NCBI GenBank assembly: GCA_000333855.2
Contig: CM007319.1
Coordinates: 62,618-126,617, forward strand
Length of the DNA: 64,000 bases
Source of the DNA: Endotrypanum monterogeii
Taxonomy: Eukaryota > Euglenozoa > Kinetoplastea > Trypanosomatida > Trypanosomatidae
Reading direction: 5' to 3'
The position numbers were made by a program, and so were the translations under genes. The notes under the pieces are model-generated. The model was not told the origin of the DNA and did not search any database. It saw only the letters and a program-made list of their open reading frames with translations. The stretch's first letter is position 1; each line of letters starts with the position of its first letter. Below, piece by piece: positions 1-64,000 of this stretch.

Positions 1-1080
1 GCCCACTCACACACACAGACGTCCCTCTTGCAGTGTGGCACGGGCTTTCCTTCCAGCGCACAGTGTGAGCTATGAGAAATGTATGCGACTCGTCCCGACG
101 CTTTGTCACGCATACAAACGGTGCATACACTCGCACTCACGCAGCGCCATCCAATATCTGGCCACCGACAGGCGTATCGATAAACTCATCAGACCCGCCT
201 CTACGTTGTTGGAGCTTGACCTCGTCACCACCAGGAGTGGCTTGGCGATGGGAATGGGTGGAAAGTTGGGTGGGTGGCGGAGGGCAATTGTTTTCTTTTT
301 TTTACAAGGCAGTGTAGTGGAGTCGCGGGTGGTTGCATCTCGGAATGACGAGTATGTCGCGAGGGGGGCGGATGTTGCGGTCAGACGAGAGGAAAGGGCC
401 TAACGGTGCGGATGCAACGACGAAAGAAAGTCTGTTTTCTTTTTCAGCAGTGGTTGCAGCGATGCAACGGCTCTCGGGAGGCTCTGAGCAAAGCATATGC
501 AGAGGGCCATGTAGCCGTCACCTCCCTTTGGGTCGCTGGCGATGAATTTGCCCCCATCCGAAGTCTGTGAGGGGAGCAGTGGAGACAGTGCGTGCGCACA
601 TTCCCTAGGTTCTTGACTTACCATGTGTTTAGATGTTTTGTTCTCCACACTCCCTCTGTTCGCATCATCGGTACTGTGTCGTTTATACGCACGCGTTGTT
701 CTGTATCAACCGCCTCCACATCTCTTCTTGCTCACAAAAGATTTATACACTGTTCTCTGCATCTCCCCTGACATGTGCATTTCCACTGTACACCTCGTCC
801 CAGAGCATAGTCTCATATGTCTGGATCTAGATGTACTTAAGGAAACAACACCACGTAGATTTCTTTGACAAATTATCTCTTGCCAATGTTTCTGTCCTCC
901 TCCTCCTCCTCTTTTTTTCGACTTGTCAATTGCTGCTGCACCTGCGTAGGGCTTCATCGCGCTTGCCTTCGCGCACCTTCCAATTACACCCCATCGTGCA
1001 TTGTGTCGTCTCCAAGAGTCGCCTATTTCCCCTCTGCGTTTCACCGGTATCTTGTTTTCACTGACAAATACACATCCACA
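1..1080. other. Gene-free stretch (upstream intergenic/UTR)
   Basis: I see no supportable coding region here. The first part is mixed sequence with a short T run near 295. From about 625 the + strand becomes pyrimidine-rich and leads into the splice acceptor of the small gene at 1081. It probably holds the end of an upstream gene's 3' UTR and the 5' leader of the next gene. Confidence 0.6.
894..949 (+). promoter_or_regulatory. Predicted trans-splice acceptor for the 75-aa gene
   Basis: A CTC/T pyrimidine tract runs from about 894 to 918 and the next AG is at 948-949. This would give a 5' UTR of about 130 nt before the ATG at 1081. Confidence 0.5.
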
Positions 1081-1308
1081 ATGCTCCTCACTTATAAGAC
1101 CGCGTTCATCTGGGCTACGGTGGTCTCGTTTGTAACGTTTTGCGTTCTGCGTCACTTCGATAATGTCGATCTAAACGAGTACACGGAGAAGATGTACGGC
1201 ATACCACCGGTAGCGTGCTGCTCAGCGATCTTCATTCCCATCATCGTTCTCGCTGCCTACGAAATGACCCTGAGCATGGGTCCGAAGCCTTCGTCAAGAC
1301 GACGCTGA
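1081..1308 (+). CDS. Small two-helix membrane protein, unknown function (75 aa)
   Basis: A 75-residue protein that I do not recognise. The start is the ATG at 1081; the open frame runs further 5' but has no better ATG near the predicted splice site. Two hydrophobic segments are visible, about residues 6-24 and 44-61. They are joined by a polar loop that contains a Tyr and two Asn/Asp-rich turns. The C-terminus is basic (ends SSRRR), which suggests a cytosolic tail. This size and topology fit a small organelle or ER membrane protein or an accessory subunit of a larger complex, but no specific family is evident. The upstream pyrimidine tract and AG, and the + orientation shared with all neighbours, support it as a real gene. 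Confidence 0.6.
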   Translation: MLLTYKTAFIWATVVSFVTFCVLRHFDNVDLNEYTEKMYGIPPVACCSAIFIPIIVLAAYEMTLSMGPKPSSRRR

Positions 1309-1429
1309 TATCTTGGTACACGAACTCGCATCTTCATGCGCTCTCAAAAATTCCGTCACCACTTTCCCATCTTGTCTGCAAACGAAACGAAGCGTTCGGA
1401 TGCGACTGTCAAGAGTACGCTGTTGTGAC

Positions 1430-1450
1430 TATATATATATATATATATAA
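1430..1450. repeat. (AT)n microsatellite
   Basis: About ten AT units, 120 bp after the stop codon of the 75-aa gene and so probably in its 3' UTR. Confidence 0.9.
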
Positions 1451-4400
1451 TCTTCGCTGCAAGTTGCATCTTCACAAACATTCCTTAGTACCGCAAAGAA
1501 AGCCACCGTACATGTGCACGAAGTCGAAGCTCCCTTTCCTTTCCAGAGACACGACAACATGTCGCGGTGTTCTGGAGTCGACCGTCGAAAGCCAAATGAC
1601 GACATGCATTTGACGGGATCTTACTCTTTTCCTTTGGATATATGCTGCGCGATCGACTTGAGACTGTACGTGGAGAGGACTGAATGCTATGTTGTTAACA
1701 TACAGTGATACTGTTTCTGACGGACGAGGTCACAGTGATACTGTCCATGTGTGTTTGCCTGTGTGTCTGTGTATGGGGTTTGAACTCGAAGGGGGGAGGC
1801 TTTCCAGATATTAGGACCGTTGGAAACTCTGTACCGTGTCCCCATGGCGTGTCCTCTCCACCCAAGGTGGCTACACTCGACACAATGCTACTAGGAGCCT
1901 CAGGATACGAATCTGCAGAACTCGTTTTTTTTTTTTTGGTATTGCTTTCATCCTGAATTTGGTTTCGGTGCCCCATCGAGCGTTCCCCGTCGGAGGTGAG
2001 GAGGGTCGTATTCATGCTGAATTCACACGCAGGCTTTAGTGCTCGTTGTCGTTGTCTTGCCTGGTTCCTTAGGTGGTCTTGCATGGTCTGAGGTGTCAGC
2101 GCTTCACTTGCACTTAATTCAGCATATCAGTGGGGCTCGGCACGACGTGGATGTGATACCCCAATTATTCCCTTTTAGGTCCTTATGCAGAAAGCTGCAG
2201 TTTTCGGGAATTGTTTACTATATACACATTCCGTTTCTGTCGCCGTGATGCCAAGGGTCCGCCTCCCCCCCTTTCTCCGGGTCCTTCCCGCATGCTCTAG
2301 ATGAGATGTGCCGTTTCTATGACTCCATCGCGGCAGAAGCACACTGCCCTTTGTCGACCCTGTGTGATGTCCACCTACGCGTATAATGTACGCGAGGTGT
2401 GTGAGCGGGTGTAGGCGTCTGGACAAAGAATTGTCTGTCCTGCAAAAAAAAAAATGGCATTTGTGGGTGTTGTACATTCTATCTCGGCTTGTGCCCCCCC
2501 CCCTCTCCCTCACTGCTCTTCGCTTCCCCGAGTGGTGAACCAATTCATACTCGATCGAGAAAGAGGTATCGTGACACGTCCTATTTTTTCTCGCCACTGC
2601 TGCCGCTCATGCCTCTCGGTCAACACAATGAGTTTGCAATGATATTCGCTGGTCAGAGTATGCCGTTTTTTTTTTGACTCCTAAAAGCCTATGTCATAGC
2701 TCTTGCTGCTCCCAATGACGTCCAACAGACCTGGGGTATTGGAATTCCAAATAAAAAGGGCGGTGGGGGACCGTGGATATTCGCATCAATGAAAATTGTG
2801 TTTTGCAGTGTATCGGTGTGTCTCGGAAGATGACTGGAACTCTGTTGTTGTGTAAGGACCCAGATACTGCTTGTGCAAAGACCAATGATCGTACCAGTAG
2901 CTCTCCCATTCTCTTGCACATTCGCCTTAATTGGGTGTCGGTCTTTTTTTTTCTGGGGGGTCGCTCACTGGTTTCCCTCGCCTTAAACCCCCATCATCTC
3001 GCCTGCGAAGCATCACAAACGATAAGGAAGAGCATCCAACACAACAGAAAACAGAAAATTATCAAATCCGGTCACGTGTGACTTGTACTTGAGCAAAACT
3101 TATCACCTCTAACTCCCTGCTGATCGGAACGGCCTGGTTCTGCGCGATGTGGCCGTCTTCTACTTCTCATTGCTGCTAGCTTTTTCTCTCCACTACACTG
3201 AGTCCTTGTGCTCTTCTACTCGTGTCGTGCCAGGGTTGCTGCTCTGCAGGTTGAGTGTACGAAGTTAGGCAGAGGGGGGCATGACGGTGCATGTATGCCC
3301 ACGTATGTGTGTGTGCCTCTAGACGTTCTCCTGCATGAATCCTTCTGTCGGCCTGCTCTCATGGGTGAAAAGGGGAATTTTCTTGTAGCGCTGACGTCGG
3401 TTTCATCCTGCGGCACACTTTTTTTTTTTTTGTTCTACATCTGCACATTAACTGGTGCAAAACACGATGACGGGTTGTACAGCTGATGAATATGATCGAA
3501 AAAAAAAATGAAGTCGCCGCCATTCCTAGGGGGGGGGGGAGTTAGAGAAACCCTGAGGAGGAATGCTAGTATGCTTGGTTTCTTCACTCTAAAGCAGTAA
3601 CTGCGGCGCATCGGCAGTGGGTTGCTTCACGATCCTACCATCTCGGGTAGGTCCGTTTGAATACGGACTAGTTTTTTGCTCACGCTTCCTTTCATGAGAT
3701 GCAATATGACAGGGACGCGTTCAAACTCGTTTGTCGTGTATACAGCGTTGCCTTCACCCCCAACGGAGGGATCCTATATTTCCTCCTCGTCTTGTCTGTT
3801 CCGATTCATTTCCGATCTATTCTTGTCTTTCACCTTTCCTTTTTTCGTCTGTTCATGCGCTGCCTCCTGCTACTGCATCACTCTAGACACATCAACAAGC
3901 AAAAAAAGGGAAGAGCAAACATATCATAAACGCATTCTTGTCGCCATACAGCCCAACGGGTGTGTTTGATCATCTTGCTTTTCTCTGAAATCACATCTGT
4001 GGATAATACACACGTCAAAGCCCAAAGCATCGACCACATTCTTGGAGAAACACAGGAACTGCACTAGGCGTGCTTCCCCCGGCCCCCGAGCGGGTATCGC
4101 AAGGTACACAAAATATCTATTTGTAGTGTTGCCTGTGGACTTTTTCTAGGCAAATCCCTGGCAGCCGCCCACCGAGCTGAGGGTCTCAGTGCAAGCGCTT
4201 CATACCGATTCCCAGGTTCCATGAGCGACCTGTTGATCCCTCTGAGAGTGCGCTTTGTTCGAGTTTCTTCAGGGGCATTTTATACCGCAGTCCCATGTGC
4301 TCGGGGCTTCTGCCACAAGTATCTGGGTGTCTTTTTCACTGGGCGTTGTGCCACTGAAAAAGCAGTAGATGCCGGAAGGCTTTGCGGGTCACCTCTTTTG

Positions 4401-6200
4401 ACAGGGGTATCCCGAGGGGGTGTTGTGTCGGAGGGGGAGGAGGAGGGAGATACCTAGCCACTTCTCGTCTGTTATTTTGTGGGGAGGGGCCGAGGCAAGT
4501 CGCGGAAAGAAATGTGGCTGGCTTGACGCAGCGTATCCTCCCACTTCCGAATGTCTTTTTGTAATGTATGAGCACTACACGACTTTGCACCTCTCATCGA
4601 TGCAGAGTTCAATCGTGTCATGGCGGAGGTCATGTAAACTGATATGCAGCTCTCTTGAAGTGTGTACTTGCGCACGCACTTTGGGAGACGCGTTAGCTTT
4701 TCTTTTCCATCGAGACATTGCTGCTCATCCAGGCGTTGCTGAAGGTAAATCAAGCGGTGTTGGATGGGTTCAAGGCAGATCCACCCAGTCATTCTTAGGA
4801 CTTCCCACCGATGAGCTCCGTGGGATCGAGCCCCGTGCTCAGTATTTCAGCCTCTCCGTCAATAATGTGAACTGGGCGTCATTTTTTCTGACATCTGTCC
4901 CTGTCAGTTGATGCGATGGAGGCAGAGGCGTGCAGGCGTCTCAGATGCCGGGGAATCTCTTCCTCTCTTTCCAACAAATACAAAACCCAACCTGGTGTAC
5001 TGTTGAGGCGCATCAACACCAGTGATTTCAATGAGAGCTTGGTAGTTTCGCAAAGTGGATTCACCAGAGGAAGGGCGAAGGGGGGGGGAGGGCAGCAGCA
5101 GCTCTCCAATCCCGGAGACAGATGAGCGTTTCTACGCCCTCCAAGCGCCTCTCGGTTTGTGGCTACTGAGCTCCAGGTGAAGCACTGTGGAGTCGGAGAG
5201 GGTAATGACTCGCATCGAATTTTTTTTTTTTTGCCTTCTGTCCCAATGCTGTACCTCTTGGGATCCCAATCGATGATATAGTGTGCCATGACTCAAATTG
5301 ATTTTTGCAAATGCTTTGTGGATCCTTTGTGGGTGCGCGAAGAGATCGTTGCCGTCTTCAAGCTGGGGGATACCTTTCCGCATGTTGTCCAGGCTTTCAA
5401 GAGTGGGCTGTGTCGTTGACTGGGGGTAGCGACCTCCCTGGCGAGTACGGCAGTTAATGTGGTACTTCCCGTGCTGCATCGTGATCCCGGGAGTGCGACT
5501 ACAGAAACGAAAGAAGGGGGGACGAAAAAAAGTGCGCGTTTTCTTTCTTGCCACGGTTGTAATCAACTCGTGTATTATCTTCTTAGAGTGTAGGTTGGCA
5601 CGTGCGCACCGGCCCGCTTGCAGAAGAGACGTCGCATGTGTCATGCAACCCGCTGATGTGCAGGCAGCGTTTACCTTGAGGTGCTCCCCGCAGCACCTGT
5701 ACTGCTGATCCTATCGTAGCCACTCCCGTTTTCTCCATACAGAGTGTCCTGCTTTGGTGATCTGAGCTCTGAGGGCGCTGTTGAGAAATATATCTCCCTC
5801 TCGAAACCACAGCAGATGTGCCCTTTCGCCCCTCATTCCAGTCAGAAGAAAAAAGTGTGTGAATACACAGACTCATGAAAACACAAGCAGTCAAGTAGGC
5901 GTGTATTACACATAAGCATTGTGAAGATCCTTGCCATCGACTTTAGATCACGTCGTCGCTCGCTTTCCAGTGTGCACATCGTCTGTGTGTGTGTGTGGGG
6001 GGTGTTTGGCGGCGCAGTGAGCGCGGGAAATTTGAGTAACGAGCTAATATGATCATCATGTTTGCCGAGCTCTGCTGCTGTATGCTTCAATGTGTCTTGT
6101 ACTTTGCTTTCTCCCTCCACTTGACTTCTTTGCTCTGCATCTGGCTTTCTGTTAACAACGGAAAACATCTGCATTTTTTTTTTTCTTTACGTCGCCGCGA

Positions 6201-6218
6201 TTTTTTTTTTTTCTGAAG
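6201..6218 (+). promoter_or_regulatory. Predicted trans-splice acceptor for the repeat/MFE-like gene
   Basis: A run of 13 T (preceded by another T-tract at 6174-6186) is followed by AG at 6217-6218. The predicted 5' UTR to the ATG at 6439 is about 220 nt. Confidence 0.6.
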
Positions 6219-6438
6219 CTGCTAAATCAGGGGACAGCACCGCTCACCAGTCACCTCGCTGTCATCCCCGTTGGCGCTTGCGGAGAAATCTGCCGCTCCG
6301 CCCTAGGTGAGCTGCATTTTGATATATTGGCAGAAGCTGCTTTTTACAAGTAGCTGTCAAGTCTAAGGGTTTACTTGAGCGCACCTTCACTCGATTTCCG
6401 TCGTGTCACTGCTCCGAAAACCAACTACGCAGTGTTTC

Positions 6439-9400
6439 ATGCACATGCGTCGTTTTCACCGACTGGGGCTATCTGCTCGCGTCGTCGGCTTCTTAACTAG
6501 TAACGGTCTATATTTGAGCTCTTCAGCCGTCCATGCCGATGCACTGACTTCACAAAAGTCAATACCGCCAACACCTTCGTGTGCACCTCCAGCTGCCGCT
6601 CCGGCTGGTTGTCCTGAGGTCTTGGAGGCTCCTCTTTCGCCGCCTCCTGCGCCTGCCAAGCCCGTTGTGACACAGTCAGCGCCTGCTGCACCCGCACCGC
6701 CTGCCAAGCCCGCTTTGGCGCCTTCAGCCCCTGCTGCACCCGCACCGCCTGCCAAGCCCGTTGTGACACAGTCAGCGCCTGCTGCACCCGCACCGCCTGC
6801 CAAGCCCGCTGTGGCGCCTTCAGCCCCTGCTGCACCCGCACCGCCTGCCAAGCCCGTTGTGACACAGTCAGCGCCTGCTGCACCCGCACCGCCTGCCAAG
6901 CCCGCTGTGACACAGTCAGCGCCTGCCGCACCCGCGCCGCCTGCCAAGCCCGCTGTGGCGCCTTCAGCCCCTGCTGCACCCGCACCGCCTGCCAAGCCCG
7001 TTGTGACGAAGTCAGCCCCTGCCGCACCCGCAGCGCCTGCCAAGCCCGTTGTGACACAGTCAGCGCCTGCTGCACCCGCACCGCCTGCCAAGCCCGTTGT
7101 GACGAAGTCAGCCCCTGCTGCACCCGCAGCGCCTGCCAAGCCCGTTGTGACACAGTCAGCCCCTGCTGCACCCGTGCCGCCTGCCAAGCCCGCTGTGGCG
7201 CCTTCAGCCCCTGCTGCACCCGCGCCGCCTGCAAAGCCCGTTGTGACGCAGTCAGCGCCTGCCGCACCCGTGCCGCCCGCCAAGCCCGCTGTGACACAGT
7301 CAGCCCCTGCTGCACCCGCACCGCCTGCCAAGCCCGCTGTGACACAGTCAGCGCCTGCTGCACCCGCGCCGCCTGCCAAGCCCGCTGTGGCGCCTTCAGC
7401 CCCTGCTGCACCCGCGCCGCCTGCAAAGCCCGTTGTGACGCAGTCAGCGCCTGCCGCACCCGTGCCGCCCGCCAAGCCCGCTGTGACACAGTCAGCCCCT
7501 GCTGCACCCGCACCGCCTGCCAAGCCCGCTGTGACACAGTCAGCGCCTGCCGCACCCGCGCCGCCCGCCAAGCCCGCTGTGGAGAAAAAATCTACTCGAG
7601 AGAACAGAATTTCCACGTCGAGAGGTAGCGGTGTTCCGCGCAGCAACTTGTTGTCTTCAGGTACACGGCGCAAAATTGTAGAGCGTGCCGATGGGGATGT
7701 GGGGCAGACAGCCATAAACCCGGCTCACCTGCAGCAGCGCTCTGACCTAAGTGCTTTGAAGGCCCCCCACGGTTCTTGTATTACACCACCACCACCGGCG
7801 CCGAGGCTGTCGGTTGCACCACCCCCACCCCCCGCTTCATCGCCTACGCTATCGGCGCACGCCTCCATCGCTCCTACGTCACGCAGCACCGCGGAGGAGG
7901 ACAGCATGGAGGGCCATAAGAGTTTTTTTGAGGCTTTGCAGCCTTCTCTCTCAACTCGCGTTGAGGCAGCAGTGCGAGACGGTAAAGCAGCTCACCCCTT
8001 GAGGACCTCTCGGCGCATGGAGAAGCTGCAAGCGGAGAAACTTCTGTTGCATGTTCCGCGTGAAAACAAGGGTACGCCGGCTTGTGCTTCTCCGTCTGTG
8101 GAGGAAGTTGCTGAAGGTGATTGGGCGTCTGTTAAACGGCAAGACAGACTGCAGCCATTACCGGCGTCGATCTCTGAGAGCATCGAGCAGCATGAAATAC
8201 CTGTAGAGCTGGGAGGCGAGGGCAGCACTGAGAACACCACGGCTCCCCTCCCCAGTGATCACTGTTTTCGAGAACCGACTACCTCAGCTGTTCCAGACTC
8301 CACGCTGTTCTCTCCTGGACTTGCAGCCCGACTTTTTGACACTCCTGCAGTAGAACGGCTGCCTAGCGAAGTGTGGTGCGCGGCAGTCCCCGAAGGTGGT
8401 GAGCACGACGCCACTCCGCGACCGAGTAGAGACAACAGTGAAGTATGCGTATTGGTTTCATCTTCTGTCACACCTCAACAATATGCGATAACGGTGCAGC
8501 TGCGGGAGCCGCCGTCAAACGCAATGGCTGCCGTGAGGGCCGTTGCAGGTGCATTGGGTGCTGTGGAGTCTCTCTGTGACGCAGCGGTGGCTGCCAAGAA
8601 CACAGCCCAGGGCGACTCGGCGCCGAAGACAGCCTCATACATTACTGTGACATGGTGCGCTTTGCTGCACTGCCCTTTCTTCACAGCGGAAGAAAGTCCC
8701 ATCGAACTGTCGTTGTCGGAGCGTGTGGGTTATATGGAGGCGAAAGAGTTGGTAATCAAGCGCTTCCATCATCTAGTGTCCCAATATGGGACACGTGTGC
8801 GCTTCACAGCAGTAGCGAACACTGAATCGGTGCTCGACTTTGGCGCGGAGGTGTTTTTCGCATGCCCTGAGCGGCGATTAATCTCTCCGAGAAGTGTGGC
8901 GTGCGACGGCTGTGACGAGGAAGAAAGACCGTTGGAGCCTTCGCCGTCCGTTGGCGCGACCTCTGTTGGCTTTCCGCTCAGTCGCGTGGGTATTTTCCCG
9001 ACAACCTCGACGGTGGCTTGCCTACAATGTCTGTGCGGGTCATTTCGCACGGTGAAGTGGATACCTGTGCTGCACACGTACGACGTGAGGAGTTTGGCTG
9101 TAGCCGGTTTGCTAAGCCTTTCTGACACGCCCGTTAACACGTCAAAGGGTAGTAGATGGGAGCAGTGGCCACTGCGGCTTGAGCGGATTATCCTCGAGCG
9201 TTTTTGCCAGTCCCCTACACAGCGCCAGTGGGTGATGGAAACACTTTTATGGGGTCGGGGTTTTCACTCCGCTGAGGTGCGTCACAAGGCATCGGGCGCC
9301 ATGTCAGCAGACATCTCGGACAGTTGGTATGCCTATGCAATTGGTGTTCTTAGTCGAAATCCGTCATTAGCCAAGACGAACGCTGTAGACAGCGTTTGCT

Positions 9401-10662
9401 CGGAGAGTGTCGCCAAGTGTCACAAAGTTCTGGAAGCATCTTCATGCAGAGGCGCTGCTCACGCGACACATGTTCACACAATCTCTGTGAGACGATCCCT
9501 GCCTCCTCTGCCACATCACCGCTTCCTTGCTTTTCCGCACTCGCAGCAGTCCATTTGGAAGGATAAAGTCAAATCTCTCTCAACCACGGCTGATACTGCT
9601 GGAGCAGCCTTGCTGCTCGACTGCTCTGAAAGAGCGGTCATAGATACAGTGGACTTGGTGAAGACGCACCTCACCTGCGCTTCTGAGTTGCGCACTCGTT
9701 TGCCCTATCTTAACGTCGTGCTGATTGGTGGAGCTGCTGCAGCTCAGCCGGTTCTTCAAAGCTTGCCCTGTGCTGCTGTCATCTCTTCCGCGTCAGCGTT
9801 TTTCAAAGTAGGACATTCTGCCGTGCAGCAGGTGCGTTTGTACGCCTCACCAAACTGGCCTACAGATCTTCAGCAGGATACGTTGTTGGCAGCCTTGACG
9901 TACCTCCAGCGTCGCCGCACACCCCACGTTATCGCTGCCAGTGCAGCACCACAGCGGCTTTTGTTAGCACTCTGCGAGGAGGCGGTTTTGATAGCACGCG
10001 CGCTGTTTGATGCATCTGCCGTCGAGTCCGCGGCTCGAGAGGAGCTGGGTTTGTGCTTTGGACCCTTTCAGTTGATGGACACTTACGGCACTGCTGCAAT
10101 CGCTTCCATGGCGGCAGACGAGCGTTCGCGCATTTCAGTGGCTAATGATGTGACTACTCGAGTTGCCGTGACCCCTGTATGTCAACTCGAGGGGTGCATG
10201 CGCTCCATGGTCCGTGAGGGGCTTTTGGGCTCAAGAAGTGCGCGTGGCGGCTTCTACGACCCCGTTTCGGAGGTGCGCGGAGGAGGCGCTGCTTCCCTGC
10301 AGCTTCGCAAGGGAGTGCTGAGCGCGCACGTCTGTCACAACACGATATCGTATCAAGTGAGAGATCGACTTCGCGCGGCCGTGGTTAATGTGGCGTGCGA
10401 GCTTCTGACCCACGGCGAAGTCCAGAGTGTTGGCGATATTGACCTTTTGTCAATGAGCGCCCTCGGCTGGCGTGAGGAGACGGGCGGAGTTCTTTTCCAG
10501 ATTGACGAGTTGGGGCAGGACGGCCTTCCACGGCTGGTGGAGAGCATGGGGCACTGGGCTGCGGTGGGTGCTGCAACTCATCTTGCACCTCACCCACTGC
10601 TCCTACGCATGGTCGAGAAGAGGGTTCGTTTCACCAACCTCAAGACGAGCGGTTTGCTGTGA
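6439..10662 (+). CDS. Proline-rich repeat protein with degenerate MFE-alpha-like (crotonase + 3-hydroxyacyl-CoA dehydrogenase) module
   Basis: A 1407-residue protein starting at the first ATG of the frame. Residues 1-60 are Arg- and Ser-rich with few acids, like a mitochondrial presequence. Residues 72-375 are 19 tandem 16-residue units of the form PAKPxVxxSAPAAPxP. Residues 376-660 look disordered. Residues 670-900 resemble a crotonase fold: REPPSNA (689-695), a strand-helix with DFGAE (800-804), and VGFPLSRVGIFP (843-854) in place of the usual GxPExxLGIxP. About 1040-1300 resembles 3-hydroxyacyl-CoA dehydrogenase: GPFQLMDTYG (1208-1217) and GGFYD (1270-1274). About 1305-1375 looks like the second HAD C-terminal repeat. 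By my alignment one crotonase Glu is kept (E804), the other is Leu847, the HAD His is Leu1134, and the GxGxxG loop is missing. I therefore infer a non-catalytic relative of the trifunctional-enzyme alpha subunit. Family membership is by motif only. Confidence 0.75.
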   Translation: MHMRRFHRLGLSARVVGFLTSNGLYLSSSAVHADALTSQKSIPPTPSCAPPAAAPAGCPEVLEAPLSPPPAPAKPVVTQSAPAAPAPPAKPALAPSAPAAPAPPAKPVVTQSAPAAPAPPAKPAVAPSAPAAPAPPAKPVVTQSAPAAPAPPAKPAVTQSAPAAPAPPAKPAVAPSAPAAPAPPAKPVVTKSAPAAPAAPAKPVVTQSAPAAPAPPAKPVVTKSAPAAPAAPAKPVVTQSAPAAPVPPAKPAVAPSAPAAPAPPAKPVVTQSAPAAPVPPAKPAVTQSAPAAPAPPAKPAVTQSAPAAPAPPAKPAVAPSAPAAPAPPAKPVVTQSAPAAPVPPAKPAVTQSAPAAPAPPAKPAVTQSAPAAPAPPAKPAVEKKSTRENRISTSRGSGVPRSNLLSSGTRRKIVERADGDVGQTAINPAHLQQRSDLSALKAPHGSCITPPPPAPRLSVAPPPPPASSPTLSAHASIAPTSRSTAEEDSMEGHKSFFEALQPSLSTRVEAAVRDGKAAHPLRTSRRMEKLQAEKLLLHVPRENKGTPACASPSVEEVAEGDWASVKRQDRLQPLPASISESIEQHEIPVELGGEGSTENTTAPLPSDHCFREPTTSAVPDSTLFSPGLAARLFDTPAVERLPSEVWCAAVPEGGEHDATPRPSRDNSEVCVLVSSSVTPQQYAITVQLREPPSNAMAAVRAVAGALGAVESLCDAAVAAKNTAQGDSAPKTASYITVTWCALLHCPFFTAEESPIELSLSERVGYMEAKELVIKRFHHLVSQYGTRVRFTAVANTESVLDFGAEVFFACPERRLISPRSVACDGCDEEERPLEPSPSVGATSVGFPLSRVGIFPTTSTVACLQCLCGSFRTVKWIPVLHTYDVRSLAVAGLLSLSDTPVNTSKGSRWEQWPLRLERIILERFCQSPTQRQWVMETLLWGRGFHSAEVRHKASGAMSADISDSWYAYAIGVLSRNPSLAKTNAVDSVCSESVAKCHKVLEASSCRGAAHATHVHTISVRRSLPPLPHHRFLAFPHSQQSIWKDKVKSLSTTADTAGAALLLDCSERAVIDTVDLVKTHLTCASELRTRLPYLNVVLIGGAAAAQPVLQSLPCAAVISSASAFFKVGHSAVQQVRLYASPNWPTDLQQDTLLAALTYLQRRRTPHVIAASAAPQRLLLALCEEAVLIARALFDASAVESAAREELGLCFGPFQLMDTYGTAAIASMAADERSRISVANDVTTRVAVTPVCQLEGCMRSMVREGLLGSRSARGGFYDPVSEVRGGGAASLQLRKGVLSAHVCHNTISYQVRDRLRAAVVNVACELLTHGEVQSVGDIDLLSMSALGWREETGGVLFQIDELGQDGLPRLVESMGHWAAVGAATHLAPHPLLLRMVEKRVRFTNLKTSGLL
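6652..7563 (+). repeat. In-frame 48-bp tandem repeat, 19 units
   Basis: Nineteen uninterrupted 48-bp units, then a partial 20th (PAKPAVEKK). The four variable residues define unit types VVTQ, A(L/V)AP, AVTQ and VVTK. Units 12-15 (7180-7371) and 16-19 (7372-7563) form a 192-bp duplicate with one mismatch, which points to recent expansion by a four-unit block. Confidence 0.97.
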
Positions 10663-11271
10663 TTGTCTCGTCGTTGGAGCCTTTCGTGATTAAGTGTGAA
10701 CCTATGCGCGTGCAGTGACTCCTCCTCTGTGCTCGAAAGTCTCGGCTACGCAGTGCAGTTGTTGTTTGCACCGTGGGGAGACGAGGCAGTTCTTCTGACT
10801 CCTCTGCCCACCTTCTCGAGTGCACCGCTCCTCTCGCGGACGTGTTTACATAGCTACGTCTGATTGATCTCTCCTATTCCTTAACATGATCGTATCTCTG
10901 GATGCCGTAGCAGACAAGGGCCGCCTCACCTCCGGTCGGCAACGGTGCTGGAGGAGGGGGGGAGCGGGGACAGATGTCTGCCACATATCGCTCATGTGGT
11001 TTTCTTGGATGATCTGGAACATCTCCTTCAGTTCCACAAGTCTTCGGCCAAGTCGGTGAGGTCGACATAACGCGTTACTGAAGTGAGTTGCAGTCTGGAA
11101 GCAATTATGTCGCCGACGTTGCTCTTCAACTCTTCCCTTTCTGATCTCCTCGTTTTGTTTACCTTTTGTGACTTTTGTGTCTGGGGTGTCTGGGGTGTCT
11201 GATGTTTCGCCCTTAGCTCTCTTCACACTTAGCTATCTTTACGTGTCCCAACACGGACACTGCATCAGCGT

Positions 11272-11343
11272 TTTCGTTTTTTTTTTCATCGTTCTTTCTT
11301 CGCTTCTTTGTTTGTCTACCCCTCACCTATCGCCGCATCGAAG
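11272..11343 (+). promoter_or_regulatory. Predicted trans-splice acceptor for the FAM13-like gene
   Basis: A long T/C-rich tract, including a run of T around 11278-11286, is followed by AG at 11342-11343. The predicted leader is about 160 nt and would include the (TA)n tract. Confidence 0.5.
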
Positions 11344-11469
11344 GCTCGGTTGCTCTCAAGCGGCCCCGCGGGAGTGGATTGGGTCTTGGATACCGTACCT
11401 CATCGTCAGTGTGGACAGCACTGGCTCAGATTTACGCCTCTTCTCCAAACGGGCACGGTGCTGTGACGG

Positions 11470-11470
<1 letters not shown>

Positions 11471-11501
<31 letters not shown>
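11471..11501. repeat. (TA)n microsatellite abutting a start codon
   Basis: About 15 TA units ending five bases before the first in-frame ATG at 11507, so probably inside the 5' UTR. Confidence 0.9.
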
Positions 11502-11504
<3 letters not shown>

Positions 11505-11506
11505 CA

Positions 11507-12505
11507 ATGTGCGCTGCCATCATGGTCGCTGATCCTCTTTTGCAGATCCTGTCGCAGGTGGTCGATGACGTGAGTTTCTCGCAGACACACACGGTCAGTG
11601 ATGACTGCAGGGTGTACCCAAGGTCGTCCATCGACAGCGTGAACACACTCCAGCAGGAGCAGCGAAAGCGCGTGGAGCAGACGTACGGTGCACGTGCACC
11701 TTCCCCCGATTTTTTGGGCACTCAGCTTCTGGCCGAGTACCGAGGCGAAATAGCCTCATTGCAGCTTGCTAGGGAGTCTGGTGATCCAAATTTTCCGATC
11801 TTCATATCTCGCATGACAACAGAGCAGAGTAAACAATTGAAGAAAGATATGAAACAGCGCATCCACGAGTGGGAGGCCACTTTGCGAGATGCAACAGGGC
11901 AGGCAGACGTCTACCCCGATCAGAAGGCCACTCTGCGCTCCATCTACGAACTCTACCGCGTCATCAAGACGAAGGTTGTGGGGGCGGAGCCGTTCAGTCG
12001 CATGCACAGTGCGACAGGGGAGACGTCTGCTCCAGGGGGTCGCGATGTCTCGCACAGCGTGTCTGTCCAAGCGGCCGGCGCATCATCGGCTCCGGCCTCT
12101 GTGATTGGTGGTGTCAGGTCGGATAGCACTCGCCTGAGCTCCTCTACCGTCAAGGACGGTTCTGTTGGTTCCACCAAAGCCCCATCGGGCACCCTCCCCG
12201 CTCCCGGGACTGAGAGTCGGGCACCGTCAAGTAGCGCCTCAAGGCCGGCTTCAGTCGGGGGCAGTGGCGACTGGATGCAACGCATTGAGCGGGTGCTGCT
12301 GGGTACTGAAGATGTTGCGACAATGTCCGACGATAGTTTGCAGGCCGAAAAGCGAAGCATAAAACAGGTGCTGCACCGCTTCGAAACCGATTTCGAGAGG
12401 GTCAAAGGTGTGCGTCCCGGTCGGCATGACCGCTATGGCCTAACGGCTGAGTATCACCGCTATGGTGAGCTCAAGAACGAGATTCTGCGACGCTCCCAGA
12501 AGTAG
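11507..12505 (+). CDS. Protein with two FAM13-like helical motifs (332 aa)
   Basis: A 332-residue protein. An in-frame TGA lies just upstream, so translation starts at 11507 or at the second ATG at 11522. Two related helical segments stand out. Residues 275-329 carry the pattern EKRxxKxxLxxFExxFxxxxGxxPxxxDRxxLxxxYxxYxxLK, which matches the conserved C-terminal segment of the FAM13 family. Residues 104-158 (from TEQSKQLKK to YRVIKTK) look like a weaker copy with the same spacing. Between them, about 165-260, is a Ser/Ala/Gly/Pro-rich linker that is probably disordered. FAM13 proteins in animals are regulatory scaffold-like proteins; what this motif does in kinetoplastids is not something I can state. 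It lacks the RhoGAP domain of animal FAM13A. Confidence 0.7.
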   Translation: MCAAIMVADPLLQILSQVVDDVSFSQTHTVSDDCRVYPRSSIDSVNTLQQEQRKRVEQTYGARAPSPDFLGTQLLAEYRGEIASLQLARESGDPNFPIFISRMTTEQSKQLKKDMKQRIHEWEATLRDATGQADVYPDQKATLRSIYELYRVIKTKVVGAEPFSRMHSATGETSAPGGRDVSHSVSVQAAGASSAPASVIGGVRSDSTRLSSSTVKDGSVGSTKAPSGTLPAPGTESRAPSSSASRPASVGGSGDWMQRIERVLLGTEDVATMSDDSLQAEKRSIKQVLHRFETDFERVKGVRPGRHDRYGLTAEYHRYGELKNEILRRSQK

Positions 12506-13471
12506 ACATGTAGCTACTCTACAGGAGAGCTGCTTGTGAGCTTGTGTAGGTGCTGTGTCGTCTTATATTTGCGTCGTCAGGCGCGCGGCGTCGGTTCATG
12601 ACGGATTTGGATGAGTGATGAGTCAAACCTGCCCCAATCCTCAAAGGCGTGGGAAGGATAGGGAGGGGGTAATAAAAACCCAATTTCTTCATGCCCCTGG
12701 GTAGCAAAAAGCATGCTGTGGTGCGCAAGGCAGGTCAGTCATTATATTCGTCTCAGCGTCGACACAACTGTTTTTTTTCTCGTTTTCAGGGTGGTGCTGC
12801 ATTGGTTTCGGGCTGCCATTCTCTTCCCCAGCGTACTTGCATTCGCCAGATTCCCTGTGGACCTTCACCTCCGCTACAGCACCCATTAGATGTTGCGGGA
12901 TCCATTCCTTTGCTGCTACCGCTCGTAAATTATCCGATTTTGATGGTATTGTGTTTTCTTTGTCATTTTTTCCTGCGACTGTACATGCTCTCATCGACCG
13001 CCATATCCAAGAAGCATCTTCCCTCTGACAAAAAAAGATTATGTAGATCGGAATGAAAAGTTTGCTCCACACACTTCCTCCACCTTCTGATGCATTGTGA
13101 GGCACAATTTCGTTGTGCCTTCTTTTCCCAGTGTGAGAACGATGGAGTTGCGGCGGTATGTGGACTTAAGGACAACGAGGATGTCTTCTGTGAGTCGAGG
13201 GGGCAGGGGGGCGGGCGGGGCTCCTCCGCTCTGCGCATTTTTCGTGTGACACATTGTTAACAGTACCAAGAAGGGTGGCAACTTCCGTCTTGACCGTCCC
13301 CCTCTCGTAGCCATTTTCACACTCCCTATTCGAGAAGTACTCGAGATCGACTGGAAAAAAAGAGGTGAGGGGATTGACGGGTACATGTGGTATGACTTGC
13401 GGACGTCCCTCTTTTGGCGTCTACGTGTCCTTCAACTAGCAAAGTCATTTGTTTCTTTATGCCGCACCTCT

Positions 13472-13503
13472 GATCTTTCCACTCCATACTACTTCCCCCA
13501 CAG
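13472..13503 (+). promoter_or_regulatory. Predicted trans-splice acceptor for the ankyrin gene
   Basis: The pyrimidine-rich tract TGATCTTTCCACTCC...CCCCCA ends in AG at 13502-13503. No better tract lies nearer the ATG at 14031, so the (CA)n arrays and gap would fall in the 5' UTR. Confidence 0.45.
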
Positions 13504-13570
13504 TGATCTCAGACTTTTGCGGTGCCGGAACAGCCCAATCGGCCGGGAAGAGATAGGGCACCCATCATCA

Positions 13571-13572
<2 letters not shown>

Positions 13573-13643
<71 letters not shown>
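13573..13643. repeat. (CA)n array, left copy
   Basis: About 35 uninterrupted CA units. Confidence 0.95.
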
Positions 13644-13645
<2 letters not shown>

Positions 13646-13873
13646 CGACGACGACGACGCGTACGTCGTCGTCGTACGTACGTACGTTCGTTCGTACGAC
13701 GTACGGTAAGGTAAAGGTAAACGGTAAACGTACCGTACGTACGTACGGTCGGTTCGGTNNNNNNNNNNNNNNNNNNNNACGGACGACGAGACTACTACCC
13801 CTACCCACCTACGAGTACTCAGACTTTAGTCGTCGTCGGACGACGACCGAACACGGCCGGACGGAGGAGAGGA

Positions 13874-13874
<1 letters not shown>
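13644..13874. other. Probable sequencing-noise block around a 20-N gap
   Basis: The Ns occupy 13759-13778. On both sides nearly every base change follows the cyclic order T-A-C-G with few skips (runs such as CGTACGTACGTACG and GGTAAAGGTAAAC). That is the nucleotide flow order of 454 pyrosequencing and is not typical of natural DNA. I infer base calls from dephased read ends after the CA array. Confidence 0.75.

Positions 13875-13944
<70 letters not shown>
13875..13944. repeat. (CA)n array, right copy
   Basis: About 35 uninterrupted CA units. It may be the same array as 13573-13643, entered from the other side of the gap. Confidence 0.95.
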
Positions 13945-13947
<3 letters not shown>

Positions 13948-14030
13948 AAAGCAGCGAGCTTGCGTTGCATCGTTGTCAGCAGTTGGAAAGGAAATACGCT
14001 ACATCCGGTGTGCTCACGTCATCTTCACCC

Positions 14031-15314
14031 ATGCAGCGAAAGTATACGAATGCGCAGGCATTGGCCGTCTACCAGGCTCTGCAGCAGAGCGGTGGCCTCA
14101 GTGCCCTCGAGGATGACACCGCCACAGCGCTGTACCTTTCACAGAATGCGGCTGCCGCTGGTGAGCTCAATTTTACGCCTGGTCTTCTGGAGCGACTGAC
14201 AAAGCGGCTTGACAAGGGCGGCATGGTGCTGGACCCGTTCTGCTCCTACGACTACACTGACCGCCGCCATATCCGCAACTTTTCCATGTCGATCCCTCTC
14301 CCCTTTAGCGCCTTCGATGGGATCCGGCGCAGCAAACACCAAGTGCAGTTGACTGCGGCCCAGGAGGAAAATGTTCTGAAGTCATTCGACAAGTTGCTCA
14401 ACGGGGAGGATGCAAAAAAGAGTGGCGGGTCCCCATCTGCGAAGGGTGCGCGTGAGATCTCCGTCGCTCTGCCGTTTGTGAGCGCCTTTTTTGACCAGCG
14501 ATGCCCAGAATTGCAGAACAGTCTAGTAACCGGTTCGCGAGAGGGTGCAACGTATCTTCTTCTGTCTGTCATCACCGGCCACAAGGTTCTGTGTGCCAAG
14601 TGCCTCAAAGCTGGCGCCAACCCGAACAACATGTCATTTCTCCGAGACGAGTCGCCAGCGCCGGGTGACATGTTCCACGGGTACAGCCCGGTTTTCATGG
14701 CGGTGCTAGCAGAGCAGATTGACATACTGGAGCTCCTGTGCAGCTGCGGTGGGAGCATTCACGTGTACGACCGCTGGGGCCGAACTCCTCTACACGCCGC
14801 CATGGCGGTAGAAAGTACTGAGACCGTGCAGTGGCTGCTAGCGAAAGGTGCACCCTTGTACTTGCCAGACGGTTTTGGCATACTCCCGGCTGACAGCTGT
14901 GTCGGTGCACAGTATGCTGAGTATTCAATGCCGATGCTAGCGCTCCAGGAGTCGCCCAAGTGCCCACCGCCGAGCTACTTCGCTGAGGTTGCGAGGGGCT
15001 GGGCAACACCCGATGGAGAGAGCAACGCCATGTCCGAGAAGGAGCCGTCGAAGGAAGTGGCCACCACCACCTCTGGTACGGTGACTTCTGAGGGTGAGGT
15101 TGATGTGAGGCTTTGCCACTGCTGCTCTGGTCGTCCGGTAGGGTACTGTGGGTGCATCGATGATATGCTCCTTCGCTGGGCTCGCGATCGCCTCAACACA
15201 GAATGGAGCCCAGGTGTGGACTTTAGCGCGCTGGCGAAGAGGCAAGCGGCAGCTGAGGAGGAGCGAAAACGAGTGGCACACAACACGAGTGGAAGTCGGG
15301 GTGCTAAATCCTAA
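14031..15314 (+). CDS. Ankyrin-repeat protein (427 aa)
   Basis: The start is the first ATG of the frame. Residues about 168-295 form ankyrin-type helices: a unit at 168-195 (ATYLLLSVITGHK...KAGANPN), a unit near 215-245 (GYSPVFMAVLAEQIDILELL), and the clearest unit at 247-282 (GRTPLHAAMAVESTETVQWL). The N-terminal 165 residues are helical and polar with no domain that I know. A Cys cluster follows at 362-375 (CHCCSGRPVGYCGC), which could bind a metal. The C-terminal 50 residues are charged and end in a basic tail. Ankyrin repeats are protein-binding surfaces; the partner is not predictable from sequence. The 5' region is disturbed by the gap and CA arrays, but the coding frame itself is intact. 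Confidence 0.8.
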   Translation: MQRKYTNAQALAVYQALQQSGGLSALEDDTATALYLSQNAAAAGELNFTPGLLERLTKRLDKGGMVLDPFCSYDYTDRRHIRNFSMSIPLPFSAFDGIRRSKHQVQLTAAQEENVLKSFDKLLNGEDAKKSGGSPSAKGAREISVALPFVSAFFDQRCPELQNSLVTGSREGATYLLLSVITGHKVLCAKCLKAGANPNNMSFLRDESPAPGDMFHGYSPVFMAVLAEQIDILELLCSCGGSIHVYDRWGRTPLHAAMAVESTETVQWLLAKGAPLYLPDGFGILPADSCVGAQYAEYSMPMLALQESPKCPPPSYFAEVARGWATPDGESNAMSEKEPSKEVATTTSGTVTSEGEVDVRLCHCCSGRPVGYCGCIDDMLLRWARDRLNTEWSPGVDFSALAKRQAAAEEERKRVAHNTSGSRGAKS

Positions 15315-16659
15315 CACTGGAGGAGCTTGCTTTATCGGAAGATGATCGGTGAGCAGCATGCAAATGGCTCACGACAAGGAAAGGAGCGAGCCGGGTGACT
15401 CTGTTTCTGCCTCCCTGCAGGTGACGTGCTGTGCGTGACGTACAAGAAGCAAAAGGTCAAGATGCACTCACGGGAAAGGGCCGACGTATGTTTTGTTGTT
15501 CCCCCTTTTTTCGTGCCACTCATCTGACTTCGTGCCTCACCGGTGCTAATTTTTTTTTTTTACTTTCCGCTCATGTCTACGAGGGTGTCTTTCGTATCTC
15601 CAGGGTGTGCTGTTGTAGGTGTGGTTTCGCTCTTTTTCCCTCCGTCTCTAAGGCAGTGCTCACAGCGCGTGGCTCTTTCCCACCGCAATACTTCATGAAC
15701 AATATACAATATGAAAGACTTGGGGGGGGGGGCAAGAAGACATGGACTGGTTCATTTGCCTCGGTGCATGCGTGTGTCCTTCGCCTTTGAATGAGATAAT
15801 GTCCACACTTCTCAACCAATGAGATTTCACTGGTTGTCGACAATGCGTGTCGCTTTAAGGGGGCCTTCTTGCGTTCCAGTCTTTTCTCTTTTGCTACTGC
15901 TAACAGTATGTCCTCTTGTCCTCCTCTACAGAAACACAAACAGAGCTCTCCAGCGTCATAAAGGCTCACATCATTCGTCTCGCCCATCATTTGTTTTCCA
16001 GATTTTTCCCTCTTTCCACAGCACAGAGTTCATCCGGAAAAAAAAAAGTCCGACAGAGGTACTCGATCCTCCCTTCCACTAACCCCGTTCCCACTGCATT
16101 GTAGTATCGAGTTACCTTTTCTTCGTGCCTTTCCATATCTCCAAAAATATCCCTTTCTCCCCTCTTTGTGTTGCCTGTTCTTTTCCTTGTATAATTGCGT
16201 ATCTTCTCGTTTTTCCTACGGTACACGACTTCCTCTGCCTGTCTGCGCCTTTCAGTGAACCCTCGTCGTCGTCGTCGTCCTCCTCCTCCTCCTCTCCTTC
16301 GTATTTTCCTTCCAGGATCACCGTAATAAAAAAGGGAAGCGTGGGGATATTCTTCTCTTTTTTTTGTATTGATAGGCAACACGTGTTGGTGTTTGAATTT
16401 CTGGCTCCTTTCTAGCGAGCACAGATCATCTCACTCAAGGCAAGGCACAAGAGATAGATTACGGGCTTAAAAAAACACCCAGCTTAGACACCAGTGTTGG
16501 ACGCCCAGCTTATTGGCATTTCGGTGTGCAGCGGCCCACAACTCACTCCTCCTTCGCCTTCTTACTACACAGAATACGTGCGTCGTCAGTAATATATATT
16601 TTATTTGCCACAACACTCAATAGGATCAAGTAAGGAAGACAAAAAAAAAGGAGTCAACT
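15315..16659. other. Intergenic/UTR stretch
   Basis: No coding region is supported. It contains T-tracts (15550-15561), a G run (15721-15731), a GTC/TCC trinucleotide stretch (16263-16296) and pyrimidine-rich sequence over 15880-16320. Confidence 0.6.
16541..16572 (+). promoter_or_regulatory. Predicted trans-splice acceptor for LCB2
   Basis: The tract ACTCACTCCTCCTTCGCCTT is followed shortly by AG at 16571-16572. The predicted 5' UTR is about 88 nt. Confidence 0.6.
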
Positions 16660-18291
16660 ATGTCTGCCGCATCCATCATTCTCGATCCCGCGCAGGGTAC
16701 GCCCATGCCGGTGAGCGACGTCGCACTAAAGATCAGTATTGCCCAGGAGGAAGCAACCGAGGTGGTGGACAACAAGTCGCGTGTGTTCCCTGAATCGCCG
16801 GCCGAGTTGGTGGGGGAGTTGAAGGGAACGATTCCCAACACAGCCCCGCTAGAACATCATCTTTCTCAATGGACGAAGACCACAAGTTATTTCACCTTCG
16901 TTCTTTTTCTACTCTTCGCGCGTCTGCGTGAAGGCTACCGTCAGATGTTCCCCCAAAATGAGCAGCACTCGCGCCCCGGCTACGCGCCGATTGTGAATAG
17001 TTTTGATCACTACTGGAACCGCCGGTTCTATCGGCGAATCCGCGATTGTTTCATGCGTCCGATCGACTCGCGGCCTTCTCGTGTGATCGGGCTCATGGAG
17101 CGGGTGTCGAGGGACTACAACAACACGTTCGAGTACACTGGTCGCATCGTGTCTGCAGTGAACATGGGCTCGTACAACTACCTGGGCTTCGCTGAGGACA
17201 CACAGAGTATTACACACGAGGTACTGGATTCGATTGACGATTATGGCCTGGCTTCATGCAGCGCCCCACAGGAGTTGGGCCAGAGCACCGTCGTTTCGCG
17301 CCTCGAGCGCGAGTTTTCCCAGTTCCTGGGAAAGGAGGACGCCATTGTGTGCGGCATGGGCTTCAGCACCAACTTCCGTGGCCTCCCAGCTCTGTTTGGC
17401 AAGGAGGCTGTGGTGCTGTCTGACAGTCTCAACCACTCCTCGCTCGTCAACGGCGTCCGTTCATCTGGTGCCAAGGTGAAGGTGTTTCAGCACAACCACT
17501 TCGATCAAGTGGAGGATTACCTGCGCGAGGCTGTGATTCTCGGCCAAGACCCCTGCGGCGAGTATAGGCCATACAGGCGCATTGTAATAATCGTCGAGGG
17601 CATCTACAGTATGGAGGGTGAGATCGTCAACCTCAAGAAGTTTGTGGAGCTGAAAAGGAAGTACAAGGCATTGCTGTTCGTCGACGAGGCACACTCCATC
17701 GGCGCTATCGGTCGCACTGGTCGCGGTGTGTGTGAGCACTGCGGTGTCGATCCCGAAGACGTTGATGTGCTCATGGGTACCTTTACGAAAAGCTTCGGCT
17801 CCATCGGCGGTTACATCGCAGCCGACGGGTCAGTTATTCGCTACTTACGCCAGCACAGCTCTATCGCCCTGCACTGTGATCCCCTGGCGCCTCCATGCGC
17901 GCAGCAGGTTCTTTCAGTGTTGCATGTACTATTGGGTAAGGACGGCACGGACCTTGGTCAGAAGCGCATCCGTCAGCTCAGGGAGAACTCAACCTTTTTC
18001 CGTCGAGGTCTGATAGATCTGGGTCTTGTGGTCCTTGGGGATGACAGCAGCCCAGTGGTGCCGGTGATGTGCTACAACCTCGGCAAGCTGAGCGCCCTTT
18101 CCAGGATGTGCCTTGAGCGTGGTGTCGCCATTGTCGTTGTCGGTTACCCAGCCACTCCGCTGCTGGAGGGTCGTGTGCGCTTCTGTGTCTCGGCGTGCCA
18201 TACGCGTGAGGATCTGCAGCATACCCTCAATGTGATGAAGGAGCTCCAGAGATACATCTACATGGACTACAACAGGCACGCGTTGCAGTGA
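16660..18291 (+). CDS. LCB2: Serine palmitoyltransferase subunit 2 (LCB2)
   Basis: This is the PLP-binding subunit of serine palmitoyltransferase. It condenses L-serine with an acyl-CoA to 3-ketodihydrosphinganine, the committed step of sphingolipid synthesis at the ER. The 543-residue length fits the family. Residues 74-90 form a hydrophobic membrane segment, and the aminotransferase-like fold follows. Visible motifs are MGSYNYLGF (169-177), the cofactor-stacking region around HSSLVNG (259-265), VDEAHSIG (341-348) with D342 and H345, and GTFTKSFGSIGGY (373-385) with the Schiff-base lysine K377. K377 is what distinguishes the catalytic LCB2 from LCB1. The start is a good ATG close to the predicted splice site. 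The next gene downstream encodes the following enzyme of the pathway. Nothing in the coding sequence looks damaged. Confidence 0.96.
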   Translation: MSAASIILDPAQGTPMPVSDVALKISIAQEEATEVVDNKSRVFPESPAELVGELKGTIPNTAPLEHHLSQWTKTTSYFTFVLFLLFARLREGYRQMFPQNEQHSRPGYAPIVNSFDHYWNRRFYRRIRDCFMRPIDSRPSRVIGLMERVSRDYNNTFEYTGRIVSAVNMGSYNYLGFAEDTQSITHEVLDSIDDYGLASCSAPQELGQSTVVSRLEREFSQFLGKEDAIVCGMGFSTNFRGLPALFGKEAVVLSDSLNHSSLVNGVRSSGAKVKVFQHNHFDQVEDYLREAVILGQDPCGEYRPYRRIVIIVEGIYSMEGEIVNLKKFVELKRKYKALLFVDEAHSIGAIGRTGRGVCEHCGVDPEDVDVLMGTFTKSFGSIGGYIAADGSVIRYLRQHSSIALHCDPLAPPCAQQVLSVLHVLLGKDGTDLGQKRIRQLRENSTFFRRGLIDLGLVVLGDDSSPVVPVMCYNLGKLSALSRMCLERGVAIVVVGYPATPLLEGRVRFCVSACHTREDLQHTLNVMKELQRYIYMDYNRHALQ

Positions 18292-21200
18292 ACTCTGTGT
18301 CCGTGAAGGGTGGGTGGCTGCGTAATGTCGTAGGGCTGGAGGGAAGATCCCGAAGAAAAGTGATCTTTTTTTTTTTTTGCGTTCATATGCTTCTCCTTCT
18401 GTTCGCATCTTTGCATGCGAAAGAGAAAAAGGTGACACCATACATGGTTTCTTCCTCATTTGTTCCGGCGCCCTGCCAACCCCCCTCTCCCTTTTTCTTT
18501 CCCCCTCAACCCTCTGAAGTTTTTTTTTTTTTCATGGGCGAATACACATGAGTTTGTTTCTCGAGGCGGGAGACGGGGGGAGAGCATGAGAAGAAAAAGT
18601 CTGCGTTTTGACCAAGTCGGCTGCCCGCTCTCCTGTCACGACGCTGCTTTCCAACATTACGTAAACACCTAGGCACATTTTTGAGTAAGGAGGTATACTG
18701 TACCAACGCTTGCATCTTCGAATCCCAGAGCGTATAATGACTTGAGTAGCGCCCTCTTCCCTTTCGCTGTGGATGATGTGTAGGCGTGTGCATGCTTTTG
18801 AGCTCATCTGTAGGGGCTCTGCAGGACGACACCACGCATCTTGTCCTTTAAGATATCCTAATGGGTGCACTAGGCTTTTTTAAAAATTATTACTTCATGT
18901 AGTCATTAATTCTTGTTCTCGTTTGCGTTTCCATGTAAGTACGCGAGGTGTCTCTCACTTCCCTTACTCCCCCGCTCCGCACGCGTGATGCTGAACGTGC
19001 TTCACTTGACATGCGTCTGTGATGTGCGCGATGTTGTTGTTGTTGTTGGTGCCCAGCGGATGAGTGGAGAGGTGGCTAATGACATTTCGGTCGTGTATCT
19101 TGGTTTGTATCTCCTTTTTCTCTTTTCCTTCCCTTCAGCCCCGTTTTTTTTTTTTTTTAGTCCTCAAGGATCTTTTTATCATTCACGTAATTACATCAGC
19201 ACGCACTGCTGGATTCGAGTCGCTCCAGACGATAAATATGCTGTAGCACTATCAAGGGAGTATGCTATTGGTCACCGCCTGTCAAGTTGGCACCAATGCA
19301 ACTGTTTCCTTTTTTTTTTCCTGTCCGTATATTAGTTTACATCTTCCGCTACGCTTTCCGCAATCAAATCCCTCGTTTGAGATTTTTTTCTTTATTTTTC
19401 CTTGTTTCACCATTTTTGTTATCCAGCGTCCAGGCTTGTTATCAAATAGAGGCATCGGTTATCCTGAGGGTGCACGCACGTATACGTTTGTGTGCATGCA
19501 TGTGCGCTCATGTGCAAATGTTACCTTTCTTGATTTTTATCTTCACTTGACTTCACTCCATTTTGTTTTCTTTACTACCTCCCGCCCCAACAGAGACGTA
19601 CTGTACTGCTGATGGATTGGTCTGAGACGTCTGGGGGTAATTCTGCGTGCGCCTATCTTTTTTTTTCTCTCGCACTCGGGCGTTTCTTGCGACCATCAAC
19701 AAATTTCACCGTGTCAGAAGAGCTCATTGCACGCTCTCTCTGTGCGCCTGCTCCGCCCCGTTACACTAACAGCCATTGTTTTGTATTGTTACACCGCTAT
19801 GGTGGGTGGTGTTAGGATCGGAGGTGTTACGTCACGGAAAGCCGAAGATGACGGCCGTCGCCGCAGCTGCACAGTGACGAGCTGAATTTTCTTCAGGGGG
19901 TGGTGTTGGTAACGCCAGCTGGGTGTAGTTCTGGTCGCGCTATACACGCGCACACCTCTTCAACTCTTCATTTCTTCGATTTCATTCGTAGATTAATTTT
20001 CTTTACCGGAGCACATTTCACTTTTTTGTTCATCTCTTTTTTTTTTTCTGTCGAGACCCGCTTTCCCTTCAGAATTTGTTTCTTGTTTTTCCACGACTGC
20101 TTTTTATTTTATTTTTATTTTTGGTCCGCATCCCCACCTCCATACCTTTCCTGCTTCACCTCTGCAACCCTTACGCAGAAGAGCGCGGTGGGATCCGAGA
20201 AAAGACGACACAGGAGGAGGGGATGGGGTCGCACACACGTTTGATTGAATTTTTTTTTTCTTTTCGACCTACAGGTCTTTTAGTTTTTTTTTTTGGTTTC
20301 CTGTCTGCTCATTTTTGGTTGCAACTCTCCTTTTTCTTGTGACCGTTGGTTGTCATTGACGTCATGGAAAAGACACCCGCGAGCTCATCACTAACCCTCC
20401 TGACAATAATGTGCACTATCCCCGCACGTGCACAAGAAGAAGCCCGTGGCGCACATCGGTAATCAGAGGTGCTCGTGCAAATCTTATTGGCTACCAATGC
20501 GTCTTTTTTTTTTTTCGCTCCACCCCGTCTACATAATATCTTCTGAACGTTTAGGATTTTACTTCAACTGTTTCACTGCGTTTGTCTTGAGGGTCGGCCT
20601 GTCCTTCGGTTTTAGATCTTGCTCTGCCTTGCTGTTTCACCACAAGTTCTGCGATCCTGCTCGCTTGGAGAATAGGTGGTAAGCTGAAGGGGGAAGAGGG
20701 TGACTCGAAAGACAGGAGGTACATATATCAATATGATATGGGTAACTTACCCAACTTTCACAGCTGTTTCTTATCTAGCCATCTTTCGTTTCACTCATAT
20801 GCAGTGCTGAAGCGCCTACTCATTTATACACACGAACATCCACACGAGAGCGGACAGAGTGATTAGTCCAAAGAAGCATCTCAGGTCTCACCTTTTTTTT
20901 TTTCTTGTATATTGATATATTTTACTACTTCTCTTTCCAGTTAGCGCTCAATCTTGCTTTAGGTCTCGGAATCGTATTGACATACTTTTTTTTTTCCCCA
21001 CTCCGCTCCCGTAGCACGGATTGCCTACCGCACCTCCTTGCTGGTGAAGTCAATCAGAGCGGCTTCTGATGTTCAACAGTTTTTTTTCATTCGGGACATG
21101 TTGGGTGTTCTCTGGGATTTTTTCGTCCGCGTTTTTTTCTGTGATTCACCCCTAACCCTTCTATCTCCTTTTGTTGTACACGCGCTTCTCAGCATTTTTT

Positions 21201-22003
21201 TTTTTCGTCTTTTGCGTAGGCGTTTGCAGTATGAATGGTGGTGGTGGTGATGATGATGGGATTCAACGACTCGCGTAGCCTCGCGCCGTATTTTTCCCTT
21301 TTCGAGGTATATGTATCTTCACACGCGACTCATGTTTCCAGGTCGCATTTTTTCTCCTTTCCTCTCGCTCCCCCTTTCCCTTTTTGCCCATCCTGTAGAG
21401 GAATGGAGAAACGTTTTCCATGACAACAGCTGCAGCCTGATGCATCAGCGCTGCGTGTCCCCACATCACGATCCGTGCATTTTTTTTTTTTTACCTGATG
21501 CAATGCTCTCCATGTTAAAAAAAGAGAGCGTGGCTTCTTGAAGGTTCCATCCGTAAAAAATGTCTTGATCTTTCTGTGGCTTGCTCATCTAAACGGGCGA
21601 CAAACGATCAAAGGCGGCGCCTTTCAGTGCTCCGTTCGTCTCTGCACCTCGTGTTTTTTTCCATCTGTCGGTGATGATCAGAAACACTGAGCGCGACTTC
21701 AAAGCGAGGGAGAGGGGCTTAGTGACAGTGACCAAGCTCGGGGGTCTCCACGCATGCTCCCTGGCCGTGTAAACAGCGCTTCGACCTTACTTCAAGTTCT
21801 CTCCTTTTTTTTTTCTCTCCGTTGTTTCTGATCGCTGCTATGTGTGCGTCAGCGCCTCCGCTTCCAGTCACATTTCACCAGGCCACAGTAATAAGAAGGT
21901 ACGCCGAGGTTTCGGTATCTCTTCCCTCCCCTCTGGGACGACACCCCTCCCCCCTCTGAAGACTCGGTCCTTTGGCTGGGCCTGACGGAGAGGTTGAAAG
22001 ACA
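18292..22003. other. 3.7-kb gene-free stretch (mostly LCB2 3' UTR/intergenic)
   Basis: No credible coding region on either strand. The + strand is strongly T-rich with more than ten runs of 9-15 T (for example 18366-18379, 18520-18532, 19145-19159, 21481-21492), plus (GTT)n near 19032 and GGT/GAT repeats at 21236-21258. A GC-neutral island lies at about 18690-18860. This suggests an unusually long LCB2 3' UTR, the usual site of post-transcriptional control in trypanosomatids. Confidence 0.6.
21797..21852 (+). promoter_or_regulatory. Predicted trans-splice acceptor for KDSR
   Basis: A T/C tract (TTCTCTCC followed by T runs to about 21830) is followed by AG at 21851-21852, about 150 nt before the ATG. 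Confidence 0.55.
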
Positions 22004-23023
22004 ATGTGGCCCTTTTTTGTAGCTGTGGCCGCTGTTCTCGGCGCATCGCTCGTGCTTGCTGCATCATGGGCAGTGCAGCGTGTTCCAAAATGGGAGTGGG
22101 AGTCCTCCACGGTGCTCATCACCGGCGGCAGTACTGGCATTGGCCTCGCCACTGCCAAATGCATAGTACGGAAGCAAGTTCCATTTCTTGTTCTCGCAGC
22201 ACGGCGCGAGTCGGTCCTGCAGGAGGCAGAGATAGAGGTGAAGAAGGTCGTCGAAGAGTGCCACAGCTGCACACGCGTATCCTTTGTAACAATGGATGTG
22301 ACGGACGAAGCCTCAGTTGCAGCAGGTCTTGCACGTGCCAAGGAGCAGTGCGACGGTCACCCGATCAACCTACTGATCTGCAACGCCGGCTTTTCGTACC
22401 CTGCTCGCTTTGTAGACAGTACTATGGCACATGCAAGACAGATGATGGATGTCAACTATTTCGGGTGCTTGGCCGTGTTGTGGAATGTGCTTCCACTCAT
22501 GCTGGTGATGAAAAGAGGTCGTATTATACTGATCAGCAGCATGGCGGCTAGGGCACCGGTTGCAGGGTTCTCTCTGTACAGCGCTACCAAGGCTGGTCTG
22601 CGTGCCTTCGCTCACAGTCTGGACATGGAGAACAGCTGCCTTGGCGTTCGCGTTCAGGTCGTCAGCCCGCCTGATGTGGAAACACCAGGGTACGTACTGG
22701 AGAACGAAGTCAAGAGCCCCGAGTGCGTTGCTATTTCTTCATTTGGTGGAGCAAAGCCCTTCACGGCAGATGCCATGGCTCAGTCCATTCTTGATGGCAT
22801 CTCAGAGTACTCGTTTGACATTACGCTTGGGTCAGATGGCGCAATGCTGAGCTACGCCTCTGCCGGCATGGAGCCGGCCACGAGTCTGAGATCGCTCCTG
22901 TTGCAGTTGTTGTTTAGCGGCCCACTTCGACTTGGGTTGGCACTCTTCTCGAGGATACACTACGGCATTGTAAAGAAGGTGCGCCTATCGGAGGCGTCGA
23001 CCGGGCGGCTGTCACGTCGGTAG
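22004..23023 (+). CDS. KDSR: 3-ketodihydrosphinganine reductase (SDR family)
   Basis: NADPH-dependent reduction of 3-ketodihydrosphinganine to dihydrosphingosine, the step after serine palmitoyltransferase. The 339-residue protein has an N-terminal membrane anchor (residues 3-23). A classical short-chain dehydrogenase core follows: TGGSTGIG (40-47) for the dinucleotide, CNAG (126-129), the catalytic Ser in ISSM (S179), and YSATK (Y192, K196). The long C-terminal part with a hydrophobic stretch at about 295-320 is typical of the KDSR/TSC10 branch and unlike short soluble SDRs. The assignment rests on this architecture and on its place directly after LCB2. The SDR assignment itself is certain; another microsomal SDR substrate remains possible. 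Confidence 0.88.
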   Translation: MWPFFVAVAAVLGASLVLAASWAVQRVPKWEWESSTVLITGGSTGIGLATAKCIVRKQVPFLVLAARRESVLQEAEIEVKKVVEECHSCTRVSFVTMDVTDEASVAAGLARAKEQCDGHPINLLICNAGFSYPARFVDSTMAHARQMMDVNYFGCLAVLWNVLPLMLVMKRGRIILISSMAARAPVAGFSLYSATKAGLRAFAHSLDMENSCLGVRVQVVSPPDVETPGYVLENEVKSPECVAISSFGGAKPFTADAMAQSILDGISEYSFDITLGSDGAMLSYASAGMEPATSLRSLLLQLLFSGPLRLGLALFSRIHYGIVKKVRLSEASTGRLSRR

Positions 23024-23799
23024 GGGCGGTGGCGCTTTTTAAAATGTGTTTGCGGCGGCTCGCACAGATCGAGATGTACGCCATCACTATTTGACGTTAG
23101 GGGGGGGGGTGACGAGTCAAAGGGAAAAAGGAGAAGTTGCTGCTAACGTAATATATCGGGGTCACCATCGCCCGGAGGGGGGAAAAAGAAGAGGGATTAT
23201 CTAGCACGTCAACAGTCGCCTACCCACACAAACGCGTAGAGGCCAATCAATGTGTGCGAAATTAGTGTGTTGACGCCGCGATGCTCAGGATCGTGTGAAT
23301 ATCGTCACTAGGATTGTCTTGCCGTGAGGGAGAAGTTTTGTCCCCGTTGTTCAGTAGGTCAGGGGCGAGAGTGCGCACACGAGGGCGTTGTGTACAAGTA
23401 TTCTCTGTCGTCGTCGCACTCAGTTTTCTCTTACGTATCACAGTTACCACACTAGATCCCGCCCTTTTTTCCCTTTCTGCCAATCTTTCCCCGACTGGCC
23501 CATGTGCTCAACGTGCGTGTGCGCCGACCTCTCCTCTGAGCGGCACTGTTGCGCACTCATGTGCCGACAAAAAAAATGAAGGAAACTGCAGATTATACCG
23601 CGCAGTGAAGACTCTCCGCTCATTTTATTGATTCAAAACTTCTTTTTCTGGTTGCCACGCGAGCACCGACACACACTCTTTTCGCACAACCTGTGCTTGT
23701 TGTCTGTGTACGCATATGGCTGTCGCCGGCCTGCGCAAAACAGTTGGCAGTGATACAGAGTGGGAAGAGGAGGGGGAGGGGTGATTCCTGTTAGTTGTA
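23024..23799. other. Intergenic stretch
   Basis: No coding region. It has a G run at 23100-23109, A-rich patches and a pyrimidine tract at 23639-23650 before the next gene. Confidence 0.6.
23639..23663 (+). promoter_or_regulatory. Predicted trans-splice acceptor for the methyltransferase-like gene
   Basis: The tract CTTCTTTTTCTGGTTGCC is followed by AG at 23662-23663, about 137 nt before the ATG. Confidence 0.5.
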
Positions 23800-25284
23800 A
23801 TGTCCACGTACTTTTTCCGGTTTCCACCTCTGCGTCTATGCGCGTTTTCTCTATTTGGTGGCTGTACAGTTGTGCTGGGTAGTGGTCTTTGGGATGCTCT
23901 GCTCGCCAGGCGCGGCGCCGTTCCTTTATTTGACAGCGCTGGTGTGATCAAGACGGAGGTGTCGGCGCGCTACCCGTGCGAGGTAATCAACGGCTTTGAC
24001 GTCGTCATCCGCAGCTTTTACGTGCCCGTAGCGTCCGACAGCGGCGACCAGGCTCAGGCGCTGTCTCTGTCATCGCGGCTTCGTCGTTTTTTTGATCTTT
24101 TTTCCAACGAAACACACCGCGTGGACAGCGCCGACTTGACTGTGACCGCAGCGGAAGCCCAACCGGTCCGGGTGGTGGTACGAGATACCATGGACACGGC
24201 GAGTGGGGACGGATCGAAGCTCATCGCAGCCTCCAACTGGCCACCTGGTACCTCCAAATACTCCGCTCTAATACTGGAGCCCGCCTCGCGGACCGGTGGC
24301 AGTTCAGGTGCCCCGTCGTCGGAGCTCCCACACTCGTTGCTGCGGCAGCTCGCGGACGGGGCCACCCACCAATCTCTCTGTCGCTGCAACCCGCGGTCAA
24401 CGCTGCTCGACATGGCGTGTGAGAGCGATCCTGCGTACCTTGGCGCTCCCTATCTCCGTGTGCTTCTAAGCAGTCTCCTGTTGCTGCCTTCCACCCTCTC
24501 GCTCTGGAATGTCGCTGTTCTCGGGATAGGCGGCGGCTCACTGCCGATGTTTCTCCAGCACTACTTCGCGCCCCGTATTCATCGGTGTGACTTGGTGGAT
24601 GTTGAGCCAATGTGCATCAAGGCGGCGGTGGAGCAACTAGGCATGAAGGAGTTGCTGAATGCGGTGACTTTGGAGAAAGAGGGCGGTGGGGTCCATTACT
24701 ACGTCGAGGATGCCGTCAGCTACCTTTCCCACCGCGTCGGCGACACCGAAAATCGAGCAAAACTGCCTTTGCGGGACGACTCCGGGAAGTTGACAGGGAG
24801 TGAGGGTGTTGTTGTTGCACCACGCCACAGCTCTCCTGTTTTCCATGATGTGATTCAGTCGAATTTCGCCGTGTCTCCAGCTACAAGCACCACGCGCCAG
24901 CGCCAACTCGATCTGTTGTTGGTGGACCTTTTTGTCGGCAGTGAGCTCGACAGCGCCGTCACATCGCACGAGTTTCTGCGTCTGTGCCGTGGTGCCTTGT
25001 CTCCCCACGGTGTAGTCGCCTTTAACCTTCCTGTGGCGGACAGGCGCTTTGTTCAGCTCTGCAAAGAGATTTTTGGCACTCACAATGTCTATCGTATTCC
25101 TGTCCCGGCAAGCTCGAACGAGGTGGTTCTCGCTCGCGGTGGACCCCAGTGTAATGTTGCCCTGGCTGAGGCTTCGCGTCTTTCCCACCGCCACATGTTT
25201 CGCCGGGCAAAGGAACTCACCGCGCAGTATCGTCTGCCTTACGACCTCGCTAACCACTATCCTCTCTGGTGGCGACTCTGGTAG
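23800..25284 (+). CDS. Spermidine-synthase-fold methyltransferase-like protein (494 aa)
   Basis: A 494-residue protein with a class I (Rossmann) methyltransferase/spermidine-synthase-like domain in its C-terminal half. The nucleotide-binding loop is VLGIGGGSLP (240-249), the acidic strand is LVDVEP (265-270), and a second acidic strand LLLVDLFVG lies near residue 360. After that comes a C-terminal beta strand where such proteins read FNLP. The N-terminal 230 residues include a hydrophobic segment (about 10-30) and a Ser/Ala-rich region with no known motif. The fold resembles METTL13-type and spermidine-synthase-like proteins. I see no conserved polyamine-site motif, so I would not call it a spermidine synthase. 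Substrate unknown. The start is the first ATG, about 140 nt from the predicted acceptor. Confidence 0.75.
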   Translation: MSTYFFRFPPLRLCAFSLFGGCTVVLGSGLWDALLARRGAVPLFDSAGVIKTEVSARYPCEVINGFDVVIRSFYVPVASDSGDQAQALSLSSRLRRFFDLFSNETHRVDSADLTVTAAEAQPVRVVVRDTMDTASGDGSKLIAASNWPPGTSKYSALILEPASRTGGSSGAPSSELPHSLLRQLADGATHQSLCRCNPRSTLLDMACESDPAYLGAPYLRVLLSSLLLLPSTLSLWNVAVLGIGGGSLPMFLQHYFAPRIHRCDLVDVEPMCIKAAVEQLGMKELLNAVTLEKEGGGVHYYVEDAVSYLSHRVGDTENRAKLPLRDDSGKLTGSEGVVVAPRHSSPVFHDVIQSNFAVSPATSTTRQRQLDLLLVDLFVGSELDSAVTSHEFLRLCRGALSPHGVVAFNLPVADRRFVQLCKEIFGTHNVYRIPVPASSNEVVLARGGPQCNVALAEASRLSHRHMFRRAKELTAQYRLPYDLANHYPLWWRLW

Positions 25285-25894
25285 GCAGTGTTGGATGAGA
25301 ATGGTTCACGACAGCGCGTGCCGCGCTTGCCAAAACATTTTGGCCCGTGGTTGATTTTTTAACTCGTCTGTGCGTACATGACCATCTTTGTGTCTCTGGA
25401 GGAGACAGGTTGCGTCACCGCGAGGTAGTGGAGGAGGAGGCGACTTGGGGATCTGAACCTGTCTCGACCCACGTGTGCCCGTGGCAGCTGCAGCAGCAGC
25501 AACAAGAAAGAAAAAAAACAGTACAACCAAGCACACAAACGTTTCTCTAGCAGGGGGATGCATAGTGGCTTTTGTTGTTTTTGATGTGCTACCGTCTGTG
25601 TTTGAGCTTCCTCTTACCTATTTAGTTGTCGCTGTGTCCAGCAGCGTCGTTCTCTGCTCATGAACAAGTGCATGTGCTTCCCTCTGCTTCCCTTGTATCT
25701 TCATATATTACAAAGAAGAAATTATTCTCGGATCAAAACAGTGTACTTTTTTGGCTTCGTGCATAGGCGAGGGCGACCACACAGATCGGCACGCCTTCCC
25801 GGTCACTTGCAAAAAAACAAAAACAAAAAAGTGAAACACACATTCAACCGCACGGAGGGAGGGATAAAGGGTTTGTCGACACACTGCAGTGCGA
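25285..25894. other. Intergenic stretch
   Basis: No coding region. It carries a CAG/CAA-rich patch followed by an A run (25486-25520), and pyrimidine-rich sequence near 25600-25700 ahead of the next gene. Confidence 0.6.
25677..25715 (+). promoter_or_regulatory. Predicted trans-splice acceptor for the M29-like gene
   Basis: The tract TTCCCTCTGCTTCCCTTG is followed by AG at 25714-25715. The predicted leader is about 180 nt. An earlier AG at 25624-25625 is an alternative. Confidence 0.4.
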
Positions 25895-28015
25895 ATGGCT
25901 GCTACCATCGAAGCTGCGCGTGCGTGTGCCTTCACGCTGCTCTTCCATAGTTTGCGTCTACACGCCTTTCGAGGCGCACTTCCGCATGTCCTGCTGGTTG
26001 TAGATCGAGTGCCTTGTGTGCAACAGAAAGTGGTCACGGAGGGTTACTTGCAGGTGCTGCGGGCCTACGAACAGCAGGGTCCAAGATACTTGACGGAAAA
26101 ACAAAATCACATTTTGAAGCCAACGACTAGCCCATGGTCAGCACCGACAGATGTAAGTGAGTCAATCGAAAGCTACGAAGACAAGTTGTTCATTTCGCTG
26201 AAGCCCGGCGCAGAGACGCCGAGCGGGTCTGGGGGTTTCACTGCCCATCCTCCCCCGTCGTCGTCGTCGTCAGCCGAAGAATACCCCACCCCCCTTTCCT
26301 ACTCGCTCATGCCGTTTTGGAGTGAGGATTTTTTGGTTTCCGTGAAACGCCTGCAGAGGTTTTTCCGTCACTGCGGTGATGGGCAGCTCGAGACACAGAG
26401 ACGCGCGCAAGAGGAAGCTTCCGCAGCGGAAGAGGTTACCACGACGTCATTGTCCCCATCGACAACACGGTCGAGTGTGTGGACAGAAGAGTTGTTCAAG
26501 CAGGAGTTCGAAGCTCTCGGCTCGCTTCTGGGGCCACTGCTTTCTGCCAAGGGCGAGCCTATCGAAGACGATACCACCGCAGACTCACCTCGTTGGCAGG
26601 CCCTCTTCAACGGGTCTCCGCGAGAGCTTCTCGGGTGTGTTTTGGTCCAAGAAAATGCCTTTCAGAATGAGATGAGGAGCTACCGACTGCGACTCAGTCT
26701 ATTTGATCTTGGCATTCGTGTGGCGGAACACTGTCATCTGGGCATTATGAGTCAGGCAGCAGATCGGTTGGCCAGTGAGGGCCGCTACACGGAGGCGCTG
26801 GAGGACGATCAGGTATACAGCTACTCCCGCTCATGTGCGTTTCGTCCTGAGCAGGCCCAGTGCCTAGCGAGGGCCATCGCTGATTCTATCGACTTGCACT
26901 GCTGGCGGCGCTCTGCGGCTCCTGTACATCCCACGGCATGTGCAGAACATGCCACTCTGGCCTCCGTCAAAGCTGCGCTGGAGAATGCTGAGCTTCAGTA
27001 CATCTTCAATCCAGGTGCATTGGGTGGCCTCGCCTCTTCGACAACGGCAGTCAACACCGCCACTGATGTTGAGGTTGCCTTGCGAGCGCCCATCGAGGGC
27101 CCTGGAATGCCGCTCACGATTGTGTGCCGTGACACAGCTAAGATGCTCGTCTACAGCGGAGGGATGGAGGACTGTCTGATCAATACCGGCTACTATCCTG
27201 CAGCCTACGCACCAGAGCGCAACGACGTCGTGCGGCACCGCGAGCGCTTTCCGACGCTGTGCAGCGAGCTGACTGCTACGGTCAGGGAAAGTGACGTGGA
27301 AGAGGAAGGCGCAGCGGTCCTCCCATCGGTGCGTGGACGCTTGAAGAAAAAAGACTACCTCGCGATGCTCAAAGAGAAAGGGCAGAAACCAAACAAGCAC
27401 CCGAAGGACGGCGACGAGGAGGAGGACGGTGCCATTCCGCGCAGTGCCCCTTCTGGCTCGTGCATCTCCAACAGCATCGGCGGCACTTTCCCCATTGGCG
27501 AGGTGATCAGCGAGTCATACGACCTTTCGCAGCTCAGCGGTACCTGTGATGTGTTTGCGTACCCCGATGTCTTCAAGCAGGTCACCTTAAGTCGACCCGC
27601 GCCGTTCACCATGACTGTGACGAAAGGCGTCGTAACACACATCAGCGAAGGCGCTCCAAAAGAGTTTCTCGATTTACTTGGTCTTGTACGCCAGGTGGAG
27701 GGCCAGTGCCACGTGCGAGAGTTGGGCATTGGCCTCAACCCATACGTAGGACCAGCCCACATCGTGAGCGACGTGACTACGTTCGAGCGGCAGTGGGGTA
27801 TTCACTTATCTCTAGGTCAGCGCCACCCGCTGTTCGTAAAGCAACGTGAGCGGCGCAACGCTGACGGTACAGTGGCCGCCGGTGTGCGTGTCGATGGTCC
27901 CGTCCTAAAGCGTAAAGCTGGTAAGTATCACATTGACGTGTTTGTGGATGCAGCTCAGCTTCGCATGGGGGACGTGTTCACCGTCGACTTCACCAAGGGC
28001 GTCGCGGTTCACTAA
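25895..28015 (+). CDS. Protein with C-terminal M29-aminopeptidase-like metal site (706 aa)
   Basis: The start is the first ATG of the frame. The last 190 residues match the pattern of family M29 (aminopeptidase T-like) and related metal enzymes: IGE (E536) after a TFP turn, ELGIGLNP (609-616) with E609, WGIHLSLG (634-641) with H637, and YHIDVFVD (678-685) with H679 and D681. In M29 enzymes two Glu, two His, a Tyr and an Asp bind two metals, and the order seen here is the same. Before it are a charged linker (Lys/Asp/Glu-rich, about 470-510) and a large helical part that I do not recognise, with Ser- and Glu-rich low-complexity stretches near 120-200. Function is inferred from fold only; hydrolase activity is possible, not shown. 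Confidence 0.7.
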   Translation: MAATIEAARACAFTLLFHSLRLHAFRGALPHVLLVVDRVPCVQQKVVTEGYLQVLRAYEQQGPRYLTEKQNHILKPTTSPWSAPTDVSESIESYEDKLFISLKPGAETPSGSGGFTAHPPPSSSSSAEEYPTPLSYSLMPFWSEDFLVSVKRLQRFFRHCGDGQLETQRRAQEEASAAEEVTTTSLSPSTTRSSVWTEELFKQEFEALGSLLGPLLSAKGEPIEDDTTADSPRWQALFNGSPRELLGCVLVQENAFQNEMRSYRLRLSLFDLGIRVAEHCHLGIMSQAADRLASEGRYTEALEDDQVYSYSRSCAFRPEQAQCLARAIADSIDLHCWRRSAAPVHPTACAEHATLASVKAALENAELQYIFNPGALGGLASSTTAVNTATDVEVALRAPIEGPGMPLTIVCRDTAKMLVYSGGMEDCLINTGYYPAAYAPERNDVVRHRERFPTLCSELTATVRESDVEEEGAAVLPSVRGRLKKKDYLAMLKEKGQKPNKHPKDGDEEEDGAIPRSAPSGSCISNSIGGTFPIGEVISESYDLSQLSGTCDVFAYPDVFKQVTLSRPAPFTMTVTKGVVTHISEGAPKEFLDLLGLVRQVEGQCHVRELGIGLNPYVGPAHIVSDVTTFERQWGIHLSLGQRHPLFVKQRERRNADGTVAAGVRVDGPVLKRKAGKYHIDVFVDAAQLRMGDVFTVDFTKGVAVH

Positions 28016-29260
28016 GGGGAATGAACGCTGGCTGAAATGACCCCGTGTACAGGTGTACACTGCGATCCGATATCTTTTTGCTTCCCTTTCTTATTCCCCC
28101 CTTTTTTTTTCTCGCTTCCTTAGAAGGGGGGTTTCCAAGCGGTGTGTGGGACAGTCTTTCGCAGGCTGTGCGCCGTGCCTTCACGGCCCTTCCTCCTTTT
28201 CTTGACATCTTAAGTTCACGATGGCGCCCCCTTCCCCTGATTTGCTGTGCGTGAGATGAGACTGCAGATCTCTTGACACGGCTTGGGGCCGAGGAGGAGG
28301 GGGGAAATGGTGATTGCTAAGGTGGCGTGCCCCAGGATGGACAGAAGTTGAAGAAGGGAACATGAAGGTAATCACAGAAACGCAAGTATTTATATGCTCT
28401 CATCTTCACATGGACCACTGCAAGAAGAAATAAATAATACCATTCGAGCCATCGGTCATGGGTTTATCAGAAAGCTAATACGTTTCATTTTCACGCATTC
28501 CTCTACCCCCAACGTGCGCACTCACCTCTCGAAGTCGTCTCGTGGGTTCTTCCAAAGGGTGCATCGACTTCTCCTTGTCTGATCTTTTTCTTTTCTTTCC
28601 CATGTCCCAGTGGGGGGGGGCGTAAAGGAAAAGTAGGACGTGTGTGTGTCTCGTGGATATACATCCCTGTGAGGGGTGGTGCCGGTGTGGGGGGGAATTT
28701 GTGTTTGCCGCGCCCTTCTCAACTGCTCCCTCTCAGGCAACCTGATCGTCGGACTTCACATCTGCGACTCAGAAGGTTTCAGGCTTTTGGGCGACTTTGA
28801 AGTGAGTCCAACGTTGCTGTGGTGTTTGCCTTTCTCCGAGTCGGCTTTCTTCCTGTGCGCCGCCTGTTTCCTTCCCTCCCAGTCTCTGTGCTGCTCGCAA
28901 GAGTCATCGTCGTATGCGCGCGTGGATGTCTCCAGCGTAGCCTTCGACGACTACGAGGTACTCTCATTCATCGCTAACCCATCAACGCCACACCCCATTT
29001 TTTTTATAAATTCGAACTTCGACTTGTTCAATTGGTGATTTGGGGGTCGTGGCTCGACGACGATTGACACGTTTCCTTTCCTTTCTACTCGTTGCGACTG
29101 CGTATTAATATTTGTTCCCCCCTGTCGTGTGTAGGTCGTTTGGCTGCGTGGACGTGAGGTCTTTTCTTGCCCCCCTGAATTCTCCGATTTGTTACCAAAG
29201 TACGACTTTCACTTCATTGCACGAACACACAGCAACCCTCCTCCGGCATCACCACCCTAA
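28016..29260. other. Intergenic/UTR stretch
   Basis: No coding region. It has a T run near 28101-28110, G runs at 28611-28620 and 28690-28695, and a pyrimidine tract at 29111-29124. Confidence 0.6.
29111..29134 (+). promoter_or_regulatory. Predicted trans-splice acceptor for the crotonase gene
   Basis: The tract TTTGTTCCCCCCTGTC is followed by AG at 29133-29134, about 127 nt before the ATG. Confidence 0.5.
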
Positions 29261-30157
29261 ATGTTGGCATGTACCCCACTTCGCTCTGCAGCGTCGGCTG
29301 GCCTGTCTCTAGACAAGTTCAAGGTGCTGCGCCAGTCCGAATGCGTCCTGCGATACGAAGCCGCGTCACAGGTGGCTATTTTGTCAATGGAGCGACACGC
29401 GCGAAAGAATGCGATAGGCGTCAGCTTCCTGAACTGCATTCAGCAGGCCATTGACATGTGTAGTGCTGGGGCGCCCTCTGCTGCTCGCACCACCCCCGCT
29501 GACGCCGACTGCCCACCTGTGCGCTGCTTGATCGTTTCCAGTGCCGTGCCAAAAGTTTTCTGTGCTGGGGCAGATTTGAAGGAACGAAAGGAAATGTCTG
29601 TGGAACAGTCGCGCGCCTTCGTGCAGCGGCTGCGCCAAACTTTTAATGATTTGGAGGACCTGCCCATTCCGACCATCGCTGCCATAGAGGGCAAGGCGCT
29701 CGGTGGCGGCATGGAGCTTGCGTTGGCGCTTGATATGCGCGTGGCAGGCGACGAGGCTGCCATGGGCTTCCCGGAGACAGGGCTTGCCATCCTTCCCGGC
29801 GCAGGTGGCACAGTGCGTGCCCCTGCTGTTCTGGGCGTTAGCCGTGCACTGGAGATGATCCTTACAGCGGAGCAAGTATCCGCCCAGCGTGCTCTGGAGC
29901 TTGGGCTTGTGAATCGTGTCGTGCCGGCTGGATCGGCCTTGGACGCTTCGCTGGATCTGGCCTTGCGCATCTCCAGAAATGGGCCGCTGGGCGTGTGCGC
30001 CGCGAAAAAGGCAGTACGATCTTCTGTTGGCAAGACGCGGGCGGAGGCGATGCGGGTGGAATCGGATCAGTACGAGATCGTGCTTGCTACCGAGGATCGC
30101 CTCGAGGGTCTCAGGGCCTTTGCGGAGCGTCGCCCCCCAGTATACAAAGGTAAGTAA
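29261..30157 (+). CDS. Enoyl-CoA hydratase/isomerase family enzyme, probably mitochondrial
   Basis: A 298-residue crotonase-family enzyme. The N-terminus (about 20 residues with Arg and Ser and no acid) suits a mitochondrial presequence. The oxyanion-hole motif is FCAGADLKER (100-109). The second Gly-rich motif is GKALGGGMELAL (144-155) with catalytic E152. The third is GFPETGLAILPGAGGT (169-184) with catalytic E172. Both acid/base glutamates of a hydratase are therefore present. The extended ADLKER motif and overall length recall the AUH/3-methylglutaconyl-CoA hydratase branch (leucine breakdown), but other enoyl-CoA hydratases cannot be excluded. It is an intact crotonase in the same window as the degenerate crotonase-like module at 8.4-9.1 kb, and so a useful comparison. 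Confidence 0.9.
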   Translation: MLACTPLRSAASAGLSLDKFKVLRQSECVLRYEAASQVAILSMERHARKNAIGVSFLNCIQQAIDMCSAGAPSAARTTPADADCPPVRCLIVSSAVPKVFCAGADLKERKEMSVEQSRAFVQRLRQTFNDLEDLPIPTIAAIEGKALGGGMELALALDMRVAGDEAAMGFPETGLAILPGAGGTVRAPAVLGVSRALEMILTAEQVSAQRALELGLVNRVVPAGSALDASLDLALRISRNGPLGVCAAKKAVRSSVGKTRAEAMRVESDQYEIVLATEDRLEGLRAFAERRPPVYKGK

Positions 30158-31247
30158 TTTGGAGTTGTCGAGGCGGCAGCATTCATCTTTCATGGCTGGT
30201 TGCTCTAGCTGTATCACAGTACATCGGCTGCTTCTGCTCCCGTTGTCTGTCAACGTATATCACTCTCTGTCAACCTCCCTCTCAAAGATCAGATCTGCTG
30301 TGTGTGTGTCATCCGTGAGTGTTTTAGGTGGCCTAGAAGTAGCTCATTTCCGCCGCAACTCTTTTTTCCCCCAAGCTCACACTGCATACCACTTCGGGTC
30401 AGACGCCCGTTCCCGTCGTCTTCTCCAATTCGGAACATTTCCATTGAGATTCTTCACCTGGGGCGGCAGCCAGACGGCACCACGCCGTTGCCGACTGTCG
30501 TGGTGTGTTTTTCTTTTGATAGTCTCTCGTGCTCGTGGGCCTCATCGTTGCCGGGGGGAAAGATGGCGGGTAAGGAAGATGCAGTAGACCCCCTTTCCGT
30601 GCGTGTACGTGGGCGTGCGCGGGGGGGGGGGCAGGTGTAGATATTGTGGCTCCTGGTTTGTTTACCTCAGCGACGTACATGCCGATTTAGGTATATGTTG
30701 CTCTCCACGCCCGCATCTCTTCTGGCCATGCGTAGTCATAATAAGCTGTGCACATAGCTGCTGCTGTTGGATGCTGCCTTTTTTTTTTTTGCCTTACCAC
30801 GGCCGCCATGTCTGGAGTCTTTTCTAATATATCCTTACTTGATGACTACCGCTCAATGAATCTACTTCTGCTTCCCTTTTTCTTTGCACCCATGCGCCCC
30901 CGTATGCCATGCGGAACGTTTGTTACCCTCACCAATACCAACCACCCACCACGAATAGAAGGGATTTCTCAAGCTCAAACAGCAACCCAATCGCACACAT
31001 TTACTTCTCCCCCCCCCACACACACTACACTACACACACCACACAAATACACCACACAAATACATACGAACCGGAAATATTTCCCTTGGTCGCTCGGTCA
31101 ACGCTCTTAGACATCCAACATTAGCACCCACACACAAGTAGCCTTTTCCCTTTCCCCAGACCACTGAGCACACCTCATCTCACACCTCATTTCACATCTC
31201 ACCAGACACAGACACACTCCCACACACGCACGTATATACTCAGCCTC
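30158..31247. other. Intergenic stretch with A/C-rich leader
   Basis: No coding region. It has a T run at 30779-30790 and, from about 30930, increasingly A/C-rich sequence (31010-31075) that continues as the DHH1 5' leader. Confidence 0.6.
31142..31159 (+). promoter_or_regulatory. Predicted trans-splice acceptor for DHH1
   Basis: The tract CCTTTTCCCTTTCCCC is followed immediately by AG at 31158-31159. The 88-nt leader that results is A/C-rich with only about seven G. Confidence 0.7.
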
Positions 31248-32465
31248 ATGTCCGACTCCAACTGGAAGGCTCAGCTAACGGCTCCGCAGAAGAATACGCG
31301 GAAAAAGACGGAGGATGTAGAGTCTCGTCGTAACGTCAACTTCGAGGAATATGCCCTGCGCCGTGAACTCCAGATGGGCATCTTCGAGAAGGGCTTTGAA
31401 AAGCCGAGTCCTGTGCAGGAGGAGGCGATACCTGTTGCTCTACAAGGCAAGGATGTGCTCGCCCGTGCAAAGAACGGTACAGGAAAGACAGCGTCTTTTG
31501 TGATTCCAGTGCTCGAAAAGGTCGATACCCGTGACATGTATGTGCAGGCGCTCCTGATGGTGCCTACTCGTGAGCTGGCGCTGCAGACGGCCCAGGTGAC
31601 GAAGGAGTTGGGCAAACATATCCCCGGCCTCCAGGTGATGGTGACCACCGGTGGTACGACGCTGCGCGATGATATTCTTCGCCTCACAAACAAAGTGCAC
31701 ATTCTGGTCGCGACCCCTGGTCGTGTGCTGGATCTGGCTAGCAAGCAGGCGGTTGATCTCTCACACTGCCACATCCTGGTATTGGATGAAGCTGATAAAC
31801 TGCTTTCCCAGGAGTTCATGGAGATCATCGACGACCTGTACACATACCTTCCCTCGCAGCTACAGTCCATGCTTTTCTCCGCCACGTTCCCGGTGACTGT
31901 GAAAGCGTTTGCGGAGCGCCATCTGCACAACCCGTACGAGATCAATTTGATGGACGAGCTGACCTTGAAGGGTGTGACACAGTACTACGCCTTCGTTGAG
32001 GAGCGTCAAAAAATCCACTGTCTTAACACGCTCTTCAACAAGCTACAAATCAACCAGTCCATCATCTTCTGTAATAGCGTCAACCGTGTGGAGCTCCTCG
32101 CCAAGAAGATCACCCAGCTGGGCTATAGTTGCTACTACATTCACGCCCGCATGCAGCAGCAGCACCGTAATCGCGTCTTTCACGACTTCCGCGAGGGCCA
32201 CTGCCGCAACCTTGTCTGCTCTGATCTCATCACCCGTGGTATCGATATTCAGGCAGTGAATGTTGTTATTAACTTCGACTTCCCCAAGTTCGCCGAGACG
32301 TACCTGCACCGCATCGGCCGCTCCGGTCGCTTCGGCCACCTCGGTGTTGCCATCAACTTTGTGACGTATGACGACCGCTATAATGTCTACCGCATTGAGC
32401 AGGAACTGGACACGGAGATCAAACCAATCCCTGCTGATATCGATCCCGAATTGTACGCGGCGTAG
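31248..32465 (+). CDS. DHH1: DEAD-box RNA helicase DHH1 (DDX6 family)
   Basis: An ATP-dependent RNA helicase of the Dhh1/DDX6 family. Members bind mRNPs in P-bodies and act in translational repression, decapping and, in trypanosomatids, life-stage-specific mRNA control. The 405-residue length is that of a minimal DHH1 without long extensions. All core motifs are present: Q-motif region [11 protein letters not shown] (52-62), AKNGTGKT (74-81), PTRELALQ (106-113), TPGRVLDL (156-163), DEAD (180-183), SAT (211-213), [22 protein letters not shown] and [10 protein letters not shown]. The phrase [22 protein letters not shown] is the usual signature of this subfamily. The coding region is followed by 5.8 kb without genes. 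Confidence 0.96.
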
Positions 32466-33949
32466 AGCGTGTCGAGGACTTCCTGTCATCATCATATAGC
32501 TTCTTCCCCTCACGAAATGTGTGCTATGCAACTACTCGAACACAGACGTATCAACAACAGGCGCCAAGTATCGCCCTCGCAATGAATTGGTGTTTCGGAA
32601 ACGGGGGAAAAAGAAGGACGAATAAAGCACGAGGGCGTAAGACTGAGTAGCGGCCACCCTCGTACGAGGAATGGGAAGTGCGGCGTGGCGCGGTGCAGCA
32701 GCAGCCGCAGCCGAGAGGCTCATTGCAGGAGAATCGGCTCAGAGGGCCACCGCACTGGTGCGCTGTCATCATCTGCAGGCTCCGGGGGGAGGGAAGACGT
32801 CTTGCTCACGATTTCATGCGCCCAAGCCACGGCGCCAGCAAACCTGCCATGTTCTCCCCCTGACGTAGTATCCCTCGACTCTCCCGGTCCCTCCCCCTCC
32901 CTACGTGTCCTGCGGCTCTTTCTTACCGGCGGCGGAAGCACATCATCATCGCGAAGTCGGAGGTTGTTCAGGACGTTAACGCTTGCCCTGTGCTGGTCAG
33001 ACGAGAGGCCGGTAGGGGACGACCCGCTGCATGCACAGATTTGCTCCCTGCAGGCCGGGCCGCAAAAAGGAAAAAGAAATGAGGCCAAATGTAAGGGGGA
33101 CTGCAGTGCGAGACTGTTGGGTTATTCAGGTTTCTCTGATATAGGGCTCAACGAGCGATTGCCTCGTACGGAAATACAGAAACACACCAAGCAGTGTGTG
33201 TCTTGGGCGCATTTCTGTGTATATGTGGACCTTCATCCTTCAGTCGCATCACTGCACCAGGGAACACAGCTACATCCTTCCTCCCTCCCTTTCCATTCCC
33301 TCCTCGCTTCTTTACCACCCGTTCTGTGTGGAATGTAGCGATGAGCTGCCGCACCCGAGTATATGCATGTCACTGTGCAACCTCGTTTTCTGAATCTCCT
33401 CTTCCCCCCCTTCCACAAAAATGCCCACACCGACACCTGCCCTTTCTCTTACCCCTGTTTTTTTTTGTTTTGTTTAAGCCCTCTCTCTCGCCGTTTTTTT
33501 TTTTACTTTTTCGTGTGTCTCTGTCTCCCTCTCTCCCTTGCCTGCCTTGTGTCCTTTGACTTGCCCCCCGTTTCCCTTTCGTGTCGTTCACCAGAGGCTC
33601 AACATCTTCCTGCCCCCCTCTTTCTTCATCGCTCCTTTCACCCTTTTTCGATATTCGGTCTTTCGATATCTGCACCTCCCTATCTCTTGCGCACGCTTTC
33701 CATTCTGCCGATTGGCGCTCTGAACTCTGCTTTGGATGTGTGCGGCATGGGCGTCTGCGGGTGTCTGTGTATGAGGGCTGCTTGAGACGTGCTGATGTAC
33801 GTTTCCCTTTCCTTGATTTCCCTTTCGTTTTCTTTTCTCGTCTCGTCCCGTCGCACTTCTTCTGCGGTTGCACTGTTCAGCTTCTCTACACCACCCTCCC
33901 GCCATCCTCGTCGTTTCGCAGCTTTTGGGACATCAAATTATGTATGTAC

Positions 33950-33954
<5 letters not shown>

Positions 33955-33981
<27 letters not shown>
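33955..33981. repeat. (TA)n microsatellite flanked by GTACAT/ATGTAC
   Basis: The TA run is bracketed by TGTACATATGTATA on the left and ATGTACATGTATGTATA on the right, giving extended potential for a hairpin. Confidence 0.85.
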
Positions 33982-33986
<5 letters not shown>

Positions 33987-36900
33987 TGTATGTATATGTG
34001 TATATTTGTATATACCAAATATTTGCATCGCTGCAGCTGCGCACACAAAACCGGCGGTACGAGCCATTTCAATTTTTGCACTAAATCAGGTTTTTTATTT
34101 TTCTGTCGAAGCGCATGCAAGAAGACAAACACGCGCCCCTCTCGAAAAAAATGCACGCGCCCTTGCAGACGTACTAACACGTGGATACATCGTGAGCTCA
34201 CTGAGCGAATGGAGGAGGGAAAAGTTTGGAATCGGCGGGGAGGCGCACGTACACACAGGAACACGTGCAATCGTCGTCGAGAGGCAGCAGGAGGGGATGT
34301 ACACATGTGAGGGAGAGGAGGGTTGGATAGAAAAGACGTACATCAAAGAGTTGTGTAGTGACGCAGTTTCGACGCGAGTATGGAGAAGAAAATGTGCGAA
34401 AGGGCATACAAACCCACATCGGCGCACTGGGTGGGGAGGTCGACACGTAGTTTTTTTTTTCCTTTCTCTCCCTTGCCTCGAGAGGGCACGATGGGCTGTG
34501 TAAGCCACTGGTGATGTTTCCATCCGAGCCGTTACCGTCGACGTGTCCGTGTCGCTTTTCGGATCCTCCCGTCTCGTTGCCTGCGTACGACTTACACCTC
34601 CTCCTCCCCCTCACCCCATAGCCCTTCGCCCCCCCCTTTTTTTTTTACTTTTTCTTCTCCATTCTATACGTCTGCGTCTGTGCACGTGTTCGCGTATTTT
34701 TCTCTTTCATCCTATGCCATCACCTCTCACTCGCACGTACCCGTTCGTTAATGTATCTGCCTGCACGCTCCTTTGTCGCCTCCGCTGCCTTTTCGGTATC
34801 CCCTGGAGTTTTTTTTTTTTTGCCCGCTTCCTCCCCTCCCCCCCTTTCCTGTCTCTCCGCTAGTGGGCCTCCTCTTGTATTCTGTTTCTGTTTTGACTTT
34901 CTGTGCGTGGGTTCAATAAAATGTGCGGTTCTCCTGTGTGGATCACCGCTCCCTTCACCCCCTTTTCCCCGTTGCTTCATTGGCGCTTTTGTCTTGATGT
35001 CTACACTAGTGTGTGTGTCTCGGTCAGTGCACAGGAATCACTCTCCCGCCCCTTCCCTCGGTGGAGGGGTTGCGTATCCTTATCCTGTTATGGGGTTTTA
35101 TCCTCCTGATATTGGCGCACTCTCTCTTCTATAGGCGGATAGGTCGGCTCGTGGTGTTTCTTGCGTCAGCACGCTGTCCAAAGAAAGGGGGGAAATGTGT
35201 CTGTGCTGATGTGGGTAGAGGTGGACAAAGGAATAGCGACGACGAGGGTAAAGGAGGGTGGGGAGGGGGGGGAAGAGGGGGGGCGAGGATGTGCCAGGAT
35301 CGCTTGCCTGCAAACATCTCGGCTGACCGATTTTTTTTTCCAGAAAAGGAGTGGCTCGAGGTTTTAGCCTGGAAAACTCGGCAGAGGCAAAGTCTTTGAC
35401 CGCTCTCCATGTCCCTATTCGTTTACACAGGTACACGCGTGTACGCTGTATACGACGCGTCTACATCAGCAGAGGCGATGGGTGGTCGCGCGAACTCATC
35501 CAGTCGGCACCTGCGCACATGACTTTCTTTTTTTTTCCCCTTCCAACACGCACAGCCCATTATAGAAGTTGAGGGAAACATATAAAAAGGGGTGCGATCG
35601 AGCAAGAGGAATCATGTTGGGGGAGGGAGGCGGGCAAGGCAAGAGGGGGAGGAGGAACGCAGCGAGGCGGATGCAGAGGAGGAGGGGAGACGGGGGAGGA
35701 GGACACATCGCAGCGACAGTCAATATCATCACACCCGAAGCGCTGGGACACGACAACCAAAAAAAAAAAGGGAGTGGCACGTCTCTTCGTTACTCCTCTT
35801 TTTTTTATTATTTTTCATCTTTTTTTCGTTTTGTTCTTTATCTGTAAAACACAAACCCACGTCAAATCAAAGGAAACAAATCAAACAAACAATACATCTC
35901 CCCCGATGGAATATGACTGCGAATATGAAGTACACCCGAAAACACACTCTTACAAAGAGGAGATGACTGCACACACTCCGCCATCATGATCTAATTCAAA
36001 CTGCTGCTGCAGCACCACCGCCGACAATTTTTGAGGAGCACACCGACACAGGTGTGCCACCTTTTCTCTGTCGGTTTTTTAGCGTCCCAGGGAGAGGATC
36101 GACTTTCAAAGGGGGGGTGATGCGAAGATGTGTTTTGTGTGTCTGCGCATAGTCATTAAAGCACGAAAAAAAAAGAACAACAGCAACAACTACGAAAAAA
36201 AAAGGGCGACGAGGGAAAGGGTAAAAAAAAATATACAGAGCACCGGTAAAACTCCTCATCACCCTGCTCTTTTTTTTTTTTTTTTCAGCCTTAAGACTTG
36301 GAGAGTTGCACCATCGCATGAGAGTGTAAAGACAGAGGCATTCTGCAAACTGCCAAGCGCTTTGTGGTGTACATCTCCTTGCGAGCCAGCGGGGCCGCTT
36401 GGTTCGAGAGATGACCAGCACATGGGTCTGTGGATGCTGCGTCTGGAGTCTCGCCGTACATTTCTTGTACCACGTCTGAGGCTCACGGTCTTCTCTATGC
36501 TTACGCACCGTTTTAGGTAGTTTCGCGTGTGTATGCGTGTGCCCTGTACTTACAGAGGGGGGGGGCAGCCTAATGTGAGACTTCTGTGTCACAAAGTCGG
36601 GCTCACTGTCCCTCCTCCCCTTTCTGATGCGTGCGCACACACAAGCACATGCACACACGCAGATATCTCTGAAGATTTTCTGCTCTCTTACGTTTTCCAG
36701 TTTCTTGTATCCCTCTTCTCCCCCTTTTCTGCTTTGATATCCAACTCTAATACCTCCGCGTTGTTGTTGAATGTGCGGGTGTGCGTGTTGACATACACCT
36801 ACGATTCGCACTCACCATACTGTTGCTGAGCTTACTAAATATATATACGCAATCCGCGCCAGCACATCACGCAAGCCCTTTTCTTAGAATTGTCAACGAA

Positions 36901-37196
36901 GAGGCATCATATGACAGTGGTCGCGAGAGGGTCAAATAAAGTCTCATCCACGCGAGCGCGCTCTCCATCTTTGTTTTCATCTTAATACCCTTTCCAGAGG
37001 TATTTGATCTTCATTTCCCTGTCCGTCATATCGTTGTGCTTTTTGCCTGCGCTGGCTGTACTGGTCGCCGTTGCTTCTCTCTCGGCCCCTTTTTTTTTTC
37101 GTTGCTTTTTTGTTCCCTTTTCCCCGAACTGTAACAGTCGGGGAACATCACATCAGAGGAGACCCCAGTACAAGAGAAGTCGTGGGTGTGCATCTA

Positions 37197-37198
<2 letters not shown>

Positions 37199-37233
<35 letters not shown>
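37199..37233. repeat. (TA)n microsatellite
   Basis: About 17 TA units in the gene-free stretch before the thioredoxin-domain gene. Confidence 0.95.
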
Positions 37234-37234
<1 letters not shown>

Positions 37235-37529
37235 TTGCGTTTCTGTCTGCTCTGAAGCGCTCCCCGGGATTGCGAACGTGTATTTAGTGATCTCCGGCTA
37301 CATTCCTTCGTTTGGCATGAGAAGTGTTTCTCTTTGCTACATTGATTTCTTTGGTGCCTCTTATTGGGGAAGACTGCAACGGAGAGGTGAGGAGATCAGC
37401 ATCGCGTGACTTGTCTCCTCCCTTTTCACACATATATAAGCTTCAGAGCTCATAGAAAAAATACACAAGGGGTTGGGCAAAAAACTGTCACTCCCCTCCT
37501 CGCCCTACAACTAAGCATTGCACATAGAC

Positions 37530-37578
37530 ACACTTACACATACACTTACACATACACATACACATACACATACACATA
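37530..37578. repeat. CATACA/CTTACA hexamer repeat
   Basis: About eight hexamers of the form ACACTTAC/ACATAC, degenerate at the left end and regular (CATACA) at the right. Confidence 0.85.
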
Positions 37579-37926
37579 CAGAGAGGGGTACCCGAACCAA
37601 CGCACCAGCCGACTTTTTCCCCCTTTTGAATCTTATACATCACTTTTCCCCCAAATCCTACGAGGGCAAATCCGTGCGACTATTTTAAATAGTTTGCTCC
37701 TACCCCCATCGACCCCCCCCCTCCATAAACGCTTCAACCCAATTCTTGCCTACCTCACTTCATATTCACTTGTCTTCACCGACAGCTTCGCGGTCGCTGT
37801 GCTATTCACAGCGCCAATACTCTAGTCGACACGCATACAAATACACAAGCCCGTTTTTTTTTTACCGTTAATTGTTTAATTTTTTCTTGTCTCACCTTTG
37901 TTCATTTTTTTCGATTTTGCATCACT

Positions 37927-37984
37927 GCTCTTCACGTTGTTTCCTATTTTTTTTTTTTGCTCTGTTGACCGTCGTGGGTTCGAG
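37927..37984 (+). promoter_or_regulatory. Predicted trans-splice acceptor for the thioredoxin-domain gene
   Basis: A T/C-rich tract with a run of 12 T is followed by AG at 37983-37984, about 318 nt before the ATG. Confidence 0.45.
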
Positions 37985-38301
37985 AGTGGTTCGGCTGAAG
38001 TACAAGGGTTCCCCTTGTGGATCGCAGCCGACGTTTCTACGCATATATTCACCGAAGATCTTTTCTCTCGCAAGCTGGAAGCCTTGTGAGGGACAACGAC
38101 GGGAGAGAAGCGGGGAGCTGGGGAAGAGGGAATATCACCATCGCGAGTAGACGCTTACACTCGATCGTTTGACTTACTTTTTTATAATTGTGTGCCGTGT
38201 TTTTGGTTTCGTGGGGTTTCGCATCACACTTGGATAGCTGACGTGTGGTGTTATTTTGTATTCGTTGGCATACCACGCGTGTTTCTCCGCAAAATCAAGT
38301 T

Positions 38302-40152
38302 ATGCTCGCTCCCATGCCTGCTTCATCGGAGCAGGGGAGAGCCGTGAAGCGGCTGAAGGTCGACAGCCCTTCCGCGTCTTTGGAGTGCGAGAGCGACAGC
38401 GAGAAAGATTCCGGACACTTGTTGCACCTCTCAGTGGTTGGCCCTACCTCGGCAGACGCGGGCAGTGTTTTGTCTCTATCCAGACATGCTGACGCCCCAG
38501 CAGCTGAGGAGGTAGACGGTATCTCTCTGAGGGCCACCTCTCTAGAAAATTCAAATTTGAGTTGCCATGACAGCGATGCCGATATCGACGACGTGAGTAA
38601 GAAATATGCTCATGATGGGTACCTTTCTCCCCCGCCTGCAGTGCAGTGCACCGACGACACTTGGGGGGCGACGCACACGTCGATGGGGTTGGCCGTAACA
38701 GATAACTCCTTCACAACGAGCGATGTGGCTTCCCTGGTGTTTCCGGCCACGAAAAGAAACGTTCTCACCACTCTGCGGGGTCTTGGCCAGCTTCAGGCTC
38801 TGGTGTCCAGCAGTAACGTGACACATGAGAAGAATGAGGTGCACCCTGACCTGCGGCTCAAGCCGGGTGAAACGGTCATGCTGCTGCTGCACCTCGATGA
38901 CGCGTCCCTGCGCTCGCTCACGAACGACACGACCAGGCAACTCTCGCAGATGCGCATTTTCACTCTTAATCTGGCGAAGCTTCCTCCGCAGGATTACGAG
39001 GCGGCCCCAGGAAAACGCGTGGTCTCTGGCGGCTGTACCAGTCTTCATGACGCGAGCGACTGTGTGCGGTTTGAGGGCAGCTCAAGGGTCCCTGGCGCTT
39101 CTGCTGCTCAACTCACAGTCCAGGAAAGCGAGGAGGAGGGGGAGGAGGAGGAGGAGCTTGTGCCGTCTGTCCACCACGTGGCAGTTTCGACCACGGCAGC
39201 CGCAGGTCTCAATCCCGTTCCGGGAAGGGAATGCCCCCCTGGCGCTGCGACTTCGGCTGGTGGCGCCCTCTCGCTCGACGAGGCCACCGCCAGTGTTTCC
39301 TCCCTTTCCGACACGCTCCACCACGCCAGCGATGTCATCAGCAGCAGGTTGCACCAGATTCTTGCGGTCGACACAATATTGAATCCCCACACCTCTCAGC
39401 AGCAGCGCGGCAACGGGGGCGACGATGGGGGCTCTGCTAGCGCTGGAACAAAGGAGCCGCTGATATTCCCCGCAATGATTCTCTGGCGCGCTGCCGGCGC
39501 CCCGCGGGAGGAGTACCCGCCGGCCCCGCCGCAAAACTATTCCACCCAATCGTCGCCCACACCAGCTGAGCTTTTTTGTGATCGTCTTTCCGCACACGGC
39601 GGGCCACTGGTGGTCAAGGAGGCTACGGGGGTGGACCAGGTGCACTCGCTGACACTGTTTTGCCCCGTCTTCACTATGGAGCACCTTTTCCGAACAGTTG
39701 TCCGCACCGTTGCGCCATCGCTCGCTTCGGAAGAGAGGTCCCGCACGGTACTCTATCTCGGTGCATCCTGGTGCCCGCCTTGCATGCGCTTCGTGCACGA
39801 GATGCCGCAGTTCATGCGCGAGGATCTTCCACGGAACGTGGTGTGTACTCTGAAGGCGGACATGGACTTGGCAAAACCCATCTACGATTGCTTGAAGATA
39901 GAGATCATTCCCACCTTCGTCATATTTGACAACGCGGTGCTTATGAGATGCTACGAGCGAATGCAGCAGCACCCGCAGGGCAACACCCCAGCACTTGGTG
40001 GTGTCGGTGCCTCATCGTTCGATTACCTTCGTACAATCCAAGATGCTTTCTCTGAGGCAGAGCTGGGTCGTCTTCAGAACTCGAACAGACGCCTCGTTAG
40101 CACCTTCATTTCCAAACACAGCGAGTCGCTCTGCTTCAACGAGGATTTTTGA
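38302..40152 (+). CDS. Thioredoxin-domain protein with long disordered N-terminus (616 aa)
   Basis: The start is the first ATG of the frame. The thioredoxin fold occupies about residues 475-600. The redox motif is WCPPC (490-494) in the phrase GASWCPPCMRFVHEMPQ. A cis-Pro loop follows in IIPTFVIFD, and the usual alternation of strands and helices is visible. WCPPC rather than WCGPC is the type seen in tryparedoxins and nucleoredoxins of trypanosomatids. However, this protein lacks their other features and is much larger than the 16-kDa tryparedoxins. Residues 1-470 are Ser/Asp/Glu/Ala-rich with an acidic run (EEEGEEEEE, near 278) and a basic cluster at the N-terminus (VKRLKVD), which suggests disorder and possibly nuclear or cytosolic location. 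The first 19 codons of the open frame upstream lack an ATG and are not included. Confidence 0.82.
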   Translation: MLAPMPASSEQGRAVKRLKVDSPSASLECESDSEKDSGHLLHLSVVGPTSADAGSVLSLSRHADAPAAEEVDGISLRATSLENSNLSCHDSDADIDDVSKKYAHDGYLSPPPAVQCTDDTWGATHTSMGLAVTDNSFTTSDVASLVFPATKRNVLTTLRGLGQLQALVSSSNVTHEKNEVHPDLRLKPGETVMLLLHLDDASLRSLTNDTTRQLSQMRIFTLNLAKLPPQDYEAAPGKRVVSGGCTSLHDASDCVRFEGSSRVPGASAAQLTVQESEEEGEEEEELVPSVHHVAVSTTAAAGLNPVPGRECPPGAATSAGGALSLDEATASVSSLSDTLHHASDVISSRLHQILAVDTILNPHTSQQQRGNGGDDGGSASAGTKEPLIFPAMILWRAAGAPREEYPPAPPQNYSTQSSPTPAELFCDRLSAHGGPLVVKEATGVDQVHSLTLFCPVFTMEHLFRTVVRTVAPSLASEERSRTVLYLGASWCPPCMRFVHEMPQFMREDLPRNVVCTLKADMDLAKPIYDCLKIEIIPTFVIFDNAVLMRCYERMQQHPQGNTPALGGVGASSFDYLRTIQDAFSEAELGRLQNSNRRLVSTFISKHSESLCFNEDF

Positions 40153-40542
40153 AGGATGGTTCCGCCACCGACGTTGTAGCTTTTGCCGATGGTGAGGCTG
40201 CAGTGACTACATCGATGGTTGATTCCTCCTCCCCCTCTTTGCCCTCGATACTCGTCTCCCTAGTGCCTCTACGAAAACACGGTGGCATGAACGGGATTCT
40301 TTGGGCCCTCTGAGCATTCCTCATCACTGCGTTAATTACGGCGGCGGCCGGTAGGGTGCTTGTTGCGATCTGTGACGGGCCTACCGTCTTTTTATCGTAG
40401 GCTCCTCGAACGACCGGCTCCTCTACTCCTCCTATCGTCATGGACATTAAGAAAAGAAGGGGTTCTCTTCAAGGTACTTCATACGATACGATTCGGGGCG
40501 TATGTGAGAATACGGGTACCTACGTGCAAGAACTTACGCAGG

Positions 40543-40545
40543 TAT

Positions 40546-40586
<41 letters not shown>
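40543..40586. repeat. Compound (AC)n(AT)n microsatellite
   Basis: About 11 AC units pass directly into about 10 AT units. Confidence 0.9.
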
Positions 40587-42025
40587 AGATATGTTGTCAC
40601 TTTGTTGCGTATGTACCACGCAGCTGATTTGTGTGCTCCCTCGTCGTGTGACGTTTTTTTTTGTTTCCTTTTTTGTTGTTGTTGTTGTCTGTTCGCTGTT
40701 TTCCACTTCGCTGGCGGTGTCCGGTGGCGACACTGTCATACGCCGTGGGGTCAGTACTACGGGTGTGAAGGCAATACCGAGGCCTCGCTTGATTTGAAAA
40801 AGTAAAAAGGAAAAAAAAAGAACGATTGTCGCTGATGGTTGGACGTGGTGGTGCCTCTTCCGGTGCGGGTTTTCATTGCCCTTTCCCCACAGGCAAAACA
40901 GTTTGCGAGCTTTTATGATTCCTACGAGGCACATGCGCTGCTAGAATTTCAATCGGGTACCGCCGCGACAGAGAAGCATCTCGCGGTGTCGCCTTCCTCA
41001 AGCTGCCTCCTTTTCGTCTTCCGATCCTTGTACTGCGTGGACTTCTCTGTGCCGATATTCGCTCTTTTCTTTTCCTGCTTCCCTTTTCTCTCTGTGGCTG
41101 CATTCCATATGCGTCGACTCCCGCATTTCGCCCCTTTCCTGTTAATCAACGACCTACCACCCACCGGCACGCATGATTGATCACGAACAGCAACATTGCA
41201 ACGTACACCCACAAAGCTTTGTCTGCGCTTTTTTCCCCCCATTCCTCTTTTCGGTAAGAAAACACGTCCTCTTTCTTCAGGATACAGAACGAAACCAACT
41301 ACTGTCCCCTCCCTTCTGTGCCCTCCTCTCCACATTTTCGTGTTCCTCACACGTTTGTCACTCTTCTCACTTCAAGATATATACATCTACCCCATATCTC
41401 CACACAAGGGTCAATCGAAGTGAGAAAAAGGGGGAGTGGCAGCTGTGCCAGGACAAGTTCAGCTGACACGCACATATTGCACGATAGCTTATCGTTGTCA
41501 ATACCCATCCTCTTTCTCTTTCTTCGATTTCATGCTTAGCGAACTAAATGCACTTTCAAAGTGTGTCGTATTCGTCCAATATTTCTATCAATTCATTCGC
41601 ACCACCTTAAAAAAACCAACGCAACAGAAAATAAAAAGAAAAATACAGACAAATAGAGGAAACAGTTTCCTAGAAACCGCCTCATTTTCACCGTTGGTCT
41701 CTCGATTTTGTTCGGCGGTTGTCTATCTCGTTTTTTTTTTTTTGCGCTCCAGTGCCTTGCCTAAACGTTTGTATTTTTCTGTGTGGAAGTTTTTCCTTTG
41801 TTCTGCCTCGGGTTTTTGCTTTGGGGCTGCTGTGATCTGCTCTGCGTCTTCGCCAGATTGTCTGCACGTGCGCCTGTGTGCCAGTGCGCTTTTTTTTTTT
41901 TGCGTGTGCGTCGTGCATGGGTGGACGCGGCTTTGCTCGGATTTCTCTTATTTTCTTAGCCTCGACCTCTCACCACCTACCAGCTCCTTTTAGCAGTCGT
42001 TGCGGTTCCTAACCTCGACATTCTT

Positions 42026-42098
42026 TGCTTTTTTCCCCTTTTTTTTTCCTGTCGCATCTTCCATCCTTGTCTGATCACGGTACTGGGCTTTTGCATAG
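42026..42098 (+). promoter_or_regulatory. Predicted trans-splice acceptor for the RIIa/DPY-30-like gene
   Basis: A T/C tract over 42021-42065 with no AG inside it is followed by AG at 42097-42098. The predicted leader is 47 nt. Confidence 0.6.
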
Positions 42099-42145
42099 CA
42101 TTCTCTGTTGGCCTGTGCTCTTGAGTCAATTGGTGACGCTTCACG

Positions 42146-43093
42146 ATGCCATACCGCTCGACCCTGCAGAGAGACCTGGAGTGCACAGCAGCTCCGACCC
42201 CAACTGAAGTAGGCGTGAAGGGTGCGGGAGTTGGTGGTGTGTCGACTGCCACGGTCTCGCCACCGTCGTCAGTACCAACCGGGATTGTAAGTCGGTCGTG
42301 CGGTTCCCCGCAGCACACACCGCACGCCACTATGCAGCGAATGGGTGGCACTGGAGGTAGCCATGAGGGAGCAGCTGCAGCACCACGTGGGTTCAAGGGC
42401 AGCGTCTCGACAACATCGACTGTTGCTGACGCAACAAAAGGTGTATTCAAGGAAACACCGCATACATCACCACCACCGCCACCAGCAAGTAGCTCTTCGC
42501 GCGCTTACGCCCCCCTCCCACGCCCAGGGCCCGAGGAGAAATGTTCCACAGGGAAGTTTCCAGCCCTCACCCGCGCGACGCCTGCATCCTCTTCCTCGAC
42601 CTTACACAGTATTGGCACCTCCGCTACCGCAGGCGCGTCGTCTCCCAGCAGCTTTGTGGTGTTACCACCGGTGCAGCCACTCCGATCCAACAGCACCGTC
42701 TCAGAGCTCTCCAGTGATGAGGGGAGATCTGTCAAGAAGACGAGTAGTCGATGGGCAAATCTGGGTAAGCCAAACAGCACGTCGTCGGCCCTCATGGAAC
42801 GCGCTACGCTCGCACCACTTGTTTCACCCCCTATCACCACCATCGAGCAGAACCCTCCCACTAGTGATGACGTGCTCAGCGTCCCCATAGCCTCGGGATC
42901 ACCTCAGGAGGACATGTCGAGTGCGAGTAGGGATTCCCCGTCTCACGTGCAGCGCCAGTCATACTTTCGCGAAAACCAGATCCCTTCTCTTTTTAACGAG
43001 CTTAGCGAGGCGCTCCTCGACGCCTTGCCGGAGGATCCAGTTTCCTTCATGAAGGAGTGGCTTCGCAGGCGCCGGGAAGCCGTTGCGCAATAA
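42146..43093 (+). CDS. Disordered protein with C-terminal RIIa/DPY-30-like segment (315 aa)
   Basis: Residues 1-265 are rich in Ser, Pro, Thr and Ala with no domain, probably disordered. The last 45 residues contain YFRENQIPSLFNELSEALL followed by LPEDPVSFMKEWL. This matches the helix-turn-helix pattern of the RIIa/DPY-30 dimerisation-docking family (IPxLFxxLxxALLxxxPEDPxxFxxxWL). Such segments dimerise and bind amphipathic helices of anchoring proteins. In flagellates they are common in radial-spoke, adenylate-kinase and PKA-regulatory proteins. A C-terminal position is unusual, as PKA regulatory subunits carry it at the N-terminus. No cyclic-nucleotide-binding or kinase domain is present, so it would act as an adaptor. 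The start is the first ATG, 47 nt from the predicted acceptor. Confidence 0.75.
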   Translation: MPYRSTLQRDLECTAAPTPTEVGVKGAGVGGVSTATVSPPSSVPTGIVSRSCGSPQHTPHATMQRMGGTGGSHEGAAAAPRGFKGSVSTTSTVADATKGVFKETPHTSPPPPPASSSSRAYAPLPRPGPEEKCSTGKFPALTRATPASSSSTLHSIGTSATAGASSPSSFVVLPPVQPLRSNSTVSELSSDEGRSVKKTSSRWANLGKPNSTSSALMERATLAPLVSPPITTIEQNPPTSDDVLSVPIASGSPQEDMSSASRDSPSHVQRQSYFRENQIPSLFNELSEALLDALPEDPVSFMKEWLRRRREAVAQ

Positions 43094-43699
43094 AGCGTAG
43101 CGAATGCGTTCAGGAAGTGAGCACGACATGAGCAATCCTGTCGGCGTTACTGTCGTGTTGTAGGGTCATCTGTGTGTTGCGAGCTGTCTTTGTAATGCAC
43201 AGCAGCAATACTCTAGGACCCCCTCCCCCCTCTTTTCCTGATCCCTCCTCCGGCTCCGGCTCCCTTCCCTCGCGTCCTCCCTCACACTCCAATCCTTTGC
43301 TCCAGGACTACCCACTTTTGTGTCTCCTTCTTTTCGTGCCACTCTTCAAAGGTCGTTTGAATCAGTGTACGCCAACATACCCATGTCCTCTGACGGTCGC
43401 TGCGTGTCTACTTCGACCGGTCTCGTGCTTTTTTTTTTGTTTGCGCGCGAGGATGTGCATCAAAGTGTGTTTGCTTGTGTCCGTGTGTGTTACTTTGAAA
43501 CGACAGGCGTTGGCTCCTCCACCGGGTTTCCCTTCGGTTCCTTAGCTGTTGCACCAGTCTTCAGGCTCACGCCCCCATCTTTTTTTTTTTCTTTCTCACG
43601 TGCAAATTTACTTGTGACTGCGGAGCTGGGGGGGGGGTGGAGGCACTGGTGTGCGTGGCAGTCGTATTGTGAAGGCAGGCCTTGCCGATGGTGCACACT

Positions 43700-43723
43700 T
43701 ACACACACACACACACACACACA
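43700..43723. repeat. (AC)n microsatellite
   Basis: About 12 AC units followed by an ACATACACATAC tail. Confidence 0.9.
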
Positions 43724-46345
43724 TACACATACAGTCACAGGCGTGAGGGTGGACGCACATAGCGGTAATTCCATAAAAAAGAAGACCATGATCACAGAGT
43801 TCAAGTAGGTCATACATAAATAGAGCAGTAGCCGTTTGCAGGTCAAGGACGTGTCAGGAAAGGGGTGGGTGGGTGGGTGGCAGCTCCCTATCCCCCCTTT
43901 GGTACTCTGCCTCTCCTCTCCTTCCCTTGAGTACGCCTAGCAATAAGCTTTCTCTCTATTTCGCCTTTCCTGCTACTCATTCCCTCTTTTCTTTTCTGAA
44001 ATGTTTTTGTGGTTGTGTCTGATAGCTTCCTACACGACATTTTCCCTTTTTGTGTGGTACCCTCCTCTCCCCATCTTTCCTCCTCTTCATTCCTGCACAC
44101 AAACGCTCCGACGCTGCTATCGGCGGGTCTAACGTGGCTGCACGCAGCACTTTTTTTTTTTTCTATGTCCGTTGTGTATATTGTGTTGTCTCCGCTTCGG
44201 GGTCTGTCTCTTCCTGCCTTGGTCCCCGTGTATGTGCACTTCACAAATTTCAATGTGATTCTCCATCTCTTTTCCAGAGTATAGTTTTTCTCGCCCATGC
44301 ACTGCTCAGAATTTGTTCTGTTTCTCCGCACGCGTGTGCGCCTGCATGTCTGCGTGTTGTTACGTTGTTCCCTTTCAGGGCATACTTTCTGTTCTCACGT
44401 ATGTGTTGGAGGGGAATGGAATAAAGAGTTTTTAGCTGCTCCTTTTCCACCTACTCATTCATTTCATAACATTTTTTTTTGGTTGGGGGTTTTGGAGCGT
44501 CAAGAAGGAAAAAAAAATGGCGGGATTTGCGAGCAAGAAGGGCAGAGTTGTAGTGGTGGTGGAGGGGAGCGTGCAGTATGTACAGACGATGTTCATATGA
44601 TATGAGCTCACTTTTTTTTGTCTTCTTTTTTGAATGCATTGCTTTTTTTTTTCTCCGAGGATGACTTACACGTGCGCACGCGCGCGAGTGGGTTGTACAC
44701 GTAGGGGTGGGGCGGGGGCGGGAGGGATATTCACCATCTTCAGGCGCTGTTAAAGGAGCGGCCATTGCGTTGTAATGGAAGAGTTTGGTGGTCGATAGTG
44801 CACAGATGCGTCACCAGGTCACCTTGCTGCGATATAGAGCCCTCTGCATTTGACCAGCGTACAAGGTGAGCTGCAGTGAGTGAAATCAAAATGCCTGGCG
44901 GAAAAGGGAAGCGGCATCTCGCTTGTCTTGTACCCCCATTTTTAAAATGGGGTTTGAGGTTTTAATAAATGACTAGGGGGGGGGGTTGGCGCACGGATGA
45001 CAACATATGATGGGGGATGGAGAATGGAGTCACATTTGTTCTCCTCACTATTTTACTTCCCCTTCAAGATGGATTTCGTAATTTTGTCTTAGTAACGCGT
45101 TGTGTTAGTGTTTGGAAGCTTTTTAACGCTGCGCGGTGCGGTACCTCCCCCGCTTTTTTTTCTGTTTTGTTTGCTTTGCTTCTGGAAGTGTGCGTGTGTG
45201 CCAATGTTTGCAGCAGTCAAAATTCTAATGCATGTACACACGAGAGAGAAGTACCCGATTGCGCGACGGATACCAAGGGGGGGGTGCGGCGTCTTTGTGG
45301 CTGCGACCCATTTCTCAAATTTTGTTTCAGAGGGTGTTCTATACGGTGTGCTTCATGTGGCGTTCGTGTGGATGTACGGCTGTTCATCCCCAGCATGATG
45401 CTAGCTCCCATCCCTTTGAAGAGCATCAGGGTTTGACACTCATAGTGATGTCATTAGCCTGGAGATCGCCTATTGGGCTGATGATATGGAACTCTTGAGG
45501 GCGAGCAGGTCAGATTCAGCTTTGTTTCGAAGGGACTTGGGGTCGTCATCCCCTGCAGAACATCTTACGGCAATTAAAAGTTCTCGTCGAGGAGAGGAAG
45601 GGCGTTCGCCCTCCCCTTTTTTCTCCTTTCCCCGGGGCTGCCTTCTTGAACCTTACAAAGCCCACGTAAGCATAGCCGTACACCCATAGCGGAGTCCACA
45701 TGTGAAGACGGCTCTTACCGCTGCAGTGGGAAAGTCAAGACGCACGAGAATCGGCAAAAAACTCTTCTTATTTTTCGCTACGAGTACCCCACTTGTCAGC
45801 GAACCTGTGAGAGGGGAAGAAGGGAGGTGACTGTGCGGTTGCATTAACTTCGGCGCCATTACACACCACCAGCAGTGTCGTGCTCATAAAAAAAAACTAA
45901 AGGATGCTGAATCACGACATATTTTGTAGTAGGTGGGTGGGTGGGTGGGAGACATGCTCGCAGATAACTTTCCTGGAGGTCAGGGAGATCGCAATTGGGA
46001 TCTATGCTTGGGAAAAAAGGGGTGTCCTGCCCGCTTCCTGAGCATGGCCCTAATGGTACGGACTTGCGTCGTTCTCCAGATTGCCTTCGCAAAGTGTAAC
46101 ACGACACCTATGTGTGGCCCACAGAGAGACAGCTCTTAACCAAAGCCGTACAGCTTCCTTTCGCATTCCTGTTATCAGTACTTCTCCTGAAGTCGCTTCA
46201 TAGTGCCGCAGCTTAGCATCAAGCAAAAGCAAATGCCACCACCAGGTCTCCTGGCTAGTGGGCAAGACATCTGGACGGGTCGTCTGGGTTCGACTTGTAT
46301 CATCATAACTCTACCTTGATCGCTGCATGACGTATTTCCTAGATG

Positions 46346-46372
46346 ATATATATATATATATATATATATATA
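46346..46372. repeat. (TA)n microsatellite
   Basis: About 13 TA units at the left edge of the GC-richer block. Confidence 0.9.
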
Positions 46373-48907
46373 GGTTTTCTGCTCAGGGGAAATGAATGAT
46401 ATAGGAGTTCCAATCTGGGGCCATCACACCTGGCCGGTTGCTGACGTTCTCGCCATCGCAGGTAGACTCGTCGAGTCCAGTTTTTAAGAGTGCACTGGGC
46501 GTGCATCGAAGTTTACTGGGTAACGTCTCACTCTTCAGACGAGTCCGCTCACACTGCACTTCTCTGTGTTTGTGTGTGCTTTGTCTTTTTGTGATTGATA
46601 TGAAAGACACTGATCTATAGAGTAGTTCGTGGAGGCTCTAAGTCAGTGAGCAAGATGTATACGATGTTTGCTAGACGACACTGCATTCGACTGTAAGTCC
46701 TCAGCTGGCGCCTGTACCTTACACACGCTCACTTCTTCCGCCTCTTTGGTCCGCTCATTCACACCGTGCACGACAGCCACTGCCGCGTCGCCGAAACTAT
46801 CGACCTTGCTACATGTCGACTCGAAAAGCTGGAGAGGCAGTTTGCTCACACGAACCGTGTTCCATAAAGCACCCCCCCGCTGTTTTGAGGTGACCGGATC
46901 GACAGAGAAATGCTTGACGTCGTCACTGTGAGTGGTCTGGCACTGCTGGTGACCATGGCCGGTACGGCCCTCAGTTGAATTTCCCAACTGACACAGCGTG
47001 CACCCCCTACCACACGAAGAGAACAACAACTCACTCGAGGAGGTGGGTCTGTTGCTCCTCAGCCCCAGAGCTCTATCCTGTTGCACCTCTTCAACTCGGC
47101 CAGTCGTGACTCAAGGTGACGAGCGTTCTGCACACCCGCAGCCAAGCATTGCTGACATGGTAATCCACCCCTCATCACAGCGACATGGAGTCAGAGGGGT
47201 ACGGCTCATGGACCCCACGGGGGGGGGCGGAGGGGGAGGCGAGTATCCGCGCCGATCGAGTCCCGCCAACGCCCGTGCGGAATGACTCCAGAGCTTGTGC
47301 TGATGCACGGTGGCCTAAGGCGACTCGCGAAGGGGCATGTCACACATCGCGAGGATACCGGGTGGGTGAAGCTGCTGACAGGGTGCTAGTCGAACTTCTC
47401 CCTTGGGCTTCTCTCGCACGCACGGACGCACGCAGACCACTACTTAGCCCATCCTCTTCCCCAGCGCCACGTCAACAGCCCACAGGAGAGGCAAGGAAAC
47501 CTCCTCAGCGCATTTCTTAGGTAGGGTATCGACCAATATCTTTTTTTTTTGGAGGGGAATAAACTGGATGTCTTACCGTGGTGTCTCTGAATCAAATGTG
47601 AGAGTCCTCGTTCTCAGCGTGGTGTAGTACAGTCACTTGGGGTAGTTCCTGTCGAAGGGGGAGCACAGAAGACGGGGGTGGGTGGGTGGGGTGGGTGGGT
47701 GGGCTCACTTAGGTGTGAAAGTGTGTTTTAGCTCACGATGCACTGCAAACTACTCGTATGTGTTAGCCGAGCTGCTTCGTGGCATGAGTTCCCTGCCCTC
47801 CTATTCTTCCTCCTCTTCAGTGCCGGCTCTTCTCCAGAGTCATCGTGATGCCTCTGCTGTTTCCCTCGTTGCCCCCCTCCGCCCCCTCTCTCCTCCTGTC
47901 ATTTCTCCTTGCCCCCGAATATGTCTAGACGAGCTGCCTCACACACTATTCTGGGATGTGCACGCGCGTGCGCGCGTGAAGGTGTTTGGGGTGGGGGCTT
48001 CTCGATTGCTGAACTTCTAATTACCCTCTTCCCTAGGGCACACGCTCTCGGAATCGCCCCCCTTTTTTTTCTGCGTCATCGCCCTCATCCACGTACAGAC
48101 TGTGAGCATTAGTCCTTTCTGTGTTTCACATTAGTCTTTTTTTTTGTACCTTCACGCTTGCTCCGTTTGTGTTGTTGTTGTTGTGTGGTTGCTTCTTTTT
48201 TTGTATTTTATTTTTGTATCTTTTTATATGTCTGGTGCCTAGGTGTGTATAGTTGAATGATTGAATCTTTCTGTGCGCGTTTCCGTGAGCAGGGGCCGCT
48301 TCTTCGGCGACCCTCTTTTGATCAGGTTATGTGGTCGCTACCTCGGTCTCTGTTCCTCCTCCTGTTTTCTTCGCCGTTTCTCTGCTGTACGCGTGTCACC
48401 GAATTGTTTTTTTTTCTGTTTTTGCGTAATCGTGCGTGCGCGTGTATGTCGGTGTGTCTGACTATGCAACACTACACTCGTCTCTAGTCAGCAAAGCTGT
48501 CTCCCTCCTCTCGCTTCCGCAGCCGTCTCGCATTGCTCGCACTTTCCGCGCGTCCGCGCGCCGCCCTTCTCTTGAGGTTGAAGCAGTCTGCTACCCCCCA
48601 AGTATACCACTGGGCACAGAAGTGAAGCGCAGCCACGGTACACACACACGCACACACGCTTAGAAGAGGGCGAGCTTTGGGGATCCGCGGAAGGGACGCG
48701 CTCACGCCGCGGGTTATTCGCAATGATTTCTCTTTACTTTTCTCTACCACCAAATGAGAAGAGTACGCTTTGGCATCCTTGTTGCATCCAGCCTCGCCCT
48801 GTGTATCTTGATCGCCTCTAGGTGAGTGCATGTGGCCCGACACACACGACGCCAGCGGGCTGCTCTTCTCCACGTCGTTTCCATGAATTGTTTAATCGCA
48901 CTTCGCC

Positions 48908-48968
48908 ATTCTTCTTCTTTCCACCATCAATGACACACACGCACACGCACACGCACACACATTTTCAG
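48908..48968 (+). promoter_or_regulatory. Predicted trans-splice acceptor for the WD40-like gene
   Basis: Pyrimidine-rich sequence (CATTCTTCTTCTTTCC), a CA-rich spacer and TTTTC precede AG at 48967-48968. The leader would be 91 nt to the ATG at 49060 or 116 nt to the ATG at 49085. Confidence 0.55.
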
Positions 48969-49059
48969 CTTTCTTCGAAAGCTGAACGGCGTCGGTTGGA
49001 ATTTTTTTTTTTGTGGCGACACTGTCACCATCCATGTGTTGTTTGACCACGTCGATGCA

Positions 49060-50664
49060 ATGTCCTACAATTTTTCCACTGTCCATGGCGTCCTACCTCT
49101 TGGCACCCACCGTGCCTACATTCCACGTGCTGCGCGGCCACATCTCGTCTGGTCCACAGCCCAACCCTCGCGAATGCTGGGAAGTCAATGTCGTTTAAAG
49201 GGCGATGGGACGGCGGCACGCGAGGAGCCCCGCACCCTCCGCGACGCGGAGGCAGAGAGCGGCGAGGGCGTCGTAACGCCGTCGTCCGCTTCAGCGCTCG
49301 GCTTAGCAGGGCTTCTCACGACAGATACAGCGTCAGGCACGCGTATCTCTCTCTACTCCGATCCTGCAGAGCCACAAATTCCACAGCAAAGCACGGCTAT
49401 TCCGACGCAGCGTCGAGTTGTGGCCGTGTGGACTCCCCCGACATGCACTAGCTCCGACATCGCTAATTGCGCAGAGGTGTGTGCGATGGTTCCACTCTTC
49501 GTCAGCGACGACACGGGTAGTGTCTTTGCTTACCAGTGGGGCAACTCGGACATCCCTAGCTCCCCTGCCCAGAAACGCCGCCGTACCGACGGGAACACAG
49601 ATAGTTTTCTCAGGGAAGACCACGAGGGTAGGTGGACGTCGATTGCACCGGCACACTCCACGTTGTCTTGTGAGGGAGCTGGAGTGCAGTCGTCTTGTAC
49701 GTCAGCGAACTCAAACCTCTTCACCGTAACACGCGGCGCCCCGGGCTGGGCTGGTCTAACGGCTTTACACTCGTCGTCGTACAGTGCGGCTTTGCAGCTC
49801 GTCTCGGTGCGCGAGTTTCACCATGACGTGCGCCTCATCGACCCCACTCAACAGACCGTGTTGCGCACGTACAGCACCACCCACGCCCCCACCGGGGTGT
49901 TTTGTCCGTCCATGCAGGCCGCTCCGCACTGCACCCTTATTGTAGAGGGTTGTCTGGTTACCCTGTACGATGTGCGGTGCCCGAGTGCGGTTGTATCGCT
50001 TGGCGAGGTCTATGAAGCTCAGGCGGAGCTTCGGGCTGCCAAAGACGTTGCGGCAATGGAGTCTCATCAGCAGGGTTGCAGTGACGAGCGCGCAAACGGC
50101 AAAAGATCGTCAGACGCCAGTGCAGTTCCTGCAACGCTTCCCATACCACCTCTCGTTCCTGGTCGCCTTACCAGCACTGTTGGCCAGGTCCGTGACGTCT
50201 GTGGAACTGTGAATCCTTTCGAGGTGGCGTGTGCAGTGGATCGTGCGCTCTGTGTGTATGACCTGCGCAAGTTCAACCGCTTATTCACTTCTTCGAGTGT
50301 TTTGAAATACGTGATTGGTGGTGTGGCTTCCGCTGCGGGTGGTCGTGCCGTGGTGTGTTCAGGGATCGACGCCGAGGTGCGACTTGTTCCACTCCACGAC
50401 AAGGATGTGACAACCACCTCAGAAACCTTGTCACTAGCTGCGCGTGTTGACATACAGGCTCAGGAAAAAAAAAAGCAGCGCAGCAAAGCCGCTGGGGAGG
50501 CGGACACGGATGCCGCAGGCCCTGGGGGAACGTTCCGTACGCGACTAAGTACCTCTGTAAGCTGCACTTCGGTGTGGCAGGGTGGGTGGGTGTCTGCATG
50601 CAACGCGGATGGCGCAGTCGCAGTGGGCGTATCCATAGATGGTGAGGTGTTCTTGGCTCAGTGA
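49060..50664 (+). CDS. WD40-like repeat protein; 5' end probably frameshifted
   Basis: As sequenced, the open frame with an ATG start gives 534 residues. Weak WD-type blades are visible: DDTGSVFAYQWG, LYDVRCPSAVVSLGE, RALCVYDLRKFNRLF, VVCSGIDAEVRLVPL and a last blade ending VGVSIDGEVFLAQ. This suggests a beta-propeller scaffold, perhaps of the GNB1L/ASA1 type, but no blade is textbook. The first 46 codons are doubtful. The overlapping frame starting at ATG 49085 reads ...PTFHVLRGHISSG..., a much better propeller start. It has higher GC at third positions (about 68% against 50%, counted by hand) and runs to a stop at 49196-49198, in GTTTAAAG. One extra base at that homopolymer would join it to the main frame. 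I infer a sequencing error or a genuine frameshift. Confidence 0.65.
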   Translation: MSYNFSTVHGVLPLGTHRAYIPRAARPHLVWSTAQPSRMLGSQCRLKGDGTAAREEPRTLRDAEAESGEGVVTPSSASALGLAGLLTTDTASGTRISLYSDPAEPQIPQQSTAIPTQRRVVAVWTPPTCTSSDIANCAEVCAMVPLFVSDDTGSVFAYQWGNSDIPSSPAQKRRRTDGNTDSFLREDHEGRWTSIAPAHSTLSCEGAGVQSSCTSANSNLFTVTRGAPGWAGLTALHSSSYSAALQLVSVREFHHDVRLIDPTQQTVLRTYSTTHAPTGVFCPSMQAAPHCTLIVEGCLVTLYDVRCPSAVVSLGEVYEAQAELRAAKDVAAMESHQQGCSDERANGKRSSDASAVPATLPIPPLVPGRLTSTVGQVRDVCGTVNPFEVACAVDRALCVYDLRKFNRLFTSSSVLKYVIGGVASAAGGRAVVCSGIDAEVRLVPLHDKDVTTTSETLSLAARVDIQAQEKKKQRSKAAGEADTDAAGPGGTFRTRLSTSVSCTSVWQGGWVSACNADGAVAVGVSIDGEVFLAQ

Positions 50665-51591
50665 TTCGTGTTGAGGAGCTGCGCAGGCTGGGTAGTTGGC
50701 CTCATCTGTTTGTGACGATCGGTTACATTGCGTGAGAGCATCAAGCTAGACGGCATATGAGTGTACTGCGCTCCTCTCACCATCATTACGAATCAAGGTA
50801 TCCACTACTGTGCCATTGTCTCTGACTCGTTCGCTGTGTATCGTCGTAGGTGTTCTCTGTGCTCTCGAAGACAGGGATTTCGGCCCCCCTTCTTCCCCTC
50901 TTTTACACCCGTGCACGCACAACAAGAAGAGAAACAAAACGGGCTTCACATGTGTTCTCAGGTCAACAGACGCAACGCTTGTGCTGACGCAACGACGATG
51001 CCGCCCATATATGTGTGGGTGGGTGTCTAACTCAAGCCGATCGATTCTTATCTTCCTATTATTATGATTACATATAAGAAATTCTGCACATCTACATCCC
51101 TAACCATTCCCTAAATGGAAGACAAAAAGAGTTGAGGCATACACCCCACGTCTCATGATTTACTGCGTTTGCCAAGCATATGGCGCGCGCGCGTAGTTGC
51201 CGTGGGTCACCTTTATATTTTCTTCTGCAGGATGCTTCGGCTTTGCGTTGACGGTTGCCTGCGTGAGTGTAACGAGGACAAAGTACGAGCTGCGACTATA
51301 GGCTTTAGTGGGTAGAGAACGCCTAGGCTTCCTCTATCCACATCGACCGACCCCACGCATCACCTCTGCTGCCGAAAACGCACTGTTGCGAAGTACCGAG
51401 TGCCCACGCATATTTATGGCTCACATCCGTCTCTGCTTGGCATTCAGCTAGGTCTTTGAACCCCCCCCTCTTCCCCCCCCCTCTTCCCCCCCCTCTCCCC
51501 CCCCCACACACACATTTGCCCACCTCGCCATTTTCTTCCGTGCAACAAAACGATTTACTCCGCTTAGGTCGGTTACGTTTGAGCTCGAGTC
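50665..51591. other. Intergenic stretch upstream of RPS3A
   Basis: No coding region. The last 130 bp carry a C-rich pyrimidine minisatellite that serves the RPS3A acceptor. Confidence 0.6.
51457..51567 (+). promoter_or_regulatory. C-rich pyrimidine minisatellite and trans-splice acceptor of RPS3A copy 1
   Basis: Four blocks of eight to ten C separated by TCTT or TCT (51462-51505) form an almost pure pyrimidine tract. The usable AG is at 51566-51567, giving a 24-nt leader. The opposite strand is G-rich and could form a quadruplex. Confidence 0.6.
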
Positions 51592-52386
51592 ATGGCTTTG
51601 GGCAAGAACAAGCGCATCAGCAAGGGTGGCAAGCGCGGTAAGCGCGGGAAGGCGCAGGAGACGATGGCGCGCAAGGAGTGGTACGACGTCGTGGCGCCGG
51701 CGAACTTCGATCAGCGCCAGTTCGCCAAGACGATCTGCAACAAGACGCAGGGTACCCGTATCGCTGCCGACGTGCTCCGTGGTCGCGTGTTCGAGGCCAA
51801 CCTCGCTGACCTGAACCGCTCCGCTGGTGAGGAGGAGGCGTACCGCAAGGTGCGCTTCACTGTTCAGGAGGTGCAGGGCCGCAATCTGCTGACGCAGTTC
51901 CACTCGATGGAGGTGACAACGGACAAAATGGCGAGCCTTCTGCGCAAGTGGTGCACGACGATGGAGACGACCGTGGAGGTGAAGACCGAGGACGGTTACA
52001 CGATGCGCCTCTTCGTTGTTGCGTTTACGAAGCCGCAGGCGAACCAGCAGTCGCGTAACTGCTACGCGAAGCAGCGCTTGGTGAAGTGGCTGCGCATGCG
52101 CATCACGAAGATGATTAAGCGTCGCCTGTCGAAGGTTCAGATCAGAGAGGCTGTGTCCATCATCACGCGCAACGTGCTGAGCGATGCGCTGGTGCGCCGC
52201 TGCAACCCGATCGTGCCTCTGCGTGAGCTGCGCATCCGCAAGGTGCGCGTGGTGCGCTCGCCGAAGTTCGACGCGCAGGCGTTGCTGAATGCCCACGGCA
52301 CCATCCCAACGTCGGTGGAGGCTGACTCGCGCGAGGTGGAGGAGGCAGTCGAGGCTGCGCCAGCGGCGGAGAAGGCTGCTGAGTAA
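51592..52386 (+). CDS. RPS3A: 40S ribosomal protein S3a (eS1), copy 1
   Basis: A 264-residue ribosomal protein of the S3a/eS1 family, a component of the small-subunit platform near the mRNA exit site. The N-terminus [19 protein letters not shown] and the phrases [10 protein letters not shown] and [17 protein letters not shown] are characteristic. The Ala/Glu-rich tail ([15 protein letters not shown]) is usual. Length matches the family. Codon third positions are strongly G/C, as expected for a highly expressed gene. The coding sequence is identical to copy 2 at 53608, and identity continues 45 bp past the stop. The 5' flanks are unrelated up to a few bases before the ATG. The short leader (24 nt) is typical of trypanosomatid ribosomal-protein genes. 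Confidence 0.98.
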
Positions 52387-52431
52387 GTCTTCGACCCATC
52401 CAAGCCCTTTTGCAAGTGTGCAACTAACTTT
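51592..52431 (+). repeat. 840-bp perfect direct repeat, copy 1
   Basis: From the ATG through 45 bp of 3' UTR (ending CTAACTTT), identical to 53608-54447. Flanks on both sides diverge abruptly. Confidence 0.97.
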
Positions 52432-53607
52432 GTGAATACGACTAGCTGTTTGTTTCCAGGGTCGGCTAGCACTCACCGTAGCGTTCTCGTTGCCAGCCCA
52501 TGCAGAGTCTTCTTGGACTGCTTTGTTGCCCTCTCCCCGCTTCAACCTCCCCTGTCGACACTACCGTCCCTCTTCCACCACCACCACCGATCAGTTGTGT
52601 CGTTTTTTTTCTTCTTTTTGTTTTTTTATGATCACTTTCCAAGGCTTTCTTCTACCCCGCTGTTTTGCATCGTTTGCCACGTTGCCGCAGCGTAGTGCGT
52701 GAGGGTGAAGACGCTTGCGGGAGGAGTAGGCTGGTGCGCATGGGCTGGAGTGGGTGTGTGCGTGCTTGGAGGAGTGCGATGCATGTGGGGGCGGAGGGGG
52801 TGGGTGGAGCGGCTTGTTCGCCCAAACTGAAACCCTGCACCTGCCGCTGCACACCTGTGATTCCCTCAATGTCGCTTCTGCGCCTTCTTGAATGCTGTCC
52901 ACAGTGCTACCAGTTTTTCCCCCGTCATCTTCTTGATCTTTAACGCCGCTTCCGGTTGTCGTGTCTAGGTCTCAACAGTGAGAGTCGAGACCGCCTCCTG
53001 CCGAAACGAAGCCATATCTATATCTCATAAAGGCCTTTGCTCATTGTGGGATGCGCTTGCATATCAGCAGCCTATCGTCCTTCAGGTTTAGCGCAGCCTG
53101 AGGAGTCATGAAGGTCACGCGCTCGCTTTCGGGGTCACTTCCCGTGTGCAACGCTCTGTATTGTGCCGACCCAGAGTGCGCAGTGTTGCATCGACGGCGT
53201 GTCAACGTTACTGTGCACGTGTTCAAGAAGTGCCGATGAAGAGCTATTTGCTATAGCATCACCTCAGGCATCTAGATGCATACGTTGTACGCCTTCTCCC
53301 GTGCACCACAGATCGCGTCTTCGCTGGCAATCCTGCAACCTTTTTTTTTTTTACCATTTCAGGGGCGCATCTGGCTGCCTCTGTCCACACTCCCCCCCTC
53401 CTTCCCTCCACTTCAACTTCATCGCCATCTCCTTTTTCTTCTCTCAACGCCTCCCCTTTATCATCGATCAACATATTCTCTATGTAATTTTGACATTTTT
53501 TTTTGTATCTATGTGCACGTGCGCATATCCGCCACCACCACACACACACATACACTACGCCTCGTCATAATATCGTTTTTTTTGAACTCAGAAATCAATT
53601 TTGAGCC
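52387..53607. other. Intergenic stretch between the RPS3A copies
   Basis: No coding region. After the 45 bp shared with copy 2 it is T/C-rich (52500-52680), then mixed (52690-53330), then T-rich ahead of copy 2. Confidence 0.65.
53575..53591 (+). promoter_or_regulatory. Predicted trans-splice acceptor of RPS3A copy 2
   Basis: A run of eight T, then GAACTC and AG at 53590-53591, giving a 16-nt leader. A T-run with AG at 53361-53362 is a more distant alternative. Confidence 0.6.
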
Positions 53608-54402
53608 ATGGCTTTGGGCAAGAACAAGCGCATCAGCAAGGGTGGCAAGCGCGGTAAGCGCGGGAAGGCGCAGGAGACGATGGCGCGCAAGGAGTGGTAC
53701 GACGTCGTGGCGCCGGCGAACTTCGATCAGCGCCAGTTCGCCAAGACGATCTGCAACAAGACGCAGGGTACCCGTATCGCTGCCGACGTGCTCCGTGGTC
53801 GCGTGTTCGAGGCCAACCTCGCTGACCTGAACCGCTCCGCTGGTGAGGAGGAGGCGTACCGCAAGGTGCGCTTCACTGTTCAGGAGGTGCAGGGCCGCAA
53901 TCTGCTGACGCAGTTCCACTCGATGGAGGTGACAACGGACAAAATGGCGAGCCTTCTGCGCAAGTGGTGCACGACGATGGAGACGACCGTGGAGGTGAAG
54001 ACCGAGGACGGTTACACGATGCGCCTCTTCGTTGTTGCGTTTACGAAGCCGCAGGCGAACCAGCAGTCGCGTAACTGCTACGCGAAGCAGCGCTTGGTGA
54101 AGTGGCTGCGCATGCGCATCACGAAGATGATTAAGCGTCGCCTGTCGAAGGTTCAGATCAGAGAGGCTGTGTCCATCATCACGCGCAACGTGCTGAGCGA
54201 TGCGCTGGTGCGCCGCTGCAACCCGATCGTGCCTCTGCGTGAGCTGCGCATCCGCAAGGTGCGCGTGGTGCGCTCGCCGAAGTTCGACGCGCAGGCGTTG
54301 CTGAATGCCCACGGCACCATCCCAACGTCGGTGGAGGCTGACTCGCGCGAGGTGGAGGAGGCAGTCGAGGCTGCGCCAGCGGCGGAGAAGGCTGCTGAGT
54401 AA
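53608..54402 (+). CDS. RPS3A: 40S ribosomal protein S3a (eS1), copy 2
   Basis: The same 264-residue protein as copy 1, with no nucleotide difference across the 795-bp coding region. Its upstream region is T-rich where that of copy 1 is C-rich. The 3' UTRs part company 45 bp after the stop. The two copies therefore make one protein from transcripts with different leaders and different 3' UTRs. Perfect identity over the coding region together with unrelated flanks points to recent gene conversion between the copies, or to a very recent duplication that is sharply bounded. Both copies appear functional. Confidence 0.98.
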
Positions 54403-54447
54403 GTCTTCGACCCATCCAAGCCCTTTTGCAAGTGTGCAACTAACTTT
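53608..54447 (+). repeat. 840-bp perfect direct repeat, copy 2
   Basis: Identical to 51592-52431; the distance between copy starts is 2016 bp. Confidence 0.97.
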
Positions 54448-55350
54448 CTCATCTGAAGAGGAATGATCGTGGTGTGCACAGCATCCTGGGCAGTCGAGTG
54501 TGTTGTCAGAACAAAAGTGCAGTGGTAAAACCGGTGCTCTGAAATTTTGCATGTGCGCGTCGTGCTTTTGTCGGCTCTAAATTTATTTCTTTTTTTTTAT
54601 CTCGAAAAGGCATCATTCTTGGATGTGTTTTTTTCCCAGAGTACTTTTGTTTTCCTCTTTTACCACTAATTTACCAGAAAACGAGTCGTGTGCTTTTTGA
54701 AGCCTGGCTGATGGAGGGAGGAGTCAATATTTCCGAGGGGCTGCTGTTTCGCTTCCCGGGGTGAGCCCATTGTGGGGGGGGGGAGGGGGGCGTGTGCCAG
54801 TAAGCGTTCGGGAATGAGGCTCCAAAATATCAGCCGCGTCGGTGCTTCTCATACTCTCATCCACTCCGCCCTACCTCTTACCGTCCCTCGCGCCTTCGTA
54901 TGCCTTCGCTATGAGCCCCAACAGCGCTGGTCACTGTTTGAGGTGCGTAGGTGCATGGCTCCCTGGATTTAAGCACACAGTTTCATGTGTCTCCTGTCCT
55001 GCTATGCGAGTCGATGAGGGGTTGGGTGGGTGTTAGGGAGGGAGGGCCGATAATTTAGCAGCTGCCGACGCAGCCCATCTACTATGTCCTTCTCCCACTC
55101 TGTTGTTTCCTCATCACTTTGATCTTCTCCCTCTTTCTGACTTTTTTCCCAGATATTGTACTTGCACACTTGTGTCCTGCTGACGCATCTGCTCCTATAT
55201 TTCGTCCCGGTCCCCCTTCACAATCTAGACAAAATCGGTACGTGCATACACACACACACACACACGAGCACACACCTTTACCTTCTGCTTGCTGCTGCTT
55301 TCATGTTCGGGGTGGCAGGTGTCTTGTAACCTCTTTCGCAGCTTTGCAAG
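54403..55350. other. Intergenic stretch
   Basis: No coding region. It has a T run near 54590-54598, a G-rich run at 54774-54790, and (CA)n around 55247-55264 before the next gene. Confidence 0.6.
55275..55318 (+). promoter_or_regulatory. Predicted trans-splice acceptor for the STPGR-repeat gene
   Basis: The tract CCTTTACCTTCTGCTTGC...TTTC is followed by AG at 55317-55318. The leader would be 33 nt; a second AG at 55339-55340 would give 11 nt. Confidence 0.5.
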
Positions 55351-57039
55351 ATGCTTGGCGGCTTCGACAGCTACGCCCACCTCCGGCAGCGGGATCATCG
55401 GCCCTCTTTAGGCCACTATCAGCTCGAGCCGGGGTTTGGACCTGAATCCGGTTCCTCAAAGCGGTCAATCTTGACCCGTCATTACCAGCCTCTTGAAGGT
55501 GAGTCATGCAGTGTGGGGCCTGGTGCGTATGTGCTTCCCACGACCATCGGCACAGGTCGCGCAACGCGCTTTGGCCCAGAGTTGAGTGATACGGGTGTAC
55601 CTGTGGCTCGGGTAGCTGCTCGCCAGAGCTCTGGCGATGGCGCTCTTCCCATCATCAGCAATCCGAAGCAGTACAGTATGGCACTTTACCCCAACACCCC
55701 CTCGTACAGTATTAGTAGTCGGCTGAAGTCGGAGTGGGAAAAGGGTACCAATGCTTCTCCTGGTCCCGCGGCCTACGATGTGCCCGGGCACTTCGACACG
55801 CTGGACCCGAAGGAGTATCGGCTACATCAGTCGTCGGGTCCCGCGCCCGGTGTTCACTTGGGCGTTCGCACAGCGCTCCCGGGAGAGCGCGAAAAAGAAG
55901 GCATCCCAGGCCCTGGAGCATATCAGCTTAAGCGGTTTGGCGACGAGGTTCCCTGCTCTCGCGAGCCCCCCTTAGGTCGAGGTAGTCGCCGAGGCCATAC
56001 TGCCGACACTCCTGGTCCTGGAGCATATAACGACCCGACTTCCATTGGGTACCGTGCTGACCAAGTGTTGACAAAGCGTCGCTTTATAAACGGCAACACA
56101 TTCGGTGGCCGCTGGCGTGGGCGAGAATACCACACAGCCGGACCTGGTCCGGCTGCCTACAGTATTCTCACCGCGACAAAGCTGTTGGAGAAAAACAAAA
56201 GACATGCGCCTAAGTTCTTAAAGACTAAGCCAAAGTTAGATCGAAAGTCTGTGGAGGATGCTTCAGCGGCGCGGCTGAAGCGCCGATTTTTGAAGAGTGG
56301 CGCTCCGGACACATATCATACACTGCCGTCTGATTTCGACTTCGATTTCCGAAAGGGTAAGACGATTGGCGCCCGGTTACACGAGCCGTTGGCGCAAGCT
56401 ACCTCGGCTTTCTCGGCGGGGCAGCCGATAGACACCAGGCCAAGTGGCACTCGTCCCTTCTGGGAGTCCCCGCCGCCGCAAGGTGGACGCTTTGCACCCA
56501 CTTCTTTTGATGGGTTGTCTGCCGCCGAGGCGCAGCCCGGTGCAGGGCACCTCTCACAGGGCGTGAACTCCACTCCCGGGCCGGGTGCGTACAATGCGAA
56601 AATGGGTCTGACCGCCCGCCGTGCGCCGGCGTCGCTGTTTGGACGAATGTTGAGTTCAAAATCCATATCTGCCGAAAACGGAGTACCAGGCCCTGGCCAC
56701 TACCGCCTCGTGGACGAGAGGAACGCGAAAAATGTTATTTTCTACAAGGGCGATTTCCACCCACGAGGTGCGCTTGGTCAGGGAGGGGCCGCTGTAGCGG
56801 ACTGTGACATTGGCCCAGGCTGGTACTACAACGACGATACCATGTATAGTAGAAGCATCAACGGCGACCGCGTCGTCAAGAAAGGTTTCACGATGGGCGT
56901 TCGCTACCCAGCGAGGGCTGTTTATCAGCACTGCCGCCCTTACGACGAAACAACGAACATTAACTGCATTTACGACGACGAGCAAACATGGGAGGCGCGG
57001 CCCAGACAGCCGTTGTCACCGGTTCACCGAAGGCAGTAA
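55351..57039 (+). CDS. STPGR/SHIPPO-repeat protein (ODF3/CIMAP-like), probably axonemal
   Basis: A 562-residue protein with about eight copies of the PGPGxY-type motif spaced 30-90 residues apart: VGPGAY, SPGPAAY, IPGPGAY, TPGPGAY, GPGPAAY, TPGPGAY, VPGPGHY and IGPGWYY. Most are followed by Ser/Arg/Lys-rich stretches with FG or F-G-R turns. This is the STPGR (SHIPPO) repeat found in outer dense fibre protein 3 and other ciliary microtubule-associated proteins. There it runs along or inside axonemal doublets. A flagellar location is therefore likely in this flagellate, by analogy only. There is no membrane segment or catalytic domain, and the protein is basic and Pro/Gly-rich throughout. The start is an ATG directly after AG-rich splice-site sequence. 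Confidence 0.85.
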   Translation: MLGGFDSYAHLRQRDHRPSLGHYQLEPGFGPESGSSKRSILTRHYQPLEGESCSVGPGAYVLPTTIGTGRATRFGPELSDTGVPVARVAARQSSGDGALPIISNPKQYSMALYPNTPSYSISSRLKSEWEKGTNASPGPAAYDVPGHFDTLDPKEYRLHQSSGPAPGVHLGVRTALPGEREKEGIPGPGAYQLKRFGDEVPCSREPPLGRGSRRGHTADTPGPGAYNDPTSIGYRADQVLTKRRFINGNTFGGRWRGREYHTAGPGPAAYSILTATKLLEKNKRHAPKFLKTKPKLDRKSVEDASAARLKRRFLKSGAPDTYHTLPSDFDFDFRKGKTIGARLHEPLAQATSAFSAGQPIDTRPSGTRPFWESPPPQGGRFAPTSFDGLSAAEAQPGAGHLSQGVNSTPGPGAYNAKMGLTARRAPASLFGRMLSSKSISAENGVPGPGHYRLVDERNAKNVIFYKGDFHPRGALGQGGAAVADCDIGPGWYYNDDTMYSRSINGDRVVKKGFTMGVRYPARAVYQHCRPYDETTNINCIYDDEQTWEARPRQPLSPVHRRQ

Positions 57040-58574
57040 CCAAGAATCGTTGCCGGCACCGCCACAAGTATGCACCTCGGTGAGAACTGGACGAGGTGGT
57101 GCACATAACTTAAACATGTATTATACCGCTGTGATTGCGATTATCACGGTGAGTCTACTGGACAACAGGAGACACCCGCATTGAGCTATCTTGTAGTGCT
57201 TACTCCCGCTCATTTCTGTAGTATGTGCATGAGAGAACCTTATTCTCACCAGCCAGTGGAACCCAAGTCCGATTATTCTTATGTGCTGTGGTGTCCTGTG
57301 AGGAAAGGAGTAGAAGGGGGTGGTGAAAGACTGTGGTGTAAGCTGTTTTTTTTTTTCCTCCCCCCTCCCCCTTCTCTTCGTGCGTACGAGGTAGCCTCAT
57401 GCACACGAAACAGGAAAGAAAGACCCGTCGTCAGCTTTCACGATCATCGCCTCGGGTGTGACTCGGAGGGTGGATAGGATGACCAGACACGTATTCCCAT
57501 TCAGGGGGGGGGAAACGTACATGTGTGCAGATGAGCGATTCTCTCTATGCTTCGGTGGGTGTTGTCCCAGCGTTGAGATACCCATCCTTTTTGACCCTCT
57601 CCTTTCCCTCCACCACAATGGCTTATTCCACAGATACGAGTTGTTGTCTTCATGGCTGCTTTTCCCCTCTGGTAACTCCACCAGTGCCATCTCACTTCTT
57701 CACTACCCACGCTCTATCCACAGGCCGTACCGAGAGGACAGAGACGAGTGGCGCTCTGGGTAATGACACGCAGGCACCGTGTTCACCGGAGGGATCGTAG
57801 ACACACACCAACGGCGCACCAAGGCAACAGATGGTGTTTGCTCGTCGTTTCCTCAACACAATACAAGGGTGACGACGGAAAATGAGCAGCCGAGTGTACA
57901 ACTCCAGTGGAAGTCTGGCCTTCGTACACAAAGGCACTGAAGAGCGATCCCCCCCCCTTGCTCCGGCTGATCTGTCAGCGAAAGCTCTGCCGCAGAAGAA
58001 TTCGACTTGAAGGACAAAAAAGTCACATCCACGACTACGGCTCCCCTGTATTTTTTTCAATTTTTTTTCAAATGTTTTTTTTTTTTGCTTTGCTTCTGGG
58101 GTGATGCACTGCTTGTCTAGTACATTTCCCTTCTGCTCTCTTTTTTTCATGCACAGCGCCATACACACAGGCACACATAAACACGCAGACGTTCACAGGC
58201 TCGTCTCGAGAGGGGGTGCCTTGGTTGTATACGTATGTGTGTGTGTGTGTGTGCGCCACTTTCATAGGTTCCGCTCTTCCCTTCTGTTGCTGTTTCTGAC
58301 ACTGTTTCAGTTCTAGATGGTTCTCTCGGTAGTTTGCTTTCTAGGTCTTTCCCGTTTGTCGTTTTTGGAGCTTTTCGTGCACAAATCTATTTTTGCTGAC
58401 TACCCTGTGATCCATCGTGCAGGGAACCGGCCCCCCCTTACCCCATTTTCGTGATTTCCGTTCCCGCAGCAACGTGTTCTCGCGCCTCATCCATGCCGTG
58501 CGTGTCTCGTTTCATGTGAAACAGCTCTGAGCCGTGCTTGATTTTCACGGTGACGCATGTACATAATATATACG

Positions 58575-58579
<5 letters not shown>

Positions 58580-58605
<26 letters not shown>

Positions 58606-58607
58606 AT
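58580..58607. repeat. (TA)n microsatellite with TACGTACATG flank
   Basis: About 14 TA units, preceded by GCATGTACATAATATATACGTACATG. Confidence 0.9.
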
Positions 58608-58723
58608 GGATGCAGGCACGGTTGTCTGAGCTGTGCCCGCATAAGTTCTCCTCACTCCCAACCTGCACTGCTCAGAGGGACTCGGCTCTGAAAAATTTCC
58701 CTCGTCATCAACAACAACTGCGT

Positions 58724-58748
58724 ATCTCGTTTTTTTTTCCTTCTCTAG
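58724..58748 (+). promoter_or_regulatory. Predicted trans-splice acceptor for the arrestin-like gene
   Basis: A pure pyrimidine tract (ATCTCG, nine T, CCTTCTCT) ends in AG at 58747-58748. The leader is 50 nt. Confidence 0.7.
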
Positions 58749-58798
58749 TGATCTTGTGATGAGGGGTCTTCGCTGGTGCTGCTGCTGAAATTCTCCGG

Positions 58799-60763
58799 AT
58801 GCCGTCCAGCTGTGGTGTTTCCCTTTCCCTCTCCTTAACGGAGGATGAGGTAGCCCCGGGTAGGATGCTTCATGGCGAGGTCAGGGTGACTGTGAGCTCT
58901 AGGCACAAGAAAGGCGTCATATACGAGGCCATTCGTCTAGTCTTTTTGGCCGTGGAGAGGAGTTGTGTGTGGGACGATCAAGGAGAGTTCGATGCGCTAT
59001 TGAATGAGTACACGTCATCGCGTGTTTACCTCGATCGCCACGTGACGCTGGCCGGCTTCAAAACACAAACCGAGGATAGTGAAACTACTGGCCAGGCTCG
59101 GGAAGAGATGCTGTTTCTCCAACACAGCGCCACCCCGTACGCTGCAGTGGCGCCGACGAAGCCAAAGCAAGACGCCTTCCGCCACTACACACGGGGAGAG
59201 TTGATGCACGGGGACATCCCGATGGCCGCTCCAACGACACACGCTACCGGCGGTGCGGTCACATATGGCGGTAGTCCCGACAACAACATCGGTGCTCCAT
59301 ATCAGGAACCAATGCTGGACTGTGATAATCCTCACTGTGCTGCGGCAGCACCAGGTCAGAGGCCGGCGGTAGTGAGGCTCCCCGTGCTGATGCCGGGTAC
59401 CCATCGTTTTCCTTTCATGTTTCGGCTACCGCCATGGTTGCCACCCTCTTTTTACTACTCATTCGTTGGCGCCAAAGGGCAACTCAAGTACTCTGCGTCC
59501 GCCACGATGCTTTTTCCCAGCAACGGTGCCCACTTTTGGCGGCACAGCATGTGCAAGGGCTTTAGTGAGTCAGCGCGAGACACCAAAAAGCCACGCGGCA
59601 AATCAGCCGATGTTTCCAAGCGCTCCTTTGTCGCGACTATGCTGCCCCACTGTGGCCACGCCCAAGGTGCCACCCCTTCCGGCGAGGCAGAGCTTTCGCA
59701 GCTGGGTTATGGGAGGCCACTATACATGGATATCGACGAGGACGGGGCTCCTGTTGTCGAGCACACGAGACAGTATCTCTCCGGCATGCACCTCTTCGCC
59801 CCGTCAGACCTCACAGTTTCTAGCTACTTCGATGTGTTGTCGGTAATGCCACGTCGTCAGTTGGTCGCTGAGTATTACCAGATTGACACGCACAACATTC
59901 ATCAACGATCGGTGGACTTTCCACAGGAGGTGAGGAGCGCCGGCGGTGCTGGCGGGGGCAGCGAGATGGAGAAGCCACAAAAACGCCCTTGCAAGTTTCA
60001 CGATGGCGCTGACGTCAAGTCACCCGATGTGACGTCGGGTCTCGCGGTGGGCCGTGAGGATACACACCTAGCGCTCTCCGCGCTCTACCAAACATTTCGT
60101 TTTGGCTGGCTTGCGAACATGTGCTGTCTTCAGCCACAGAATGCCCTCGAAGCGGAGGTTCTCGTTGTGGGTGCGCGAACGGTGCTACTCGGCGATGAGG
60201 TTGGTGCCCTGCAGGCGCTCGGGGTGCGGCCACCAACCATCACGGACTATGCACCACTGGGAGGCTCGTCACCCCAAGCACCCGGGTTTCTTGCGCCTGG
60301 TCTGGCTGTTGCAGCGCCCAACACGCCATGGCCCGTTCGTGGCGTGACGCTGCGCGTGCTTGTGCGAAACCACTGCCCTACGCACACGGTACGGTGCGTG
60401 CGGGTAGAGCTGAAGGTCATGGTGGAGATCTTCAAATCCCTCAAGACTCCGCATACCTTTCCCGGCCTCTGCTACTCGAGCTATGACCACACAATGCCCA
60501 TTCCTCCGGGGAGCGAGGCGGTCTTTGACGTACGACTCGCGTTGGCGCCGCGCTTCCGCCGGCATGAGACAGACAGCGAAGAGTTGCTGCCGCCGCCCGG
60601 GGTGCGAACGGCGAACATGACAAGCAACACTTTTGTGGAGGTGAGTTTTCCGGGAATGTGCACATACGTGGAAGAAGAAGAAAAGACTAAAAGCGTCGTG
60701 ATCATGGCGGAGACAGTCGACTTAAATGACGAGGTACTCGAGCTTCCTCTCCGGTACAGTTGA
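58799..60763 (+). CDS. Arrestin-fold protein (654 aa)
   Basis: A 654-residue protein with the two beta-sandwich halves of the arrestin family. The N-terminal half has an SLSLTEDEVAPGRMLHGEV opening, the usual first strands with a Pro-Gly turn. Its last strands, at about 192-240, contain LPVLMPGTHRFPFMFRLPPW, then LPPSFYYSF and GQLKYSASATM. That is the typical G-x-h-x-FPFxFxLP...LPxSF...Yxxxa pattern. Between these lies a long loop (about 75-190) rich in His, Ala and Pro. The C-terminal half, about 345-640, includes LRVLVRNHCPTHTVRCVRVELK and a last strand near VEVSFPG. Arrestin-like proteins act as adaptors for membrane-protein sorting and ubiquitin-ligase recruitment. No PPxY motif is visible to support a ligase link. 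The start is the first ATG, 50 nt from a strong acceptor. Confidence 0.82.
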   Translation: MPSSCGVSLSLSLTEDEVAPGRMLHGEVRVTVSSRHKKGVIYEAIRLVFLAVERSCVWDDQGEFDALLNEYTSSRVYLDRHVTLAGFKTQTEDSETTGQAREEMLFLQHSATPYAAVAPTKPKQDAFRHYTRGELMHGDIPMAAPTTHATGGAVTYGGSPDNNIGAPYQEPMLDCDNPHCAAAAPGQRPAVVRLPVLMPGTHRFPFMFRLPPWLPPSFYYSFVGAKGQLKYSASATMLFPSNGAHFWRHSMCKGFSESARDTKKPRGKSADVSKRSFVATMLPHCGHAQGATPSGEAELSQLGYGRPLYMDIDEDGAPVVEHTRQYLSGMHLFAPSDLTVSSYFDVLSVMPRRQLVAEYYQIDTHNIHQRSVDFPQEVRSAGGAGGGSEMEKPQKRPCKFHDGADVKSPDVTSGLAVGREDTHLALSALYQTFRFGWLANMCCLQPQNALEAEVLVVGARTVLLGDEVGALQALGVRPPTITDYAPLGGSSPQAPGFLAPGLAVAAPNTPWPVRGVTLRVLVRNHCPTHTVRCVRVELKVMVEIFKSLKTPHTFPGLCYSSYDHTMPIPPGSEAVFDVRLALAPRFRRHETDSEELLPPPGVRTANMTSNTFVEVSFPGMCTYVEEEEKTKSVVIMAETVDLNDEVLELPLRYS

Positions 60764-61135
60764 GGACAAACTTTATTGAATCTCGGTCTCTAGGTGCATG
60801 TGCTGAGTCACGCAGGATGATCGAGATGATACGCAGCTGTACGCGCCTCTTAGTGACATTGCCAGGGCTTAGCCTCCAGCGACGCCATCTGAGGAAAGGG
60901 AAGCAGTGGTTTACCTAGTTTTCTCCTAAAAATCTACACAGTATTCATACTTCGTCCGCCCGCCCGCCACTGTCCTGGTCACGTTCTCTGCTGCTTTTGT
61001 TCTCCCTTTTACAAGCAGAGGCAACAAACAAGAAGGAGCAATGCGTCAGGGTAAGCAGTTGTAGAGGAGGGGTTAGCTTGTAGCCAGATCCACTCGCCCA
61101 CACCACTCCACCTCCTGCGCACCTCTTCTGCACAG

Positions 61136-61141
<6 letters not shown>

Positions 61142-61170
<29 letters not shown>
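61142..61170. repeat. (CA)n microsatellite
   Basis: About 14 CA units. Confidence 0.92.
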
Positions 61171-62959
61171 AGGAGCGTCTTGTGTCCTTCGTGATTTCGT
61201 CTGCGCCTCTTTTTTTTTTCTGTATACACTGCGCGATCCCATGCGCGGTCGCCGTTTTTTCTTCATTTCCCCCTCCTTTGTTTTTTTTGCTGCTTTTCGC
61301 TATCCTCGCTCTTATCTGGAAGCACATGTATTTGTGGGTGTGTTTTCTTGCATCAGTTCTCAACCATGTCGTTTGGTTTCGTGTGCCCATTCTGTCGTCT
61401 TCTCTTTCCTGTACTTTTATATAGTTACAAAAAAATATATATTCTTGTGTCACTTGTGTTTGTTGGCCCCCCATTTTTTTCTGTTTTGGGTGTTCCCTTC
61501 CCTTTTTTTTTTCTCATTCACGGAGACTTGCTCCTTTTGTGGTGGTACCTGCTTTTGTGTATGCCGTGATAGTAACGGCTTGCACACCCGTAATACTTCG
61601 ACTCGTCCACCGACACAACCCCCCCCCCCAAAAAAAAAAACACCCTCAACAACAACAAAAACAGGTTCACCGCATCATTCAACTTTGAACACCGTCTGCG
61701 CGTATTCACCAACACACGCAAGCGCAAGCATCGCCGCTATCCAGCGCGATTACGATTACCCCATCGACACCTGCGGTGGTCGTGGTGCTCTTTGTGGCTC
61801 TGAATGTAGTCGGTCACGTCATGTCTTTTAAATCCCCACCCTTCGTTGCCACTGTCTCTCCCCTTTCTCCCCATCTGTTTCGCCCATTAGGCCTTGTCTA
61901 TCCCACCCCCTCTCTCGTTTGTAGGACGCTTCTGTTGCATTTTTGCTGTGTCTTGTTGTACCGACCCACCGTTACACCACACGTTGTACTCGAGTGGTAT
62001 TTATCTTTAAAGCAAAACAGAAGCTGTCCACGCGCGTTGTCTCACGTACTGGATCCCCTCTCTCTGTGAATGCCCCGATCTGTGTTGGGACTCGTGCGTG
62101 CAGAGTAAAGGCCGTTCCACGCCAAATTTTTATTCAACACATATCTTTATCCGGCGCTCTCCGACAGTCTCCAAGGCTATTTTTTTGGGTAGGTATCAAT
62201 TATATCTTTCGCAGTGCTGTGCAAAAGTAGGGGCTTTCATGTATCATTCACAGGGGGTAGGTCGGCAACACCAGCGGTCAAATCCACGGCCGGTGGTGGA
62301 AGTGACTGCGGTTGTCACCTTCCGTTGGGAGCAATACCCTCTTCCACGATAGAGGCTACTCATCAGAACGTATTTATGGTTCTTGCAGTGTGGTAAAGGG
62401 GGGATGTAAGGCTTACCCCCAATGAGCACAGCTCATTGCGAGGTTGTTCGCGCTTGTTTTCATGTCAACTCCGAAGCCCTGGTCTTGCTGATCTAGACGG
62501 TCTACTCTTTGGTGCGCGCATAGGTAGAGGAGAGGGGCAGGCGGTCTTTTGTTTCCAGGAGTCATGAAGAGGACTGAAGGTGGATTTTGTCATGCGAGAG
62601 CGCCCATGTATCGGACGACGGGAATGGTTGTCTTGAGTCTTGCCTCTACCTGGGGGCTTGCGGGGCGAGGGGGGGGGCATAACACCACCAGTGGAGGTTA
62701 TGTAGAGGGCGCACGTGAGGAGGAGATGGTCGCATTGTATCCGCTGTTCCCCTTTGGTGTACGGTGAACCGTTGAGGCCCCCCCCCCCCAGCTTCTGGTA
62801 TGAAATCTCCGTAGCTACAACCGGGTCAGCTTCAGCTGTATGACCCAGCCCCACTCGAGAATCACCAGCGGGCAGCTGTGTAATCGCCCCGTCAATCAAT
62901 GCCCTCGCCCTTCATATCTATATCTATCTATCTATATATGTATACTTGCCTCGTGGGAA

Positions 62960-63550
62960 AGTAAAGATGGCCACCACCCGATAGGTGAAATCTAGAAGAG
63001 CCATCTCTCCTACTCGAGAGCAAATCGGGTGCAGCACACCTCACGCTGCGCTTCACTTTCGCACCGAGCTCGGTTCTAGTGTGTCGGCGCTCTGGGGTGT
63101 TAGACGGCAGCTCCTTGCGTGGATATGTTCTGTTGACGCTTGTCGTGCCATCCAGCAGCGACTCAGGCGATACGCCAGCATCTTCAAGCCGCCGTTTCAT
63201 GCTCCCCAGGCGAGGCTGCCTCGAGCAAGGGTGAGGAGGGGGGCAGTGGCTTGAGGTGGAGAGTCTCTGCGCTGATAACGCGTGTATCAACAAAGCCTAC
63301 TGTATCCCTTCTCTTTGTAGAAGAACAGGCGCGTTGGTGGCACTTCAATACCGCTCCTGATCAGCCCATGCAACAGTAGTAGCAACCCTTGGCACAGGAA
63401 CAAAGCTGGAGGCGACAGTGTACTTCATGCCCAGTGGCTGTGTGCACATAGGCCGCGATCCACGGCGAGCCCTGCAGTCACACATGTCGGCGTGTGCGCA
63501 GGTGGCGTTCTCTTTGTGTGGGCTGATAGCTACGACTGCTCAAGCACTTG
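62960..63550. mobile_element. Candidate degenerate retroposon (SIDER-like) block
   Basis: A block of about 600 bp, GC-rich and without long T-tracts, between T/C-rich UTR-like sequences. It follows a TCTA-type simple repeat (62915-62940), carries no intact frame, and an A-rich stretch lies beyond it at 63748-63760. These traits suit the short degenerate retroposons common in Leishmania 3' UTRs. I had no element consensus to align, so this is a guess from context and composition. Confidence 0.25.
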
Positions 63551-64000
63551 AAAACCCCACACGTGTTTGTGTCAACTCACTTTATCCGATTCAGGCCTTG
63601 GGGGGGGGGAGGGAGGGAGGTGGTGAGCGCTGCCGTGGGTGGGCAGGGACCCCTCGCTGTGGCGATTGTCGTTGTTCTTTGCCATCTACTACAATTTTTC
63701 TCTGCTGCCTTTTCTTGCTTTCCGGTTATGATTCTTGTCAAGTCAACAACAAAAAATAATTGACGCTCATCTCAGTCATGTTGCGTCAGAGTCGCCTTCT
63801 TCTGCGGTTGGGATCTCTGCTTTCCTCGCCCGACAGGGTTCTGCATTGCTCCAGAGTTCCACCATCGAGGGATGATTGCACAGAGAAACGCTTTTGCTTC
63901 TCTCTCCCTATCCCCTCACGGATCACTTCCTGAGTTTCTACATCTTGGTAGTGGGTGTGTTGTCTTTCCCTGGTGCGATGTGCGTGAATGCACACACACA

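What the first reader, a model, noticed from the sequence alone, without database searches (positions are those of the whole stretch)
6439..10662. MFE-alpha-like protein that appears to have lost its catalytic residues
Seen: motifs of both halves of the fatty-acid-oxidation multifunctional enzyme in the correct order (VGFPLSRVGIFP; GPFQLMDTYG; GGFYD; a second HAD C-terminal repeat). Known: in FadB-type enzymes two Glu (E. coli Glu119 and Glu139), a catalytic His and a GxGxxG loop are needed. Inferred by hand alignment: one Glu is kept (E804), the second is Leu847, the His is Leu1134, GGG before the Glu is DFG, and the dinucleotide loop (1043-1061) is shortened without GxGxxG. An intact crotonase in the same window (29261-30157) keeps both Glu. 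A non-catalytic, presumably mitochondrial scaffold or regulatory member of this family would be unusual.
Basis: partly seen in the sequence, partly recalled or inferred. Interest (0 to 1): 0.75.

Follow-up and report, generated by a model that had tools for sequence, protein, structure and literature searches.

The report
Dead third copy of fat-burning enzyme
This gene encodes a divergent relative of the fat-burning enzyme called trifunctional enzyme alpha, apparently without most of the residues needed for its chemistry, and both Leishmania and Trypanosoma carry it, so it probably now does a structural or binding job instead.

Summary
The + strand ORF (ATG 6439; likelier start 6445; stop 10662) ends in a ~750-residue core homologous to multifunctional/trifunctional enzyme alpha (FadB, FadJ, HADHA): Pfam 3HCDH E=1.4e-10, profile-profile E=5.6e-31, all 50 listed Foldseek rows of this type. 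Glu804 (FadB Glu119) is kept in 30 of 30 members. The second Glu is Leu847 (Leu 15, Ser 15, Glu 0 of 30); the GGG loop is Asp-Phe/Leu-Gly/Ala; GxGxxG and the HAD His, Glu and Asn are missing from the aligned columns. The His column reads invariant Arg1133, not Leu1134. Orthologues with the same losses occur in Leishmania, Porcisia, Leptomonas and Trypanosoma, including T. brucei, and form one clade, so this is not decay in one species. [quoted passage not shown] this divergent paralogue is in T. brucei, so its role can hardly depend on mitochondrial TFE-alpha2. Best reading: mitochondrial pseudoenzyme used as a scaffold, with a long Ala/Pro linker bearing conserved motifs. Localisation, partner and ligand are untested.

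The parts
6439..10662 (+). whole coding region, 1407 aa from ATG 6439; likelier start ATG 6445 (MRRF...), 1405 aa
   Evidence: 13 of 30 members begin MRR (the window's own counted from 6445)
6445..6531 (+). putative mitochondrial presequence (MRRFHRLGLSARVVGFLTSNGLYLSSS...)
   Evidence: first 30 residues have 4 R/K and 0 D/E; computed features only
6650..7582 (+). 48-bp tandem repeat encoding Ala/Pro-rich linker (APAAPAPPAKP...)
   Evidence: 19.4 copies of 48 bp, also read as 4.9 copies of 192 bp; similar repeats in Trypanosoma orthologues
7867..7881 (+). IAPTS motif in linker, possible cognate of IAPPS/T in orthologues
   Evidence: the two genera are in different columns there
7927..8001 (+). 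motif FEALQPSLSTRVEAAVRDGKAAHPL (possible cognate of SLDEEIERARATRPL in Trypanosoma)
   Evidence: S, P, L invariant in 13 rows; only 15-26% identity to Trypanosoma rows
8146..8217 (+). conserved motif RLQPLPASISESIEQHEIPVELGG
   Evidence: L, H, P invariant in 13 rows, 25-42% identity to Trypanosoma rows
8437..9123 (+). crotonase-like (enoyl-CoA hydratase) domain, residues about 667-895 (boundaries approximate)
8836..8850 (+). D800-F801-G802-A803-E804: GGG replaced, FadB Glu119 kept
   Evidence: D 30/30, A803 30/30, E 30/30
8977..8979 (+). Leu847 at the FadB Glu139 position
   Evidence: Leu 15, Ser 15, Glu 0 of 30
9499..9912 (+). Rossmann-like (HAD N-terminal) domain, shortened, no GxGxxG; Asp1061 kept (boundaries approximate)
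9835..9840 (+). Arg1133-Leu1134 at the HAD catalytic His position
   Evidence: Arg1133 30/30
9952..10248 (+). 3-hydroxyacyl-CoA dehydrogenase C-terminal domain, repeat 1
   Evidence: PF00725
10264..10659 (+). C-terminal domain, repeat 2 (boundaries approximate)

Best explanation
A third, old paralogue of the alpha subunit of the trifunctional (multifunctional) fatty-acid oxidation enzyme. It has lost the dehydrogenase residues and most hydratase residues (shown by alignment), probably before Leishmania and Trypanosoma separated (inferred from one clade and shared Asp800, Ala803 and Arg1133). It is imported into the mitochondrion (inferred from the N-terminus). There its crotonase plus HAD shell most likely serves as a protein-binding scaffold, and a long, length-variable Ala/Pro arm carries short conserved motifs (IAPPS/T; S-L...PL; L-x-PLP...HEIP) that dock onto partner proteins (inferred). 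Because T. brucei is reported to lack TFE-alpha2, and to have SCP2-thiolase as its only thiolase isoform, yet keeps this protein, the partner is unlikely to be the beta-oxidation complex itself.
Against: E804, D800, R1133 and D1061 are invariant in 30 of 30, which suggests a ligand or altered chemistry may still be selected. Active single-Glu crotonases exist (recalled). Position 847 is Leu in 15 of 16 Leishmaniinae-side rows and Ser in all 14 Trypanosoma rows plus P0012, so that Glu could have been lost twice. Motif 2 is only 15-26% identical between genera and of uncertain register, and T. brucei has HMVP for HEIP. 13 of 14 Trypanosoma members end in PTS1-like -ARM, which would argue for glycosomes. 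The model's domain placement differs from solved MFEs (TM about 0.37), so assembly cannot be inferred. Score margin of TFE-alpha2 over the FadB-like P0030 is small (92.5 vs 72.6 bits) and the tree does not place the origin. No localisation, interaction or expression data were seen.
Confidence: 0.6

Rival explanations
1. Ligand sensor: the protein has lost catalysis but still binds acyl-CoA (crotonase pocket with E804/D800) and reports acyl-CoA levels to a partner.
For: E804 and D800 invariant 30/30; G844, F845, G851 and P854 also 30/30; crotonase-like fold kept.
Against: GGG loop replaced by D-F/L-G/A; 0 of 30 keep G at 855; 17 of 226 crotonase columns invariant, fewer per column than the HAD C-terminal repeats.
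Confidence: 0.17
2. Repurposed enzyme: the invariant Asp800/Glu804 pair, and perhaps Arg1133, supports a different crotonase-type reaction.
For: Invariant acidic residues in the former active-site loop and invariant Arg at the HAD His column; the crotonase superfamily is known for changed chemistry (recalled).
Against: The dehydrogenase half lacks GxGxxG, His, Glu and Asn; no crotonase family reached E<=10 in Pfam.
Confidence: 0.1
3. Regulatory subunit of the active mitochondrial trifunctional enzyme, occupying an alpha position beside thiolase.
For: Of the genome's MFE-alpha genes TFE-alpha2 scores best; the HAD C-terminal repeats are the best kept part.
Against: Retained in T. brucei and T. 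b. gambiense, where no TFE-alpha2 was found (PMC4262433, passages) and T. brucei has only SCP2-thiolase (PMC9512073, passage).
Confidence: 0.08
4. Flagellar axoneme protein: a review lists LmjF35.0290, possibly this orthologue, beside central-pair proteins FAP101/FAP221.
For: PMC3499766 figure legend (passages); gene number inferred here by counting from SPT2 = LmjF35.0320 (PMC5519370, passage).
Against: Gene identity not confirmed; such a match could come from the Ala/Pro repeat alone (inference, not tested); the core is MFE-alpha-like and the N-terminus presequence-like.
Confidence: 0.05

Closest known systems
Mitochondrial trifunctional enzyme alpha: trypanosomatid TFE-alpha2 (LmjF.26.1550 type; own genome C26) and human HADHA
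   Same: crotonase then HAD order, HAD C-terminal repeats, GPFxLxD and GFY-type motifs, MRR start
   Different: lacks Glu139, GGG, GxGxxG, HAD His/Glu/Asn; adds a roughly 600-residue N-terminal extension with an Ala/Pro repeat; 18-19% identity in the profile alignment
Glycosomal TFE-alpha1 (LmjF.33.2600, Tb927.2.4130; own genome C33)
   Same: same architecture
   Different: TFE-alpha1 keeps both Glu, GAGTVG and HFF; lower HMM score to this family (41.4 vs 92.5 bits)
E. coli TFE alpha subunits (anaerobic, FadJ; aerobic, FadB; gene names recalled)
   Same: anaerobic subunit is the best sequence hit of P0026 (E 1.5e-13) and best fold hit (6ysv); aerobic 6tnm E 6.9e-5
   Different: they carry the catalytic residues; domain placement differs from the model
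Non-catalytic crotonase-fold proteins such as CDYL (recalled, no call)
   Same: crotonase fold used without hydratase chemistry
   Different: CDYL is nuclear and has no HAD domains; this family appears to have lost both halves of a multifunctional enzyme

Membership tests
Catalytic MFE-alpha / TFE-alpha (FadB, HADHA) | crotonase followed by HAD domains along one chain | tested here: met
Catalytic MFE-alpha / TFE-alpha (FadB, HADHA) | two hydratase Glu (FadB 119 and 139) | tested here: not met
   E804 30/30; position 847 Glu 0 of 30
Catalytic MFE-alpha / TFE-alpha (FadB, HADHA) | GGG loop before the first Glu | tested here: not met
   D 30; F 27, L 3; G 27, A 3
Catalytic MFE-alpha / TFE-alpha (FadB, HADHA) | GxGxxG dinucleotide loop | tested here: not met
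   none of 30 at that place (P0010 model lacks the stretch)
Catalytic MFE-alpha / TFE-alpha (FadB, HADHA) | HAD catalytic His-Glu and Asn | tested here: not met
   His column Arg 30/30; Glu in a gap; Asn 0 of 30
Catalytic MFE-alpha / TFE-alpha (FadB, HADHA) | complex with thiolase (beta) | not testable with these tools
   no interaction data
Pfam PF00725 (3HCDH C-terminal domain) | score over curated cut-off | tested here: met
   42 vs 22.1 bits; 3 of 3 further members over cut-off; T. brucei P0027 has no precomputed Pfam domain
Mitochondrial proteins | basic amphipathic presequence | tested here: inconclusive
   acid-poor, basic N-terminus; no predictor run, no localisation
Axonemal FAP101/FAP221 | homology to the central-pair protein | not tested
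   only passages of a review naming LmjF35.0290 were seen

The most novel reading that the evidence does not exclude
A trypanosomatid mitochondrial complex, not beta-oxidation, is organised around a trifunctional-enzyme-alpha pseudoenzyme whose two dead active sites were rebuilt (invariant Asp800/Glu804 and Arg1133) into a binding or new catalytic site, and whose motif-bearing Ala/Pro arm recruits partners.
Probability: 0.2. Interest if true: 0.8.

Novelty: new variant of a known kind. Interest (0 to 1): 0.55.

Why it matters
Several public records name these proteins '3-hydroxyacyl-CoA dehydrogenase' (T. theileri, T. grayi, T. conorhini, T. rangeli, one T. cruzi), which would mislead metabolic reconstructions, since the dehydrogenase residues examined are gone. 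It qualifies the statement that salivarian trypanosomes have no second TFE-alpha-like gene. A protein retained in both Leishmania and Trypanosoma after losing these residues is a tractable test case of how a multifunctional enzyme becomes a structural part, and points to a partner system that none of the searches here turned up.

Tried and rejected
Decay or pseudogene in one species: rejected, relatives with the same losses in 29 other proteins. The antisense ORFs 6456-7715 and 6497-7555 lie over the 48-bp repeat and are taken as its by-products. The profile search of the PDB with full-length rows listed 24 sequences, headed by low-complexity Ala/Pro matches; MFP2 came last at E=1. The first structure (16 close relatives) was poor (pLDDT 57.3) and was replaced. 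The MAFFT alignment misaligned the Rossmann/His region (the 1134 column reads L in FadB rows), so His and GxGxxG were judged from the profile alignment. The tree could not decide from which TFE-alpha the family arose. Protein searches scored capped candidate lists, so taxa not listed are not shown to lack it. One search (phages) returned two records annotated fadJ.

Literature. Searches by inferred gene numbers returned 1, 2 and 1 papers; one names LmjF35.0290 (PMC3499766), two name SPT (PMC5519370, PMC7952579; passages); PMC6211221 was seen in the listing only. Word searches: in the rows listed (one search lists 20 of 540, 15 of 749, 15 of 27), going by titles, abstract starts and the passages opened, none describes this protein as a pseudoenzyme. 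Further passages seen without effect: PMC3814921, PMC7082770, PMC11520290. No paper was read whole; supplementary files could not be read.

Rows dropped: of 26 loci only L003 and L004 (over 600 aa) entered the FadB-like profile, 24 were left out as short; L003 and L004 have gaps in the crotonase columns, hence 11 of 13. The own TFE-alpha2 row leading that profile is a 663-residue piece lacking about 150 N-terminal residues (the full reading is 812). A3 used 27 of 39 found proteins plus L002; the tree used 14 of 30 family rows. The 30 rows are not independent: six are T. cruzi, two T. brucei.

Full report
What is there. The + strand ORF 6403-10662 holds ATG 6439 and, two codons on, ATG 6445 (MRRF...). 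Counting the window's own from 6445, 13 of the 30 family members begin MRR, so 6445 is the likelier start. The protein has a presequence-like N-terminus, a 48-bp tandem repeat at 6650-7582 encoding an Ala/Pro-rich linker, and a C-terminal core of about 750 residues. Pfam sees only the HAD C-terminal domain (PF00725, E=1.4e-10, two stretches) and neither ECH_1 nor 3HCDH_N at E<=10. Taken alone, the window protein has weak pairwise hits: E=0.0032 to a plant MFP2 structure and E=6.5e-4 to the genome's own TFE-alpha2 over 149 residues.

Homology. Fifteen relatives came from the first search (Porcisia, Leishmania, Leptomonas and unnamed sources), one from T. theileri, and thirteen more from Trypanosoma (melophagium, grayi, cruzi, conorhini, rangeli, brucei, vivax), 30 with the window's own. 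The T. theileri search also reached ten FadB-like proteins (E 2.9e-8 to 1.8e-4). T. rangeli P0026 matches the E. coli anaerobic alpha subunit (E 1.5e-13) and human HADHA (1.4e-8), two stretches each. A profile of the 30 cores against a FadB-like profile led by a 663-residue piece of own TFE-alpha2 aligns 573 columns at E=5.6e-31 in global mode and 558 at 7.4e-22 in local mode.

Catalytic residues. The kept Glu is E804 (30 of 30). The second is Leu (15) or Ser (15). The GGG loop is D, F/L, G/A. The glycine after GxxP is S, A or T. The GxGxxG columns fall on non-glycines or a gap; a pattern scan finds chance GxGxx[GA] strings in 10 of 30 cores, none at this loop. The His column is Arg in 30 of 30; the HAD Glu falls in a gap; the HAD Asn is Q, K, H, G or R. 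Asp1061, at the end of the predicted second strand, is invariant. FadB-like controls keep these residues (11 of 11 rows with letters for the crotonase columns, 13 of 13 for the HAD columns). The window crotonase at 29261-30157 keeps both Glu.

Paralogues and age. The genome has two other MFE-alpha genes, C26 (TFE-alpha2 type) and C33 (TFE-alpha1 type), besides a separate HAD gene on C36. The family HMM scores 92.5 bits on the first and 41.4 on the second, with FadB-like P0030 at 72.6. In a tree of 28 rows (14 family members) the family is one clade (100/100) on a stem of 1.54 changes per column, with Leishmaniinae and Trypanosoma on separate sides. The source paralogue is unresolved because of long branches. 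Identity of the window core is 74.1% to Porcisia, 49.5% to Leptomonas pyrrhocoris and 29.2% to T. brucei. That the losses predate the Leishmania-Trypanosoma split is inferred from shared D800, A803 and R1133; position 847 is filled differently in the two lineages, so that Glu may have been lost twice.

Why not a beta-oxidation subunit. PMC4262433 (passages) reports TFE-alpha1 and TFE-alpha2 in Leishmania and T. cruzi and, after BLAST of T. brucei, T. gambiense and T. [quoted passage not shown] P0027 and P0028 are members of this third, divergent group in T. brucei brucei and gambiense, and P0029 in T. vivax. PMC9512073 (passage) states that the SCP2 isoform was the only thiolase isoform detected in T. 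brucei. A protein kept where the mitochondrial alpha is missing is unlikely to exist only to regulate it.

How it probably works. The linker varies in length but holds short motifs in both lineages: IAPPS/T, a helix-like stretch ending in PL, and L-x-PLP...HEIP. The third is the best supported; the second is only 15-26% identical between genera, and T. brucei has HMVP in the third. Conserved islands in a variable linker are typical of docking sites (inference). I therefore favour a mitochondrial scaffold with a flexible arm (0.6). An acyl-CoA sensor (0.17) or a repurposed enzyme (0.1) stays open because D800, E804 and R1133 are invariant.

Limits. The presequence is judged from composition alone. 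The 13 of 14 Trypanosoma members ending in -ARM look like a peroxisomal signal and are not explained by the mitochondrial reading. The gene number LmjF35.0290, named in a flagellum review (PMC3499766, passages), is assigned to this gene only by counting from SPT2 (LmjF35.0320, PMC5519370 passage).

Noticed in passing
P0016-P0029 (Trypanosoma orthologues), C-termini: 13 of 14 end in SARM (PTS1-like), T. vivax P0029 in SART, while the window protein and most Leishmania members end in SGLL; possible dual targeting or a lost/gained signal.
   Followed up: no
window 51592-52386 and 53608-54402: Two 264-aa ORFs with apparently identical translations, ribosomal protein S3A-like by recall: a recent tandem duplication.
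   Followed up: no
window 6650-7582: 48-bp repeat in a 192-bp higher-order unit; two T. cruzi entries of this gene that begin alike differ in length (1435 and 1465 aa), so it may be a length-variable marker.
   Followed up: partly
P0010 (L. donovani): Gene model begins with a membrane-protein-like stretch and lacks about residues 995-1037 of the window numbering: probably a fused or misassembled model, named 'integral membrane protein'.
   Followed up: no
L035, L036 (C31 thiolase): Thiolase-coding loci border runs of N, an assembly gap or masked stretch.
   Followed up: no
window 6160-6218: Pyrimidine-rich run ending in AG upstream of the start, a plausible trans-splice acceptor.
   Followed up: no
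window 55351-57039: ORF with sperm-tail PG-rich (SHIPPO) repeats, a likely microtubule or flagellum protein.
   Followed up: no
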